From: Deltaproteobacteria bacterium
GTDB taxonomy: Bacteria; Desulfobacterota; BSN033; UBA1163
Assembly (NCBI GenBank): GCA_020059605.1
Contig: JAGVBT010000164.1
Location: forward strand, 1-64,000
Direction: 5' to 3'
Length of the DNA: 64,000 nt
Shown here: positions 1-64,000 of the stretch, piece after piece
Numbering within the stretch: the stretch's first letter is position 1
How the letters are laid out: every line of letters starts with the position of its first letter
Notes under the pieces: generated by a model
What the model saw: the letters and a program-made list of their open reading frames with translations, nothing else
Told to the model about the DNA's origin: nothing
Databases searched by the model: none
Translations under genes and position numbers: made by a program

Positions 1-243
1 GAACCTTGGCCATGCAATGTAGATATAAAAATTATTGAGCTAATGAGGCATATCAGCACTAAAAAGGTTTTCTTTACCATACTTCCCCACCTCCTTTACG
101 GTTTGATTTGTTTGGATTTATTGAAGACCAAAAGATAAAAGCCCCCCAAAGGGCATCATCCCCTCCCGGAGGCTTCATCAAGGCATTTTCTGGTGGGTCC
201 AGTTCATACGTTGCTCCTAAGATATTTCGATTTACCCCCGTCT

Positions 244-471
244 TCACTCTCCTCCTCCCCCGTCAAAAGGGGGGAGGGGATGGGTCAGCGGGTTTTTAGA
301 AATCGAAGGCGATACTAAAAATTTCCTTCCATCTTTTTTTATGTATCCAAATCCTCCGCACCTGGAACAAACGCTCCCATATTTACGGCCATAACTGTTA
401 CAGTGAGGACAAATCCTCATGCCAATTTTTTCCGGGTTGAAAACCTTACTTTCCATTTCGGTGATCACCAT
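244..471 (-). CDS. small putative zinc-ribbon protein (CPHC...CSRC)
   Basis: 75 aa ORF with CPHCNSYGRKYGSVCSRCGGFGYI, a DnaJ-like paired CxxC arrangement; the C-terminal tail is encoded by a G/C-rich repeat. Confidence 0.45.
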   Translation of the reverse strand: MVITEMESKVFNPEKIGMRICPHCNSYGRKYGSVCSRCGGFGYIKKDGRKFLVSPSISKNPLTHPLPPFDGGGGE

Positions 472-595
472 CCCCTCTCCGGGGTATGCCTTCTCATATC
501 ATAGGCCAAGTCACAAATCGGTCACAGATACGGAGATTTTTTATAATTTTTTTTCGTAACCCCTCAGTTATGGTTTCTTAAGTTTACCATAACCT

Positions 596-652
596 GTAAC
601 TCATCCCTTTAGGGCTGAGTTTTCAGGGCTCCTGCGGCAGGGCCCTGAGTTA
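596..652. repeat. inverted-repeat element with TGTAACTCA...TGAGTTACA arms
   Basis: arms at 596-604 and 644-652 are reverse complements, with an internal GGGCTCCTGCGGCAGGGCCC stem. Confidence 0.5.
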
Positions 653-690
653 CATATTTGACGAGTCATTTATCCCCGGTAACCGAGGGA

Positions 691-891
691 TTATTTTTTT
701 TCATCAGTCCTTCTTGATTTCTTTTCCAGTCGATCTTCTTTGGAGGAATTCAGGATCTCCCAGAGTTCGTCGAGGGTTGAGAAGGCTTTCTTTCCCTTTT
801 TGCCGGCTTCTTCCACGATCCCAACGATACGGTGGGGTTTGTCGGTAACAAACCGGTAGATGCGGACGATAAAACTAACAGAAGAATTCAT
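691..891 (-). CDS. small conserved-looking hypothetical protein (about 66 aa)
   Basis: ORF from internal Met (MNSSVSFIVRIYRFVTDKPHRIVGIVEEAGKKGKKAFSTLDELWEIL); the upstream part of the ORF is translated from a CGCATAGCG repeat and is probably not coding. Confidence 0.4.
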   Translation of the reverse strand: MNSSVSFIVRIYRFVTDKPHRIVGIVEEAGKKGKKAFSTLDELWEILNSSKEDRLEKKSRRTDEKK

Positions 892-1317
892 AAATCTTAG
901 AGGCCCGCATAGCGTCAGGCGCATGGCGCATAGCGCTATAAAAATCTCTGGATTTTTATGTAAGGTTGATACCACAGAGGAGCTTACAGATAGGATACAG
1001 ATTCGAGGAAATTTTTAGATTGTAGAAAAGGCTTTGGATTCAATGAGTTAAAACCGGTAGCCAATGCTGAGGCCGAAGAAAAATAAATGGGGTCATCCGA
1101 AAGTTTCTTATTTTTCCTATAGCTTTGGGCAATGACATGATAAAGCCCTCCTGGAAAATGAAATCACCGTCTTCTCACCATGACGCCTCCATAAGATCCC
1201 TTCTGTCAATATTTAATGATTTATGCCTTACCCCAAAAATGTTTGAAAGACATTTCAATTGACATCTAATAGTTATGTATGATAATACTTAAAGAAATAT
1301 GTAAAGGAGAGATGTCT

Positions 1318-1524
1318 ATGAGTAAGACAACTGTTTTTGTAGATGAAGCCCTCATCGATCTTGCCATCAAGGTATCAAATTTAAAAACAAAAAGGGAAGT
1401 CATTGAAGCCGGGTTGAAAGAGTTGGTAAGGAAAAAGAACCGTGACCTGCTACGGCAAGAGCTTGGAACTTTCGATCTGGATCTCTCCTTGGAGGAGTTG
1501 AAAAGACGGAGGGCTGAAAAATAG
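1318..1524 (+). CDS. vapB: VapB-type antitoxin
   Basis: short VapB-like protein (MSKTTVFVDEALIDLAIKVSNLKTKREVIEAGLKELVRKK) immediately before a PIN-domain gene; AAGGAGAG Shine-Dalgarno upstream. Confidence 0.75.
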   Translation: MSKTTVFVDEALIDLAIKVSNLKTKREVIEAGLKELVRKKNRDLLRQELGTFDLDLSLEELKRRRAEK

Positions 1525-1935
1525 ATGGTCCTGATCGACACTTCGGCATGGCTATTTGCCCTGAAAAAGAATTTCCATCCCGTTATAAAGGGCAGGATTG
1601 AAAAGTTGCTGATAGGTAGTGATGTAGCGATCAATGGAATGATAGAGCTTGAGTTGCTTGGCGGAACGAAATCAGAAAAAGAATATCATAGACTCAAAAG
1701 CAGGCTTGGAGGCCTTCATTATATTGAAGCGGACAGGTCATTATGGGAGGTATCATGGAGACTGGCCTTTGATTTGAAGAGAAAGGGATTAAATCTTCCT
1801 TATACGGATATCTTTATTGCCGCCTCGGCCTTGAAGGAGAAGGCCATTCTTATCCATGCCGATTCCCACTTTGATCTTATTTCAAAGCATACTGACGTAG
1901 AAGTGGAGAGCCTCGTATCTCTCATCAGCAGCTGA
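1525..1935 (+). CDS. vapC: VapC-type PIN-domain ribonuclease toxin
   Basis: 136 aa; MVLIDTSAWL N-terminus, conserved acidic residues (..YTDIFIAASAL..HADSHFDLI); start abuts the vapB stop. Confidence 0.8.
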   Translation: MVLIDTSAWLFALKKNFHPVIKGRIEKLLIGSDVAINGMIELELLGGTKSEKEYHRLKSRLGGLHYIEADRSLWEVSWRLAFDLKRKGLNLPYTDIFIAASALKEKAILIHADSHFDLISKHTDVEVESLVSLISS

Positions 1936-2016
1936 AACTGAACCTTCCCAGAATATACGGCGTTGTTGACGAACTTGAATTGCCTTCAACTTCCCCTTTT
2001 TTGCTCACATTTTTTC

Positions 2017-5000
2017 CTAATTTGTCGCAAGCAGGGCGTCGTGAAGGGCCTTTGTTTTGGGAGAGGGTTCAATCTCCAGGACTGTTTTAAGCCTCTTCTC
2101 GAAGCGCCTGTAAAAGGACAGGGCTTCGGCCTTCAATCCAAGATTTTGATAACAGTTCATGAGACCCCGGCATAACTCCTCGGCAAGATCATCCACATCG
2201 AGGCCTTTCTGGTAACATTCCCGTGCCTTTTCCCATTGGTTAGTTTGACACCAGTAGTCGCTGAGCGTCCTGACACCCCGGAGAAACTTACTCCTCGTCC
2301 GTTCGCTCATAGCCATGGTCCAGGGCTGTTCCATCTCCTGTCCCAGGAACGGACCTCTGTATAATTCTAATGCCTTCTCTGTAAGCACGGTAGCGCGCTC
2401 GCTAAACCCATCTCTCCATTGAAGATCTGCTTCCTCCAAATATCTCTCAAAGGCCCAGAGATCGACCCAGCAGATTCTTTCATTCAATGTCAGCCTTCCC
2501 TCAGACAACCGAATTGCATCTTCCCTCCCCAGCAACTGCCGGAGCCGGTGCAGGGTTGCTGTGACCGACATGTGAGCGGCATCGCCATCAGCCTCCGGCC
2601 ACAGGATGTCAGAAATCTCTTCCTCCCTGATTCCCCTGCCGCCAAGGGCAACCAGGACCTTAAGCATATCAAGAGGTCTCTGCTGAGCTTTTCTATGGGT
2701 AGGCAGGGGATTTCCATCTTTATGGATCACGAACCGTCCAAGCGTATAAATCTTCATAGGCCAGGGCCAGCGCTCCAGTTGAAGTAATCCTTTATCCGGG
2801 ATCAGATGTCGCTTTCGGATGATCTCCTGGACATACTCCACCTCAATCTCCGCCTCAAGAGCTTTAGTGCAGAGCCTTGCCGTGGCTGAGGGATCGTCGA
2901 AAAAAGTGTTCAAAAGCCTCTGATCTTTTCCCAGAGCAAAGGCCATTTTGAGATGATGTAAACCTGAAGCTTCTTCTCCTTGATCGAAGGCAAAGTAGGA
3001 TTGAGCCAGGAGAGAACCGAATTCGAGGATTTTGCTTTTAGTCTCCAGGGCGATAAGAGTCCCTTTTCTAAGCTGATCCAGGGCTTCTTCTTTCTTCCCA
3101 AGCCTGTGCATGGCAAGGGCACTCATCAAATGGGTTGTTGATAGGAGGAGAGGGGCCCCCACTTGATTGCCATACTTTAAAGCCAGATCCACATGTAAAG
3201 TGAGCTCAGCGAGATCTCCATAAGCCAGTGCATACCGGGCGCTCAAGGAGTGGTAGATGAGTCTATTTCGAATTTCAAAAATATTGTCGGATGTCAATGG
3301 ACGGTTCAAAGAGGAGGCCAGTCTATCTAGAGACTGCCAGGCCGTCTCAAAATCGTTTACATTGAGCGAACTCGATATGGCATGCGCCAGAAGCGGGTGA
3401 TCCATGTTATGGATGCCGGTCCTCCGGGACATATCCATGCCTTCAGATACAGCCTTCATACATTTTTCGTGTGATCCTGTAAATTGGTAGTATATAGAAT
3501 CAGCGACTTTTCCCATGATTTTTGGGAAAGGGGGGGCATCTCTGGATCCTGTCAATTGGGATAACAGGTCGAGGTTGTGGCCTGCCCTCTCGAACTTCCC
3601 CATGAAACATCCGTGGAGGACGAGGTGGAACAGAACCCACATTCTGATATTGATCAACTGAGGAGACTCGGTAAGCGAAAAAGCCTGATCCGTCCACTTA
3701 TGGAATTCAGGATGCTGGGGTTGCCTCAGTGTCAATGCCGAAACCATGCTCGATGCCACCCTTGCCCCAATCTCCTGAGAAGGAAACTCTTTGATATCGT
3801 GCAATAGGTCTTCCAGTGTATGAATCCAATGGTCAAGCAGGGAAAAATCGTTATGACTGAAATCGATCACATCGACAATGCCTGCCCATGACAGAAATAC
3901 TCCTGCTATGTCTCCTTCCTTGCGAAATCTCTCGAAGGCTTTTTCAAGACAACTGTGGCTAGACGAAGGGTCGAAGGGGAGCCGACATGAACCCAGCCAG
4001 AAAAGAAGCCATGCGGTGTTCTCAAGCAAATTCTTTGGAAGGCAAGTCAGCCATTTTTCAAGAGGTTGATACCTTCCCTGGGCCAACAGGGAAGGGGCAT
4101 GCTTCATGATAAGTCGAGTCAGTCCTTCCCAATTTTTCTGGTCCATATAAATTTGGGCCGCCTCTTCCATCTGGCCGGATTCCTCAAGGAGCAGGGCTGC
4201 CCTGTGATGTAAATCCAAAAGTGCCTCCCGAGAAAACGACTCTTTTGCCCGGGAGAGAAGAAAGTTCCTGAAAAGAGGATGATATTGATAGACAGGCACT
4301 ACGGAGTGATGTTGTTCTATAAAATAGTTGTTTCTGGTTAAGGATGTAAGAATGACTTCCCCATTTGTAATACCTGAAAGATTTTCCGCCATTTGAACGG
4401 TCATCCCGGGGAGAAAGGCGGTCTTCATGAGGAAGGTCTGGGTCTCCTCGCTCATTTTGGTGAAAATCTCACTTCCAAAATAATCAACGATCTCTTTCGA
4501 AGAAGACTTCTCAAGAAATTGAAGCTCAATCCCTCTTCTCACAGCATCCGAAACCAGGATAAGTCCAGCCACCCATCCATCCGTGATTTGATGAAGACGT
4601 TTAACCACCTCTTTGGAGAGAATCTTCGGCGCCCGTAAACGAACGATATCCCTGGATTCTTCCAACGTAAAACGGAGTTCGTTCCATTCCATAAATTCCA
4701 TCTGGTCATGGACATGCAGTCTGGCAAAGACTGCTGGAGATTCCCTCCGACTGATCAGGATGACATTGATCCCTCTTGGAATGATAGAGAGGCCATTTAG
4801 GATAACTTCATGAAATGGAGAGTCCAAAGCCAATCGGTGATAATTGTCAAAGACAATGAAGAAAGGGGTTTTTAAACGTCCGTAGAGGTTCTCAAAAAAT
4901 CTCAGCGTGAATGTGGGAATCCCCATTAAATATTCGGGTGTGAGCAGGGGAAGGGGCTTTCGGAAGCGGGGGGATGCCTTCTTTGCAGCAAGCCCTAAGT

Positions 5001-5241
5001 AGAAGAAGAAGGAGGCAATGTCCGAATCGCCTTCATCTACCTGATACCAGAGGCATGGGAGCTTTCGGCTATCGAGATAGCTTGCAACGAGGGTTGTTTT
5101 GCCCGAACCGGGCGGCCCGGACACCCAGAGGATGGGGTGATGGCGGGCCCGATCTAAAAGTTGGAAAAGCCTCCTTCGGGGAAGGATACCTTCTGCACTT
5201 GGCCGGGTAATCTTAGCAAAGTATATGGCTTCTCTTTTCAC
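2017..5241 (-). CDS. MalT-like ATPase / BTAD (bacterial transcriptional activator domain) regulator
   Basis: 1074 aa; GPPGSGKTTL Walker A, MalT-like central region, C-terminal winged helix plus BTAD helical repeats (ALELYRGPFL...LGLKAEALSFYRRFEKRLKTVLEIEPSPKTKAL). Confidence 0.8.
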   Translation of the reverse strand: MKREAIYFAKITRPSAEGILPRRRLFQLLDRARHHPILWVSGPPGSGKTTLVASYLDSRKLPCLWYQVDEGDSDIASFFFYLGLAAKKASPRFRKPLPLLTPEYLMGIPTFTLRFFENLYGRLKTPFFIVFDNYHRLALDSPFHEVILNGLSIIPRGINVILISRRESPAVFARLHVHDQMEFMEWNELRFTLEESRDIVRLRAPKILSKEVVKRLHQITDGWVAGLILVSDAVRRGIELQFLEKSSSKEIVDYFGSEIFTKMSEETQTFLMKTAFLPGMTVQMAENLSGITNGEVILTSLTRNNYFIEQHHSVVPVYQYHPLFRNFLLSRAKESFSREALLDLHHRAALLLEESGQMEEAAQIYMDQKNWEGLTRLIMKHAPSLLAQGRYQPLEKWLTCLPKNLLENTAWLLFWLGSCRLPFDPSSSHSCLEKAFERFRKEGDIAGVFLSWAGIVDVIDFSHNDFSLLDHWIHTLEDLLHDIKEFPSQEIGARVASSMVSALTLRQPQHPEFHKWTDQAFSLTESPQLINIRMWVLFHLVLHGCFMGKFERAGHNLDLLSQLTGSRDAPPFPKIMGKVADSIYYQFTGSHEKCMKAVSEGMDMSRRTGIHNMDHPLLAHAISSSLNVNDFETAWQSLDRLASSLNRPLTSDNIFEIRNRLIYHSLSARYALAYGDLAELTLHVDLALKYGNQVGAPLLLSTTHLMSALAMHRLGKKEEALDQLRKGTLIALETKSKILEFGSLLAQSYFAFDQGEEASGLHHLKMAFALGKDQRLLNTFFDDPSATARLCTKALEAEIEVEYVQEIIRKRHLIPDKGLLQLERWPWPMKIYTLGRFVIHKDGNPLPTHRKAQQRPLDMLKVLVALGGRGIREEEISDILWPEADGDAAHMSVTATLHRLRQLLGREDAIRLSEGRLTLNERICWVDLWAFERYLEEADLQWRDGFSERATVLTEKALELYRGPFLGQEMEQPWTMAMSERTRSKFLRGVRTLSDYWCQTNQWEKARECYQKGLDVDDLAEELCRGLMNCYQNLGLKAEALSFYRRFEKRLKTVLEIEPSPKTKALHDALLATN

Positions 5242-5373
5242 TTCTTTTAAATCTTCTTGAGTTAAAACCGAATAAGAAAATAGATCTGTCCTCTTTTCTT
5301 CTATCGGAAAGTCAGAGATTTAAAAATGATGAATTTGTTTTGAAAAATTTATGAAGGTTGTAATGATGATGGT

Positions 5374-5502
5374 CTCGCAAAAAGCCTGAAAATGCCCTTT
5401 TCTGTCATTCCGGCGGATGCCGGAATCCAGTATTTTCAAATGCTTATAAATACCCTGGACTCCGGTTCCTGCCGCAGGACCGGAGCGATGACTTTTTACG
5501 AG
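5374..5502. repeat. MITE-like element with CTCGYAAAAAG.../...CTTTTTACGAG termini and internal GTCATTCCGGC palindrome
   Basis: terminal inverted repeats CTCGCAAAAAGCC / GACTTTTTACGAG; a second copy lies at 33331-33475. Confidence 0.7.
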
Positions 5503-5701
5503 AACATCAATGATGAGAGGCCCCCCTTCCCAAGGTTTCATTTTAAGTGCAATTTTTTTCACTTCTCAATGAAAATTTATAATGGATTCGGGTAGGAGCT
5601 CCAAAGGAATATATTTATCCCCCTGGAGCTTTCACTCAGACATTTTCTGGTGAGTCCAGTTCATAACTTGGTTTCCAGAAGTAGGGAACCTCTAATAATT
5701 C

Positions 5702-5808
5702 CCATTTTGTCACTCCCGCGAAGGCGGGAGTCCAGTAATGTCAAAAACTTATGGATTCCTGCTGGAGTTTATCCCGATGAAGATCGGGGCAGGAATGACA
5801 TTTTTAGA
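5702..5808. repeat. GTCAYTCCCGC palindromic repeat element
   Basis: GTCACTCCCGCGAAGGCGGGAGTCCAG at the left, ...GATCGGGGCAGGAATGACA at the right. Confidence 0.6.
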
Positions 5809-6004
5809 GGTAGCCAGTAGTCTAACTATATAAAATAGTTAGGAAATGATTATTTTAGATCAGGGTTTTAATGTGAGAAAATCTTTTACGATTGTTTTGA
5901 CGGTGGATCCCCCCTTCTTCCTGATGTCTCATTCTTAGTGCAAAGTGAACTGCTTGTCAATATAATAATTTTTACACATTCATCTTCAACATTCATCTTT
6001 GGTC

Positions 6005-6033
6005 TTGACAACTAAACAAATGTATAGTATCCT
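6005..6033 (+). promoter_or_regulatory. putative lexA promoter with palindromic operator
   Basis: TTGACA at 6005-6010, TATCCT at 6028-6033 (17 bp spacer), near-perfect palindrome ACTAAACAAATGTATAGT at 6011-6028 filling the spacer. Confidence 0.5.
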
Positions 6034-6118
6034 GAAAACCAGTTCGGAGTGATGAGTTCGTCCCGATAGAATCGGGGCGGGGAGTTTGGAAAACAAATTA
6101 AAAACAAAGAGGTGATTC

Positions 6119-6742
6119 ATGGAACTAACAGCTCGGCAGAGAGAGATATTCAGCTTCATCCAGGCCTTTATCAAGGAGAGTGGGTATCCTCCTTCGGTGA
6201 GGGAGATCGGTGGACATTTTAGTATCTATCCCCGGGCGGCCTTCGACCACCTGAAGGCGCTGGAAAGAAAGGGTTATTTGAAGCGGCGAAGCTTAATGTC
6301 CAGAGGTCTTGAGATACTTGTCTTTGAGGAAGATAGGCTCCGAAAGGGAAGCAGGCCGTTGATCCGGGACATTCCTGTTTTAGGCAGGGTTGCAGCAGGG
6401 AAACCCACACTGGCCGTGGAGCATGTGGAGGAGACCCTCCCGCTTCCGACAGAATGGGTGAATGGCAGGGAGGTTTTCCTTCTGAAAGTGAAGGGCGACA
6501 GCATGTCTCCGTATATCCTTCCGGGCGATTATGTGATTGTTCGGTCCCAGCCTTCGGCAGAAAATGGGGATGTGGTGGTGACCCTGATGGGTGAGGAGGC
6601 GACGGTGAAGCGGTTTTTCAAAAAGAGGGGAAAGATCGAGCTGAAACCGGACAACGAGCGCTGGGAGACGATCCGGATTGAAGAAGGAGCAGGAGAGGTT
6701 CAGATTCTTGGAAAAGTAACCGGAGTGTTCAGGAAAGTTTGA
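6119..6742 (+). CDS. lexA: LexA-family SOS repressor / autopeptidase
   Basis: MELTARQREIFSFIQAFIKESGYPPSVREIG wHTH; VAAG cleavage site; GDSM catalytic Ser; ATVKRF catalytic Lys. Confidence 0.92.
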   Translation: MELTARQREIFSFIQAFIKESGYPPSVREIGGHFSIYPRAAFDHLKALERKGYLKRRSLMSRGLEILVFEEDRLRKGSRPLIRDIPVLGRVAAGKPTLAVEHVEETLPLPTEWVNGREVFLLKVKGDSMSPYILPGDYVIVRSQPSAENGDVVVTLMGEEATVKRFFKKRGKIELKPDNERWETIRIEEGAGEVQILGKVTGVFRKV

Positions 6743-6761
6743 TTACAATGCGGAGTGCGGA

Positions 6762-7496
6762 ATGCGGAATGCGGATTTTCCCTCTCCCTTCCGGGGAGAG
6801 GGTTTGGGTGAGGGGAGAGAGGATCCACTTGAAGAAATCCTGGCCCAGTTGACTCTGGACGGTGTTCCTTCTTCTCCGAAGAAGATACTTTTCCGGGGGG
6901 AAGGGACAGGAGGGATCGCCTCCTATGTGGCAGGGTGGATGGCAGGCAAGGGGATGGATGTCATCGTCCTGGATGGTGCGAATCGTTTCGATCCTTACGT
7001 GGTTTCATCTTATGCAAGAAAGGCATTGATTTCTCCGGAAAAGATTCTTAAGAGGATTCGGATCGCAAGGGCCTTTACCTGCTACCAGATGGCTACCCTG
7101 ATGGGTGAGAAATTGATTTCTTTTCTGGGGACAATTCATGAATTGCCCCTACAGAAAATCCAGGTGATCCTGCTGGGACCGCTTACGACCTTTCTGGATG
7201 AAGATGCGCCGGAGAGGGAGGTCCGGCCTCTCTTTGAGAGGTCTTTAAAAAGGATGGAGGAGATGGTTTTGAGAGGAGTTTCTTTCTTTCTGTTTCAGTC
7301 TCCTGTTGCTCCCGGTTCTAAAAGAGCATATCTCATGAAAGGGCTCTCCCAATTTTCGGACCTGGTCTGGAAAATCGATTTGGATGAACAAGAGGCGAGA
7401 GTTGTCCCGGAAAAGATCCCAAAAAACTTTTCCCGTCACCCTTCTGAACCATGCCCTGAACTTGTTTCACGGGTTGGTTCAGGGTCTATGACCTGA
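6762..7496 (+). CDS. RecA/RadA-superfamily-like protein with degenerate Walker A
   Basis: VIVLDGANRFDPYVVSSYARKALISPEKILKRIRIARAFTCYQM resembles the RadA/KaiC strand-helix after Walker A, but the P-loop position reads GEGTGGIAS without Lys; N-terminus (MRNADFPSPFRGEGLGEG) is repeat-derived, so the true start may be TTG at 6804. Confidence 0.55.
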   Translation: MRNADFPSPFRGEGLGEGREDPLEEILAQLTLDGVPSSPKKILFRGEGTGGIASYVAGWMAGKGMDVIVLDGANRFDPYVVSSYARKALISPEKILKRIRIARAFTCYQMATLMGEKLISFLGTIHELPLQKIQVILLGPLTTFLDEDAPEREVRPLFERSLKRMEEMVLRGVSFFLFQSPVAPGSKRAYLMKGLSQFSDLVWKIDLDEQEARVVPEKIPKNFSRHPSEPCPELVSRVGSGSMT

Positions 7497-7633
7497 GGGG
7501 TTCATCCCTTTTTTTGATATGCCAAACTGAATCTACCCTGAAGAGATGCCGAAACGAGTTCGGCATGACATATTCTTCAGAATTCGACATGACGCCATGC
7601 GCTATGCGCTATGCGCTTTGCGGGGTTTTGTCT

Positions 7634-7951
7634 ATGGGACGGACCGTTCTTCCTTTCAGTCAGGTTCTGGAACAGGAAGTCCAGGAATGGCGAAAATTTC
7701 GAAGGGGGCTGCGTAAAGAGGATCAGCAGTGTCTCGACCGGCTCTTCGAACAGGCGAGACTTCATGTGCAGGCAGGCGTCTATGCTTCGAGACCCTGGCC
7801 TTTTGAGACGATCCTGATCTCCATGCTCATCGAGCATGAGAAGGCGCTGTTGGCATTGAGGGAGAAGCTGAAAGCGCTGGAGGAGAAAGAAAATAGTTTC
7901 TCCCCCTCACCCCCACCCTCTCCCACCAGGGGAGAGGGGGAGAATTTTTGA
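7634..7951 (+). CDS. small helical protein of the LexA-PolB cassette, unknown function
   Basis: ORF from internal Met MGRTVLPFSQVLEQEVQEWRKFRRGLRKEDQQCLDRLFEQARLHVQAG; C-terminal tail SFSPSPPPSPTRGEGENF encoded by a palindromic repeat. Confidence 0.55.
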   Translation: MGRTVLPFSQVLEQEVQEWRKFRRGLRKEDQQCLDRLFEQARLHVQAGVYASRPWPFETILISMLIEHEKALLALREKLKALEEKENSFSPSPPPSPTRGEGENF

Positions 7952-7966
7952 TATTTAGATATACCA

Positions 7967-10303
7967 ATGGAACTTATGGGATGGCTTTTCGATCTTTATC
8001 CCCTCGATTCTTCGATGATCCTCTGGATCAAAGACATCAGGGGCTTCATGCACCGGCTCGAAGATCCTTTTCGGCCCGCGTTTTATGCACAGGGAAGAAA
8101 GAGCGACCTTCTCGCCTTATATCAGACCCTCCGGAACAATCAGCAGGCCGTAGCGCACCAATGGATGGAAAAGAAAGAGTTCTGGAGCGGTGAAGAAGTC
8201 GAGGTGATGGAGATCGAAATGGCCGATCCGGAACATTACGCACGGCTTCCACGGATTCTTTCTCGCTGGGAGGAAAGAATAACCTTCTATAACTGCGATA
8301 TCCCTTCACCCCAGGCCTATCTCTATGAAAGGAGACTCTTTCCAACAGGTCGATGTGTCGCTGAGATCGAGGGGACTCGAATCTTCGGAATTCAACCCGA
8401 CCCATCCGAGTCGATATGGATCGATGATGGAGACCTCCTCGACCTCCGGGTAATGACCCTCAACTATCACGGTTCAGGGTGGGGAAAGGCGCTCCTTTTG
8501 GAATGTGAGGGGTATCGGATAGAGATGGAGGATGTGGATATTGGAGAGATCAGAAGGTTTATCAAACAGTTCGATCCCGATGTGATTCTGAGCGATCACG
8601 GAGATGCTTCTCTTCTCCCCCTTCTCTTTTCATTAGAGAGAAGATGGAAGACCTCCATCCCCTGGGACAGGGAGCCCCATCCCATCGCAAGGCAGATCGA
8701 TCCCAGGGGCCATTCCTACTTCTCCTATGGCCGAACCTATTACAGGGCCCCTGCCCATCTCTTTTTCGGAAGATGGCACATCGACCGGCGAAACTCCTTT
8801 ATCTACGGAGAGTCGGACATGGAAGGGGTGATCGAGCTGTCACGACTGGCTAAAATTCCGGTTCAGCGGATGGCGCGGACCTCTCCCGGAACGGCCATCA
8901 CCTCGATGCAGCTCGACCGGGCCTTTCAGGAGGGTATTCTCATTCCCTGGAGAAAGGGGGAGCCGGAGCGGTTCAAAACGGCCTGGGATCTGCTCGTTGC
9001 GGACAAAGGCGGTCTTGTTTTTCAGCCGAAACTGGGAGTCTTCGAGGAGGTGGCGGAGATTGACTTTGCTTCGATGTATCCGACGATCATGGCCATTCAT
9101 AATATCTCTCCGGAGACGGTGCTCTGCAAGTGCTGCAAAAACCACCGGGTCCCGGAAGCAGGCTATACAATCTGCGAGAAACGGGAAGGACTCGTTCCAA
9201 AAACCCTGAGGCCAATTTTGAAGAGAAGGGCATGGCTGAAGGAAAAGGGAAAAGCACATGATTGCGGATTGCGGAATGCGGAGTGCGGAATCCCCCTCAC
9301 CCTCCCCTCTCCCCCGAGGGGAGAGGGCATAACTTTTACTCCTTCTCCCTCGGGGGGAGAGGGCAAGGTCGCTTCGACTCGCAACCGAGGTGAGGGGGAA
9401 AAGCGAGAAATCTACAACCGCAAGCAGACGGCGCTGAAGTGGATGCTCGTGACCTGCTTCGGATATTTGGGCTACCGGAATGCCCGCTTCGGAAGAATTG
9501 AGGCCCATGAGGCGGTGACTGCATTCGGAAGGGAAAAACTCCTTCAGGCCAAGGAGATCTGCGAGGAGGAGGGATTTGAACTTCTCCATGCGATTACCGA
9601 TTCTCTCTGGATCCGGAAGAAAGGATTGAACGAGGAAGCGGTTCTGAATCTCTGCCGGAAGATCGGTGAGACCACCGGGGTCACAATGAGTCTGGAAGGG
9701 ATTTACCGATGGGTGGCCTTTCTTCCTTCAAAGGGGAATCGAGAAAGCCCCGTAGCCAACCGTTATTTTGGCCTTTTCAAAAATGGGAAGATCAAGGCGA
9801 GAGGGTTGGCCTTCCGGCGAAGCGATACGCCTCCCCTGATCCAGGAGGCCCAGAGCCGGATGCTCGAGATCCTGAAGACAGCAAAAGATGTCAGTGATTA
9901 CCGATTCAAGATGCCTGAGATTTTAGATCTTCTCTTCGAATATAGCCTGATGTTGAAAGATGGCCGGACAAAGCAAGAGGACCTGACTGTCGCCAAGAGA
10001 ATCTCCCGGGAGCCCAATGACTACAAGGTGGATAACCTGACGGCTCTCGCCGCCCAGCAACTGGAGGATGTAGGAATTCCGATTCATCCCGGAGAGAAGG
10101 TGAAGTATGTGATCAAAGATGCCCTGTCAAAAGACAAGGAAAGGAGGGTAAAACCTTTTCCGCTGATCGGTCCTGACGACACCTACGATGTGAAGAAGTA
10201 TCTGGAAATGCTTATCAAAGCAACCGAAGAGGTACTGATTCATTTCGGTTACGACAAAAAACGCCTTGAGAAGGTGATTGGGTCCTCCCCGGGAAATCTT
10301 TGA
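7967..10303 (+). CDS. divergent family-B DNA polymerase
   Basis: 778 aa; motif A EIDFASMYPTIM, motif B-like KWMLVTCFGYLGYRNARFG, motif C-like HAITDSLWI; N-terminal PolB-like and exonuclease-like region. Confidence 0.85.
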   Translation: MELMGWLFDLYPLDSSMILWIKDIRGFMHRLEDPFRPAFYAQGRKSDLLALYQTLRNNQQAVAHQWMEKKEFWSGEEVEVMEIEMADPEHYARLPRILSRWEERITFYNCDIPSPQAYLYERRLFPTGRCVAEIEGTRIFGIQPDPSESIWIDDGDLLDLRVMTLNYHGSGWGKALLLECEGYRIEMEDVDIGEIRRFIKQFDPDVILSDHGDASLLPLLFSLERRWKTSIPWDREPHPIARQIDPRGHSYFSYGRTYYRAPAHLFFGRWHIDRRNSFIYGESDMEGVIELSRLAKIPVQRMARTSPGTAITSMQLDRAFQEGILIPWRKGEPERFKTAWDLLVADKGGLVFQPKLGVFEEVAEIDFASMYPTIMAIHNISPETVLCKCCKNHRVPEAGYTICEKREGLVPKTLRPILKRRAWLKEKGKAHDCGLRNAECGIPLTLPSPPRGEGITFTPSPSGGEGKVASTRNRGEGEKREIYNRKQTALKWMLVTCFGYLGYRNARFGRIEAHEAVTAFGREKLLQAKEICEEEGFELLHAITDSLWIRKKGLNEEAVLNLCRKIGETTGVTMSLEGIYRWVAFLPSKGNRESPVANRYFGLFKNGKIKARGLAFRRSDTPPLIQEAQSRMLEILKTAKDVSDYRFKMPEILDLLFEYSLMLKDGRTKQEDLTVAKRISREPNDYKVDNLTALAAQQLEDVGIPIHPGEKVKYVIKDALSKDKERRVKPFPLIGPDDTYDVKKYLEMLIKATEEVLIHFGYDKKRLEKVIGSSPGNL
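9257..9402. repeat. palindromic repeat inserted in frame inside the polymerase ORF
   Basis: GCGGAATGCGGAGTGCGGAATCCCCCTCACCCTCCCCTCTCCCCCGAGGGGAGAGGG...GAGGTGAGGGGG; flanking CCCCCTCACC (9292-9301) and GGTGAGGGGG (9389-9398). Confidence 0.8.
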
Positions 10304-10369
10304 GGGCAGGGTTTTCAAAAGACATGAAGTCATGTTATAAAAATAGTAATTAAGAAAGGAGGGATATGT

Positions 10370-10555
10370 ATGGACAAACAGAAAAAATTAGAAGAGTTAA
10401 AAGCAAAACTTGAGGAATTGAAGGGCAGGGATCCTTCCCACTGCTCCGGGACCGAGACGTTTGTGGGACATACCGGGCATTCGATGTCTCCGGAGCTTTT
10501 CCAGCAGATCGAAGCCCTGGAGGAGGAGATCAAGAAGTTAGAAAGGGGATCATGA
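10370..10555 (+). CDS. small coiled-coil-like hypothetical protein
   Basis: 61 aa ORF preceded by AAGGAGGG; heptad-like MDKQKKLEELKAKLEELKG...QIEALEEEIKKLE. Confidence 0.5.
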   Translation: MDKQKKLEELKAKLEELKGRDPSHCSGTETFVGHTGHSMSPELFQQIEALEEEIKKLERGS

Positions 10556-10704
10556 TGTTCCGACATAGAGCCCGGTCTCGTTGAAAGTCGCCTTTCAATG
10601 GTCATCCGGTCGTTCCGACAGCGGGTCCCGAATGGGTTCATCCTGCTTGCGCTCTGATCCGGCGGGTGGGATAGGGGTTTAAGCCCCCCGCAAAGGAGTT
10701 TTTT

Positions 10705-11346
10705 TTGATTTCGGAGATTACCCAGTGGATTTTGGAGATAATGAGGGCCCATGGCCAGATTGCGGTCTTCATCGGCGTGATGATCGAACAGGTGATCGTC
10801 CCGATCCCTTCCCCGATGATCATCATGGGAGCAGGGGCCATTCTCATCTCCCCCGACTTAAACATCCCCCATGGGTTTCTTCAGATTCTGTGGATCATCG
10901 TTCTCCCCGGCACGATTGCTTCGACCCTGGGCTCGTATATCGGATATACCATCAGTTATTATGGGGGAAAAGCGTTGGTCATTCGTTTTCAGCGTTTTTT
11001 GGATGTGGATTGGAATCAGATAGAAAGGCTGGAAAAGCGGTTCCATGGGAAGAGGCAATGTTTGAGCCTTTTTTTCTTAAGGGCGATTCCAGTTTTTCCC
11101 CTCTCTCTGATTTCGATCTTTGCTGGACTGATCCGTTTCCCCATCCGGCCCTTTACCCTCTACACCTTTTTAGGTTCGATCTTCCGCTGTTTGTTCCTCG
11201 GTTTTGTGGGCTGGTGGATCGGCGCAACTTATGAAAAGGTGGCCGGCCATTTAGATTCATTGGAGACAATGATCTCGGTTCTCATGCTGATCGCCATGGG
11301 AGGCATCCTGGGATATCTTTATTATAAGTTTAGAAAGAAAGGGTAA
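10705..11346 (+). CDS. DedA family membrane protein
   Basis: 213 aa; DedA-like GSYIGYTISYYGGK...FFLRAIPVFPLSLISIFAGLIRFP; TTG start with AAAGGAG upstream. Confidence 0.85.
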   Translation: MISEITQWILEIMRAHGQIAVFIGVMIEQVIVPIPSPMIIMGAGAILISPDLNIPHGFLQILWIIVLPGTIASTLGSYIGYTISYYGGKALVIRFQRFLDVDWNQIERLEKRFHGKRQCLSLFFLRAIPVFPLSLISIFAGLIRFPIRPFTLYTFLGSIFRCLFLGFVGWWIGATYEKVAGHLDSLETMISVLMLIAMGGILGYLYYKFRKKG

Positions 11347-11409
11347 ACCAAAGTTAATGAAATGCGTATCTTGAATCAGGGGGAATCAAAACGAAAAGGA
11401 GTCTAAAGC

Positions 11410-11598
11410 ATGAAGGCAACGGTTGATGAAGAGACCTGTATCGGGTGTGAATTGTGTGTCGACACCTGCCCCGGGGTATTTGAGATGGCGGATGACAAGG
11501 CCCGGGTAAAGATCAATGAGGTTCCGGAGGATACGGTCAAATCCTGCCGGGAGGCCGCCGAGAACTGCCCGGTGGAGGCAATTACATTAGAAGAATAA
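11410..11598 (+). CDS. 4Fe-4S ferredoxin
   Basis: 62 aa; CIGCELCVDTCP and C-terminal ENCPVEAI. Confidence 0.9.
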   Translation: MKATVDEETCIGCELCVDTCPGVFEMADDKARVKINEVPEDTVKSCREAAENCPVEAITLEE

Positions 11599-11672
11599 AA
11601 CTTAATTAACCTCCGTTAGAAATTTCAGCTATTGGAACTCGGAACTGAGCGGCCCATTGTTTGTATCGGGGT

Positions 11673-11864
11673 TTATTCTTTGGGTTTTCCCTTGACCTCG
11701 TCCTCTACGAAAGGTAGGAATACGGATTCCATGTTGTTTGGATTGACAAACATTGATTGGAACCCGTCCTTTGCTCCCAAAAGAATGGTACGGGGATCAA
11801 CGCTTTTAACTATAAAGATTTTTCCACTTTCTATGTTTTTGAAAATGTCACCTGCTTTTATCAT
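11673..11864 (-). CDS. small hypothetical protein
   Basis: 63 aa MIKAGDIFKNIESGKIFIVKSVDPRTILLGAKDG, GGAAAGG Shine-Dalgarno. Confidence 0.45.
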   Translation of the reverse strand: MIKAGDIFKNIESGKIFIVKSVDPRTILLGAKDGFQSMFVNPNNMESVFLPFVEDEVKGKPKE

Positions 11865-12108
11865 GGCCTTTCCTTTCTTGGAAACAGTGAGGGTTTTGAA
11901 ATCATAAACTTATTTTTTGCTTCCTTCCGTTCCGCCTGCCATGCCACCCATCTGACCCGGGTCTATGAAGGGGCTCCTCCGGAGATTTGAGGTCAAATTC
12001 CATTTCATTTTTCGATCCTCTTGTACACCGGCCAAGGGTCGGGCCGATCGATGGATAGAGCGATAAAAATCAATTTTAACCTCCATGTCGGCCTTTATGC
12101 TGGCAAAA

Positions 12109-12146
12109 AAGCCCGCAAAGAAGTCGTTTAGAGTTCTTGCGGGCAT
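12109..12146 (-). terminator. intrinsic terminator (leftward)
   Basis: on the minus strand GCCCGCAAGAA - loop - TTCTTTGCGGGC followed by TTTTTT. Confidence 0.6.
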
Positions 12147-12342
12147 ATACGTTAAGCCTAAAAAGCTCTTTGCAACTTATTATGTTCAAAATTGTAAGCT
12201 AATTTGCACTTAAAAGCAAGAAAATAAAGCTTGTTGTTGAGATAGTATCCCGTTTCAAAGGAATTCTCTTTAGGGGTTATTCCAAAAATCCAGCCATTGC
12301 TAAAGCCTTTTGTTTGTGTTATTAAATTGACATAACAGAGGT

Positions 12343-12447
12343 TTTTCGAGACCCGCAGTGGAGCAAAGGCTTTTTGGACAAAGCGGGCTTCGAAAAAAAG
12401 GAAGCCCGCAAAGAGTGAGTTTCCCTCTTTGGCGGGTTTTTTATTTT
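12343..12447 (+). promoter_or_regulatory. attenuator-like cspA leader with mutually exclusive hairpins ending in an intrinsic terminator
   Basis: 1:2 TTTTCGAgaCCCGC/GCGGGcTTCGAAAA; 2:3 GCGGGCTTC/GAAGCCCGC (9 bp perfect); 3:4 CCCGCAAAGAG/CTCTTTGGCGGG + TTTTTTATTTT. Confidence 0.6.
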
Positions 12448-12472
12448 AACTCAAGTTCACCTGGAGGTTATT

Positions 12473-12673
12473 ATGTCAAGAGGAAGAGTGAAGTGGTTCA
12501 ACGATCAAAAGGGCTTTGGATTTATTGAAGTGGAAGGAGGTAAAGATGTGTTTGTTCACCACTCGGCAATCACCGGACAGGGTTTCAAATCCCTGAAAGA
12601 AGGTGATGAGGTTGAATTCGAAACCGCCCAGGGCCCCAAAGGTCCTAATGCCACTGATGTAAGAATAGTTTAA
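12473..12673 (+). CDS. cspA: cold-shock protein (CSD)
   Basis: 66 aa; [30 protein letters not shown]. Confidence 0.95.
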
Positions 12674-12737
12674 TCCAACCCAACATTTAAAGCTATTGCG
12701 GTTTTGGTGATTGGTGCTTGCAAAACGGCGCCATTTC

Positions 12738-13295
12738 TTACTCCAAAATCTTCTTCAGCGCCTCGTTGGTTTTTCTTCCTCTTGGCCCTTCACCAGGGAG
12801 GTAGAGCATCACCCCCTTGCCGCTCTTTAAGGGGATGATTTCGATTTTACCTTCGGAAGCCATCTTACTGGTGAATTCAATCGGGTCTTTGTCGAAGTGT
12901 TTCCGGAAGGCCTCATTGAACCCACTGAAAACACTATGGATTCCTTTATAAGGCTCCTTTCTTAATTTCTTAATTCCTTCAATCACAAATTCCTTTTCGG
13001 AAAGGGGTTGGCCCGTGGTTTCCAGTACCTGCCGGAGGATCTCTTCGGTGGTGGGCCTCTTTGGAGCCTCACCCGGAAGGAAAAGCATTACCCCTCCCTT
13101 AAAGGGCCTGGTCTCAATCTTCCCTTCACGGGTCAGCCGGTTCGTGGCTTCCACCGGATTTGTCCCAAAATATTGTCTGAATGCTTCGTTAAAACCGCTG
13201 TAGACAGTGTGGATGCCCCGGAACGGGTCTTTTTTTAACTTGCGAATCGCCTGGAGGACAAATTCTTCTTCTGACAGTTTTCTCTCTTCTTCCAT
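12738..13295 (-). CDS. uncharacterised protein with two tandem about 85 aa repeats
   Basis: unit 1 LSEEEFVLQAIRKLKKDPFRGIHTVYSGFNEAFRQYF.. and unit 2 LSEKEFVIEGIKKLRKEPYKGIHSVFSGFNEAFRKHF..; GGAGG Shine-Dalgarno. Confidence 0.8.
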   Translation of the reverse strand: MEEERKLSEEEFVLQAIRKLKKDPFRGIHTVYSGFNEAFRQYFGTNPVEATNRLTREGKIETRPFKGGVMLFLPGEAPKRPTTEEILRQVLETTGQPLSEKEFVIEGIKKLRKEPYKGIHSVFSGFNEAFRKHFDKDPIEFTSKMASEGKIEIIPLKSGKGVMLYLPGEGPRGRKTNEALKKILE

Positions 13296-13344
13296 CGATT
13301 ACCTCCGTTCCTCGACCACTGGCCGCAAAAGCGCAATCAGGGGA

Positions 13345-13366
13345 AAGATTAGAAAATTCTAATCTT
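13345..13366. promoter_or_regulatory. 22 bp perfect palindrome (candidate operator)
   Basis: AAGATTAGAA-AA-TTCTAATCTT, about 50 bp upstream of the 12738-13295 gene start. Confidence 0.45.
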
Positions 13367-13460
13367 ATTTTAACCTTCCTCTAATGTGGATCGTGTATAC
13401 TTATTTACAACAAGAGAGAAAAATCTCTTTCCTCCTCCTTAAAAACCTTAACCCAATTTG

Positions 13461-13495
13461 ATCCACCAAGCCTTTGGCTTGGTGGATTTTTTATT
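13461..13495 (+). terminator. intrinsic terminator (rightward polarity)
   Basis: ATCCACCAAGCC-TTT-GGCTTGGTGGAT followed by TTTTTATT. Confidence 0.75.
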
Positions 13496-14696
13496 CCAAT
13501 TGTTTGAAATCGAATCCCCCTTTCAAGAGAGAACTCTTGATCTCCTTGATGTTGGCTTCCTTTTCGACAGCGCTGAGCAACTCTGCTTTTCCCTTGGTCT
13601 CCCCGAGCAGGATACAACCGACAATCTTATCTTCTTTGAATGTGACCTTACAATAACTGCATTTCTCACGGTCGCTCCTCACCACGCATTCATATTTTCC
13701 CTCCGCATCGATCTCTCCCGCGGAGGTGAGATCGATGCCAACCACCTTCAGGGTATTGGATACGACCGTGCCCTCGTAAATCTCATCCCCCCCCGACATG
13801 TTGGCACCGGCAATCTCGCCCTGCCTCTGGGCGGCAGGCCATATCCCGTAAACACGTCCCCGATGTTCCGCCACATCTCCCGCCGCAAGGATGCCCTCCG
13901 TCGTCGTCTCCAGCCGATTATTGACCAGGATCCCGTTCTTCACTTCCAACCCCATCTGCCTGGCCAGCCCAACATTCGGCCTTACCCCCGCGGAGATGAT
14001 TGCCATCTGCCCTTCAACCACCCTGCCATCCTTTAGTCGAACCCCTTCCACCTTCTCTTTTCCCAGAATCTCCTCGGACTGCCCATTGAGATAAAAGGAG
14101 AAACCCATGGATTCCATCTTCGCCTGGAGGATCTGCGCTCCTTCCTGGTCCATTTGCCTTGGAAGAATCCTCGGATTATGCTCAACCACTGCGACTTTCA
14201 GCCCTCTTCTTAATAAGGCTCCCCCCACCTCTAATCCGACCAGCCCTCCTCCGATCAGGATCGCGCGGCTTATTTTTTCCGAGTGGGCTTTCATTTGAAT
14301 GGCATCCTCCATGGTACGAAGTTTAAAGACGCCCTGTTTTTCATTTCCAAGGACCGGGGGCACAAAGGCCTGGCCGCCCGTTGCCATCAGGAGGAAGTCG
14401 TAGGAATAGGTCATCCCCTGCTTACTGAGAATCTCCTTTTTATCCGGATGGACCTCGACAACCGGCTCTCTAAGATGGAGGGAGATCTTCTTGTTTTGGT
14501 AAAACGCTTCGGTGTGTATGGTAATCTCCTTGATGGTAACTTCCCCGGCAATAAACTCCGGAAACCGAACCCGGTAGTAAAAAGGGTAAGCCTCTTTGGT
14601 AAAGATGTGAATTTCTCCTTGAGGGTCTCTTTCCCTGATCCTGACCGCCGCCCTTGCACCTGCCACTCCATTGCCTATGATGAGATACCGTTTCAT
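13491..14696 (-). CDS. FAD/NAD(P)-dependent oxidoreductase (NirB-N / rubredoxin-reductase-like)
   Basis: 401 aa; two GxGxxG dinucleotide folds (IIGNGVAGARAA, ILIGGGLVGLEVGGAL), ATGGQAF, ILAAGDVAE. Confidence 0.85.
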   Translation of the reverse strand: MKRYLIIGNGVAGARAAVRIRERDPQGEIHIFTKEAYPFYYRVRFPEFIAGEVTIKEITIHTEAFYQNKKISLHLREPVVEVHPDKKEILSKQGMTYSYDFLLMATGGQAFVPPVLGNEKQGVFKLRTMEDAIQMKAHSEKISRAILIGGGLVGLEVGGALLRRGLKVAVVEHNPRILPRQMDQEGAQILQAKMESMGFSFYLNGQSEEILGKEKVEGVRLKDGRVVEGQMAIISAGVRPNVGLARQMGLEVKNGILVNNRLETTTEGILAAGDVAEHRGRVYGIWPAAQRQGEIAGANMSGGDEIYEGTVVSNTLKVVGIDLTSAGEIDAEGKYECVVRSDREKCSYCKVTFKEDKIVGCILLGETKGKAELLSAVEKEANIKEIKSSLLKGGFDFKQLE

Positions 14697-14950
14697 TCAA
14701 ACCTCCTCCCGTCACCCCCAATTTTCATGATCTCTCCTTCCGTAATTACCGCAGATCCTGTCGGGCAACTCTTATATTTTGCCTTTAGTTCAGATATGAT
14801 GGCCTGGCCGCCTGCCCGATGGATGGCGCCATCGACACCGCCTCCTCCCGCGAGGCGGGAATTGGCGGCATGCCCGATCGCCCCGGTATCCTGCTGTGTA
14901 ACATCCCCCTGGACCACTTCGAGGATGGATTGATGAACGGTTGCTTTCAT
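14693..14950 (-). CDS. truncated macro-domain protein
   Basis: 85 aa; VVQGDVTQQDTGAIGHAANSRLAGGGGVDGAIHRAGG...CPTGSAVITEG matches the N-terminal half of macro domains; 4-nt ATGA overlap with the downstream oxidoreductase. Confidence 0.65.
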   Translation of the reverse strand: MKATVHQSILEVVQGDVTQQDTGAIGHAANSRLAGGGGVDGAIHRAGGQAIISELKAKYKSCPTGSAVITEGEIMKIGGDGRRFE

Positions 14951-15037
14951 CGGTTTTCTCTCGCCCTCAGGTATTCCCTGTAATCCATATCAGAAATAGT
15001 TGACTTCGTCAATAAAGGAAAGTTAAGGTCTAAAACG

Positions 15038-16228
15038 ATGAAACACATTCACTACGGCTGGGTTATTGTTGGGGTTGGTGTTCTGGTTAAGATGGCAGGA
15101 CTGGGGTTCACTCGGTTTGCCTATCCCATGCTTCTCCCCGGCATGCGGGAATCCCTTCGGTTCAACTATGTCGAGATGGGGCTCTTGAGCGGGAGCATCC
15201 TTTTCGGCTACCTCCTCTTCTCCTTAGTCGGCGGAGTTCTGGCGACACGGTTCGGTTCAAAAAGTATCGTCATCGCCTCTTTGTTCTGTGGAACCCTCTC
15301 CATGTTTTTTATAGGGAGGTTGTCAGAATTTTCATCCCTTCTTTTCTTTACTTTTGCCATGGGAGGCGCCGGGGGCGGGGTTCACATTTCAATGACGACT
15401 TTGCCCATGGCATGGTTTGAGAAAGATCGATTGGGCGGAGCCCTGGGGATTGTGACGGGGGGGGCGGGCGTCGGCATTGTCATCACAGGGCTCCTGCTTC
15501 CTTATCTCCTCTCAACCCTGGGGGGAGGGGCATGGCGGGAATGCTGGCTTCTTCTGGCCCTGCTCACCCTTCTGGTTTTCTTTATCGCCTCCGTCCTGTT
15601 AAGGGAGAAACCGTCTGATCCGAATCCCGATTCCACCCATCTCAATGGAAGGATGAAGTTCTCTCCGCTCAGCCCTAAAGGGAGCAGCCTGACCCTTCGG
15701 GCCGTCTTTTTCATCTATTTCATCTTCGGATTGGCCTATAACATCTATGTCACCTATTTTGTCGCCTTTCTCGTGGAAGAGGCCCGGCTGACCGACGGAG
15801 TTGCGGGAGTCATCTGGTCGATCTTCGGCTGGATGTGCGTGGTGAGCGGATGGGCATGGGGATTTCTTTCTGACCGCATGGGCCGGAGGAAAACCCTGCT
15901 CTGGAACAATGGCTTGATTTCTGTTTCTGTTTTCATTCTCCTGCTGTTTCAGCATCCTTTCTTTCTTGGCCTCTCCGCTTTCCTTTTTGGGGGGACCTTT
16001 TTCGGAACGGTTACGGTGATTGCGGCATGCGTGAGCGATGAGGGAGTGGAGAAGCGGGCAACTCTCTATGGTTGGGTCACCTTGATTCATGGCATCGGGC
16101 AGTTTTTAGGGACCATTCTCGGGGGGTATCTCAGGGATTTAAGTGGTTCTTTTCATTTAACTTTTATGGTCTCTCTGGCTGGATTTATCCTTTGCGTGAT
16201 CCTCACTGCTCTAAACAGGAAAGGGTGA
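15038..16228 (+). CDS. MFS transporter
   Basis: 396 aa; about 12 hydrophobic segments, GFLSDRMGRRKTLL loop. Confidence 0.85.
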   Translation: MKHIHYGWVIVGVGVLVKMAGLGFTRFAYPMLLPGMRESLRFNYVEMGLLSGSILFGYLLFSLVGGVLATRFGSKSIVIASLFCGTLSMFFIGRLSEFSSLLFFTFAMGGAGGGVHISMTTLPMAWFEKDRLGGALGIVTGGAGVGIVITGLLLPYLLSTLGGGAWRECWLLLALLTLLVFFIASVLLREKPSDPNPDSTHLNGRMKFSPLSPKGSSLTLRAVFFIYFIFGLAYNIYVTYFVAFLVEEARLTDGVAGVIWSIFGWMCVVSGWAWGFLSDRMGRRKTLLWNNGLISVSVFILLLFQHPFFLGLSAFLFGGTFFGTVTVIAACVSDEGVEKRATLYGWVTLIHGIGQFLGTILGGYLRDLSGSFHLTFMVSLAGFILCVILTALNRKG

Positions 16229-16250
16229 AAGGAGTTCTCTCACCCTTTCC
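16218..16250 (+). terminator. hairpin at the end of the MFS gene
   Basis: GGAAAGGGTGA / TCACCCTTTCC perfect 11 bp stem overlapping the stop codon; no T-run. Confidence 0.45.
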
Positions 16251-16277
16251 CTCATCCTTGAACCTGGAGTGTCTCGT

Positions 16278-16895
16278 TCAGAGCGTTTCATAGAACGATT
16301 TTTTTACATATTTAAAAGAAGTTATAAATTTATCGAATGTGTCAAAGGCAGAGGGGTCATAGTCTCCATCCATCGGTCTCCACTGGGTGATGTAAAAGGC
16401 TACCACACGCTCTCCGCGTTTTCCGAAGATGATTTTTGACTTCGCTTTCTCTTTTTTGACAGGGTCTTTCCCCTCTGCCGTGACCTCCCACCCCTCTCCT
16501 CCTAAGACCTGAACCTTTCTTCTCTCCAGGATTTGAAAATCGAGAATGGCATTCCAGAGGAATCGTTTGAAAAATTCCTTCTCCCGCTCCTCAAACTTTT
16601 TTGAAAATCCAAAGGGTTCTTCGTCGTAGGCGAATACCGATTGGGACGGAAAAGGACCCGGATCCCTCTTCATGAATCCGAAGGCAAATTCCCCCTCGTC
16701 GTCTCCTTCCGGCCAGAAGAGGTTCCAGCCCAGGGGAGGCACTCTGAATTCGAATTCCTCTTTGTAGATGACCGTTCCCTTTGGCGTCACCTCATACGGT
16801 TTCGGCGCGGCGGACATTCCCAGGCCGGCACATCCGGAAAGAGAGAAAAGGGCGATGAACAAAGGCCATAGCATTAAAATTTTTTTTCTTTTCAT
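16278..16895 (-). CDS. putative lipoprotein
   Basis: signal peptide with lipobox-like LSGC (MKRKKILMLWPLFIALFSLSGCAG). Confidence 0.7.
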   Translation of the reverse strand: MKRKKILMLWPLFIALFSLSGCAGLGMSAAPKPYEVTPKGTVIYKEEFEFRVPPLGWNLFWPEGDDEGEFAFGFMKRDPGPFPSQSVFAYDEEPFGFSKKFEEREKEFFKRFLWNAILDFQILERRKVQVLGGEGWEVTAEGKDPVKKEKAKSKIIFGKRGERVVAFYITQWRPMDGDYDPSAFDTFDKFITSFKYVKKSFYETL

Positions 16896-16918
16896 GGTTT
16901 TCCTCCCGTGGTCGGGTC

Positions 16919-17497
16919 TCATCGACCTTCCTGATTCAGCTTTTTAAGGAAAAGGAGAATATCCTTATATTGCGGGGTTCCATCCCGCACATATCTTATG
17001 GTCCCCTTCTTATCAATGATCACGGTCTTTCTTGAAAAAACCGGGTACCCCCTGATCTCAAGCGAGGGTTCGACGCCAAATGAGGCGCCGAGAAAACCGG
17101 TGAGGTTGGAAAGGAGGGGAAAGGTTAAATCCAGGCTCTTGGCCCAGTATTTCAATGTAGCCGCATCGTCGACACTGACGCCCAGGACCCGGGCGTTGAA
17201 GCGCTCATAGAGGTAAAGGTTCCTCTGATGGCCCTCCATTTCCCCGGTTCAGAGGGGGGTAAAGGCGGCAGGAAAAAAGGTTATGACCAGGTGGTATTTT
17301 CCGTAATACTCATCGGCGTAAGTGATCGCCCGATCCTGAGAAGACGGCAGGGTAAAATAGGGCACCTCCCTTCCAACCAGGTCGATCTTTCTTCTGGCTT
17401 CGATCGGAGAAGGTGGAAGAAAGAACAGCAAAAGAAGAAATAATAAGAGGAACAGATGGAACCGTTTTTTTCTCATGGTTGCCTCCTTTCTTAACAA
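16919..17497 (-). CDS. selenocysteine-containing peroxiredoxin (AhpC/TSA/Bcp-like), TGA at 17251-17249 read as Sec
   Basis: ORFs 17249-17497 and 16919-17239 are in the same frame, separated by one TGA; joined sequence FFPAAFTPL-U-TGEMEGHQRNLYLYERFNARVLGVSVDD places the TGA at the peroxidatic Cys; N-terminal signal peptide. Confidence 0.8.
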
Positions 17498-17586
17498 ATT
17501 TTAGCCTGTTTTCTTCGATTTTGCAATTTTAAGAATCGGTTGCCAATAGAGGAGCAAAGATGTTACATTACAACTGGAGAGGTAAA

Positions 17587-17994
17587 ATGATTGCTTACGA
17601 CCTCATCTGTTCCAACGGGCATCTTTTTGAGTGCTGGTTCAAGGACAGCGCCTCCTTCGAGGAGCAGCAGTCTGCCGGCATCATTAACTGCCCCGTCTGC
17701 GATGATACCCGGGTGGTGAAAACCTTTTCTCCATTCATGATCAAGAAGAACGATGGAGAGAGAAAGAAGGGAGAAGGGGTCGCTCTACAGGCCTTGCAGC
17801 TCATCCATGAGTATGTGGACAAACACTTCGAAGACGTGGGAGCCAAATTTGCCGATGAGGCAATCAGAATCCATAACGGAGAGGCAGAGAGGAGAAACAT
17901 CCGGGGAACGGCCACGACGGAAGAGGAGGTGATCCTGAAGGAAGAAGGGGTCCAGTTCTTAAAGGTTCCCATTGTCAAACGACTGCTGAACTGA
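17587..17994 (+). CDS. DUF1178 family protein
   Basis: MIAYDLICSNGHLFECWFKDSASFEEQ..INCPVCDDTRVVKTFSP. Confidence 0.8.
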   Translation: MIAYDLICSNGHLFECWFKDSASFEEQQSAGIINCPVCDDTRVVKTFSPFMIKKNDGERKKGEGVALQALQLIHEYVDKHFEDVGAKFADEAIRIHNGEAERRNIRGTATTEEEVILKEEGVQFLKVPIVKRLLN

Positions 17995-17997
17995 GGC

Positions 17998-18786
17998 TTA
18001 AGGTTTTAAAGAGAGGTTGGCTTCCTGAAATTTTTCGTCCCTGAAAAATAGAATCCGAACCGCGCTTCCTGCCTTAAGGGTATCAAACATTTCTTCAAAA
18101 TCCTTTACGCTTCCCACCTCTTTTTGATTGATTTTGGTAATGATGTCTCCCGCCTTGATTCCGGAGGTCCCCGAAAGGCTCTCCGGGAGCACCTCGGAGA
18201 CCAATACCCCCTTTTCCCCTTTAAAGTTGAAGTGAGAGGCCAGGGAGGGAGTGAGTTTTTGAATCCGGAGGCCATGCCGCTCTCCAAAATCCTCCTTCAT
18301 GGAAAGGGCCAATCCCTGCTGGTCCAAAATCTTGGCAGAGACGAGAATCGGGACTTTCGATTTCAATGCGAGAATGATGGCGTCGCTGGGCCGGGCATCG
18401 ATTTCGATCTTGGCTTTGTTTAATGTGAGAAAGAGGGTGGCATAGTAGGTTTGTTCTTTGAGATCGACGATCTTGACCTCATTCACCTTCACCTGGGCCT
18501 GTGCCAGTATGGAATGGAGAAGATCATGGGTCATTGGCCTGGAAGAGGGGATCTGGTTGAGCTCCTTGTTGATGGCGTTGGCTTCAAGAAGACCAATCCA
18601 GATGGGGAGAGCTTTTTTCTCCTCCTTGTCGGCGAGGATGACCACCGGACTCTGGCTGGCAGGGTCGATCCGCACTCCCTTCACCTCCATTTCAATGAAG
18701 GGGGGGGCTTTTCCCTTGCTCAGGGTGATCAGTCCCAGAGAAGCGATGAATAAAACCGACAGACCCATCAAGATATATTTTTTCAT
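17998..18786 (-). CDS. secreted bifunctional-nuclease-domain (DUF151) protein with C-terminal PDZ domain
   Basis: signal peptide MKKYILMGLSVLFIASLGLI; BFN motif ALPIWIGLLEANAI...DARPSDAIILALKSKVPI; PDZ GVLVSEVLPESLSGTSGIKAGDIITKINQKEV. Confidence 0.75.
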   Translation of the reverse strand: MKKYILMGLSVLFIASLGLITLSKGKAPPFIEMEVKGVRIDPASQSPVVILADKEEKKALPIWIGLLEANAINKELNQIPSSRPMTHDLLHSILAQAQVKVNEVKIVDLKEQTYYATLFLTLNKAKIEIDARPSDAIILALKSKVPILVSAKILDQQGLALSMKEDFGERHGLRIQKLTPSLASHFNFKGEKGVLVSEVLPESLSGTSGIKAGDIITKINQKEVGSVKDFEEMFDTLKAGSAVRILFFRDEKFQEANLSLKP

Positions 18787-19235
18787 GGTTTTCTCCTTTT
18801 TTGAGCTAAAGCCCTTTTCCTCATGATGGCCATGAGACCGATGATGATTTTCTGGCCCTCCCTTTTGGTCCGTGGTCCGGAGGATTTGATGATCCGCTGA
18901 CAGAAGCCCTGGTAATGTTTTCTCTCCCATCCCAACTCTTCAAGGAGGTAAGAGATAAAATCGGCCTGGCTCGGGGTGATCGATTTAAGACCCAGCGAAC
19001 TGTCCGAAGGGATGAGCCTGCCCTTTGGCGAAGGATGGTATGGATGAAGCAGGGAACCTTTAAATCCCATCCCCTGAAAACGGTCCATCACCTTTTTGAA
19101 CCCTTCCCTGTCCAACCGGGCTGAACTCTCCACCCCAGCCACCCCTTTGAGAATCCGACGGTAAGATTCCTCATCGAGGCGCAGGTTGTCCCTGGCAATG
19201 TGGACAAGGGCCTTCTTCTTACGACCGATCGCCAT
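18783..19235 (-). CDS. DUF1018 / Mu gp16 (GemA)-like protein
   Basis: ALVHIARDNLRLDEESYRRILKGVAGVESSARLDREGFKKVMDRFQGMGF; ATGA overlap with the downstream BFN-PDZ gene. Confidence 0.65.
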   Translation of the reverse strand: MAIGRKKKALVHIARDNLRLDEESYRRILKGVAGVESSARLDREGFKKVMDRFQGMGFKGSLLHPYHPSPKGRLIPSDSSLGLKSITPSQADFISYLLEELGWERKHYQGFCQRIIKSSGPRTKREGQKIIIGLMAIMRKRALAQKRRKP

Positions 19236-19369
19236 TGTTCATTATAACTCAGATCGAGGTGAAAATGGAAATCCATTGATTCCATTGACAGGGTTCTCTT
19301 TTTAAAATAATATTAGCCGTAACGGTTTAGCGTAGCCCAATAGAAATAACCAAGGACTCGGAGCCTAAA

Positions 19370-19849
19370 ATGAAGATCGGTGTTCTTTCCGACACCCATT
19401 TAAGAGAACCCACTCCCGATTTTAAAAAGATGGCAGAGGTCCATTTCAGGGATGTGGAAATGATTGTCCATGCGGGAGATTTTGTGGACTGGTCCGTTGT
19501 CCAGTACCTCTCAGGCCTGAAAGAGCTGGTCGCTGTCTGCGGGAACATGGACCCTTCTGAAATCCGGAAGTTCTTTCCGCAGAAACGGACCGTTGAATTG
19601 GGGGGATTCCGGATCGGTCTCATTCATGGAGGAGGTGCGCCCTTCGGAATGGAGTCGCGAATCAAAGAAGAATTTGATGAGGAAGTGGATGCAATTCTCT
19701 ATGGTCACACCCATACCCCTGCCAATCACCGGGTGAAGAACCTCTTTTTTTTCAACCCTGGTTCCCCTACCCGGTCTTTTCTCAATCAACCCACCCTCGG
19801 CATTCTCCACCTCAATGAAAAGATCGAAGGGGAAATCATCACTCTATGA
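19370..19849 (+). CDS. YfcE-type metallophosphoesterase
   Basis: MKIGVLSDTHLREP..VHAGDFVDW..VCGNMD..GLIHGGG..LYGHTHTP. Confidence 0.9.
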   Translation: MKIGVLSDTHLREPTPDFKKMAEVHFRDVEMIVHAGDFVDWSVVQYLSGLKELVAVCGNMDPSEIRKFFPQKRTVELGGFRIGLIHGGGAPFGMESRIKEEFDEEVDAILYGHTHTPANHRVKNLFFFNPGSPTRSFLNQPTLGILHLNEKIEGEIITL

Positions 19850-19977
19850 CGATGAACCCTAAACGATGGACGATGGTCCACGAACCATGAACAAAAAAGA
19901 ACAACCAAAAAATTTAAAGCCGCAACTTTTTTAATCCTTCATGGATTGTTCATTGCCCATCGTTTATCGTTCATCGT
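19849..19977. repeat. inverted-repeat element (ACGATGAACnnTAAACGATGG arms)
   Basis: left arm ACGATGAACCCTAAACGATGGACGATGG, right arm CCCATCGTTTATCGTTCATCGT. Confidence 0.6.
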
Positions 19978-19978
19978 A

Positions 19979-20587
19979 TTATTTCCCGAGTTTCTCCAGC
20001 GCGCCCACAAGGTCTTCGAGAGGGGGCCGTTTGTTAATGTCGTGGACATCGATGTAACGGATGATTCCTTTCTTATCGATGACAAAAAGAGCCCTTTCTG
20101 TAACTCCATCGGACCGGAGGACTCCGAACTTTTTGGCCACGGCTCCATGGGGCCAGAAATCGGAGAGAACGGGAAACCATAATTTCCCCATCTGGTTTGT
20201 CCAGGCAAAGAGGGTGGGGATATTGTCGACCGTGATTCCGAAAAGGATAGCATCGTTCTGTTCGAAAATGCCTTTGATGATATTATAACCGGGCCACTGA
20301 TCCGAGCAGACGGGCGTCCAGGCTGCTGGGACAAAGGAGAGAACCACATTTTTTCCCCCGCGATACCGACTCAGTGTCATCTTGCCTCCGGCAACCGATG
20401 GAAGTGTAAAATCAGGAGCCTGACTCCCCACGTTCACCATGAGCTTGCTATCGACGGGTTTAAGCGTTTCCCCCTTATAGATATTTTCCTTGAAGGCATC
20501 GGATGTGGCAAAGGCCGTTTGGCAAAAAGGAAGCACAGAGAGAAGACCAACGAGGCCGATCCAATGAATACATTTTTTGGTTTGCAT
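19979..20587 (-). CDS. peroxiredoxin (secreted, Cys form)
   Basis: signal peptide; VLSFVPAAWTPVCSDQWPGYNI peroxidatic Cys. Confidence 0.85.
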   Translation of the reverse strand: MQTKKCIHWIGLVGLLSVLPFCQTAFATSDAFKENIYKGETLKPVDSKLMVNVGSQAPDFTLPSVAGGKMTLSRYRGGKNVVLSFVPAAWTPVCSDQWPGYNIIKGIFEQNDAILFGITVDNIPTLFAWTNQMGKLWFPVLSDFWPHGAVAKKFGVLRSDGVTERALFVIDKKGIIRYIDVHDINKRPPLEDLVGALEKLGK

Positions 20588-20599
20588 GGTTCCATCTCC

Positions 20600-21175
20600 T
20601 TACTTGAGCTCTGATGCTTTGAGGACCAGGTCGAGAAAGGGTTCCGGACCCGGATAGTCCCCCAACTGGGAATGGACGATCCGGTGGGACCCGTCATCAT
20701 TGATTTTGACAACGATAAAATAGGGCGTCCTGACCTCTCCACAGGCCTTGTGAATGGTAAAATCCTTATCCGGAAAGAGCGGAAACGGGACCTGATAGGT
20801 CTTTTTGAATGTGTCTACCTCGAAAGGAGTATTTCCTGCTCCGATTCCTATGATCTTCATCTTGTTCTTGAGGCCGGGGGTTTTTTCTATCAGGTGATAA
20901 AGCTCATTAATCCCGGGAGCGTCCTTCTGGCAAAAAGGACAATACATACTATAGATTTCGACAATCACCACCTTGGCTTTAATCTGTGGGATTTTGAAAA
21001 CGCCCTCACCCGAGAGGCCTAGATACGCCTTTTCCGCGGAAGTTTTTGGAATTGGAAGATTAAACGCCGGTAATGTCTCCCCCTTTTGGGGTGCTTTGTT
21101 GTCCGCAACAGCGGGATAAACCATAAACAAAATCAATAGGGTGAGTATCATGGAATGCGCAAAAGTTTTCTTCAT
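20600..21175 (-). CDS. TlpA-like thioredoxin-fold protein (CPFC)
   Basis: signal peptide; VVIVEIYSMYCPFCQKDAPGINELY. Confidence 0.85.
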   Translation of the reverse strand: MKKTFAHSMILTLLILFMVYPAVADNKAPQKGETLPAFNLPIPKTSAEKAYLGLSGEGVFKIPQIKAKVVIVEIYSMYCPFCQKDAPGINELYHLIEKTPGLKNKMKIIGIGAGNTPFEVDTFKKTYQVPFPLFPDKDFTIHKACGEVRTPYFIVVKINDDGSHRIVHSQLGDYPGPEPFLDLVLKASELK

Positions 21176-21189
21176 TTTTCAACCTTCCT

Positions 21190-21705
21190 TTACGTCAATT
21201 TTTTAAGGGCACCCAGCACAGATTCATAATCCGGTTCGTTCGTCAGTTCTTTGACGATCTGAATATACTGGAGGGTCCCTTTTTGATCCACCAGGAAGAC
21301 GGCCCTGGCGAGGAGCCTCAGCTCTTTAATCAGCACCCCGTAAGCAGTGCCGAACGTGGCGTCCCGGTGATCCGAAAGCGTTTGCACCTTATCCACACCG
21401 CTTGCGGCGCACCATCGTTTCTGGGCAAAGGGGAGGTCCATGCTGATGGTTAAAATCACCACATCCGGACCCAGGCGGCTGGCCTCCTCGTTGAATTTTC
21501 GAGTCTCCAGATCGCAGACCGGAGTGTCGAGAGAAGGGACGGAGGAGACGATGCAAATTTTCCCGCGGAAGGTTGAGAAACGGACAGGGGAGAGGTTATT
21601 GTCCAGGACCGTAAAGTCAGGAGCCCCTTCTCCCGCTTTGACTTCATTTCCCATCAGGGTCAGTGGATTCCCCTTCATCGTAACGATTCCTGTTCGCTCT
21701 TTCAT
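21190..21705 (-). CDS. tpx: thiol peroxidase (2-Cys peroxiredoxin)
   Basis: MKERTGIVTMKGNPLTLMGNEVKAGEGAPDFTV...VPSLDTPVCDLETRKFNEEA; longer ORF start lies in an intergenic repeat. Confidence 0.9.
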   Translation of the reverse strand: MKERTGIVTMKGNPLTLMGNEVKAGEGAPDFTVLDNNLSPVRFSTFRGKICIVSSVPSLDTPVCDLETRKFNEEASRLGPDVVILTISMDLPFAQKRWCAASGVDKVQTLSDHRDATFGTAYGVLIKELRLLARAVFLVDQKGTLQYIQIVKELTNEPDYESVLGALKKLT

Positions 21706-21724
21706 GAGACCTCCTTTTAAATGA

Positions 21725-21837
21725 GGAAATTCGAAACAATTTCTAATGTTCAAAATTCGAAACATCAAGACTTTTTTGTTTGAGTCATTTGAACATTTGG
21801 ATTTCGGATTTGTTTCGGAATTCGATATTCGGATTTC
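21725..21837. repeat. AT-rich inverted repeat element, CGAAATTCGAAACAA family
   Basis: GAAATTCGAAACAATTTC...GGATTTGTTTCGGAATTCGATATTCGGATTTC. Confidence 0.65.
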
Positions 21838-21890
21838 TAAAACCCCAAAAACTTCTTTGGTTCTGGCTATGCCAGGTTAGGATTTATATT

Positions 21891-22388
21891 TTAGTCCATT
21901 TTCTTGAACATCTCCCCCTTAGCCCCGCACACCGGGCAAGTTCCGGGGGGCTCTTTTTCAGCTGTGTATCCGCAGACCGGGCAGATATAGTAAGGATAAT
22001 TCTCCTGAGGTTTTCCCAATCCGTCTAATACCTTCTGATAAAGCCGGGCATGGACCTTTTCGACTTCGTTGGCGAAGTTGAAACTTCGCTCCGCATCTTT
22101 TTGGCCATCGGCCTTGGCCGCTTCAATCATCTCCGGGTACATCTTCTTAAATTCATGGGTCTCTCCATCAATGGCTCCCTGAAGGTTTTCTTTCGTGCTT
22201 TTGACTCCCTTGAGAACCCTCAGGTGGTTGTGGGCGTGAATCGTCTCTGCCTCGGCCGCGGCTCGGAAAAGACGGGCGGCCTGGGGATAGCCTTCCTGGT
22301 CGGCTTTAGCCGCAAAGGCGAGGTATTTCCGGTTTGCCTGGGATTCTCCTGCAAACGCTTCCATTAAAGATTGTTCTGTCTTTGACAT
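21891..22388 (-). CDS. rubrerythrin
   Basis: AFAGESQANRKYLAFA...HAHNHLRVL; C-terminal rubredoxin CPVCGYTAEKEPPGTCPVCGA. Confidence 0.93.
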   Translation of the reverse strand: MSKTEQSLMEAFAGESQANRKYLAFAAKADQEGYPQAARLFRAAAEAETIHAHNHLRVLKGVKSTKENLQGAIDGETHEFKKMYPEMIEAAKADGQKDAERSFNFANEVEKVHARLYQKVLDGLGKPQENYPYYICPVCGYTAEKEPPGTCPVCGAKGEMFKKMD

Positions 22389-22412
22389 GGCGATCTTCCT
22401 CCTTCGTTTGAT

Positions 22413-22817
22413 TTACGTTTCTTTCTTATTTTTGCACTTAGAACAGAGGCCGTAGAATTCGATGTGGCTGCCGATGATTTCAAACTCTTCGGTTTCGATT
22501 TTTGGCGGATCGAGGGGAAATTCGTTGTGAACATCCAGTATTTTCTGGCACCCGACACAGATGATGTGATGATGGACCTCGGTATTGGGATCAAAGCGTT
22601 TCTTTGAAGGGTCCACGTTGAGCTCCTTGACCTGCCCGCGTTTCTTTAATGTATCAAGGGTGTTGTATACGGTTGCGAGAGACATGGTCGGAAACTTTTT
22701 AATCATCCCCTTATAAATTTGGTCCACCGACGGGTGTTCCTTATTTCCTTCGAGAAATTTGAGTATCGCCAACCTCTGGGGCGTTAGTTTAAATCCTGAC
22801 CTTTTATTGTTTTTCAT
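22413..22817 (-). CDS. Fur family (PerR-like) regulator
   Basis: KLTPQRLAILKFLEGNKEHPSVDQIY...HHHIICVGCQKILDVH...HIEFYGLCSKC. Confidence 0.9.
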   Translation of the reverse strand: MKNNKRSGFKLTPQRLAILKFLEGNKEHPSVDQIYKGMIKKFPTMSLATVYNTLDTLKKRGQVKELNVDPSKKRFDPNTEVHHHIICVGCQKILDVHNEFPLDPPKIETEEFEIIGSHIEFYGLCSKCKNKKET

Positions 22818-22976
22818 ATTCCATTTTCCCCTCGATCTAATAAATAGTAATTATCATATTAGAATTGTTATTGTCAAGTATTTTCCCGTTTCGTGTTTGT
22901 CGTTGCGAAATGTCTTTTCCAGGACGGGAAATTGTGGTATACTGAAATAAATGATCTTTGGTCTACGGGAGGAGAG

Positions 22977-23387
22977 ATGGATCCGATTTATTTTGGTCTG
23001 ATTGCTTTTGCCTTTACCGCCGGGGTTGTGATCTTTATCATCGTCATGATCGAACTGAAGGGCGCCCTGAAAGAATTGAAAGAATTGATCCGGACCGCCG
23101 AAAAATCAATTAAACCAACCCTGACCGAACTTCAAGGGACTCTTAAAAGTCTTCGGGATTTTACCGACAATATCAATGAGGTGGCGGAGGACCTGAGAGA
23201 TTTTTCAGACTCGCTCAGGGGAGTCAGCGAAAATGTGAGAACGGTGAGTGAGAATGTGAAGCGTGTGAGTTCGATCGTTGGAGATGTGAATTCGCTGGCG
23301 AGGGTTGAGGCCTCAAGCATGAAGGCGGGTGTTAGGGCAGGTTTTCGTGCTTTTCTAAAAAATTTCATGGGGCATGACAGGACTTAG
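22977..23387 (+). CDS. DUF948-like membrane protein
   Basis: N-terminal TM then long coiled-coil (LTELQGTLKSLRDFTDNINEVAEDLRDFSDSLRGVSENVRTVSENV). Confidence 0.6.
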   Translation: MDPIYFGLIAFAFTAGVVIFIIVMIELKGALKELKELIRTAEKSIKPTLTELQGTLKSLRDFTDNINEVAEDLRDFSDSLRGVSENVRTVSENVKRVSSIVGDVNSLARVEASSMKAGVRAGFRAFLKNFMGHDRT

Positions 23388-23428
23388 TTTAAAACATAAA
23401 CCATTAAACGGATGAAAGGAGGCAATCG

Positions 23429-23746
23429 ATGAAACATGAAGAAGGAAGTCACTGTGCTGCTCCCTTGATCTTTTCTTTTTTTCTCGGGGGCCTGATCGGA
23501 GCAGGGGTTGCGCTCTTGGTGGCCCCCAAATCTGGGAGGGAGACAAGGGAGAAGATTAAGGAGTTGGCCGGCGAAGCGAAAGGGAAAGCCGAAGAGGTGA
23601 TCGAGCAGGTCAAAGGGAAGGTGACCTCCGCAGTGGAAAAGGGGAAGGAGGTTTTAGAGGAAAAGAAATCGATCGTGACCACGGCGATTGAGGCCGGAAA
23701 AGAGGCCTATGAAAAAGAGAAAGAGAAGCTGGCCAAGGGCCATTAG
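23429..23746 (+). CDS. YtxH domain protein
   Basis: FFLGGLIGAGVALLVAPKSGRETREKIKELAGEAKGKAEEV. Confidence 0.8.
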   Translation: MKHEEGSHCAAPLIFSFFLGGLIGAGVALLVAPKSGRETREKIKELAGEAKGKAEEVIEQVKGKVTSAVEKGKEVLEEKKSIVTTAIEAGKEAYEKEKEKLAKGH

Positions 23747-24519
23747 GATTCCTTCGGAAAGAAGAAAGAAGGCGAACGTGTTTTTAAATATTGAATGGCG
23801 GCCAAGATAAACGCACGGAAGAGCTTTTTTGAATAGGGGTCATTCTTCCAAGTTCCTTCAGGATGCCATTGTACGCCGAGGACAAATGTTTTCGAAGGAT
23901 GCTCGACCGCCTCAATGATTTCATCTTTGGCCTGAGCGCTGATGATCAGACCATGAGCCAGCTCTTTAATTGCCTGGTGGTGTTTTCCATTGACCCATAT
24001 TTCCCTTCTTCGGAAAATTCGATGGAGAGAGGTATTTGCCTCGATTTTGATCGAATGGGTATTGACCCCCTTGTCCGCTTTCTGGAGATGGTTGATGCTG
24101 CCTTTGACTTGGGCAGGAATATCCTGATAAAGCGTTCCTCCCTGTGCCACATTTAGGACCTGGATGCCCCGGCAAATGGCCAGGATCGGAAGGTCTCTTT
24201 GGAAGGCAAGTCTTGCGATCTCGATCTCCATCAGGTCGAGACCCTCATCGACCTCTTCCAACCCGGCCAGTGGCTCTTCCCCGTAATTTCTCGGATTGAT
24301 GTCCGGTCCCCCGCTTAGGAGAAGACCGTCCAGGCGGTCAAGAATCGTTCTGAGGGTTTCCCGGGTTTGAGCAACCGGGATGAGGACAGGGGCTCCTCCG
24401 CCGTGTTGAATCGCCTGGCTGTATTCATTGTAGATATAATCCATAAAGTGTCCCGGAGAATAAACTCCCCAGGCACCTCCCACCATTCTTGAACAGGTGA
24501 TTCCGATCAATGGTTTCAT
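23743..24519 (-). CDS. gamma-glutamyl-gamma-aminobutyrate hydrolase family (class I GATase-like)
   Basis: PLIGITCSRM...LPILAICRGIQVLNVAQGGTLYQDI...GVQWHPEGT. Confidence 0.88.
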   Translation of the reverse strand: MKPLIGITCSRMVGGAWGVYSPGHFMDYIYNEYSQAIQHGGGAPVLIPVAQTRETLRTILDRLDGLLLSGGPDINPRNYGEEPLAGLEEVDEGLDLMEIEIARLAFQRDLPILAICRGIQVLNVAQGGTLYQDIPAQVKGSINHLQKADKGVNTHSIKIEANTSLHRIFRRREIWVNGKHHQAIKELAHGLIISAQAKDEIIEAVEHPSKTFVLGVQWHPEGTWKNDPYSKKLFRAFILAAIQYLKTRSPSFFFPKES

Positions 24520-24531
24520 CCGTCTCTGTCC

Positions 24532-25692
24532 TCACTCTTCAAACGTTCCCTTGACCAGGACCGTTCCCTGGTGAAGCATTATCTGCCCCTTGGCGATGAC
24601 GGTTTCAATTTCAAGATCCTTGTTCAAAATTAACAGATCCGCATCTTTCCCTTCTTCAATCCTCCCTTTGGAGCCATCAATCCCGGCTCTTTTCGCCGGG
24701 TTGGAGGTCACCATTTTTAGAACCTGTTCGAGGGGAAAACCCCCCTTCACCAGGTCCTTGCATTCGGAATGGAGGTGTCGGATATCTCCAACCGCCAGTT
24801 TAACCATCTCCCCTTTTTCATTGAAGACGGGCATCGAACCGTTTGAATCGGAACTCAGAGTGATCTGTTCGGCATGGACTCCTCCATCGAAGGCCGTTTG
24901 CAAAGCCCTGGCGGTTGTCAACGGGAATTGTAACTCCTGTCCCCTCACTGTAAAATCGATATTCCCTCCCATCCCGGCAAACTGGATGGACTGCTCCAGG
25001 AGGGAAGGAGTCCGGGTCAGGTGGGTGGGGAGAAACTGGCGGATGGGGATCTCTGTCTCTTTTACGATCCGGATGATGGGATCAAGCATTCTTTTGCCGC
25101 TTCCCAGATGAAGATGGACCAGCCCTGCTTTTCCACCGATCATTCCTCCCACGCGCGCTTCGGCCGCCACACGACAGAGCTCTTCAAAACTGGGCTGGGA
25201 GGACCGATGGTCGGAAACGGCAATCTCTCCCACTCCTATCACCTTAGGGATGAGAGCGATATCCCTTCTGATGTTTCCCGTAATCGTTGCCATTGGAAAT
25301 TGATAGGAGCCAGAGTAGATATAGGTCGAGATTCCTTCTTCGTCCAGTTGCATCGCCTTGGCCAAGAGGGTTTCAGGCCTCCGGGAGACATCGTCCGTAC
25401 CGAGGCAGCCGACGACGGTCGTCACCCCTGCCTGTATGATCTTGGAGAGGGTGATTTCCGGTGTCCTCGTGCGGGGCCCCCCTTCCCCACCGCCTCCAAG
25501 GAGATGGACGTGAAGATCGATCAAACCCGGCGTGACGATCTTTCCGGAGGCGGAGATCACCCGTACATCAAATGCTTCCGGAAGGTCCATGTTCGTGGAG
25601 ATCCTGGCAATCGTTCTCTCGAAGATGAGGATGTCCTGGGTTCCCTTTTTTTCAGGGCCATAAAGAGATCCCCCCTTGATTAATGTAAACAT
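24532..25692 (-). CDS. iadA: beta-aspartyl (isoaspartyl) dipeptidase
   Basis: amidohydrolase DLHVHLLGGGGEGGPRTRTPE, GEIAVSDHRSSQP, LSSDSNGSMP. Confidence 0.85.
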   Translation of the reverse strand: MFTLIKGGSLYGPEKKGTQDILIFERTIARISTNMDLPEAFDVRVISASGKIVTPGLIDLHVHLLGGGGEGGPRTRTPEITLSKIIQAGVTTVVGCLGTDDVSRRPETLLAKAMQLDEEGISTYIYSGSYQFPMATITGNIRRDIALIPKVIGVGEIAVSDHRSSQPSFEELCRVAAEARVGGMIGGKAGLVHLHLGSGKRMLDPIIRIVKETEIPIRQFLPTHLTRTPSLLEQSIQFAGMGGNIDFTVRGQELQFPLTTARALQTAFDGGVHAEQITLSSDSNGSMPVFNEKGEMVKLAVGDIRHLHSECKDLVKGGFPLEQVLKMVTSNPAKRAGIDGSKGRIEEGKDADLLILNKDLEIETVIAKGQIMLHQGTVLVKGTFEE

Positions 25693-25787
25693 CGATCTTC
25701 TCCTTAATAGATAGGTTTCGAGTGCTCAAGGATTCGAGGGTTCAAGTCATGATCTTCTGAGATCATCATGTGACCCCTTGGTTACTT

Positions 25788-26756
25788 TCATGATGAATAG
25801 AGGTGGCAGGCGACCCACCGATCGCCCTCCACCTGATGGAAAAAAGGATCCTCCTCGAGACATTTCGGGAGAACATACCGGCATCTTGTATGAAACCGGC
25901 ACCCCGAAGGAGGGTTGATAGGACTGGGGACATCTCCCTCGAGGATAACTTCGACTCTCTTCCTTTTTGGATCGAGGGAGGGGACGGCAGCTAAAAGGGC
26001 TTTGGTATAGGGGTGAACCGGAGATTGAAACAGTGCCTTTTTTTGTGCCATCTCCACGACCTTTCCCAGATACATCACCGCAACTCGGTCACTGATATGG
26101 CGAATGACGCTGATATTGTGCGAAATGAAAAGGTAGGTCAGCCCCAGCTCTCTCTGGAGCTGTTTCATCAGGTTCAAGATCTGGGCCTGAACGGAGACGT
26201 CCAGGGCAGAGGTGGGTTCATCGGCGACGATCAGCCTGGGTTCAGTGGCCAGCGCCCTGGCGATTCCAATCCGCTGCCGTTGTCCTCCGGAAAATTCGTG
26301 AGGATATCGGCTGAGATGTGCTTTCATGAGTCCCACGGACTGAAGGAGTTGACAGACCTTTTCATCCCGCTGGGATCGTTCCACCAGGCCATGGATTTCC
26401 ATCGGCCTTCCAACGATTTCACTGACCGTCATACGGGGATTGAGAGAGGCAAAGGGGTCCTGAAAAATGATCTGAAAGGCACGTCTCAAGGGACGGATTC
26501 CTTTTTTATCCAGATGAGCGAGGTCCTTTCCCTCAAAGAGGATTTTCCCGTCGGAAGGTTCAATGAGTTTTAGGATGAGCCTTCCGACCGTTGTCTTTCC
26601 ACATCCCGACTCTCCCACCAGGCCCAGGGTTTCCCCCTGACGAATCACAAAGTCGACCCCGTCCACCGCACGGACAAAGGTTTTTTCCTTCCGCCATCCA
26701 CGGGCGACCGGAAAATATTTTTTAAGATGCTTTACGTTGAGGAGAGGGTTATCCAT
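25788..26756 (-). CDS. dipeptide/oligopeptide ABC transporter ATP-binding protein (DppF-like)
   Basis: [24 protein letters not shown], oligopeptide C-terminal [14 protein letters not shown]. Confidence 0.9.
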
Positions 26757-27744
26757 CGGTTTCTCCCTTGCTGTAGAGATAACAGGAAGCAAGATGCCCG
26801 GGGGAGATCTGAAAAAGAGGGGGAGTCGATTGATCGCAGGGCGCAAAACGATAAGGACATCGAGGATGGAATTTACACCCCGGGGGGAGTTGGCTCAGGT
26901 CAGGGACCATTCCTGGAATAACGGACAACGTTTCCCTTTCCTGATCCACGCGCGGGATGGCTCCCCAGAGCCCCTGGGTATAAGGGTGTCCGGGGCTTTC
27001 GAAGATTTCTTCAACCCCGGCCTCCTCGACGATCGATCCTGCATACATGACGGCAACCCGATCGCACATTTCAGCGATCACCCCCAGATCGTGGGTGATC
27101 AGGAGAATCGATGTTTGCAATTCGTTCTTCATCTCCTTGATGATTCTGAGAATCTGCGCCTGAATGGTGACATCCAGGGCGGTGGTGGGCTCATCGGCAA
27201 TCAGGAGCAGGGGGTGGCAGGAGAGTTCCATGGCGATCATCACCCTCTGTCGCATCCCCCCGCTTAACTGGTGTGGATATTGGTTCATGACCCTGTCAGC
27301 ATCCGGAATATGGACCCGTTGAAGCATCTCAAGGACCTTCCGGGAGGCACGGGATCGATCCAGGCGTTGGTGAAGCACGATCACCTCCACCATTTGATCC
27401 CCGATTCGAAACACGGGATTAAGGGAGGTCATCGGCTCCTGAAAGATCATCGAGATTTCTTTTCCCCGGATGGACCGCATTTCATCTTCGTCCAAATGGA
27501 GCAGATCCTTTCCCTTAAAATGGATTTCCCCTCCGATGATCTTACCGGGTGGGAATGGGATGAGCCGTAGAATCGAAAGAGCGGTGACCGATTTTCCACA
27601 CCCCGTCTCTCCTACCAGTCCAAAAACTTCTCCTTCCTCGATCTGGAAACTCACCCCATCGAGAGCCCGGATCACCCGGCCCGCCGAAAAGAAATGGGTC
27701 TTTAGGTTCTTTATACGAAGAAGTGTCCCCATAGGATTGTCCAT
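26749..27744 (-). CDS. dipeptide/oligopeptide ABC transporter ATP-binding protein (DppD-like)
   Basis: GETGCGKSVTALSIL, LSGGMRQRVMIAM, CKFHPRCPYRFAPC. Confidence 0.9.
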   Translation of the reverse strand: MDNPMGTLLRIKNLKTHFFSAGRVIRALDGVSFQIEEGEVFGLVGETGCGKSVTALSILRLIPFPPGKIIGGEIHFKGKDLLHLDEDEMRSIRGKEISMIFQEPMTSLNPVFRIGDQMVEVIVLHQRLDRSRASRKVLEMLQRVHIPDADRVMNQYPHQLSGGMRQRVMIAMELSCHPLLLIADEPTTALDVTIQAQILRIIKEMKNELQTSILLITHDLGVIAEMCDRVAVMYAGSIVEEAGVEEIFESPGHPYTQGLWGAIPRVDQERETLSVIPGMVPDLSQLPPGCKFHPRCPYRFAPCDQSTPPLFQISPGHLASCYLYSKGETDG

Positions 27745-27870
27745 CTGACTTCATTGAAAAATTGCATGACACCTATCTGGAGCGTTGTAACCCAAAGAAA
27801 AGAGTGTCAGGACATGCGAAGTTTCAAACATTTCTTATCCGCATTAGGCATTCCTCCATTCGTGATTGGA

Positions 27871-28737
27871 TCAATCTCTGAGCCTTGGATCAAGGGAATC
27901 CCTCAAGCCATCCCCGAAAAGGTTAAAGCCCATCACGACCAGCATGATCGCCAGTCCCGGGGCGGTGGCCACGTGAGGAGCGGTGATCATGTAGGCTCTC
28001 GCGGTAGAAAGCATGGCCCCCCATTCCGGAGTGGGAGGCTGTACCCCGAGCCCCAGGAAGCTAAGGCCTGAAGCCGTGAGAAGAACGGTGGCCATCCGGA
28101 GAGTGGTCTGGATAATCATGGGAGCCATGGAGTTCGGCAGGAGATAACGGAAAAGGATGTTAAAATCATTTTCCCCCACAGCGCGGGCTGCCTCGACAAA
28201 CTCCTTTTCTTTTAAAGAAAGGATCGATCCCCGGACAATCCTCGCAAACTGGGGAATGGAATAGATCCCCGCGGCCAGCATCAAGTTGGTCAGGCCGGGA
28301 CCCAGGACGGCAATGATCGAGATGGCTAAAAAGATCCCCGGAAAGGCGAGGAGAATGTCCATCAACCTCATGATCAGGTTATCGAATTTCCCTCCGTAAT
28401 AACCTCCGACCATGCCGAGGAGCGTTCCGATGACAAGGGCAATCAATACGGCCACCACCTGGATCTGGAGGGAGATGCGGGCTCCATAGATAACCCGGCT
28501 GAGTTGGTCCCTTCCAAGAGGATCGGTCCCCAGGGGGTGTTCCCGGCAGGGAGGTTTCAATCGTTTCGTCAGGTCCCCTTCATTGGGCGGGTAAGGAGAG
28601 ATGACAGGAGCAAGGATGGCGACGAAAAAAAAGAGAAAAACGATCAACCCTCCGATGACGGCTGCACGGTTGCGTTTGAGTCTCCGCCAGACTTCTCTGG
28701 TCTGCCCGGTGGTTTTCATTGTTTTTGCTTCATTCAT
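27871..28737 (-). CDS. dipeptide ABC transporter permease (DppC-like)
   Basis: HPLGTDPLGRDQLSRVIYGARISL; EAARAVGENDFNILFRYLLPN. Confidence 0.9.
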   Translation of the reverse strand: MNEAKTMKTTGQTREVWRRLKRNRAAVIGGLIVFLFFFVAILAPVISPYPPNEGDLTKRLKPPCREHPLGTDPLGRDQLSRVIYGARISLQIQVVAVLIALVIGTLLGMVGGYYGGKFDNLIMRLMDILLAFPGIFLAISIIAVLGPGLTNLMLAAGIYSIPQFARIVRGSILSLKEKEFVEAARAVGENDFNILFRYLLPNSMAPMIIQTTLRMATVLLTASGLSFLGLGVQPPTPEWGAMLSTARAYMITAPHVATAPGLAIMLVVMGFNLFGDGLRDSLDPRLRD

Positions 28738-29668
28738 ATCTTATCTTGGGGTCAAAAAAAGCATAGGCGATATCGGTCAAAAGATTGACCAGTACAAAAG
28801 TCGTTGCAACCAGAAGCATAGAGCCCTGGACCACAGGGTAATCCCGCTGGAAGATTCCTTCCACCATCAGCCTTCCCACCCCGGGTAATGAAAAGACCGT
28901 TTCGGTCAATACCGCTCCACCGAGCATGTATCCGAATTCGAGACCGAAGACAGTGATGACAGGAATCATGGCATTCTTCAGGGCGTGTTTATAAATGATG
29001 ATGAACTCGCGAAGGCCATTGGCCCGTGCCGTTCGAATATAATCCTGCCGGATAACCTCCAACATGGAAGCCCGGGTCATGCGGGCAATGACCGCGGATG
29101 AAGCCGCTCCCAGGGCGATGGCGGGAAGGATGAGGTGCAGGGCTGTTCCCTTCCCTCCGGCGGGGAACCACCTCAGATGAACGGAAAATACGAGCATGAG
29201 GAGCAAGCCAAACCAGAAGATTGGCATCGAAACACCGAAGAGGGCCCCGATCATGCTCATGTTGTCAAAGAATGAATATTGTTTGGTTGCAGAGATGACT
29301 CCTGCGACTAAGCCGATCAGGCCTGCGATCAGGATGGAGAGGAAAGAGAGCTGGAGGGTAAAGAGGAATCGCTCCTTCAGAAGTTTGATGACCGGTTGCC
29401 GATTCCGGATGGAAATTCCAAAATCCAACCGGACGACGTGGGAGATGAAATGAAAATATTGAATGTAAAGGGGCTGATCTAACCCGTATTCCTTGCGCAG
29501 GGCCTGGATGAATTCCGGATTGGCTTCCTCTCCTGCCAGCAATTCGGCCGGGTCTCCGGGCACCATGTGGAGGAGTGAAAAGGAGACCAAAGAAACTCCT
29601 AAAAGGACAGGCAGAAGCATGAGGACTCTTTTCAGGATATAACGTCCCATCTTGATGGTACTTTCCAA
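28730..29668 (-). CDS. dipeptide ABC transporter permease (DppB-like)
   Basis: MGRYILKRVLMLLPVLLGVSLVSFSLLHMVPGDPAELLAG; RTARANGLREFIIIYKHALKNA. Confidence 0.9.
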   Translation of the reverse strand: MESTIKMGRYILKRVLMLLPVLLGVSLVSFSLLHMVPGDPAELLAGEEANPEFIQALRKEYGLDQPLYIQYFHFISHVVRLDFGISIRNRQPVIKLLKERFLFTLQLSFLSILIAGLIGLVAGVISATKQYSFFDNMSMIGALFGVSMPIFWFGLLLMLVFSVHLRWFPAGGKGTALHLILPAIALGAASSAVIARMTRASMLEVIRQDYIRTARANGLREFIIIYKHALKNAMIPVITVFGLEFGYMLGGAVLTETVFSLPGVGRLMVEGIFQRDYPVVQGSMLLVATTFVLVNLLTDIAYAFFDPKIRYE

Positions 29669-29770
29669 TCCCCTTGAATTGCGTCAGTTGCTCTCGAGTA
29701 TAAAGGAAAGGGCGACCAATCCTGTGTTCAGTCGCCCTCCGATGAAATCTTTCCCACTGAGGGATAAACC

Positions 29771-31318
29771 TCATTTCTCAAGATAGGTTTGATGATCAAA
29801 GTAGGTCAGTTCCAGCGGCGAGTTGATCACGCCGTGGAGCTTTTTACTCATGCCGATCGTCTCCTTTGTCACCAGAATGAAGATGGAAGGGGCTTCCCTG
29901 ATCAACAATTCCTGAGCGTCCTTCAGATATTTATCCATCTCGGCTTTGTTCGTCGCCCGTGTAAATTTGGCGACCAGCTCGTCGAACTCTTTATTTGAAT
30001 AGAAGCTTCGATTATTTCCCTTTGGAACCCATTGCTCGGTCGTAAAAAGAGGATAGAGGATCCAGCGTGCCTCTGCCGTGGAGGGGGCCCATCCCAGCAG
30101 GAAGAGTTCGGATTCATTTTCTTCGGGGGGTTTACGGGTGGCGGCCAAATAGGCCGCCCATTCCATGGTGTCAAGCGTGCAGTCGATGCCTACTTTTTTT
30201 AACTGCTGTTGAACCACCTGGGCCATTTCGAAGTCTTTGGGATAACGGCCCTGGGGACTCCAGAGCTTGGCCTTGAAACCGTTGGGATAGCCCGCTTCCG
30301 CAAGAAGTTTTTTAGCCTTTTCCGGATCATAAGGGTAACCCTGAACCTGAACATGGCCGGTGGTGAGGGGAGCAACAATCCCCGAGCTGACCAATGCTCG
30401 TCCCTGGTAGATGTTTTTTACAATGGCCTCTTTATCCACCGCGTAATTGAGTGCCTGCCTGACCCGGATATCCGTGAAAGGCTTTTTAAAGCAATTGATT
30501 CCGATATATAACACGCGAAGGGTTTCCGTTGAATCGAGTTTGATCTTTGCGTCTTTTTCGAGCCTGGGGACATCCTCCGGGGGAATTCGAACGATCAGGT
30601 GAGCATCCCCTGACTGAAGCATCATGACCCGTGTGCTGTCTTCCTTGACGGTCTTGATGATGATCTTATCCAGATTGGGTTTTCCTCCCCAGTAATCGTC
30701 ATTGCGAATAAGCGTGATGTGATCCCCGTGAACCCATTCGACAAACTTGAACGGGCCTGTGCCTACGGGTTTGCGCGCGATATCTTTTCCGTATGTCTTC
30801 AAAGCTGTTGGGCTGATAATTCCCGACGCACTATGGGCCAGGTTGTTGAGGAAAAAGGCAAAGGGAGTTTTTAAATGGATCTTGATGGTGAAGTCATCCA
30901 CTATTTCGACGGAGTTTACGAAAGGAACATAGAGGCCCGCCCGGGATGGCTTCTCCGGTCCAATCATCCTTTCAATAAAAACCTTGACCGACTCGGCATG
31001 GAAAGGCGTGCCGTCGTGAAACTTCACTCCCTTTCTCAGAAAAAAAGTCCAGGTCATCCCGTCCTTTGACTGTTCCCACCGGGTTGCCAGGCCAGGAACA
31101 ATTCTCAGTTTTTCGTCAAATTTAACAAGGTTCTCATACATCATCCGGTTCACCGCTTCCGAGGGGTTGCTCTCTGCGTTGGCCGGATCGAGACGGTCTG
31201 GATCCGCACCGGCGGCATAGGTCACGGTTCCTCCGGATACCCTGGCCAGGCCGGAGGCTGGGAAAATGAGCAGACATGAGATGAGGATCAAAAGAAATAA
31301 GTTGAAAAATCGTTTCAT
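29771..31318 (-). CDS. dipeptide ABC transporter substrate-binding protein (SBP family 5)
   Basis: signal peptide; LDPANAESNPSEAVNRMMYENLVKFD...GMTWTFFLRKGVKFHDGTPF. Confidence 0.9.
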   Translation of the reverse strand: MKRFFNLFLLILISCLLIFPASGLARVSGGTVTYAAGADPDRLDPANAESNPSEAVNRMMYENLVKFDEKLRIVPGLATRWEQSKDGMTWTFFLRKGVKFHDGTPFHAESVKVFIERMIGPEKPSRAGLYVPFVNSVEIVDDFTIKIHLKTPFAFFLNNLAHSASGIISPTALKTYGKDIARKPVGTGPFKFVEWVHGDHITLIRNDDYWGGKPNLDKIIIKTVKEDSTRVMMLQSGDAHLIVRIPPEDVPRLEKDAKIKLDSTETLRVLYIGINCFKKPFTDIRVRQALNYAVDKEAIVKNIYQGRALVSSGIVAPLTTGHVQVQGYPYDPEKAKKLLAEAGYPNGFKAKLWSPQGRYPKDFEMAQVVQQQLKKVGIDCTLDTMEWAAYLAATRKPPEENESELFLLGWAPSTAEARWILYPLFTTEQWVPKGNNRSFYSNKEFDELVAKFTRATNKAEMDKYLKDAQELLIREAPSIFILVTKETIGMSKKLHGVINSPLELTYFDHQTYLEK

Positions 31319-31606
31319 AAAAAACCTCCTTTCTTTTCTTCCTTCCATAAAAGAAGGAAAATGAAATTTTCTTAACCCATTCGACGGCGCCTAATCCTGT
31401 CTTTTTAGGACAGGAGATTTCTCTTTCAGCACAATTATTATCATAAAACTCTTCTCTTGACAATCAAAAAATATGATAAGATCCTAAAAAGGAAAAAAGA
31501 AAATGTTACTTTAAATAATGGTTCAATGGCGAATTAAATCGGCCGGTTACGGAACGTCGAAACGGCTGAATTTTCTAACGGGGCCTACAAGATCATCATC
31601 AATCCA

Positions 31607-31870
31607 CTATTTTTTCAGGGTGGCCAGGGTGGCTCCCCATGAACCGGCTTCCGGGGGAGCCTCCTTAAAAGTTTCAACCAGCGGGCTCTTTTCGAGAAAG
31701 GAGTGAACGATCTTTCGTTGCACTCCTTTTCCTTTTCCGTGGATGATTCGGACGTCTTGAAACCCTTTCTTCCGGCATTCCTCGAGGTAATCCTCTAAGA
31801 GAGAGGGAATCTCTTTGGGAGAAAAGGTGTGGAGGTCAATCCAGTCTTCAATGGGAATTCTGACAACCAT
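31607..31870 (-). CDS. Smr domain protein
   Basis: IDLHTFSPKEIPSLLEDYLEECRKKGFQDVRIIHGKGKGVQRKIVHSFL. Confidence 0.85.
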   Translation of the reverse strand: MVVRIPIEDWIDLHTFSPKEIPSLLEDYLEECRKKGFQDVRIIHGKGKGVQRKIVHSFLEKSPLVETFKEAPPEAGSWGATLATLKK

Positions 31871-32042
31871 AAATTAAAGCGCGGATGATTCTCCCTCGCA
31901 GTTCTATTCATTTATCTTCTAAATCCACATCCTCCCTTTCATATCATATCTCTCTATCCTCTTTCAAGGAGAAAATGTCTTTTGACAGGGAGAGGAATTC
32001 TTGTTAAAAAGAATTGATACTTTTTGAAGAGTGAGGTGATCG

Positions 32043-33248
32043 ATGCCGACCTATTCCCATTCTCAACTATCCACTTATGAAACCTGTCCTTACCAGTATA
32101 AGCTCGCTTATATCCAAAAAATTAAGATCGATATCGAAGGAATTGAAGCGTTCATGGGTTCAAGGGTTCACGATGCCCTGGAAAAGCTTTACCGCGACCT
32201 GAAACTCATCAAGCTCAACACTCTCGAAGAACTGCTTGCCTTTTATCATCAAAGCTGGGAGAAACATTGGAACGGGACGATTCAAATTGTCAGAAAGGAA
32301 TACAGCCCGGAGGACTATCGCCGTCTTGGAGAGAAATGCATCACAGACTATTACAATCGTTATTCTCCTTTTGACCAGGGAAGGACCTTGGGACTCGAGG
32401 AGACCATCTATTTCCCCCTCGAGGAGGAAAAGGGGTACTGGATCCGGGGAGTGATTGATCGTCTTGCGCTCTTGAACCACTCCATTCTCGAGATTCATGA
32501 TTATAAAACATCCAGCCGGCTCCCAACCCAGAGGGATGTTCAATCAGACCGGCAGCTTGCCTTCTATCAAATGGGGGTGGAAGGGAAATGGAAAGATATA
32601 CAGGAGATCAAATTGGTCTGGCATTATCTTGTCTTTGATGCGGAGATCCAATCCTTGAGGACTCCTGACGAGCTTCGACAACTCCGGCAGGAGACAATGG
32701 ATCTGATCAGAAAAATTGAGTCGGACAGGGATTTTACTCCCAGAGAGAGTCCCCTCTGTGACTGGTGTGATTATCAAAGCCTCTGTCCGAAACGTCGGCA
32801 TCGGATTGTGGCAGAAAGCCTTCCCCCCAATGAATATCTCCAGGAGGAAGGAGTGACTCTGATCAACCGGTATGTGGAGCTGAAGGAAAAGAAGGGGATT
32901 TTGATCGGAGAGATGGATGCCGAGATCGCCAGAGTGGAGGAAGCTCTCTTCGCCTACGCGCAGCGGGAAGAGTTAGAGGCTATTTACGGGAGCGGGCATG
33001 TCGCTAAAATCAAGGTTGAGGTGAAAGAAAAGTATCCTTTAAAGGGAGATCCCCAACGGAGGGCATTGGATGAATTTATCAAGAACGCTGGAAAGTGGAT
33101 GGAAGTCTCTGACCTAAATCCCTGGATGCTGGCGAGGATTCTTGAGCGAGGGGGATGGCCTCCCTCTCTCGCCCAAAAAGTAAGGGAGTTTTCCACCGTC
33201 GAAAAGAATCGCACCATCACTCTGTCGAAACTAAAGGAAAGAGATTGA
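32043..33248 (+). CDS. PD-(D/E)XK (RecB/Cas4-like) nuclease with probable Fe-S cluster
   Basis: SYSQLSTYETCPYQYKLAY-type N-terminus, GSRVHDALE, GVIDRL...ILEIHDYKTSS, CDWCDYQSLCP cysteine cluster. Confidence 0.85.
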   Translation: MPTYSHSQLSTYETCPYQYKLAYIQKIKIDIEGIEAFMGSRVHDALEKLYRDLKLIKLNTLEELLAFYHQSWEKHWNGTIQIVRKEYSPEDYRRLGEKCITDYYNRYSPFDQGRTLGLEETIYFPLEEEKGYWIRGVIDRLALLNHSILEIHDYKTSSRLPTQRDVQSDRQLAFYQMGVEGKWKDIQEIKLVWHYLVFDAEIQSLRTPDELRQLRQETMDLIRKIESDRDFTPRESPLCDWCDYQSLCPKRRHRIVAESLPPNEYLQEEGVTLINRYVELKEKKGILIGEMDAEIARVEEALFAYAQREELEAIYGSGHVAKIKVEVKEKYPLKGDPQRRALDEFIKNAGKWMEVSDLNPWMLARILERGGWPPSLAQKVREFSTVEKNRTITLSKLKERD

Positions 33249-33252
33249 TGGT

Positions 33253-33572
33253 TCGTAATTTCGAAGCACGAAATCCGAAATTCGAAACAAGCACTAATTT
33301 CCAAAATTCGAATGATCGAAACAAGATAGTCTCGTAAAAAGTCTCAATGAACGCTTTTTTTTTCGTCATTCCGGCCCCGATTTGTATCGGGATAATCCAG
33401 AAGGTCTTGATATTACTGGACTCCGGTCGTTGCGACTCGAAACCGAGTTTTCACCGGTGTGACGACTTTTTACGAATGCATCAAACAGGGATTCAGTAAA
33501 AAAGAAAAATTTAGGAAATTTGGTCATTTGAAATTGTTTCGATATTAGATGTTCGGATTTCGAATTTTACAA
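33253..33572. repeat. CGAAATTCGAAACAA-family element interrupted by the MITE
   Basis: left arm AATTTCGAAGCACGAAATCCGAAATTCGAAACAAG; right arm TTGTTTCGATATTAGATGTTCGGATTTCGAATTTT. Confidence 0.55.
33331..33475. repeat. MITE-like element, second copy
   Basis: CTCGTAAAAAGTC...GACTTTTTACGA termini, internal GTCATTCCGGCCCCGAT..CCAG and CTGGACTCCGG. Confidence 0.7.
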
Positions 33573-33607
33573 GGTCGTACAGGCGGCTTTCATTTGAGAG
33601 GTAAGCT

Positions 33608-35098
33608 ATGGAAATCCGGGTCGAAAAAGGCGTCGCTGAGAAGCATCCTTCCGAACTTCTCCTTCTCTTTTCTTTTGAATCGCCGGAGCCTTTGGAGGGG
33701 CCAATCAAAGTCGTTGATCGGGAGTGGAAGGGGTTTCTTTCCACTATCATCAACCAGGGCGATTTCAAAGGGGAGCTGTTTCAATGCCGGCTCTTGCATA
33801 CCCAAGGGGCGCTCCCTTCGAAAAGGGTATTGCTGGCAGGTCTCGGCAAAAAAGAGGAGTTCGACCTGGAGAAATGGAGGGGCGCGGCCTCAAAAGCCGG
33901 CCAATGGATAAGGGATTCGGAGATCAAACAGTTCGCCGTCCAGATCCGCTCAATCAGGGGTTTCTCCGAGGAAGAACTGGCGGAATCTTTTGTCACAGGG
34001 CTCCTGCTCGGAATTTACCAGTTCAACGAATTTAAAACATTGGAAAGAGAGAAGATCCGGCGGATCGAAGAGGCCGTCCTTCTCGGGGAGACCGGAGAAG
34101 AGATTGGGCGGATCAAACAGGGGATTGATCAAGGGCTGGTCATTTCAGAGGCGGTCTGTATGGCAAGAGATCTGGCAAACGCCCCAAGCAACCGGATCAC
34201 GCCATCGGCTCTCGCAGAGAAGGCCGGGGAGATTGCGAAAGATCAAGGACTCGGGGTTGAGGTTTTTGGCCTGAATGAGGCGGAGGCCATGGGCATGGGC
34301 GCATTTGTTGCCGTGGCCAAGGGGAGTCAGGAACCGGCGAAGTTCATCATCCTCGAATATAACCAAGGGAAGGGGATGGATCCCATCGTCCTGGTGGGGA
34401 AGGGGATAACGTTTGACAGCGGAGGCATCTCGATCAAGCCTGCAGACCGGATGGAACAGATGAAGGCCGACATGTCGGGCGCGGCAGCCGTCCTCGGCGC
34501 CATGCAGGCCGCCTCAAGACTTCAGCTTCCCCTTCACCTGGTGGGAATCATTCCTGCAACGGAAAACCTTCCAAGCGGAAAGGCCTATAAACCCGGGGAT
34601 GTTCTTAAGACCCTTTCGGGCCAGACGGTTGAGGTCATCAGCACGGATGCGGAAGGAAGGCTCATCCTTGCGGACGCCCTCACCTATAGCCTGAGATATA
34701 AGCCCAAAGCGGTTATCGATTTAGCGACCCTGACCGGAGCGGTCGTGATTGCCCTGGGAGATTACGTGATCGGCCTTTTCGGCAACAACGAGTCGCTTCA
34801 GAAAACGGTTGAAGAGGCGTCCCAAAAAACCGGGGAGAAAGTGTGGAGGCTCCCACTCTGGGATGAATATTTTGATTATATTAAGAGCGATGTGGCCGAT
34901 TTTAAGAATGTGGGAACCCGGGCGGCCGGCGCCATCATCGGGGGCATCTTTCTGAGCAAATTTGTCGAGAAGACACCCTGGGTCCATCTCGACATTGCGG
35001 GTCCGGCCTTTATTGAGAAAGAGAGACCCTTCATGCCTAAGGGGGGAACAGGAATAGGGGTGAGGTTATTAATACAACTGCTGAGAGATTGGAGGTAG
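33608..35098 (+). CDS. pepA: leucyl aminopeptidase (M17)
   Basis: VGKGITFDSGGISIKPADRMEQMKADMSGAAAVLG; NTDAEGRLILADAL-type motif (STDAEGRLILADALTYS). Confidence 0.93.
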   Translation: MEIRVEKGVAEKHPSELLLLFSFESPEPLEGPIKVVDREWKGFLSTIINQGDFKGELFQCRLLHTQGALPSKRVLLAGLGKKEEFDLEKWRGAASKAGQWIRDSEIKQFAVQIRSIRGFSEEELAESFVTGLLLGIYQFNEFKTLEREKIRRIEEAVLLGETGEEIGRIKQGIDQGLVISEAVCMARDLANAPSNRITPSALAEKAGEIAKDQGLGVEVFGLNEAEAMGMGAFVAVAKGSQEPAKFIILEYNQGKGMDPIVLVGKGITFDSGGISIKPADRMEQMKADMSGAAAVLGAMQAASRLQLPLHLVGIIPATENLPSGKAYKPGDVLKTLSGQTVEVISTDAEGRLILADALTYSLRYKPKAVIDLATLTGAVVIALGDYVIGLFGNNESLQKTVEEASQKTGEKVWRLPLWDEYFDYIKSDVADFKNVGTRAAGAIIGGIFLSKFVEKTPWVHLDIAGPAFIEKERPFMPKGGTGIGVRLLIQLLRDWR

Positions 35099-35102
35099 TA
35101 CC

Positions 35103-35247
35103 AAAATCCGAAGCACGAAATTGGAATTTCGAAACAAATTCGAATGACTCAAGCACAAAATTCAAAACGAAAGAATAACATCCGTTTTAGAAATTTGGCA
35201 ATTCGGATTTGAGATTTGTTTCGAATTTCGATATTCGGATTTCGAAT
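35103..35247. repeat. CGAAATTCGAAACAA-family inverted repeat element
   Basis: AAATCCGAAGCACGAAATTGGAATTTCGAAACAA vs TTGTTTCGAATTTCGATATTCGGATTT. Confidence 0.7.
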
Positions 35248-35268
35248 TTATTGTTTCAGGGTGATGTG

Positions 35269-36339
35269 ATGAACGAAAAGGAAAAGCAATTTCCATTTCT
35301 GAGGGCCTGTCACAGGCAGCCCACTCCCTATACTCCCATCTGGCTGATGAGGCAGGCAGGGCGTTATATGAAGGAGTACCGTGCGCTCCGGAAGAAATAT
35401 TCCTTCCTCGCAATGTGCAAGACCCCTGAGATGGCAGCGCAGGTGACCCTTCAACCCCTGAAGCATTTTAAACTCGATGCGGCCATCATCTTCTCGGATA
35501 TCCTCATTCCGTTGGAGCCGATGGGAGTGGAGTTCGAGTTCGCAAAAGGAGAGGGCCCTGTCTTTCATCGTCCTGTTCGCGAGATGAAGGATGTGGAACG
35601 GTTGAAGATCATCGAACCGGAGGAGGAGACGCCTTTTCTCATGGAGGCGATTCGAATCGTCCGGAGAGAATTGGGAGGGAAGGTCCCTCTGATCGGGTTT
35701 TCAGGGGCCCCTTTCACCCTTGCAAGTTACATCATTGAGGGGGGGTATTCGAAACAATACATCTTCACCAAAGGAATGATGTATCAGGACCGCCCCACCT
35801 GGGACGCGTTGATGGAGAAGCTTTCTCGGGTGCTGGTTCATTATCTGAATGCTCAAGTCCGGGCAGGTGTTCAGGCTCTCCAGATCTTTGATTCCTGGGT
35901 GGGTTGTTTAAGCCCGGCCGATTATGAGGAGTATGTCCTGCCTTTCTCCAAAAAAGTGATTAAAGGGCTCGATCGGAGCGTTCCTGTGATCCATTTTGGA
36001 ACTTCGACCTCAACCCTGTTGCCGATGATGAAAAAGGCAGGAGGGGATGTGATTGGAGTGGATTGGAGACTCGATCTGGGCGAGGCCTGGGCACGCCTCG
36101 GTTATCATGTGGCCATCCAGGGGAACCTCGATCCTGTGGTGCTGATGGGCCCCGTTGATCGGATCAGGAGGGAAGTGAAACGAATTCTTGATCAAGCGGG
36201 AGGCCGACCCGGCCACATCTTCAACTTGGGACACGGGATCCTTCCCGGCACACCTGTCGAAAATGTCGGCGCCTTAGTGGACATGGTCCATGAGTATAGT
36301 TCAATGATGAAACAGGGGAAAGGGGAAAGGTTACGGTGA
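35269..36339 (+). CDS. hemE: uroporphyrinogen decarboxylase
   Basis: TPIWLMRQAGRYMKEYR, IIFSDILIPLEPMG, GFSGAPFTLASYIIEGG. Confidence 0.95.
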   Translation: MNEKEKQFPFLRACHRQPTPYTPIWLMRQAGRYMKEYRALRKKYSFLAMCKTPEMAAQVTLQPLKHFKLDAAIIFSDILIPLEPMGVEFEFAKGEGPVFHRPVREMKDVERLKIIEPEEETPFLMEAIRIVRRELGGKVPLIGFSGAPFTLASYIIEGGYSKQYIFTKGMMYQDRPTWDALMEKLSRVLVHYLNAQVRAGVQALQIFDSWVGCLSPADYEEYVLPFSKKVIKGLDRSVPVIHFGTSTSTLLPMMKKAGGDVIGVDWRLDLGEAWARLGYHVAIQGNLDPVVLMGPVDRIRREVKRILDQAGGRPGHIFNLGHGILPGTPVENVGALVDMVHEYSSMMKQGKGERLR

Positions 36340-36470
36340 CGAAGCCCGTCTGGTGTATGGTCAATGGGTTAGGGCTGATGATTTAAACCCTTGCCTTTAC
36401 CCATAAACCAAACTGGCATCCTTACCCTAACCTTAACCCAAAGCCAATGCTTTTATTTTCTCAATAAATT

Positions 36471-37412
36471 ATGAAAGCTCTTCTTCTCTTGGCCTTTGGC
36501 GGGCCCCGCTCTCTCGACGAAGTGGAGCCGTTTTTGACCCGTCTCTTCCGAAATCGAAAGCCTTCTCCGGAACAGCTGGAGGAGATTGAGGAACGTTATC
36601 GACTGATTGGGGGGAGATCGCCCCTGCCAGAGATTACATTTAAACAGGCTCAGGCTCTTGAAAAGAGACTGAACATAAGAGGTGACCGCTTCAAATCCTA
36701 CATTGGGATGCGCTACGGCCAACCATTGATTGGAGAAACCTTAAACAAGATTCTTCACGAAGGAATCGAAGACCTTGTTGCCATTCCCATGGCTCCTTTT
36801 CGGTCCCGATTCAGCACAGGCGCCTATCAAGAGGAGCTGAATCGAGCCAATCATGTCTCAGGAGAAACGTTAAGAATCACTTTTATAGAGGGGTGGCATT
36901 CCCACTCTCTCTTTTTGCAAGCAGTGGCAGAAAAAGTTGAAGAAGGGTTGAAACAATTTACTCCGGGAGAAAGAAAGAAAGTTCATCTCATTTTTACAGC
37001 CCATAGCCTTCCGGCATCAATCATCGGGAGTGATCCCTATGTTGATGATATGAAGGAAAGTGTCAATGAGGTTTTGAAAAGAATCGTGCCGCTTCCCTGG
37101 CACACGGCTTTCCAGAGCAAGGGAGGGGGACCCGAGAAATGGGTTGGCCCGGATGTTGAATCGGTGTTGGTCGAACTCAATAAGATTCATGTTCGGAAAG
37201 TGCTGGTCGTTCCCATCGGTTTTGTATCGGACCATATCGAGATTCTCTACGATATCGATATCGTCTATCGGCAGAAGGCCGAATCGTTAGGGATGGTTTT
37301 AAAGCGAACGCCTTCTCTTAATGTTTCAGAGCGGTTTATCCAGGCCCTAACAACAATGGTGGAAGAACATCCAAAAGGGTTCAAGGATTCAAGGATTCAA
37401 GTGGCCCAGTAA
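36471..37412 (+). CDS. hemH: ferrochelatase
   Basis: ALLLLAFGGPRSLDEVEPFL; FTAHSLPASI; QSKGGGPEKWVGPDVE; VVPIGFVSDHIEILYDID. Confidence 0.92.
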   Translation: MKALLLLAFGGPRSLDEVEPFLTRLFRNRKPSPEQLEEIEERYRLIGGRSPLPEITFKQAQALEKRLNIRGDRFKSYIGMRYGQPLIGETLNKILHEGIEDLVAIPMAPFRSRFSTGAYQEELNRANHVSGETLRITFIEGWHSHSLFLQAVAEKVEEGLKQFTPGERKKVHLIFTAHSLPASIIGSDPYVDDMKESVNEVLKRIVPLPWHTAFQSKGGGPEKWVGPDVESVLVELNKIHVRKVLVVPIGFVSDHIEILYDIDIVYRQKAESLGMVLKRTPSLNVSERFIQALTTMVEEHPKGFKDSRIQVAQ

Positions 37413-37527
37413 AATCATTTTTGAAAATAATTCTTAAAGGATTTTTACTGGACTTAAGTTGAGTTTCATTGTTATGCTTGACCCCTTGACCCCTCGAACC
37501 CTTGAATCCTTGAATCCCTGTTTTCGG
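37375..37527. repeat. palindromic element covering the hemH 3' end and hemH-hemY intergenic region
   Basis: AAGGGTTCAAGGATTCAAGGATTCAAG... vs ...CGAACCCTTGAATCCTTGAATCC, inner arms CCAGTAAAA / TTTTTACTGG. Confidence 0.6.
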
Positions 37528-37534
37528 AGCATTC

Positions 37535-39037
37535 ATGAAACGCATCATCATTATTGGCGGAGGCATTGCTGGCCTTGGCGCCGCCTGCAAAGTGACCCGG
37601 GCCGCATCCGAAGGCCATGAAGTCGAGTTTGTTCTGATTGAAAAAGACCCTCGCCTCGGCGGAAAAATTCTTACGGAGATTGTGCCTGATCCTTCGGGAG
37701 AAGGCAGATTCATCGTGGACGGCGGTCCGGACTGTTTTCTTACGGAGAAAACAGCCTGTCACCGGATTGCAAGACTCACTGGGATCTTTGATGACGAATT
37801 GCCGACCGACGATTCCCGGAGGCGTACCCTGATCCTGTCCCGCGGAAAATTGCATCAGATGCCCGATGGCGTCATGATGTTTGCGCCCACGAAGTTCATA
37901 CCGTTTGCCACGACCGGTCTCTTCTCATGGCCCGGCAAGATCCGGATGGGCATGGATCTCTTCATCCCGCCTAAAAAAGTGAAGCCTGGAGAGTTCAATG
38001 AGGAGACCCTGGAAAGTTTTGTAGTCCGTCGGATGGGCAGAGAGTGTCTCGATCGGTTAGCCGAGCCGCTTGTGGGTGGGGTCCATGCCTCCGATCCGGC
38101 GAAGATGTCGCTTGCCGCAACCTTCCCGCGCCTCCTGGAGATGGAGCAGAAGTATGGATCGCTCATGAAAGGATTCCTCGCGGCCCGCCGTATGGTTGAG
38201 GAGATGCGACGAAAGTATCCACCCACGCCGGGTCAGAAACCCCGGACCTTCTTTACCTCTTTTGCAAATGGCATGCAGCAATTGACGGACCGAATGGCAG
38301 AGGTGGCGGGCCTGGAGAAGATGCGGACGGGAGTGGCAGTTCACTCGCTTCAAGACATTGGCCAGAATAGATGGGCTGTCCGTTTATCCGATGGATCCAC
38401 CCTCGAAGGCGATGGAGTCATCATTGCCACAGAGTCATGGGCCGCAGAACCACTCCTTCGACCGCTCGACTCTGCCATTGCAGATGCGCTTGCCGACATT
38501 CCCGCCTCTTCTTCGGCGACGATTTCGCTTGCCTTCAACGAAACCGAGGTAGGTTTTGATCTGAATGCCTTCGGGGTTCTTTGCCCTCTCAAGGAAGACC
38601 GTCGCCTGATGGCGGCAACTTACTCTTCTACGAAATGGCCGGGCCGCGCGCCGAAGGGCAGAGTGTTGCTGCGCGGATTTGTCGGCGGCCCGCATAACCA
38701 GGAGATTATGAGGCGCTCCGATGAAGATCTGGTGCGGATTGTGCTTTCCGAGTTTCAGGATATCTTAGGCCTCCATCCAAAGGCGATGCCGCTTTTTTCA
38801 CGTCTCTATCGCTGGCCTCTTGGCATGCCCCAGTATACGATCGGGCATCTTGAGCGTGTCGAGTTGATTGAAAAACGAAGTGCTGTGATCCCGGGCCTTG
38901 CCCTGGCCGGCGGCAGTTACAGGGGCGTGGGGCTCCCGAACTGCATCGAGAGCGGGGAGCGTGTCGTCTCCAAGATTCTCAACGAGTGGGGCATCGATCT
39001 CGCCGAAGACCACATCGAAGAAAAACGGTACTATTAG
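37535..39037 (+). CDS. hemY: protoporphyrinogen oxidase
   Basis: IIIIGGGIAGLGAACKV FAD motif; FIVDGGPDCFLTEK; GGSYRGVGLPNCIESGERV. Confidence 0.9.
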   Translation: MKRIIIIGGGIAGLGAACKVTRAASEGHEVEFVLIEKDPRLGGKILTEIVPDPSGEGRFIVDGGPDCFLTEKTACHRIARLTGIFDDELPTDDSRRRTLILSRGKLHQMPDGVMMFAPTKFIPFATTGLFSWPGKIRMGMDLFIPPKKVKPGEFNEETLESFVVRRMGRECLDRLAEPLVGGVHASDPAKMSLAATFPRLLEMEQKYGSLMKGFLAARRMVEEMRRKYPPTPGQKPRTFFTSFANGMQQLTDRMAEVAGLEKMRTGVAVHSLQDIGQNRWAVRLSDGSTLEGDGVIIATESWAAEPLLRPLDSAIADALADIPASSSATISLAFNETEVGFDLNAFGVLCPLKEDRRLMAATYSSTKWPGRAPKGRVLLRGFVGGPHNQEIMRRSDEDLVRIVLSEFQDILGLHPKAMPLFSRLYRWPLGMPQYTIGHLERVELIEKRSAVIPGLALAGGSYRGVGLPNCIESGERVVSKILNEWGIDLAEDHIEEKRYY

Positions 39038-39110
39038 ATAGAAAATAAAGGTAACGTCTGACGGTTACGGTGACGACGCCCGTATCGGCTATGAAAGGCT
39101 ACGAGGGGGC

Positions 39111-39155
39111 AAAAGGGGGACAGGCTACTTTTAAAAAGTAGCCTGTCCCCCTTTT
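39111..39155. terminator. perfect 20 bp hairpin between convergent genes (bidirectional terminator or dispersed repeat)
   Basis: AAAAGGGGGACAGGCTACTT - TTAAA - AAGTAGCCTGTCCCCCTTTT. Confidence 0.7.
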
Positions 39156-39807
39156 ATTGAGATTTGATTTTTTCTAAGTCCAGGTCGTCGAGGATGACAA
39201 TTCCTTTGACTTTCATTTCTTCAATCGCTTTTTGGGAGGTATCCGGGGCGACTCCCCTGCACAGATTTTTAATGAGAATAACTTTGTATCCCGCTGTTAA
39301 TGCATCCAGAGTTGTTGCTCTCACACAGTAATCCGTGGCAATGCCATAGACGACGACTTTCTTGATCTCATTGTTCTTGAGTATTCCGTCCATCTCGGTC
39401 TTTTTTCCGCCGTCGTCCTGAAATCCTGAATAGCTGTCATATTGCGGGTCCATTCCCTTTTTCACAACGGCTTTGAATAATTTTCTGTCCAGAAGAATAT
39501 CGGCCCCCGGAGTCTGCTGAACGCAATGGGGAGGCCAGAGGACCTGATCCTTTCCATGGAGTTTGATCACATCAAAGGCCTTCTTGCGCGGATGATTGGT
39601 GAAAAAGGAAACATGGTCTTCAGGGTGCCAGTCCTGGGTTGCGTAGATAGGGAAGCCGGCAGCCTTAAGCCTTTTCGTATTCTCTTCTACGGTTTTGACA
39701 TGGGCCTCATCCGTTCCTTCAACAGCCAGTGAGCCATTTTTAAATGTTGTGAAATCTCCCTGCACATCCACCACAATGACACCTATTTGCTCCATTTTTC
39801 TTGCCAT
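39154..39807 (-). CDS. nicotinamidase / isochorismatase-family hydrolase
   Basis: IGVIVVDVQGDFT, ATQDWHPEDHVSF, LWPPHCVQQTPGA, VVVYGIATDYCVRATTLDAL. Confidence 0.9.
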   Translation of the reverse strand: MARKMEQIGVIVVDVQGDFTTFKNGSLAVEGTDEAHVKTVEENTKRLKAAGFPIYATQDWHPEDHVSFFTNHPRKKAFDVIKLHGKDQVLWPPHCVQQTPGADILLDRKLFKAVVKKGMDPQYDSYSGFQDDGGKKTEMDGILKNNEIKKVVVYGIATDYCVRATTLDALTAGYKVILIKNLCRGVAPDTSQKAIEEMKVKGIVILDDLDLEKIKSQ

Positions 39808-39824
39808 CCTCTTACCTCAAACCT

Positions 39825-41159
39825 CTAACCATCGGCCATCTCCCTGGCCGCTTCCCTGGCCGCCCGGATAATGGTTTCAATGTCTTTATCCGTATGGGCT
39901 ATGGATAACCCCCCCCCGCCATGCATCACATGGACACCCTTTGTAAGCATACGGATGCGAAATTCAACCTCTCTTTTTTCCGTATCAGACAATTGATTGA
40001 TCGACTGGGGAGAGTTCAAGGCGACTCCCTTCTGAAAGGGAAAGTGGATCTGGAAGAGGGAGCCGATCCCCGTGACGATGGCATTGGCCCCTTCATTGTC
40101 AAATACCTCCCGAAGTCCCTTTCGAACCTCTTCTCCTTTCGTTTCAAGGAAGGGATAGACTTCCTCTTTGTAATCCTTCAGGTGATGGAGCATTGCCAAC
40201 CCTGCAGCCACGGTGAAGGGATGAGAGGAAAATGTGCCTCCGCCGATCAGAATCTTTTCCCACTTTTTCCCTTTTTTCTCAGGCGAGGTTGCCTCAAGGA
40301 TCTCTCTTTTCCCTGCCAGTGCGCCGGCGGGAAACCCGCCCCCCATGATCTTCCCCAGCGTGGTGAGGTCAGGAAGGATTCCAAACCTTTCCTGGGCACC
40401 GCCTAAGGACATACGGAAGCCGGTGATCACTTCATCAAAAATCAGAAGCGCTCCGCACTTTTCCGTTTCAGAACGAAGCATTTTCAGGTAGTCCATCGCG
40501 GCCGGGACAAAGCCTCCCTCGCCGATGACGGGCTCGAGAATAATCCCTGCGAGATCTTTTCTGTTTTGATGGATGGCCTCGAGGGAGCCTGGAATATCAT
40601 TGTAGGGAATCGCTTTAGTATATCTCTGAAGTTCCGGAAACAGGCCGAGGCTTTCTTCTCTTTCGTATGGCATTTTAATGCCCACGGAGAGATCCGAACT
40701 GGCCCCATGCCATCCCCCAGCCATCTTCAAGATGATGTTTTTCCCCGTATACCCTCTTGCAAGGCGAGCCGCATACATGGTCGCTTCCGTCCCGGAACAA
40801 CAGAACCTGACCATTTCCGCACAGGGGATCAACTCCTGAATCAGTTCAGCCCACTCCACCTGTTTTTCAAAGACGATGCCCCAATGAAATCCTTCTGTCG
40901 ATTGTTTTTCAATCGCCTTGGCGATGATCTCCGGATGATGGCCGAGAATATGGGTGTAATGGCCCATCCATAGGTCGATGTACTCATTTCCATCCACATC
41001 CCGGATTTTAGAGCCTTTTGCACCCTTGATGAAAAAAGGGTAGGGCGGGAAATAATGGACATTGTGGGAAATCCCTCCCGGCATCACCCGTTTCGATCTT
41101 TCAAAAAGGTCTTTTGAGAGTTGGGTTTTTTGTCGATAGAGATCGAAGAAGTGTTCCAT
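39825..41159 (-). CDS. class III aminotransferase (glutamate-1-semialdehyde aminomutase-like)
   Basis: GGISHNVHYFPPYPFFIKGAKGSKIRDVDGNEYIDLWMG; CCSGTEATMYAARLARGYTG; DEVITGFR; TLGKIMGGGFPAGA. Confidence 0.88.
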   Translation of the reverse strand: MEHFFDLYRQKTQLSKDLFERSKRVMPGGISHNVHYFPPYPFFIKGAKGSKIRDVDGNEYIDLWMGHYTHILGHHPEIIAKAIEKQSTEGFHWGIVFEKQVEWAELIQELIPCAEMVRFCCSGTEATMYAARLARGYTGKNIILKMAGGWHGASSDLSVGIKMPYEREESLGLFPELQRYTKAIPYNDIPGSLEAIHQNRKDLAGIILEPVIGEGGFVPAAMDYLKMLRSETEKCGALLIFDEVITGFRMSLGGAQERFGILPDLTTLGKIMGGGFPAGALAGKREILEATSPEKKGKKWEKILIGGGTFSSHPFTVAAGLAMLHHLKDYKEEVYPFLETKGEEVRKGLREVFDNEGANAIVTGIGSLFQIHFPFQKGVALNSPQSINQLSDTEKREVEFRIRMLTKGVHVMHGGGGLSIAHTDKDIETIIRAAREAAREMADG

Positions 41160-41370
41160 CAGTTAAACCTCCGGTTGAGTTTGGTTTTTAATAGCATATT
41201 TTGGTTAGAATGGAAATGGTTCTCGTCGCTTTTATTTTTTGAAAAATATTTGACAAGTGGGCCAAATTCATATAAATAATGCTATCATTGAAGAAGGGGG
41301 GTGAGAAGAAAACTCAGGGGGTAATCATCCGTTGTTTTTGTAATCTAATTCTAATAGAAAAGGAGGAGTT

Positions 41371-42339
41371 GTGATGAAAAAGAAGTTGCTTGTCGGAGTT
41401 ATGATTTTATGTATGGTGGTATTCTTTTCGGCCATGGGCGATCTGGCCCATGCCCAGAAGAAGTACGTCTCCATTGCCTCGGGCTGGGTTGTGGGAGTCT
41501 ATTTTCCTCTTGCAGGGGCTATTTCAAGGATTGCCCACGAAAAACTTCCTGACATTAAGATTACGGTGGAATCCTCAGGCGCCTCGGTTGCCAATGCCAA
41601 ACTGATTGCTTCAGGAGATGCCGATATGGCCATCCTGCAAAATGACATCGCCCTTTATGCCCTTCAGGGGATAAAGCCGATGTTTGACAAACCGGTTCCA
41701 AACATTCGGGGGATGACGGCTCTCTATCCGGAGCATTGCCAGATTCATGCACGGAAGGATGCTAAGATCGCATCGGTCAGAGATCTTAAGGGGAAAAGAG
41801 TGGCGGTTGGACCATTAGGCAGCGGAACAGAACAGAATACGATTCAGATTCTTGAGGCTTATGGATTGAAGTTTGAAGATCTCGCGAAAGTGGAACGGCT
41901 CACGGCTGCGGAATCTGGTGATTATCTTAAAGATGGACGAATTGATGCCGCGTTCTATACAACAGGTGTTGGAGCCTCTGCAATTGTCGATCCCGCCATA
42001 GCGGTGGATAGCATGATCGTTCCCATTGACGGAGCCCAGGCTGATGCACTGGTTAAGAAGTATCCTTTCTATTCAAAAGATAAAGTGCCTGCCGGGATTT
42101 ATAAGGGAGTCGATAAGGATGTCCCGACCGTGGCTGTGCTCGCCATCCTTGTCGTCAAAGCCGAGCTGGACGCGGACATGGTTTACCGTATTACCAAGGC
42201 GATATTTGAAAACATAAGGACCATCGAAGGGGCTCATGCCAAAGGAAAAGAAGTGAAGCTGGAGAAGGCTCTCATCGGCATGCCCATTCCTCTTCATCCG
42301 GGGGCGGAGAAATTTTTCAAAGAGAAAGGCATCAAGTAA
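41371..42339 (+). CDS. TRAP transporter solute-binding protein, TAXI family
   Basis: signal peptide; YVSIASGWVVGVYFPLAGAISRIAHEKLPDIKITVESSGASVANAKLIASGDADMAI. Confidence 0.9.
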   Translation: MMKKKLLVGVMILCMVVFFSAMGDLAHAQKKYVSIASGWVVGVYFPLAGAISRIAHEKLPDIKITVESSGASVANAKLIASGDADMAILQNDIALYALQGIKPMFDKPVPNIRGMTALYPEHCQIHARKDAKIASVRDLKGKRVAVGPLGSGTEQNTIQILEAYGLKFEDLAKVERLTAAESGDYLKDGRIDAAFYTTGVGASAIVDPAIAVDSMIVPIDGAQADALVKKYPFYSKDKVPAGIYKGVDKDVPTVAVLAILVVKAELDADMVYRITKAIFENIRTIEGAHAKGKEVKLEKALIGMPIPLHPGAEKFFKEKGIK

Positions 42340-42351
42340 TAGCAGTTCATC

Positions 42352-42388
42352 AAGGCCCTTCCTCTCCTTGAAGAGGAGGGGCCTTTTC
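42352..42388 (+). terminator. terminator/attenuator hairpin between TAXI SBP and downstream genes
   Basis: AAGGCCCTTCCTCT / AGAGGAGGGGCCTT followed by TTCTT. Confidence 0.65.
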
Positions 42389-42395
42389 TTCCCTG

Positions 42396-42902
42396 ATGCG
42401 CAAGAGAGGGTTCTTACTTATTTCAATAACAGTCGCTGCCCTACTTGCGGGAGGGATGATCCCCGTTTCCGTGCTTGAGGTTAAGGATGGAAAGAGCGGG
42501 GAGATCCTCTTCCATAAGAGAGCGGTTGAAGGGGATGTTTTCCTGTTTGGTTACATCCATTCGGTAGAAAAGACTCCCGTTGAGGGAACGTTTCTGGTCG
42601 AAAGGGGTGGCGTTCTACGGGTTTTAGAAACGCGTTTTTCTTCTCATGGAGCCGGGCTTCCTAATGTCTCAGAAAAAACCCTTCGAAAAAACGGATGGTT
42701 TGTTACGGAAGGAGGAGAGCGGCTGGACAAGCTAAGCTTCTTTTTTTCCCCTATCAATCGGCCTGTTCTCAAATTCAAGGATAAGGAAACTCCATTGGGA
42801 ACCAAGAAAGGGGAGGGGGGGTTGCTCGAAATCTCCGTAAGGCGTCATCCATTCATACTCCATGTCTTTAAAGAACTTTATCGCCTTCCATTTGATCAAT
42901 AG
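42396..42902 (+). CDS. DUF1850 domain protein
   Basis: 168 aa between TAXI SBP and TRAP permease; YIHSVEKTPVEGTFLVERGGVLRVLETRFSSHGAGLP. Confidence 0.75.
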   Translation: MRKRGFLLISITVAALLAGGMIPVSVLEVKDGKSGEILFHKRAVEGDVFLFGYIHSVEKTPVEGTFLVERGGVLRVLETRFSSHGAGLPNVSEKTLRKNGWFVTEGGERLDKLSFFFSPINRPVLKFKDKETPLGTKKGEGGLLEISVRRHPFILHVFKELYRLPFDQ

Positions 42903-42942
42903 GGTAATCCCGCAACCCTCTAAAGAAAGGAAAAGATTGACC

Positions 42943-44970
42943 ATGGAAGAAACAAAACTGGTCGTTGACCAAGAGCTCTTGAAAAAGGCTGAAGAGATGA
43001 TACAGACCCAGGAGTTCGGCGAGCGCCGGCTTTCGGGAATTCCTTATAAAATCACTTATATCATTGCCCTGGGCATGGCCTGCTTTCAGCTCTATACAGC
43101 TTTCTTCGGGACCCTAACCGCGACGCTTCAGCGCTCTGTCCATTTAAGTTTTGCGATGACGCTCTGTTTTCTCTTTTACCCCCGCTCCAAAAAATCTAAA
43201 ATTAAAACCATTCCATTCTATGACTTTATTCTGGCAATGATCGCGGGGTGTTCGGCCATCTATGTGGCTGTTTATTACCAGGTTCTTGTCACAAGAATCG
43301 GAAACCCGACGCAAGTCGACCTGGTGATGGGTTGCCTGACCGTCCTTCTGATTTTAGAGGCGACCCGGAGGGCGGTGGGGCTGCCTCTCGTTCTGATTTC
43401 AGGGCTCTTCATCCTTTACGGCTTTATTGGACCGTATTTGCCGGATCTGATCGCCCATCGCGGATACGGATTTCGAAGAGTGGTTGATCATCTCTATCTG
43501 ACGATGGAGGGAATTTTTGGTATTCCCCTTTGGGTCTCTTCCACGTTCGTCTTTGCCTTTGTGCTTTTCGGGGCCATTTTTGAAAGGTCGGGAGCGGGAA
43601 CGTACCTGCTTAAATTGGCCATGTCCCTGGTAGGTCACACCCGCGGGGGACCAGCCAAGGTTTCGGTGATTGCCAGCGCTTTTTTCGGGACGATATCAGG
43701 AAGCGGCGTAGCCAATACAGCGACTATAGGGACGATGACGATTCCGATGATGAAAAAGGTTGGGTTCAGCCCGGAACTGGCGGGAGGCATTGACACGGCA
43801 GCAGGCGGAAATGGTCAGATCATGCCACCCGTCATGGGAGCGGCCGCCTTTGTCATGGCGGAGTTTTTGGGTATTCCATATCTTCAGGTTTGTGTTGCGG
43901 CAGCAATGCCTGCGGTGATTGACCAACTTGCCCTTCTCGGAGCCGTACATCTTCTTTCGGTCAAGTATGATCTAAAAGGCCTCCCTCGAAAGGAGCTTCC
44001 CAAGTTTATCCCAACCCTTGTAAGCGGCGCCCATTTCCTGATTCCGATTGCGGTTCTCTTTTACGCCCTTGTTGTTAAGCGACTGACCCCGCTCACCGCA
44101 GCGTCGATGGCGATCGGTGTCGCCGCTTCGATTTTTATCCTCCAGGGATTAGTGGCAAGCCTGGGGTGGGGTCGTCAGACCGATCAGACCGAGAAGAGTT
44201 CAGGCGCAGTGGAGACGGTTTCATGGGAGCCGTTGGTCTCTTCCTTCCGGAAGATGGTTGATGCTATGTTTAATGCATCCAGGACGATGGCAGGAATCGG
44301 GGTGACCTGCGCCTGCGCCGGCATTGTCGTAGGGATGGTGACATTGACCGGGGCCGGATTGAACATGACCAATGTGGTCGTGACCCTTTCGGCAGGGAAT
44401 CTCTATTTAGGGTTGTTCGTTACAATGATCGCCTGCCTCATTCTCGGAATGGGCGTTCCTACGACTCCCAATTATGTCATCATGGCAACGATCATGGCTC
44501 CGGCCCTCAAGGCTATGGCTCCCGAGGTGCCGATCATCGCCATTCACCTTTTTGTCTTTTATTTCGGAATTCTTGCTGACGGGACCCCTCCGGTGTGCCT
44601 GGCCGCCTATGCGGCAGCAGGAATTGCAGGCGCTGATCCGTTTAAGACAGGAGTCAACGCGTTCAAATTGGATATGAGGACGTTTCTCCTGCCCTACATG
44701 TTTATCACGGCTCCTCAGATGCTTCTGATCAGCACCAATGTTTTTGAAGCCACATGGATTTTTATTACGGCCTCCATTGGCATGTATGCCTTGGCTGGAG
44801 GCATGCAGGGTTTCTTCATAACTGACGACAAATGGTATGATAGGATCATTCTTCTTGGCTCTGCGGTTGCCTTGGTCAAGCCCGGCTTCTATACGGATGT
44901 GTTTGGTCTTGTTGGCGTAGCCCTGGTCTATTATTTGCAGAAAAGGAGGATAAAAAAAGCGGTTATTTAA
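42943..44970 (+). CDS. TRAP transporter fused permease (4TM/12TM)
   Basis: polytopic; ATRRAVGLPLVLI, SVIASAFFGTISGSGVANTATIGTMTIPMMKKVGFSPELAGGIDTAAGGNGQIMPPVMGAAAFVMAE. Confidence 0.92.
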   Translation: MEETKLVVDQELLKKAEEMIQTQEFGERRLSGIPYKITYIIALGMACFQLYTAFFGTLTATLQRSVHLSFAMTLCFLFYPRSKKSKIKTIPFYDFILAMIAGCSAIYVAVYYQVLVTRIGNPTQVDLVMGCLTVLLILEATRRAVGLPLVLISGLFILYGFIGPYLPDLIAHRGYGFRRVVDHLYLTMEGIFGIPLWVSSTFVFAFVLFGAIFERSGAGTYLLKLAMSLVGHTRGGPAKVSVIASAFFGTISGSGVANTATIGTMTIPMMKKVGFSPELAGGIDTAAGGNGQIMPPVMGAAAFVMAEFLGIPYLQVCVAAAMPAVIDQLALLGAVHLLSVKYDLKGLPRKELPKFIPTLVSGAHFLIPIAVLFYALVVKRLTPLTAASMAIGVAASIFILQGLVASLGWGRQTDQTEKSSGAVETVSWEPLVSSFRKMVDAMFNASRTMAGIGVTCACAGIVVGMVTLTGAGLNMTNVVVTLSAGNLYLGLFVTMIACLILGMGVPTTPNYVIMATIMAPALKAMAPEVPIIAIHLFVFYFGILADGTPPVCLAAYAAAGIAGADPFKTGVNAFKLDMRTFLLPYMFITAPQMLLISTNVFEATWIFITASIGMYALAGGMQGFFITDDKWYDRIILLGSAVALVKPGFYTDVFGLVGVALVYYLQKRRIKKAVI

Positions 44971-45001
44971 TTGTGAATTTCGGAATTCGGATTACAAATG
45001 T

Positions 45002-46063
45002 TTATTCGAGGACAATCTCTTTGAGGCGTTCGATTACTTTCATATAATCTTTGAATTCGATTCCATCAACCGAATGGCCCTGCCTGCGGGTGATTCCATC
45101 AATTGCAGGGCCATGGTGGATGAGATAGTCCAGAACCATTCCCTCCTGTTCCGGAGTTATTCTTTCGAGTAAGCTCACCTTTCCCACAGCCAGAGCAATC
45201 CCAGCCATCAACGCATACCCTCCCCAGTTTGAGATTCCACAGGAGATGAAATAGTCAGTCTTCATCCGGCAGCAGAAGACGGGCTCACGATGGGTAACAG
45301 AATTTTCCTTGAACACCTCCCACGGAATTTTCCCCGCACCGATCTCATTGCCGCGGTCTCCGATCCCAATCGTCTCGATGGGAAGATTCCAAATCTTTTG
45401 AAACTCGAGAAGAAGGTGGGTCCTGGCCGTAAACCGGGTAATGTCCTCCAAGCGGGAGTTGAAACACCGGTTTCTAATGGAAGGGGGAAGCATGGCCTCA
45501 AACTGTTTTACCGGCGGAGGGCCTTCTCGTTCCTGGGCAAGGAGGGAGTCGAGCGTATGATTGGGTCCCACTCTTTCAATAAAGATAAGATGGGAAAGAT
45601 TCCGGCCCAATGGACCATTGAGAAGCTCCTCAATGAAACGGACAGAAAAAGAGCCGGCCGGATCGAGATCGGAAGATTCCAGGGGAAAACAGATAAGGGG
45701 CACCTCTTTTTCAGAAAGGTTCAGTATCTTCAGGCCTGCCTTGAGGGCTGGAAGGGTATATTGATCGGAGAGAAGGGAAACCTCCATCCCGGCATTTTTG
45801 AGCCCTTCCGCCAGGATGAGAGCGCCGGGAGGACCATCGGTCTCCGTAGCCGGAGGTTCTCCGGAAGGGATATAAAAGCCGGTCACCACCATCGCCTTGC
45901 GCCCTTTCCTCACGAGAGAGGAGGCGGCTCCCGCTAAATCGGAATAGGGGACCATGGGCAGGTTTTCCCAACGGTAGTTACGGTGCCTGAGGAGAGAGGT
46001 GGGGAAGTTGATGACTTCCTCCATCAAGAATAATTTGTCCCGAATGTGACATGGAAGAACCAT
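45002..46063 (-). CDS. DUF4392 / D-glutamate cyclase-like protein
   Basis: VVTGFYIPSGEPPATETDGPPGALILAEGL...IGIGDRGNEIGAGK...ISCGISNWGGYAL; start uncertain (46063 or 46024). Confidence 0.7.
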   Translation of the reverse strand: MVLPCHIRDKLFLMEEVINFPTSLLRHRNYRWENLPMVPYSDLAGAASSLVRKGRKAMVVTGFYIPSGEPPATETDGPPGALILAEGLKNAGMEVSLLSDQYTLPALKAGLKILNLSEKEVPLICFPLESSDLDPAGSFSVRFIEELLNGPLGRNLSHLIFIERVGPNHTLDSLLAQEREGPPPVKQFEAMLPPSIRNRCFNSRLEDITRFTARTHLLLEFQKIWNLPIETIGIGDRGNEIGAGKIPWEVFKENSVTHREPVFCCRMKTDYFISCGISNWGGYALMAGIALAVGKVSLLERITPEQEGMVLDYLIHHGPAIDGITRRQGHSVDGIEFKDYMKVIERLKEIVLE

Positions 46064-46075
46064 AAGATTATTAAG

Positions 46076-46268
46076 TCCGAAATCCGAATATCGAATATCG
46101 AATATCGAAATCCCTGCCTTCGCAGAAGCGCCTGCCCTCCGCAAGGCTTCTGGAGGCGGGGCTTCGCGCAGGCAGGCGAAACAAACTCAAAATTCAAATG
46201 ATCAAAACTATTTTGAACATTTGGAAATTTGGATTTGTTTCGCGCTTCGAGTTTCGTGCTTCGGATTT
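46076..46268. repeat. CGAAATTCGAAACAA-family element interrupted by a GC-rich hairpin (46113-46176)
   Basis: AAATCCGAATATCGAATATCGAATATCGAAAT...GGATTTGTTTCGCGCTTCGAGTTTCGTGCTTCGGATTT; insert CCTGCC...GGCAGG. Confidence 0.65.
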
Positions 46269-46908
46269 ATATTTTCGATCCATAATCACACCATTTCCGG
46301 ATCACACATAGATCGCAGAGAGGTTTGCGGGCGGCGCATATTTTCCGGCCATGCCAGATGAGGAGGTTTGAAAAGAGGGTCCATTGCTCCTCCGGGACGA
46401 TCTCCATCAGGTCGAACTCAATCTTGACCGGATCGTCCTGTTTGGTCAAGCCAATCCGTCGGCTCACCCGGTGAACATGTGTATCGACGGCAATACCGGG
46501 TATTCGAAAAGCGTTTCCCAGAACGACGTTGGCCGTTTTCCTTCCCACGCCGGGAAGCGTCACGAGTTCTTTGAGTGTTCTCGGAACTTTCCCCCCGAAT
46601 CGGGCGATCAATTCCCGGCAACCGTTCCGGATGGACTTTGCCTTGTTTTTGTAGAACCCCGTTGGCCGGATATCCTCTTCCAGTTCTTCCAGATCGGCCT
46701 CTGCATAATCCTTCGCAGAACGGTATTTTTTAAACAACCCCCTGGTTACCTCGTTCACTTTGATATCGGTGCATTGCGCGGAGAGAATCGTGGCGATGAG
46801 AAGTTCGAACGGAGTTGAAAATTTCAAGGCGATCTTCGAATCCGGGATTTCTTTTGAGAGGGCCCTGATGATCTCCGCAACTCTTACCCTTGTGGCCTGG
46901 TTCTTCAT
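46267..46908 (-). CDS. nth: endonuclease III
   Basis: LIATILSAQCTDIKVNEVT; LVTLPGVGRKTANVVLGNAF; VDTHVHRVSRRIGLT; C-terminal Fe-S cysteines. Confidence 0.95.
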   Translation of the reverse strand: MKNQATRVRVAEIIRALSKEIPDSKIALKFSTPFELLIATILSAQCTDIKVNEVTRGLFKKYRSAKDYAEADLEELEEDIRPTGFYKNKAKSIRNGCRELIARFGGKVPRTLKELVTLPGVGRKTANVVLGNAFRIPGIAVDTHVHRVSRRIGLTKQDDPVKIEFDLMEIVPEEQWTLFSNLLIWHGRKICAARKPLCDLCVIRKWCDYGSKI

Positions 46909-47199
46909 GGCGACCTCCGATAAACAATGAACGATAAACAATGAACAATGAACGGTAAACCGCTTTTTAACCTTGAAACATATCAATTTTAACTGATCGT
47001 TTCCTTAAGAAACAACAGAAAAGAAGATTGGAGGAAAAATTGAACAACGGTGGGCAAGAAATGACCTCTAAATCCTTTTGACAACACCAGGGCATAAGAC
47101 ATCTTTTTTAAAATCCATAGGTTGGCCCATATTTATGCGTTTGGTATGGAAAATGCAGTTAACTCTTATCAAGTCCCGTCTCACTGGTGGAAAGTGATG

Positions 47200-47382
47200 C
47201 TAAGAGAAAATAATGTCATGACGACCCAGGAAGCTTGTCAATACTTGCGGATATCGAGGCCCACCTTTCTCAAATATCTCTATCTCGGGCGGATTAGGGG
47301 GACAAAGGCAGGCAAAGGATGGAAGGTTCTCAGGTCAGAACTGGATCGTTTCCTTAAAGGGGAAATTTCAAGCACCCTATGA
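47200..47382 (+). CDS. excisionase/MerR-type helix-turn-helix DNA-binding protein
   Basis: MTTQEACQYLRISRPTFLKYLYLGRIRGTKAGKGWKVLRSELDRFL; start approximate. Confidence 0.75.
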   Translation, partial: LRENNVMTTQEACQYLRISRPTFLKYLYLGRIRGTKAGKGWKVLRSELDRFLKGEISSTL

Positions 47383-49103
47383 CAAGAGCATTTATGGAGA
47401 AGAGCGTGTCCCAACCGAAAGAAGGATTAAAAGAAAAATTCATCGATGAGGAAAAGGCCGTTGAGGATAAGTCCGTCAGGGCCACCCGGGCGCTGATCCA
47501 GACTTTTCTTCAGACGGTCAAGGCTTTCCGTATCTACGAAGCCAATCACCCGATCCTCTTGAAGTTCATGGAACGACTGAAGAAGGATTTTGACAACTAC
47601 TTCGAAGAGTTCGATTCTTTTCCGCTGCTGGTGGGGGAACACCGGCTTTTCTATCGCGGAAAGGTCGTCTATGAAAACCAGGACGTCAAGGAAAGCCTGG
47701 CCTTCTTCTTTTTCAAGGATGGGATTCGGGAGATCAAATTTCTCGAGGGATTGGAGTTTAGAGAGGTGGTCGATTTTCTTCAAGTAGTGAGGAGGAGCGA
47801 ATCTGTCAACCGAATGGAAGATGACCTTGTGACGCTCCTCTGGGAGAAGGATTTTTCTCACATCCTATTCGGGACCGTGGATGAATTTTTGGAGGGAGGG
47901 AGCACATTTGTTCCTTCCACAGAGGAAGAATTTGACCAACATTTGGAATTCAAGGGATTTGAGGGGGGGGGAGCCGACGAGAGCGCCTTCGAAAAAGAAA
48001 AGGAAGAAACCTTTCCCCTCACGATCGAAGGCTTGAAACAGGCGCTGAACCCTTCCCCCGGTCAATCCCTGGTTCAAGCCTGCCTGCTCAGTCCGGAGGA
48101 GACCGATGAAATCAACCGTGAGATTGAACAGGAGTATCAACCGGATTACATCTATATGCTGATCGATAACCTCGTAGAGATCCTCTTGCATCTGGGAGAG
48201 GATATGGATGCCTATGAGAATATGATCTCCTACTTCGAACGGACGGGCGGGTCCTTCCTCGAACAGAGAGAGGTAAGAAAGGTCGTTGCCGTTTTGAGGA
48301 AACTGAACGATGCCATGGAATCCATGGCCCTGAAGGATAAGCAGATTTTTGCAATTCGCCGCATCCTGGACACGTTTTCCGGTTCCCGTCCGATCGACCT
48401 TTTAGGGGAGTCGATGAAGGGAAATGGAGAAGCGGATTCAGAAGCGATTCTCCAGTATCTCCGGCTCCTGACCAAGAAGGCGGTCGAACCCCTCTGCCAC
48501 CTATTGGCGAAGGTGGAATCCGGAAAATGGAGAAAGGCCGTTTGCGATACCCTCGCCGAGCTCTCCCGCGAGGAGATCAAACCTCTCCTCCCATTCTTGT
48601 CAGATCCCAATCCCTACCTGGTCTCGCATATCCTCTATGTCCTTGGCAAGATCAGACATCCCTCGACCGCGAAATATTTAGGGGACCTGGCCGTCCATGA
48701 GAATTCGAAAGTCAGGGAGGAAACCCTCCAGGTGCTTAAAAAATTGGGTGACCCAGCAAAAAAACTCCTTGAAAAATTTTTAAACGATCCCATGCCGGAG
48801 CTCAGGGCAAAGGCCTCGCTTGCTTTTGTTCAGGTCGCCAAAGGGGAGGCGGCAAAACCGCTCGCCGGGATCGTCCTGTCTAAAGACTTTTACAAAAGGG
48901 ATTATGAAGAGAAGGCCTCTTTCTTAAGGGCATTGGGAGAGACGGGGACGCAAGAGGTCATCCCGGTTTTACAAAAGATCTCCAGAAAAAAAAGGTGGTT
49001 TGGGAAAAGGAAATGGGATGAAACGAGGCTCTGCGCGCGCCATGCCCTGAAGATGTTAGGAGTCAATGAGGGGTTGGACACCCCGGTGAAAAAGCACGGA
49101 TGA
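47379..49103 (+). CDS. HEAT-repeat protein with N-terminal regulatory-like module
   Basis: 574 aa; PLLPFLSDPNPYLVSHILYVLGKIRHPSTAKYLGDLAVHENSKVREETLQVLKKLGDPAKKLLEKFL. Confidence 0.75.
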   Translation: MTRAFMEKSVSQPKEGLKEKFIDEEKAVEDKSVRATRALIQTFLQTVKAFRIYEANHPILLKFMERLKKDFDNYFEEFDSFPLLVGEHRLFYRGKVVYENQDVKESLAFFFFKDGIREIKFLEGLEFREVVDFLQVVRRSESVNRMEDDLVTLLWEKDFSHILFGTVDEFLEGGSTFVPSTEEEFDQHLEFKGFEGGGADESAFEKEKEETFPLTIEGLKQALNPSPGQSLVQACLLSPEETDEINREIEQEYQPDYIYMLIDNLVEILLHLGEDMDAYENMISYFERTGGSFLEQREVRKVVAVLRKLNDAMESMALKDKQIFAIRRILDTFSGSRPIDLLGESMKGNGEADSEAILQYLRLLTKKAVEPLCHLLAKVESGKWRKAVCDTLAELSREEIKPLLPFLSDPNPYLVSHILYVLGKIRHPSTAKYLGDLAVHENSKVREETLQVLKKLGDPAKKLLEKFLNDPMPELRAKASLAFVQVAKGEAAKPLAGIVLSKDFYKRDYEEKASFLRALGETGTQEVIPVLQKISRKKRWFGKRKWDETRLCARHALKMLGVNEGLDTPVKKHG

Positions 49104-49139
49104 AAACAGAAAAAACTTAACCTTGAAGAGGCGGAGACA

Positions 49140-50630
49140 ATGGAATCAACGATTCAGTCCCGGGAGATTGCCCCCAGATCGTCAGAGGCAATGGACTCCC
49201 AATTATCCAGGCTGGGAAATCATCTCATCACCAAATTCCATGTGTTGATGAGGATTTCACAGATCTACGATTCGAAGAATGTTGCCCTTCAGCAATTCAT
49301 ACAGGAATCGCTCCAAGCCATCAACACATTTATCCGGAGGGAGGGAAGCCTCGGCCTCAAAATCGTGGCGGATGATATCTTCCTCAATGAAAGAAGGCTT
49401 CGCTACTCAGTGGAGGGTTTTACCAGTTTTAAATATCTCCTGACCCAATGGAAGAAACGGCTCATCGGAGAAGTTCTCTACAAAGGGCCCCTGGATGAGG
49501 AGACATTGGGAGCATTCATCTACATTCTGATGGGCCTGGAAGAGGGAAGGGAAGAGAATGCCCTTCTCTTTAATGAAAAATTAAAAGAACATCACATCTC
49601 CTCTATCGAGGTGGGTCCATTGGAGGTCTCCGAAACGGAAGAAGGGGTTTATCCCAGGAAAAAAGAGGACTCAAGAGAAGTTGCCAAAAAGGTATTTTTT
49701 GAGACGATCGGGACGGTCAAGGAAGTGATCACCCACATCAAGGGAAGACAGCATGCCGACGTGAGGAAATTGAAACGGTTGATCCGAAAGGCCGTCCACC
49801 TCATCATGGAAGATGAGTCGATCCTGCTCGGAATGACGACGATCAAGAATTACGACGAATATACCTTTAACCATTCCGTCAATGTGGCGATCTATTCCCT
49901 TGCCATGGGAAGGCGATTGGCGTTCTCCAGAAGTGGGCTGAGCGAATTGGGCATTACGGCCATGCTTCATGATATCGGGAAATCCAAGATTCCCCTTGAG
50001 GTGCTTAACAAACCCGGCTCCCTCGATCTTGAAGAATGGGGCCAGATGAAGAAGCACCCTCTCACCGGGGTGGAGATCGTTCTCAACCTGAAGCAGCTGG
50101 GTGAGGTCAATCCGAAAATGGTGATCGGCATCTTCGATCATCACCTGAAGAACGACCTCTCCGGATATCCTAAGCTCTTCCGTCAAAAGAGGGTGAGCCT
50201 CTTCGGTCGAATCATACAGATTGCGGATGCCTATGATGCCATGACCACTCCAAGGATCTACAAAAAAGTTCCTTACACACCGGAACAGGCCCTGGCCATC
50301 ATGCTCAAAGAAAGGGATGTCCACTTTGACTCCATCCTTCTCAAAATGTTCATCGGCCTGGTGGGGGTTTATCCCATTGGTTCCCTGGTCCTCCTCGATA
50401 CCCATGAGATGGGAATTGTCTTTAAACCCAATACGGATCCACAATGGATGGACCGTCCCCAGGTGATTCTTATCGATAGGGATGCGCGGGGAAAAGGAAA
50501 GAAGGAACGGGTAGACCTCGCGGAGGGGGACGGAAAAGGACATTTCAGGCGGAGTATTATGAAGACCTTGGATCCAAACAAGTACCACATCGATATTGGG
50601 AAATACTTTATCGGGAAGGATGGCCATTAG
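49140..50630 (+). CDS. HD-GYP domain phosphodiesterase-like protein
   Basis: HDIGKSKIPLEVLNKPGSLDLEEWGQMKKHPLTGVEI...IFDHHLKNDLSGYP...RIIQIADAYDAMTTPRIYK. Confidence 0.9.
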   Translation: MESTIQSREIAPRSSEAMDSQLSRLGNHLITKFHVLMRISQIYDSKNVALQQFIQESLQAINTFIRREGSLGLKIVADDIFLNERRLRYSVEGFTSFKYLLTQWKKRLIGEVLYKGPLDEETLGAFIYILMGLEEGREENALLFNEKLKEHHISSIEVGPLEVSETEEGVYPRKKEDSREVAKKVFFETIGTVKEVITHIKGRQHADVRKLKRLIRKAVHLIMEDESILLGMTTIKNYDEYTFNHSVNVAIYSLAMGRRLAFSRSGLSELGITAMLHDIGKSKIPLEVLNKPGSLDLEEWGQMKKHPLTGVEIVLNLKQLGEVNPKMVIGIFDHHLKNDLSGYPKLFRQKRVSLFGRIIQIADAYDAMTTPRIYKKVPYTPEQALAIMLKERDVHFDSILLKMFIGLVGVYPIGSLVLLDTHEMGIVFKPNTDPQWMDRPQVILIDRDARGKGKKERVDLAEGDGKGHFRRSIMKTLDPNKYHIDIGKYFIGKDGH

Positions 50631-50664
50631 CCAAAGGGTCTCGTCGATACAAGAAGGTTAAACG

Positions 50665-51042
50665 ATGGACGAGGTATTGATTATTCAGGATAGCCCCTCA
50701 GTCAACGCCATGCTGAAGTTTAGACTCGAGGCCGAGGGATTTTTAGTGGAGTCCGCTGAAACGGGCGAGGAAGGCATTGATAAGGCAAGAAAAGGTCATT
50801 ACCACCTTGTTTTATTGGATTATAAACTCCCCGGGATGAACGGAGATCAAGTGTGCCGAATACTCAAGAAAGAAAGCCATACAAAAGGCACGCCCATCGT
50901 GCTTATCTCCGCGCAGGACGAGGATAAATTGGGCCGGCTCACAAAAGAGGCAGGGGCGGATGGTTATATCGGTTTGCCCTTGGACGGGAAGACATTGGCG
51001 GAGAGGATCAAGGGGTTCCTGAAAAAAAGAAGAGAATCCTAA
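50665..51042 (+). CDS. stand-alone receiver (REC) domain, atypical
   Basis: LIIQDSPSVNAMLKFRLEAEGFLVESAETGEEGIDKARKGHYHLVLLDYKLPGMNGDQ; Lys switch region reads GYIGLPLDG. Confidence 0.85.
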   Translation: MDEVLIIQDSPSVNAMLKFRLEAEGFLVESAETGEEGIDKARKGHYHLVLLDYKLPGMNGDQVCRILKKESHTKGTPIVLISAQDEDKLGRLTKEAGADGYIGLPLDGKTLAERIKGFLKKRRES

Positions 51043-51080
51043 TCGAGAAGACTGTCGAGCAGCTGGGGAATTCGAAGGAG

Positions 51081-51620
51081 ATGGAAAAAGAGCTTTCATC
51101 CCAACGGGGGGAGGACGTAAACGAAACGTCGATGGAAAGGGTCGAGGAAGCGGAAGACTTGTATGAAAGAAAGGAACGGAGGGAGGAGATGCTCCCGATC
51201 GTTATTTTTCGGCTTTCTCGAGAGTGGTATGGCGTGGAGATTACAAAAATAAAAGAAATCCTGAGAAAAGCCAGGATCACCCTCCTCCCTTCCAGTCCCG
51301 AGTATATCGCTGGGATTATCAACTTCAGAGGAAATATTCTGTCTGTGACTGATTTAAAAGCGATTTTGGGCCTCCCCCGGGACGAACCCACCGGTGGGAC
51401 GAGAATTATCGCCATCGAATCCGGGGGTCTGGAGACGGGTCTCCTTGTGGACGAAGTTGTGGAAACGATCGAGGTTCAGAGGAGCAAGATTGAACCTGTC
51501 CCTCCCCCCTTCCCTCTAGAAAGAAGAAAGTATTTAGAGGGCCTGTTTCGATGGGATAATAGATTCGTTGCTCTCCTCAGCGTCGAAAGGGTTCTTGAAA
51601 ATAAAGTGTCGGTCGGTTGA
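51081..51620 (+). CDS. cheW: CheW-like coupling protein
   Basis: [24 protein letters not shown]...[23 protein letters not shown]...[13 protein letters not shown]. Confidence 0.88.
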
Positions 51621-51673
51621 GAGGTTCAAGGCAACCATGCCTTTTATTCCTATCATCCTCATGGGAGGTTAGA

Positions 51674-53656
51674 ATGTTCAAGCTTAGAATATTTCCATCA
51701 TGGAGAAACAAACAGGCAGAAGAGGCGCTGCGGTATCGGGATATCCTCGAAAACATCGAAGATGGCTTATACGAAATGGACCTGAAAGGCAACTTTACCT
51801 TTCTCAACGATTCCATGGCCCGGATATTTGGATACCCGAGAGAGGAACTGATGCGCATGAATGACCGGCAGTATTTGGATCCAGAGAGCGCCGGGAGAAT
51901 CTTTCAAGTCTATAACAAGGTTTACAGGACAGGGGAACCCGTAAAAGGGTGTGATTATGAAATGATTAAAAAGGATGGGACCCGAGGATATGTTGAGACT
52001 TCGATCTCTTTAACCAGGGATGGTTCAGGCAAGCCCACCGGGTTTATGGGGATGATCCGGGACGTCACCGGGCACAAACTGGCGGAAGAGGCGCTCCACG
52101 CATCGGAGGAGAAATACCGAACCTTGTTCAATGAATCCAAAGAGCCCCTGTTCATCACCACAACGGATGGGAAATTTATCGACCTGAACGAGGCCATGGT
52201 CGACCTTTTCGGCTATGACCATAAAGAAGAACTCATGAACACCAAGGTTTCGCAGACCTATTTTAACCCGGAAGACCGAAACAGGTTTCAGGAGTTCATG
52301 GCGAGGCAGAACTATGTGAAGGACTGGGAGGTTGAGCTGAAAAAGAAGGATGGGAGCAAGATCCATGCATTGCTAACCGTGATTACGAAAAAAGATCTCG
52401 GAGGAAAGATAGCGGGCTACAAGGGAACGATCAAGGACATTACAGGGCGGAAACAGGCGGAAGAGGCCATGCGCCAGAGTGAGGAGAGATATCGAAACAT
52501 CCTTGAAAGCATTGTAGAGGGATATTACGAGACCGACCTTGCCGGTAACTTTGTTTTCGTCAACGATTCCATGTGCCGGATCCATGGGTATCCCATGGAG
52601 GACTTGTTGCGCATGAATGACCGGCAGTTCTTAGACCAGGAGAATGCCAAGAAGGTATTTGAGGCGTTTAATAAGGCCTACACCACAGGGGTATCCGGCG
52701 GGGTATGTGATTATAAGCTGATCAGGAGAGATGGGACCCGAAGGGATGTGGAGGTATCGATCTCCTTAAGAAAAGACTCATCGGGGAAACCCATCGGCTT
52801 TAGAGGGATTGTCCGGGATATTTCCGACCTTAAAAAAGCCTATGAAGAGATGAAACGTGTGGTTGAGCACCTCCGGAATGCATTCCTCCAAATCAGCACC
52901 TCTTCAGCGCAGATTCGAGCAGGCTCCGAAGTGCAGGCCACAGGCGCAGCGGAACAGTCCTCCGGGGTGAGCGAGGTGACCACCACCATCGAAGAGCTCA
53001 ACACCACGGCCACGCACATTGCCAGGAACGCCGAAAATGTGGCAAGGCTGGCAAGCGAAACATTGGCAGGCATGGAGGAGATGAATCTTAAGGTGAATGA
53101 GACGGCGCGAAAGATTCTCTCTTTGGGAGAGAAATCCCAATCCATCGGCAATATCACGAAGCTGATTGATGACATTGCCGACCAGACCAATCTTCTGGCC
53201 CTCAACGCCGCCATCGAGGCTGCCCGGGCGGGAGAAGTGGGGAGGGGGTTTGCCGTGGTTGCCCAAGAGGTGAGAAAACTTGCCGAACGCTCTTCTGAAT
53301 CGACTGAGGAAATACGCCAGATCATCCATGAGATCCAGGGAGAAACGAATGCCTCGATTATGAGCATCGAAGGCTCAACCCAATGGGTCCGAAAGGGGCT
53401 GGAGATGATCGAGGAAACGGCGAAATCGGCCAAGGAGATCTCGGTCGCCACCCAACAGCAGAAGTTTGCCTCAGAGCAAGTCGTCCAGGCCATGAGGGAG
53501 ATCGATTCTGTCACCAAGCAATTTGTTTCTTCCACCCGCCAGATGGCGGAATCCGCATTCCAGCTGAGCCAATTGTCAGAAGAGCTGAGGAAGGCCATTG
53601 CCGACTTCAGGCCCGGAGAAAAAACGGAAGAGATGAGAAACTGGAATTATGTCTGA
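51674..53656 (+). CDS. cytoplasmic methyl-accepting chemotaxis protein with three PAS domains
   Basis: three PAS modules then MCP hairpin tip [40 protein letters not shown]; no TM segment visible. Confidence 0.9.
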
Positions 53657-55889
53657 GTTAAAGGATCTGATAGCCATTTTTAAGGCGGAGACCGAAGAGC
53701 ATCTGTCCAAACTGGAAAACGGGCTGGTCGAGCTGGAGAGGAAGCCTGAAAACCCGGAGCTTGTCCGGAACCTGAACCGGGAGGTCCATACCCTGAAAGG
53801 GGCAGCCCGGGTTTTTGGTTTTTTAGAAATTCAGGAGATTGCCCATCGGATCGAGGATATCCTTGAGGCAGTGGCCGAGGAAAAAGTTTTTTTTGATTCC
53901 TATCGAACGGAACAACTATTCAAAGGATTGGACGCCATCCGGATCATCATGGAAAGGATCGCACGGGGAAAAGAGATCGATCTCGATATATCCGATATCT
54001 GCAAAGACCTTGAGACGTGTCTTGCCAAGGGAGAAGCCACTGGGAGGCCGAGGTGTGAACCCGAGCAAAGACAAAAAGACCGAAGGGTTCAAGGAGAGAG
54101 GCTCCCCTGCCCGGGCCCGGGAGAGAGCTTTTCTCTGCCAGACCCGGGAGATGAATACATTCGATTCCCGCTGAGCAGGGTAGATAAGCTTCTCTATTTG
54201 GTGGGGGAGGTGGTGATCCACAGAATGAAATCCTCCGCCAAGATCGCCCAGGCGAAAAGGCTTTCTAAGCTCACCCGGGAAGTCCAGAAAACCGTTTTGA
54301 GTTTAGGCGAGGCGATGAAGAAGGAGCTTGCTCCTCAGAACGGGGAAGTGATGAAATGGTTCAGCCAATGTAATGGACAAATACAGAGGCTTAAAGAACA
54401 AGCGTCGGGGTTATACGACCAGGTCTCCTCGGAAGTGTTTCATCTCGATCCAGTCATCGATCAGTTGCAGGCGAAGATGAAAGGGATGAAGATGTTGCCC
54501 CTTTCCACCATCTTTGAAGGGTTTCCCCGCATGGTAAGGGATATCGCTTCCCAGAAGGGGAAAGAGATCCGTCTGGTGGTTTCAGGGGGAGAGACTGAAC
54601 TTGATAAAAAGGTCCTGGAAGGGATCAGGACGTCGCTCATCCATCTGCTGCGCAACTCCATCGACCACGGGATTGAAACACCCGATGCGAGGGAGGCTCT
54701 GGGAAAACCTCGGGATGGAATCCTCAAGGTTTCCGCCTTAAATGAAGGGGGCCATGTGCGGGTCGCCGTTGAAGATGATGGAAAGGGAATGGATCTTGGT
54801 GAGATCAAACAAAATGCCCTGAGGAAGGGGCTTGTCTCTGAAGGGATTCTCTCGAGGATGACGGACAGGGAGGTTTTGAATATTGTATTCCTGAATGGTT
54901 ACTCCACGAGTCCAGTGGTGACAGAGGTTTCTGGAAGAGGTATGGGGCTCGATATCGTCATGCGAGACATCACTCGTCTGAAGGGCCGAGTAACCTTGGA
55001 CACCCAGAAAAATAGAGGAACGAAATTCACATTGGTTCTGCCTTTATCCATTGCCATCATTCAATCGCTCTTTGTCAAAGTCGAGGATATGCGCTATGCG
55101 CTTCCGATGGCCTCGGTCAAAGAGTGCCTCCGCCTGGATCAGGAGGAGATTTCTACGATTGAGGGAGGGGAGGCCATCTCGTTCCACGAACATATCATTC
55201 CCCTGGTAAGATTGAGCGAACGACTGGGCCTTGTGGTTCCCCACGGCAAAGAGGAAAGGGCGGAGAAAACCCGATGGGTGGTCGTGGTGGCCACCTTTGA
55301 CCGGCAAATCGGTCTCATTGTGGATGAGATTATCGGGGAGGATGAGGTGTTTATCAAAAGTTTAGGGAAACATCTCGGCAAGGTGAGATACGTGAGCGGC
55401 GCAGCGGTTATGTCGGACGGTGACGTCGTCGTCGTCCTGGACATTGAGGACCTCATGGCTTATAGCGGCCTTCAACCACAACCATCGAGAGAAGAAAGGT
55501 TTCCTCCGAAAGGGATACGGAAAAACACAAGAATTCTATTGGTCGAAGATGCTTTTTCAACCAGGGAGCTGGAGAGGAGTATATTGGAGAATCATGGATA
55601 CCTAGTAGATACGGCAGTCGATGGTTTGGACGCATTGAACCGGATTACCGGGCAGTCTTACGACCTCATTGTCAGCGATATTGAGATGCCGAGAATGGAT
55701 GGATTTGAGCTTTGCAAAACCTTGAAAAAAAATGAAGCCTACAAGGATATTCCCATTTTGATGCTGACGGCCCTGCAGAAAGAAGAGGATAAACGCCGAG
55801 GGATAGAGGTGGGAGCAGCCGCTTACCTCATCAAAAACAGTTTTGACCAGAACAATCTGTTAGATACCATTGAACGATTGATTGGATGA
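53649..55889 (+). CDS. cheA: CheA histidine kinase with C-terminal receiver
   Basis: Hpt [35 protein letters not shown]; CheW-like domain; C-terminal [22 protein letters not shown]...DIEMPRMDG. Confidence 0.93.
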
Positions 55890-56943
55890 TATGGAGACGC
55901 AACCTAAGGAAATCATCCGGGTGCTGGTGGTTGAGGATTCTCTGTTGATGTGTAAAATTTTGACCACAATCCTGAATGCCGATCCACAGATTCTCGTGAG
56001 CGCAATTGCACGAAACGGGAAAGACGCGGTTGACCTCGCACCTTACGTCAAACCGGATATCATCACCATGGATATGGAGATGCCCGTCATGGACGGGTTG
56101 GAGGCAACCAAACAGATCATGGCCTATCATCCCACTCCGATTCTGATCCTGTCTTCCTCCGCGTTCAAGATAGGGATACAGAAAGTATTTCGGGCCATCT
56201 CTCATGGGGCCCTGGACGTGATGGATAAGGGTGAGCTGGATCCCCGGGGAGGCAGGAAATCAGGAGATGTCTTGATCGCCAAAATAAAAAACCTGACCAG
56301 TGCAAAAATGGTGGATCGGCGTCTTATGAGGTTGTGGAACAAATGCCTCGTCCCGGACCTTAAAAAGCACAGTGGGATCCATTCCAATAAGATTGTTGCC
56401 ATCGTTGCTTCAACAGGGGGTCCCCAGGCGTTGTTGAAGATCCTCGGACAACTCCCCGAGGATTTTCCCTGTGGCATTGTTATCGTCCAGCACATCACCA
56501 GTGGTTTTCTCTCAGGCATGGTCGATTGGCTTGATAAGGAATGCAGGATCAGGGTGAAGATCGGTGAGGATTCGGAGGAGATCCGGCCGGGAGTGGCCTA
56601 TATTGCTCCGGACAACTTTCAGATGAGGGTAAAGGAGGGGGGGAGGATAAGCCTTGCCGATGAACCGGCCAATCAAGGCCACAAACCCTCAGGGGATGTG
56701 TTATTGGAGTCTGTGGGTAGAACTTATGGAAGAGGGAGCATAGGAGTCATCCTGACCGGCATGGGAAGGGATGGGGCAATCGGAATGAAGACGATCAAAC
56801 AGTCCCAGGGAAAAACCATTGCCCAGAATGAAAAGAGTTGTGTTGTTTTCGGCATGCCTCATGCGGCCTTAGAAATGGATGTGGTCGATCATGTGTTGCC
56901 ATTGGAAAGAATACCCGAAGAGATCATTTTAATGGTGAATTAG
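55882..56943 (+). CDS. cheB: CheB protein-glutamate methylesterase
   Basis: REC VLVVEDSLLMCKIL...MDMEMPVMDG; catalytic ASTGGPQALLKIL, QHITSGFLSGM, LTGMGRDGAIGM. Confidence 0.93.
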   Translation: MDDMETQPKEIIRVLVVEDSLLMCKILTTILNADPQILVSAIARNGKDAVDLAPYVKPDIITMDMEMPVMDGLEATKQIMAYHPTPILILSSSAFKIGIQKVFRAISHGALDVMDKGELDPRGGRKSGDVLIAKIKNLTSAKMVDRRLMRLWNKCLVPDLKKHSGIHSNKIVAIVASTGGPQALLKILGQLPEDFPCGIVIVQHITSGFLSGMVDWLDKECRIRVKIGEDSEEIRPGVAYIAPDNFQMRVKEGGRISLADEPANQGHKPSGDVLLESVGRTYGRGSIGVILTGMGRDGAIGMKTIKQSQGKTIAQNEKSCVVFGMPHAALEMDVVDHVLPLERIPEEIILMVN

Positions 56944-56946
56944 GTC

Positions 56947-57462
56947 ATGTCCCTTAAAAAACAGGGCCTTGAAGAGAAGATGGAATGGCCCCCTCCCGGG
57001 GAAAGAAGGGAAAGACAGATACTTGTCTTCAATGTGGCGATGCAAGAGTTGGGTGTGGATCTATCCTATGTCCGAGAAGTCTTAATGCCAAGAGAAATCT
57101 ATCCCTTTCCCAAGGCGCCGGACTTTATTGAGGGAGTGATCCGCCTGAGGGGACATCTCATTGCCTTAATCGACCTGCGTAAAAGACTACATCCGAATCG
57201 CACAGAGGAGAACCAGGAAAAAAAGATCATCATCTGCCAGGTCAACAGGCTGATTGTCGGAGTGATCGTCGAAAACCTGAGGGAGATCCTTTCCTTGCCT
57301 TTGGAAGAGATTCGGCCTATGCCCAGAGTGATCTCCATGCAGATGGAGGCAGAGGTCATCTCAGGAATCGCCACGGTTGGGGAAAGGGTTATCCCCGTTT
57401 TAAACCTGGAACAGATCATCACGAAAAAAATGGTTGGTCAACTTTTACCGGGGGAGGGATGA
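56947..57462 (+). CDS. cheW: CheW-like coupling protein
   Basis: QILVFNVAMQELGVDLSYVREVLMPREIYPFPKAPDFIEGVIRLRGHLIALIDLRKRL. Confidence 0.88.
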   Translation: MSLKKQGLEEKMEWPPPGERRERQILVFNVAMQELGVDLSYVREVLMPREIYPFPKAPDFIEGVIRLRGHLIALIDLRKRLHPNRTEENQEKKIIICQVNRLIVGVIVENLREILSLPLEEIRPMPRVISMQMEAEVISGIATVGERVIPVLNLEQIITKKMVGQLLPGEG

Positions 57463-58799
57463 GGCATATTCTACCCTTGTCATCCGGCGATTTTGCCTCC
57501 CTTCAAAGGCTTTTATCAGAAACCTATGGCCTTCGGTTTGAAGAAGACAGATGCCAAACCTTGCATCTCGCCCTCTGGAGGCGTTTGCAAAAAAGAGGTT
57601 ACCAATCTTACCAGGAATATTACCACTTTCTAAAGTATCATCCGGAAGGGCCTCTTGAAATACGGGATCTGGTCGATTTGATTACGATTCAAGAGACCCA
57701 TTTCTTTAGAAATAAAGCCCAATTTGATGTCCTGATACAATTTGTCCTGCCTGAGATCATCGCAAGGAAGAAAAGATCAGAGGACAGAAGTATCCGCTGT
57801 TGGTCGGCAGGATGTTCAACGGGGGATGAGGCCTATTCCATCGCTATTGCAATGTTGGAGGCTTTACCGTCGTGTCAGGAATGGAGCCTGTCCATTTTTG
57901 GGAGCGACATCAACAGAAACGGATTGGCCTGGGCAAGAAGGGGAATCTATAGTGAAAAGAATATTTCCAATTTGCCAAAGGAATATCTGAATCGGTATTT
58001 CAAGGTTCAGGGCTCAAGCTACCTTCTCCATCCTGAGATAAAAGAAATGGTTCAGTTTGAATACCATAACCTGGCGAAAGGTCCATTTGCCGATGAGAGA
58101 ATGATCAACATTGATATCCTCTTTTGCCGAAATGTCATCATCTACCTTGACGTTGAAACTACCCGACATATCATTGAACATTTTTATCATTGTGTTGCCC
58201 CGGAGGGCTATCTCTTCCTCGGCCATGCGGAGACCCTCTGGCAGATTTCCAACAGGTTTGAAGGCATTGAGTTTCCCTACACCTTCATCTACAAGAAGCT
58301 GATCAACCCGGTTCAGAAAGAGGGCGTAAAACCGCTGATGGTCTTACCGGAGATTCGTTTAGCGAAACTCGCCCCTGCTGCAAAACCAACCCTCCCTCCC
58401 TCCTTGACCATGGCAACCCTCTTGGCCAATGAAGCGAAATACAAAGAGGCGGCTGATATCCTTACAAAGATCATAGCGGAGGATAGCCTGAGCGTGGAGG
58501 CCTATTATTTCTTAGGAGTACTCTCTTATAAAACCGGTGATCTCAAAGAGGCCGAAGCCCAATTCAGGAAGGTCATCTATATTGATCCCAATTCAGCCCT
58601 CGCTTATTTCAACCTCGGGAATATCTATTTATACCAGGGAAGGATCAGGGAAGCGACCAGAGAATTTAGAAACGTTATTCGAATTCTGGAAAAGGGACCG
58701 AAAGATGAACAGATCAGGTTTTGTGAAGATTTCACGGCGGATTTTCTATTAAAGGCATGTGGAAAGATGCTTATGGAAATCTCAAAGGGGGGCAAATAA
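57459..58799 (+). CDS. cheR: CheR methyltransferase with C-terminal TPR repeats
   Basis: ETHFFRNKAQFDVL; RCWSAGCSTGDEAYSIAI; DILFCRNVIIYLD; TPR AYYFLGVLSYKTGDLKEAEAQFRKVIYIDPNSALAYFNLG. Confidence 0.92.
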   Translation: MRHILPLSSGDFASLQRLLSETYGLRFEEDRCQTLHLALWRRLQKRGYQSYQEYYHFLKYHPEGPLEIRDLVDLITIQETHFFRNKAQFDVLIQFVLPEIIARKKRSEDRSIRCWSAGCSTGDEAYSIAIAMLEALPSCQEWSLSIFGSDINRNGLAWARRGIYSEKNISNLPKEYLNRYFKVQGSSYLLHPEIKEMVQFEYHNLAKGPFADERMINIDILFCRNVIIYLDVETTRHIIEHFYHCVAPEGYLFLGHAETLWQISNRFEGIEFPYTFIYKKLINPVQKEGVKPLMVLPEIRLAKLAPAAKPTLPPSLTMATLLANEAKYKEAADILTKIIAEDSLSVEAYYFLGVLSYKTGDLKEAEAQFRKVIYIDPNSALAYFNLGNIYLYQGRIREATREFRNVIRILEKGPKDEQIRFCEDFTADFLLKACGKMLMEISKGGK

Positions 58800-58800
58800 G

Positions 58801-59910
58801 ATGAAGGAAGAGAAAAAAATGGAGGTTTACCTTTCTTCCGTGAGGCATGATATGCGAAGCGAGATCATGGTCATTCGGGAAGGGGCAAGCATCATCCTGG
58901 ATAATCTTGTCGGCTCAAATTGCGAAAACTGTTTCGCCCTCTTGAAGCATGCCTTAAAATCCACGGACCAATTGAATCAATTGGTAGGAGAATCCCTCAC
59001 CTCCTCCCGTTTCATGAACCTGGTTCAGCCTCTTCTCTCTGCAAAAGAGGAAGAACTGGCCCATGCGAACCGGGAGCGTCTGAAGAAGGAGGGGGAACTG
59101 GAAAGGTTGAAAGAACAACTTCGGGTGAATGAAGAGGAACTGAGAAGTGTCAAAAAGGAACTTCTGAAAAAAGAGGAGGAATGGAAGAGCGTCAGGGAGA
59201 AACTCCCAGCCATTGGCGATGAACCCCAGAAGGCAAAGGAGGGGTCCCCGGAGCGTAGGATGGGGCTGATCACCTATGAGCTGATGGGGATGATCTCCCA
59301 TATCATTCGAACTCCGCTGGCAGTCATCAAAGAGAGCCTCTCCCTGGTACTGGATGAAATACCGGGGGGGCTAAACACCCAGCAGAAAGAGTTGCTATCC
59401 AACGGGAAAAAAAGCGTCGATGGCTTAATCCACTCCATTGAGGAATTGTCACGGGAATCCTGGGATGAAATCATTCGCTCAGCACGGCAACATTTTTCCG
59501 CCGATTCCCTTTCTCCAAAGAATGAATTATTCCAGAAAAAGAGGATTCTTATCATCGAAGACCAGGCCATGATCTCCAACATGCTTAAGATAAGATTAGA
59601 GGCAAACGGCTATGAGGTCATTACGGCTGCAGATGGCCAGGAAGGTCTGGAAAAGGCACGCCGGGAAAACCCGAACCTGATTCTCCTGGATATTATGCTT
59701 CCTAAGATGGATGGATACAAGGTTTGCCAGCTTCTTAAATCGGACCCAAAGTATCGATCCATTCCGATCATCATCTCCTCTGGGAGGACACCCCAGGAAA
59801 TCCAGAAGGTGGGCAAGGAGGTTGGTGCGGATGCATTCGTATCTAAACCGTTCGAAGCAGAAGTGTTGCTCAAAAAAATTCAGGAGCTTTTAGAAAGAAA
59901 GGAGAAGTAA
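58801..59910 (+). CDS. protein with two H-box (HisKA-like) segments, coiled coil and C-terminal receiver, no HATPase domain
   Basis: SSVRHDMRSEIMVIREGASIILDN and GMISHIIRTPLAVIKESLSLVLDE; REC RILIIEDQAMISNMLKIRL...LLDIMLPKMDG...SKPF. Confidence 0.75.
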   Translation: MKEEKKMEVYLSSVRHDMRSEIMVIREGASIILDNLVGSNCENCFALLKHALKSTDQLNQLVGESLTSSRFMNLVQPLLSAKEEELAHANRERLKKEGELERLKEQLRVNEEELRSVKKELLKKEEEWKSVREKLPAIGDEPQKAKEGSPERRMGLITYELMGMISHIIRTPLAVIKESLSLVLDEIPGGLNTQQKELLSNGKKSVDGLIHSIEELSRESWDEIIRSARQHFSADSLSPKNELFQKKRILIIEDQAMISNMLKIRLEANGYEVITAADGQEGLEKARRENPNLILLDIMLPKMDGYKVCQLLKSDPKYRSIPIIISSGRTPQEIQKVGKEVGADAFVSKPFEAEVLLKKIQELLERKEK

Positions 59911-59959
59911 GAAGACCGTTTGAGATCGAGGAGATAGGTCTCCCTATGACTCGATCGAC

Positions 59960-61315
59960 CTATCTTCCCACCTTTTTTTTCGGGGGAGGAGATACCGGTT
60001 CCTTGCAATCGGACTTCACCCATTCTTCATGAAATCTTCGTAGGATTTCCTCCTGCTGGCGGATGGCGAAATCCGCGTATTTGGGATCTTTCTTCCTGTA
60101 GGTTCTCTCAATAAAAGCGATGGCATTCTTCGTGGTTTTCATCTGAGAAAAGATCATCTCGCATTTCCTGAGTCCCCACCGGGCCTCAATGGAGTCTCCC
60201 GGATGGGGGGAGAGCCAGAGGTAGTTCTGGAAAAGATGGCGGAAGGTGACGGATTGCCCTTTCTGAATGGGAATTGAAATGGCTTCCATTTTCCCTTTTA
60301 CCCTTTCCCTGTCGAGGTCATTCGATTCAATGATCCGGGCGAGGTGGTCCATCAGGAGGATGATCCGGCCATCCCGTCCGGGCGTGCTGTGAAGTTCCCA
60401 GAGTGCGGACCCCTCCCGGCATCCTCCCTTGTGGCATCGCTGATACCCTGCCTGGACGATAGGGACCCGGTCCATGAGATAACGGACCGTGGTGTCGAGC
60501 ACTCTCTCCAGTTTTTCCCACGGGTCATAATCGGTTGGGTCAATCCGCTTTGCGACTGCTTCAACAAAGTCGGTATGACCTTCATAGAAATCGGAAGCAT
60601 ACTGCTCCAGCGAATAGAAGGGGTGTTCCGGCGGAGGCAGGTACTGCCATTTTCCATCTTTGAAGACCGGCCAGCGAAACCTTACCAGGCCGGAAAAGAC
60701 TGTGGACTCCGGCCTCGGGGTCAGGAAATCCCTCCCGCTTAATTGGTGGACCTTTGCCGGAGAGGTTGCCTCCCATGTCTGAAGGGGATGGGCGCTGCTC
60801 CCGTCTGAAATGACGCGGCCGATTACTCCGCCATGGGACTCTGTGACAAAGAAGGGTGTTCCCGGGGTGACCGACTCGCGGTCAATTCGGATGGGATAAG
60901 TGTCGGAGGGAAGGGTTCGTGTCGTTGTCTCCGAAAGCATATAGAGAAGGGCTCTCCTGAAACGGAGGTCTTTGTGCCATTCGGAATGGGTGGGAAGATG
61001 TCCCCATTGCGTCGACCAGTGTCCGATGAGTTGATTGTCTTTTGTCGTGGCGGCTGCGGGAAGGCGGGCAATTCGCGCATAGATCCACCGGACGGCGTAA
61101 AGGACATCCGCGCAGTCAACGGGTATGTTATGGCGGATGAAAAAATCTTCCGTGAGATTGACCTCGACCCACCGGGCGTAATTTTCTTCTTCTTCGATGC
61201 TCCATCGCCGTTCCCCAACGGTCCAGACCTGAAGCGGAGGCTCCAGGGCCGAACGGCCGAAAGCAGGGGCAACCGGAGAAAGCGACAGAAGAAGCATGAG
61301 CAGAATCAATTTCAT
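59960..61315 (-). CDS. secreted hypothetical protein, possible papain-/NlpC-like fold
   Basis: signal peptide MKLILLMLLLSLSPVAPAFG; VDCADVLYAVRWIYARI...FFVTESHGGVIGRVI. Confidence 0.6.
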   Translation of the reverse strand: MKLILLMLLLSLSPVAPAFGRSALEPPLQVWTVGERRWSIEEEENYARWVEVNLTEDFFIRHNIPVDCADVLYAVRWIYARIARLPAAATTKDNQLIGHWSTQWGHLPTHSEWHKDLRFRRALLYMLSETTTRTLPSDTYPIRIDRESVTPGTPFFVTESHGGVIGRVISDGSSAHPLQTWEATSPAKVHQLSGRDFLTPRPESTVFSGLVRFRWPVFKDGKWQYLPPPEHPFYSLEQYASDFYEGHTDFVEAVAKRIDPTDYDPWEKLERVLDTTVRYLMDRVPIVQAGYQRCHKGGCREGSALWELHSTPGRDGRIILLMDHLARIIESNDLDRERVKGKMEAISIPIQKGQSVTFRHLFQNYLWLSPHPGDSIEARWGLRKCEMIFSQMKTTKNAIAFIERTYRKKDPKYADFAIRQQEEILRRFHEEWVKSDCKEPVSPPPKKKVGR

Positions 61316-61439
61316 TGATGCTATTTAAAAAGATTGCAATGAGATTGTCAACAGGTTCAAAATAAGGTATCCTTTTTCCAATAAAAACAATCCCTCATGT
61401 CGGAGCACCGCCCTCGAGGGATGAAATGTTCCAGAGTCA

Positions 61440-61582
61440 CGGGTTAGGGTTACGGTGACGAAGCCCCTGCCTACCGGCAGGCAGGGGCTTCGTTCATAAA
61501 AGGTTACGTTGATCGTCTTTTAATTGTTTTCCCTAACCGTTACCGATATCCGAAACGGGCCTCGTTACCCTAACCGAAAGAC
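61440..61582. repeat. GGTTACGGTGACGAAGCCC-family inverted repeat with 15 bp perfect hairpin
   Basis: ACGAAGCCCCTGCCT (61458-61472) / AGGCAGGGGCTTCGT (61479-61493); right end CGGGCCTCGTTACCCTAACC. Confidence 0.65.
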
Positions 61583-61680
61583 GAAGATCAAACTTCGGTA
61601 CGAGTTTCGACAACGACAAACGTTGGTTGTTACCATTGTCCTTTGGACGAAACCCTTATTTTCAGAGCAAGGAGGTTCAT

Positions 61681-63180
61681 TTGAGCCGGCAGATCCGGAT
61701 CTTAATCGCCGAGGAAGACGAGACCTTTGTCAAGATGATCGAACACTCCCTGAGGGAGTCGGGGGGGAGGTATCTCATCGAAAAAGTTTCATCCGGAGAA
61801 GCCTGCCTGAGCAAACTCCGGGACGAGCAGTTCAACATCCTGCTTCTGGACCATTCTCTTCCGGATGGAGAGGGACTAAACTGGCTTCGGAAGTTTAATC
61901 GGATGGGAATCGGTATTCCCACCATCTTCATCACCGCCAAGGGAGATCCCAGGATGTCCCTTCAAGCGATGAAGGAGGGGGTCTTTGACTATATCAACCG
62001 GTCTGCGGAGTGCGCCAAGGCGTTTCCTTTTGTCGTGAATCGGGCCATCGAGGGATATAACCTGATGGTGGAGAAGGTGAAGCTTCAAAAAGAGTTGATT
62101 GAGACAAAGAATTTTCTCGAATCGATCGTGGAGAGGGCGGGAGATGCTATTTCCGTGGTTGACCTCCAAGGAAAGATCCTTTACTGGAATGAGGGAGCGG
62201 AGAAGATTTACGGATACCCAAAAGAGGAGGTGCTTGGCAAACGACTGTCCGATTTTCTCTTTCCCGTGGACGAAAGCCTGAAAGTGGAAGAAGAGAGATT
62301 GTTGGGTGAATTGATGGCGAGGGTGAAAGAAGGAGAAGCGGTTCCCAATGTAGAAGTCAAAAGGAAGACGAAAGAGGGAAAAGAGATCATCACGAGCATG
62401 ACCATCTCTCCGTTAAGGGATGCGGAGGGAAAGGTCATCGCCGCATCGCGAATCTGCAAAGATATTACCCAATTGAAGAAAGCGGAGGAACGGCTCACTC
62501 TCGCAGAGAGGTTAACCTCTCTGGGAGAGATCTCCGCGGGCGTGGCCCATGAACTCCGAAATCCTCTCGCGGGAATCAAATTAAACACGCAGATTCTTCT
62601 ACGAAAAAAGGATTTCCCCGAGATGGGAAGGCGTCTCCTGGAGAGCACGCAAGAGGGAATCGAGAAGATCCAGAAGATCGTGGATGATATGCTCCACTTT
62701 GCCAAGCCAAGACCATCCCATTTTAAAGAGGTCGAAATCAACCGGGTGGTGGAAGACAGTCTCACCATTTTTCAGACGAAATTGAAGAGGGGCAATATCT
62801 CCCTGGAATTTTTTAAAGGCGAGAGATTGTCGGCGGTATGGATTGACCCTCATCAGATCCAGCAAGTCCTGATTAACCTTATGCTCAATGCCATTCAGGC
62901 AATGGAAAAAGGGGGAACCCTAACCCTGCGGACGTTTTTAGATCATGGGAATCATGTGGCGATTGAAGTGAGAGATACGGGAGTCGGGATTCCCCAATCT
63001 CATCTGAAGAAGATTTTTGACCCGTTCTTCACAACAAAATCTGAAGGGACGGGTTTGGGACTCTCCATCACCCTGAAGATTTTGGAGAGTCATGGGGCGA
63101 CCATCGATGTCGAGAGCCGGGAAGGGAAGGGATCCGTATTCACCATCCATGTGCCGGGGAGGAGTAAGGGTGAAGTTTAA
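61681..63180 (+). CDS. REC-PAS-HisKA-HATPase histidine kinase (NtrB-like)
   Basis: REC LLLDHSLPDGEG; PAS; GVAHELRNPLAGIKLN; LINLMLNAIQAM; DTGVGIP; GTGLGLSI; TTG start with AAGGAGG Shine-Dalgarno. Confidence 0.9.
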   Translation: MSRQIRILIAEEDETFVKMIEHSLRESGGRYLIEKVSSGEACLSKLRDEQFNILLLDHSLPDGEGLNWLRKFNRMGIGIPTIFITAKGDPRMSLQAMKEGVFDYINRSAECAKAFPFVVNRAIEGYNLMVEKVKLQKELIETKNFLESIVERAGDAISVVDLQGKILYWNEGAEKIYGYPKEEVLGKRLSDFLFPVDESLKVEEERLLGELMARVKEGEAVPNVEVKRKTKEGKEIITSMTISPLRDAEGKVIAASRICKDITQLKKAEERLTLAERLTSLGEISAGVAHELRNPLAGIKLNTQILLRKKDFPEMGRRLLESTQEGIEKIQKIVDDMLHFAKPRPSHFKEVEINRVVEDSLTIFQTKLKRGNISLEFFKGERLSAVWIDPHQIQQVLINLMLNAIQAMEKGGTLTLRTFLDHGNHVAIEVRDTGVGIPQSHLKKIFDPFFTTKSEGTGLGLSITLKILESHGATIDVESREGKGSVFTIHVPGRSKGEV

Positions 63181-64000
63181 AATCTTGGTGATTGATGATG
63201 AACCCATTCTGAGAGAGTCCCTCGAAGTGGCGCTAACGAGTCTGGACCACGAGGTGATCACTGCCAGGACCGGAGAGGAGGGGCTGGAATTTTTGGAGAA
63301 AGAGCCTCCCGACCTTATCCTGCTGGACCACTGGTTGCCCGGCATCAATGGGGATGAAGTTCTCCGGAAGATCCAGGAGAGGGATTCTGAGATCCCCGTG
63401 ATCGTCATGACTGCCCAGGGTTCCATTGAACTGGCGGTCAGCTTAATGAAGATGGGGGCCTTCGATTTTCTGGTCAAACCCTTTGAGCTGGACCAGATTG
63501 AGAGTCTGGTCCAGAAGGGTCTTGAGAGAATCCGGTTAAAAAAAGAGGTCGAATGGCTCCGAATCCAGTATCAGGAAAAATTCCGTTCCGGTGGGTTCAT
63601 CGGAGTCAGCCGTAAGATGAAGGAAATCCTGGAATTGGCAGAAAAGGCAGCCCAGAGCTCCGAGACGACCATTCTGATCGAGGGGGAAACCGGAACGGGG
63701 AAGGAACTTCTTGCCGAATACATTCATTTCTTAAGCCCCCGCTCCTCCTTTCCATTTATTCCCATCAATTGCGGCGCCATCCCCAAGGACCTTTTTGAGA
63801 GTGAACTCTTCGGTTATGAGAAGGGGGCCTTTACCGGAGCCCTGGAGAAAGGGAAGATGGGGAAAGTGGAGGCCGCAGAGAAGGGGACGCTCTTTCTTGA
63901 CGAAGTGGGAGAACTCTCTCCGTCTGCACAGGTGAAGGTATTGAGGGTTCTTGAAGAGAAGGAATACTTTAAGGTCGGAAGTATTGAGAAGAGGAAGGCG
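63170..64000 (+). CDS. sigma-54-dependent NtrC-family response regulator (truncated by window end)
   Basis: GTG start; VKFKILVIDDEPILRESL, LLDHWLPG, GETGTGKELLAEYIH, ESELFGYEKGAFTGA, GTLFLDEVGELS; no stop before 64000. Confidence 0.93.
   Translation, partial: MKFKILVIDDEPILRESLEVALTSLDHEVITARTGEEGLEFLEKEPPDLILLDHWLPGINGDEVLRKIQERDSEIPVIVMTAQGSIELAVSLMKMGAFDFLVKPFELDQIESLVQKGLERIRLKKEVEWLRIQYQEKFRSGGFIGVSRKMKEILELAEKAAQSSETTILIEGETGTGKELLAEYIHFLSPRSSFPFIPINCGAIPKDLFESELFGYEKGAFTGALEKGKMGKVEAAEKGTLFLDEVGELSPSAQVKVLRVLEEKEYFKVGSIEKRKA

Follow-up and report, generated by a model that had tools for sequence, protein, structure and literature searches.

Four co-directional genes on a deltaproteobacterial contig raise the question of whether a family-B DNA polymerase can form the core of a bacterial SOS mutasome and, if so, what switches such a mutasome on. 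The window analyzed, the whole stretch of DNA considered here, comprises 64,000 nucleotides (contig JAGVBT010000164.1 of assembly GCA_020059605.1, positions 1 to 64,000). Gene content and motifs identify the locus as a PolB2 mutasome operon of the bacterial type, lexA-iRadA-PPB2-PolB2. That it stands under its own LexA and gives rise to a damage-induced lesion-bypass complex is, in our estimation, very probable; LexA binding, induction, complex formation and bypass are what we infer. A mutasome built on PolB and linked to LexA has itself been proposed in two earlier papers (PMC4104785; PMC11791011). What the present analysis adds to the passages compared in Makarova 2014 and Timinskas 2025 is the operator, nearly unique and covarying by family, a fingertip filled with repeats, and a natural deletion, all described below.

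The original prediction of one promoter followed by four co-directional open reading frames is borne out by the ORF coordinates, which were confirmed on the + strand, together with a consensus promoter scan:

Positions 6005 to 6033, + strand: sigma-70-like promoter from the consensus scan, with a -35 box TTGACA (6005-6010), a 17-bp spacer and a -10 box TATCCT (6028-6033)
Positions 6011 to 6028, no strand: putative LexA operator ACTAAACAAATGTATAGT, an 18-bp palindrome that fills the promoter spacer directly after TTGACA
Positions 6119 to 6742, + strand: lexA, 207 aa
Positions 6762 to 7496, + strand: iRadA, a RadA-like ORF of 244 aa, start uncertain
Positions 7634 to 7951, + strand: PPB2, the MGRT protein, 105 aa
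Positions 7967 to 10303, + strand: PolB2, a family-B polymerase of 778 aa

The arrangement of TTGACA, 18-mer and TAT upstream of lexA is also found in relatives of the same family (f1). Where iRadA ends (7495-7511), a hairpin resembling a terminator could split the transcript between iRadA and the genes that follow. A candidate fifth gene, the downstream 61-aa ORF at 10370-10555, is conserved in the genus, yet it is also present where the cassette was deleted and was therefore left out of the operon.

The first gene encodes a full LexA, as had been claimed from its Ala-Gly cleavage site and Ser/Lys dyad. Against TIGR00498 the protein reaches 206 bits, the cut-off being 111; it also matches PF01726 and PF00717, and joins a wHTH domain to an S24 peptidase in which the cleavage site (VAAGKP), the serine (in GDSM) and the lysine (in EATVKRF) are all present. 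The 244-aa product of the second gene, taken alone, matches no Pfam or NCBIfam family above cut-off, Rad51 being sub-threshold at E=0.16. Searching the PDB with a profile built from 18 homologues brings up RadA chains (E=1.5e-7), and the AlphaFold model (pLDDT 82) matches RadA/Rad51 ATPase cores in Foldseek (E=4e-10). Alignment places GEGTGG against GSGKTQ, replacing the Lys-Thr of Walker A, and the Walker B Asp has become Gly; the protein is therefore an inactivated RadA (iRadA), a RadA core from which the N-terminal domain and the ATPase residues are missing, in agreement with the expected RecA/RadA-like protein without a P-loop lysine. Its residues ARAFT are mostly conserved across bacteria and haloarchaea. 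The true start is uncertain because the first ~22 codons are repeat-derived and missing in most relatives. The ORF calls originally made thus stand as to coordinates, while the repeat origin of these codons qualifies the 244-aa ORF and an in-frame insert of ~45 aa in the polymerase had been overlooked.

The 105-aa protein alone likewise matches no family above cut-off, and its profile finds no relative in the PDB. It begins with MGRT, a motif invariant in all 12 of the 12 aligned homologues and described in the literature as the N-terminal hallmark of PPB2 (PMC11791011), by which the small helical protein of the prediction can be identified as PPB2. The MGRT gene also occurs in a Leptospira phage and in haloarchaeal plasmids; the last ~15 codons of the window's copy are repeat-derived. 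The fourth protein is family B across its whole length (108 bits against PF00136, cut-off 23) and carries the following motifs:

Positions 9002 to 9007, + strand: PolB2-specific D(K/R) loop motif, D346-K347, with D346 nearly invariant
Positions 9062 to 9082, + strand: polymerase motif A, DFASMYP, intact, with catalytic D366
Positions 9593 to 9601, + strand: polymerase motif C, ITD (I543-T544-D545), in which the first Asp of DxD (DTD) is replaced and the second kept

According to section 3.3.2 of the published modeling study, the D(K/R) loop motif contacts PPB2 (PMC11791011). Motif B, including its lysine, is kept, motif C shows an invariant second Asp in the alignment, and the exonuclease motif LDIET, which other PolB of the class possess, is absent. 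A polymerase tree places the protein with haloarchaeal trio-encoded polymerases, and so with archaeal PolB2 and not PolB3, apart from a DTD-containing PolB3-like protein (support 93/94). Because its branches are long and its outgroups few (the DTD PolB3-like protein), this tree carries less weight for PolB2 membership than do the motifs and the gene set. On those grounds the polymerase is a PolB2, and the link to the PolB2/Dpo2 group that had been suggested is sustained by the DK motif, IxD in place of DxD, the missing exonuclease, and the MGRT and iRadA partners. Its active site is altered and probably usable. A simple scan near the C-termini of iRadA and PolB2 in this lineage, which weak motifs could escape, found no beta-clamp motif, an optional element carried by a fraction of members.

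The palindrome in the promoter spacer is the feature on which the question of control turns. With at most one change, ACTAAACAAATGTATAGT precedes 14/14 family-f1 cassettes examined, in which the -35 box lies 80-447 bp upstream of the lexA start codon. Other families have different letters while retaining both palindrome and position: ACCATACAAATGTATGGT in f11, ACTCATCAAATGATGAGT in f21 and ACCAGACAAACGTCTGGT in Armatimonadota. Between families the two arms co-vary, both having changed together; palindromes are weaker in f9 and f53, and that of f29 is positioned differently. Among 477 TTGAC sites on both strands of the cassette loci, 22 precede an 18-mer with at least 7/9 complementary pairs, and 21 of the 28 cassette promoters reach this score; nearly all such sites are therefore cassette promoters. 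This constitutes strong evidence, at the level of sequence, that the palindrome is a putative dimer operator, which would most simply belong to the adjacent LexA. The conserved palindrome within the promoter thereby backs the prediction that the module is under the control of its own LexA.

Gene order, the conservation of which had been left for comparative analysis, proved to be lexA-iRadA-PPB2-PolB2 in every family relative with a spanning contig, one truncated cassette excepted. Within the phylum, PPB2 is present in 31/245 good genomes and 22/198 genera. lexA also heads the cassette in six further families among those inspected (f2, f9, f11, f21, f29 and f53) and on an Armatimonadota contig, while haloarchaeal plasmids and a Leptospira phage carry iRadA-PPB2-PolB2 with no lexA annotated alongside. 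One relative (G007) has kept lexA and the operator intact, with iRadA shortened to 133 aa and both PPB2 and PolB2 lost; this joint loss suggests that the three effectors work together as a single functional unit. Comparison of the window with its relatives gives dN/dS values of 0.08-0.19 across all four genes. They are under purifying selection, and are therefore real genes in an operon that is maintained.

Whether LexA serves this operon or the genome at large can be addressed by the distribution of its putative operator. The 4.38-Mb genome (G000) contains exactly one exact match to ACTAAACAAATGTATAGT, and LexA therefore looks private to the cassette operon. Seven other genomes of the genus each hold a single copy of this sequence, and G002 holds two; a further genome (G004) has no copy, and also no PolB2 and no LexA match. 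The contrary explanation, that LexA is the global SOS repressor of the genome and the cassette one target among many with degenerate operators, draws on the finding of a single LexA in the 93.7%-complete assembly, and we consider it unlikely. Matches to the palindrome with at most one mismatch number 3, against 8 for a reversed control pattern. A wider regulon at 0-1 mismatch was accordingly rejected, its matches being no commoner than the control, and one of the two non-cassette 1-mismatch matches is intragenic. The one recA copy of the genome lacks the palindrome box, and several relatives possess a second LexA of about 40-44% identity, whose box differs (GGTCTACATATGTAGACC or near it). At one such locus (L037), dinB comes after the second LexA with its different box; in G000 the sole Y-family (IMS) match is a DinB-like gene. 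In G002, the additional exact match immediately precedes a ParB-like gene, beside phage-type genes. As judged from these matches, the cassette operon appears to be nearly the sole target of LexA in the genome.

The cassette also contains dispersed repeats, located as follows:

Positions 6749 to 6821, + strand: fingertip repeat families at the lexA/iRadA junction, extending into the iRadA ORF
Positions 7895 to 7945, + strand: fingertip repeat family at the PPB2 3' end, from repeat-word matches
Positions 9258 to 9402, + strand: dispersed-repeat insertion in the PolB2 fingertip loop, in frame, about aa 432-478 (~45 aa)

About 40 further partial copies of the PolB2 fingertip repeats are found in the genome. 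In the PolB2 model, aa 434-474 are disordered (pLDDT <50) and lie between two long helices corresponding to the fingers. The equivalent loop of relatives is 23-67 residues long and differs in sequence, several examples being pieces of other dispersed repeats, and distant PolB2 homologues have short linkers at this point. In-frame palindromic repeats are known in Rickettsia. Two exact repeat words are confined, within the window, to the cassette, and repeat-word clusters number three in its 4.3 kb versus 15 in 389 kb from other parts of the genome, an enrichment that is post hoc because the words were picked after being seen in the cassette.

The fingertip insert might impair the polymerase, although selection on the rest of the gene argues against this. 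Taken further, the cassette could be decaying, an unused operon invaded by repeats whose insert-bearing polymerase is non-functional; the repeat pieces at three cassette sites, and the loss in G007 of PPB2, PolB2 and part of iRadA with lexA kept, could be read in this way. Such decay is very improbable given a PolB2 dN/dS of 0.08-0.11 over 713-740 codons, reading frames kept in all full-length relatives despite their differing inserts, and an operator and promoter that are essentially unchanged. Somewhat less improbable, and still doubtful, is a PolB2 that is catalytically dead within a structural or regulatory complex, whose task would be to mark or remodel stalled forks or to bring in a different polymerase, for example DinB. 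Motif C has indeed lost its first Asp (ITD), the exonuclease motifs are gone, the fingertip holds a repeat-derived stretch, and the family was termed inactivated in Makarova 2014 and in earlier work (PMC4104785); yet D366, the motif B lysine and D545 are retained, and Sulfolobus Dpo2, likewise IxD, is an active extender (PMC8764526). The layout had also been compared with lexA-imuA-imuB-dnaE2 cassettes. As a functional analogy the parallel holds, with LexA first, followed by a RecA-superfamily protein, an accessory protein and a polymerase, and Pseudomonas putida lexA2-imuABC is a mutagenesis operon controlled by its own LexA2 (PMC3901139). Homology of the set was rejected, and a divergent cassette of that kind in which a B-family polymerase has replaced DnaE2 is scarcely credible: the operon contains neither a Y-family ImuB-like gene nor a C-family polymerase, its RecA-like protein matches RadA/Rad51, and the iRadA-PPB2-PolB2 trio is intact in archaeal plasmids.

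The PolB2 mutasome operon under its own LexA therefore remains our preferred reading, and a mode of action can be proposed for it from data on Sulfolobus Dpo2 together with published complex models. DNA damage induces Dpo2, which alone accounts for targeted mutagenesis (PMC7390963); the enzyme also extends primers that are mismatched or end opposite a lesion (PMC8764526). A PolB2-iRadA-PPB2(3) complex appears in the modeling sections of Timinskas 2025, which names the PolB2 set a mutasome (PMC11791011), and passages of Makarova 2014 describe the four-gene set in Leptospirillum and propose a damage-response role (PMC4104785). In the LexA-repressed, damage-induced extender polymerase complex envisaged here, a LexA dimer on the promoter-spacer palindrome would repress its own operon until, following damage, RecA loads on single-stranded DNA and LexA self-cleaves, whereupon lexA, iRadA, PPB2 and PolB2 would be produced together. 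PolB2, a family-B enzyme without proofreading, may then bind iRadA, a dead RadA, via a RadA-like interface, and a PPB2 trimer may join it with the MGRT arm reaching the active site. The complex would extend primers beyond lesions at stalled forks, with mutations as the price.

A broader reading, plausible and put forward tentatively, is that the mutasome moves together with a private SOS switch serving a single operon. LexA and palindrome would co-evolve within each family, controlling the mutasome only and occasionally being borrowed by phage-like elements, and the PolB2 fingertip would be a tolerated hot spot that captures palindromic genomic repeats in frame and so decorates the polymerase of each species differently. 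As far as the literature search went, bacterial PolB2 mutasomes are known from computation alone, no experiment on a bacterial PolB2 having been found. A conserved and nearly unique operator offers a clean reporter for when the mutasome switches on, and the co-changing operator arms between families provide a natural series for LexA specificity. If LexA controls the cassette operon alone, mutagenesis would be uncoupled from the remaining SOS response. The fingertip inserts afford a test of polymerase tolerance to captured repeat DNA.

Among known systems, the Leptospirillum ferriphilum operon LFML04_0990-0993, as presented in passages of two papers (PMC4104785; PMC11791011), has the four genes in common with the window, including the inactive RadA, the MGRT protein and an exonuclease-less IxD polymerase. 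Relative to those passages, the window adds an identified operator and in-frame fingertip repeats, and no beta-clamp motif was found in it. Dpo2/PolB2, iRadA and PPB2 of Sulfolobus islandicus are a homologous polymerase and partners, also IxD and without exonuclease; that system differs in being archaeal, in lacking lexA and in using other damage regulators, and of the two PolB2 systems set beside the window it is the one whose function has been shown by experiment. The P. putida lexA2-imuA-imuB-imuC operon resembles the window in being headed by its own controlling LexA and in having a RecA-superfamily accessory, whereas it employs Y-family ImuB and C-family DnaE2/ImuC where the window has PPB2 and PolB2. 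E. coli Pol V (UmuD'2C-RecA) is similarly an SOS-controlled, multi-subunit lesion-bypass polymerase with a RecA-family subunit; unlike the complex proposed here, it is built from a Y-family polymerase, an active RecA and a UmuD' dimer.

The polymerase of the cassette, PolB2, carries four cysteines between motif A and the fingers (C387, C389, C390, and C403; window positions 9125-9175) that form a CxCC...C cluster, which is possibly a metal site. Bacterial homologues mostly retain the cluster, and the haloarchaeal homologue retains part of it. In one relative (locus L022), the iRadA gene (1793-2590) contains additional in-frame inserts of repeat-like sequence, and a repeat-like in-frame insert is also found at a second site within PolB2, after the CC motif.

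A natural deletion within the cassette was found in a relative (L071, G007:C68, 3081-5277), where PPB2 and PolB2 have been lost and iRadA is truncated, while lexA and its operator are still intact and the small gene downstream of the cassette is retained. In the window this gene (10370-10555) encodes a 61-aa protein, probably a coiled coil, that is conserved at this position within the genus. On the other side of the cassette, a minus-strand ORF of 1074 aa (2017-5241) reads, from its sequence, like an ATPase-plus-BTAD transcriptional regulator. In another relative, within the genus (L072, G002:C12:50000-57500), the LexA operator of the cassette recurs without any change at 3344-3361, immediately 5' of a ParB-like gene adjoining phage-like genes, as if the host switch had been borrowed by a mobile element. 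Several relatives (loci L032, L034, L035, and L037) encode a second LexA paralogue with a different palindrome, GGTCTACATATGTAGACC or a similar sequence; in L037 this paralogue is followed by dinB.

The complete iRadA-PPB2-PolB2 trio is also present in Leptospira phage LkmZ_Bejolso9 (L098), in which the PPB2 annotation at 3736-3999 is too short, the MGRT start being located further upstream and overlapping iRadA, and PolB2 terminates in a clamp-like QLLLPF. At a further locus (L148, G260:C108), PolB2 is divergent from lexA-iRadA-PPB2 with the palindrome TATATGTATGCTAACATACATATA in between, whereas a single bacterial layout has been reported previously (Timinskas, 2025; PMC11791011).
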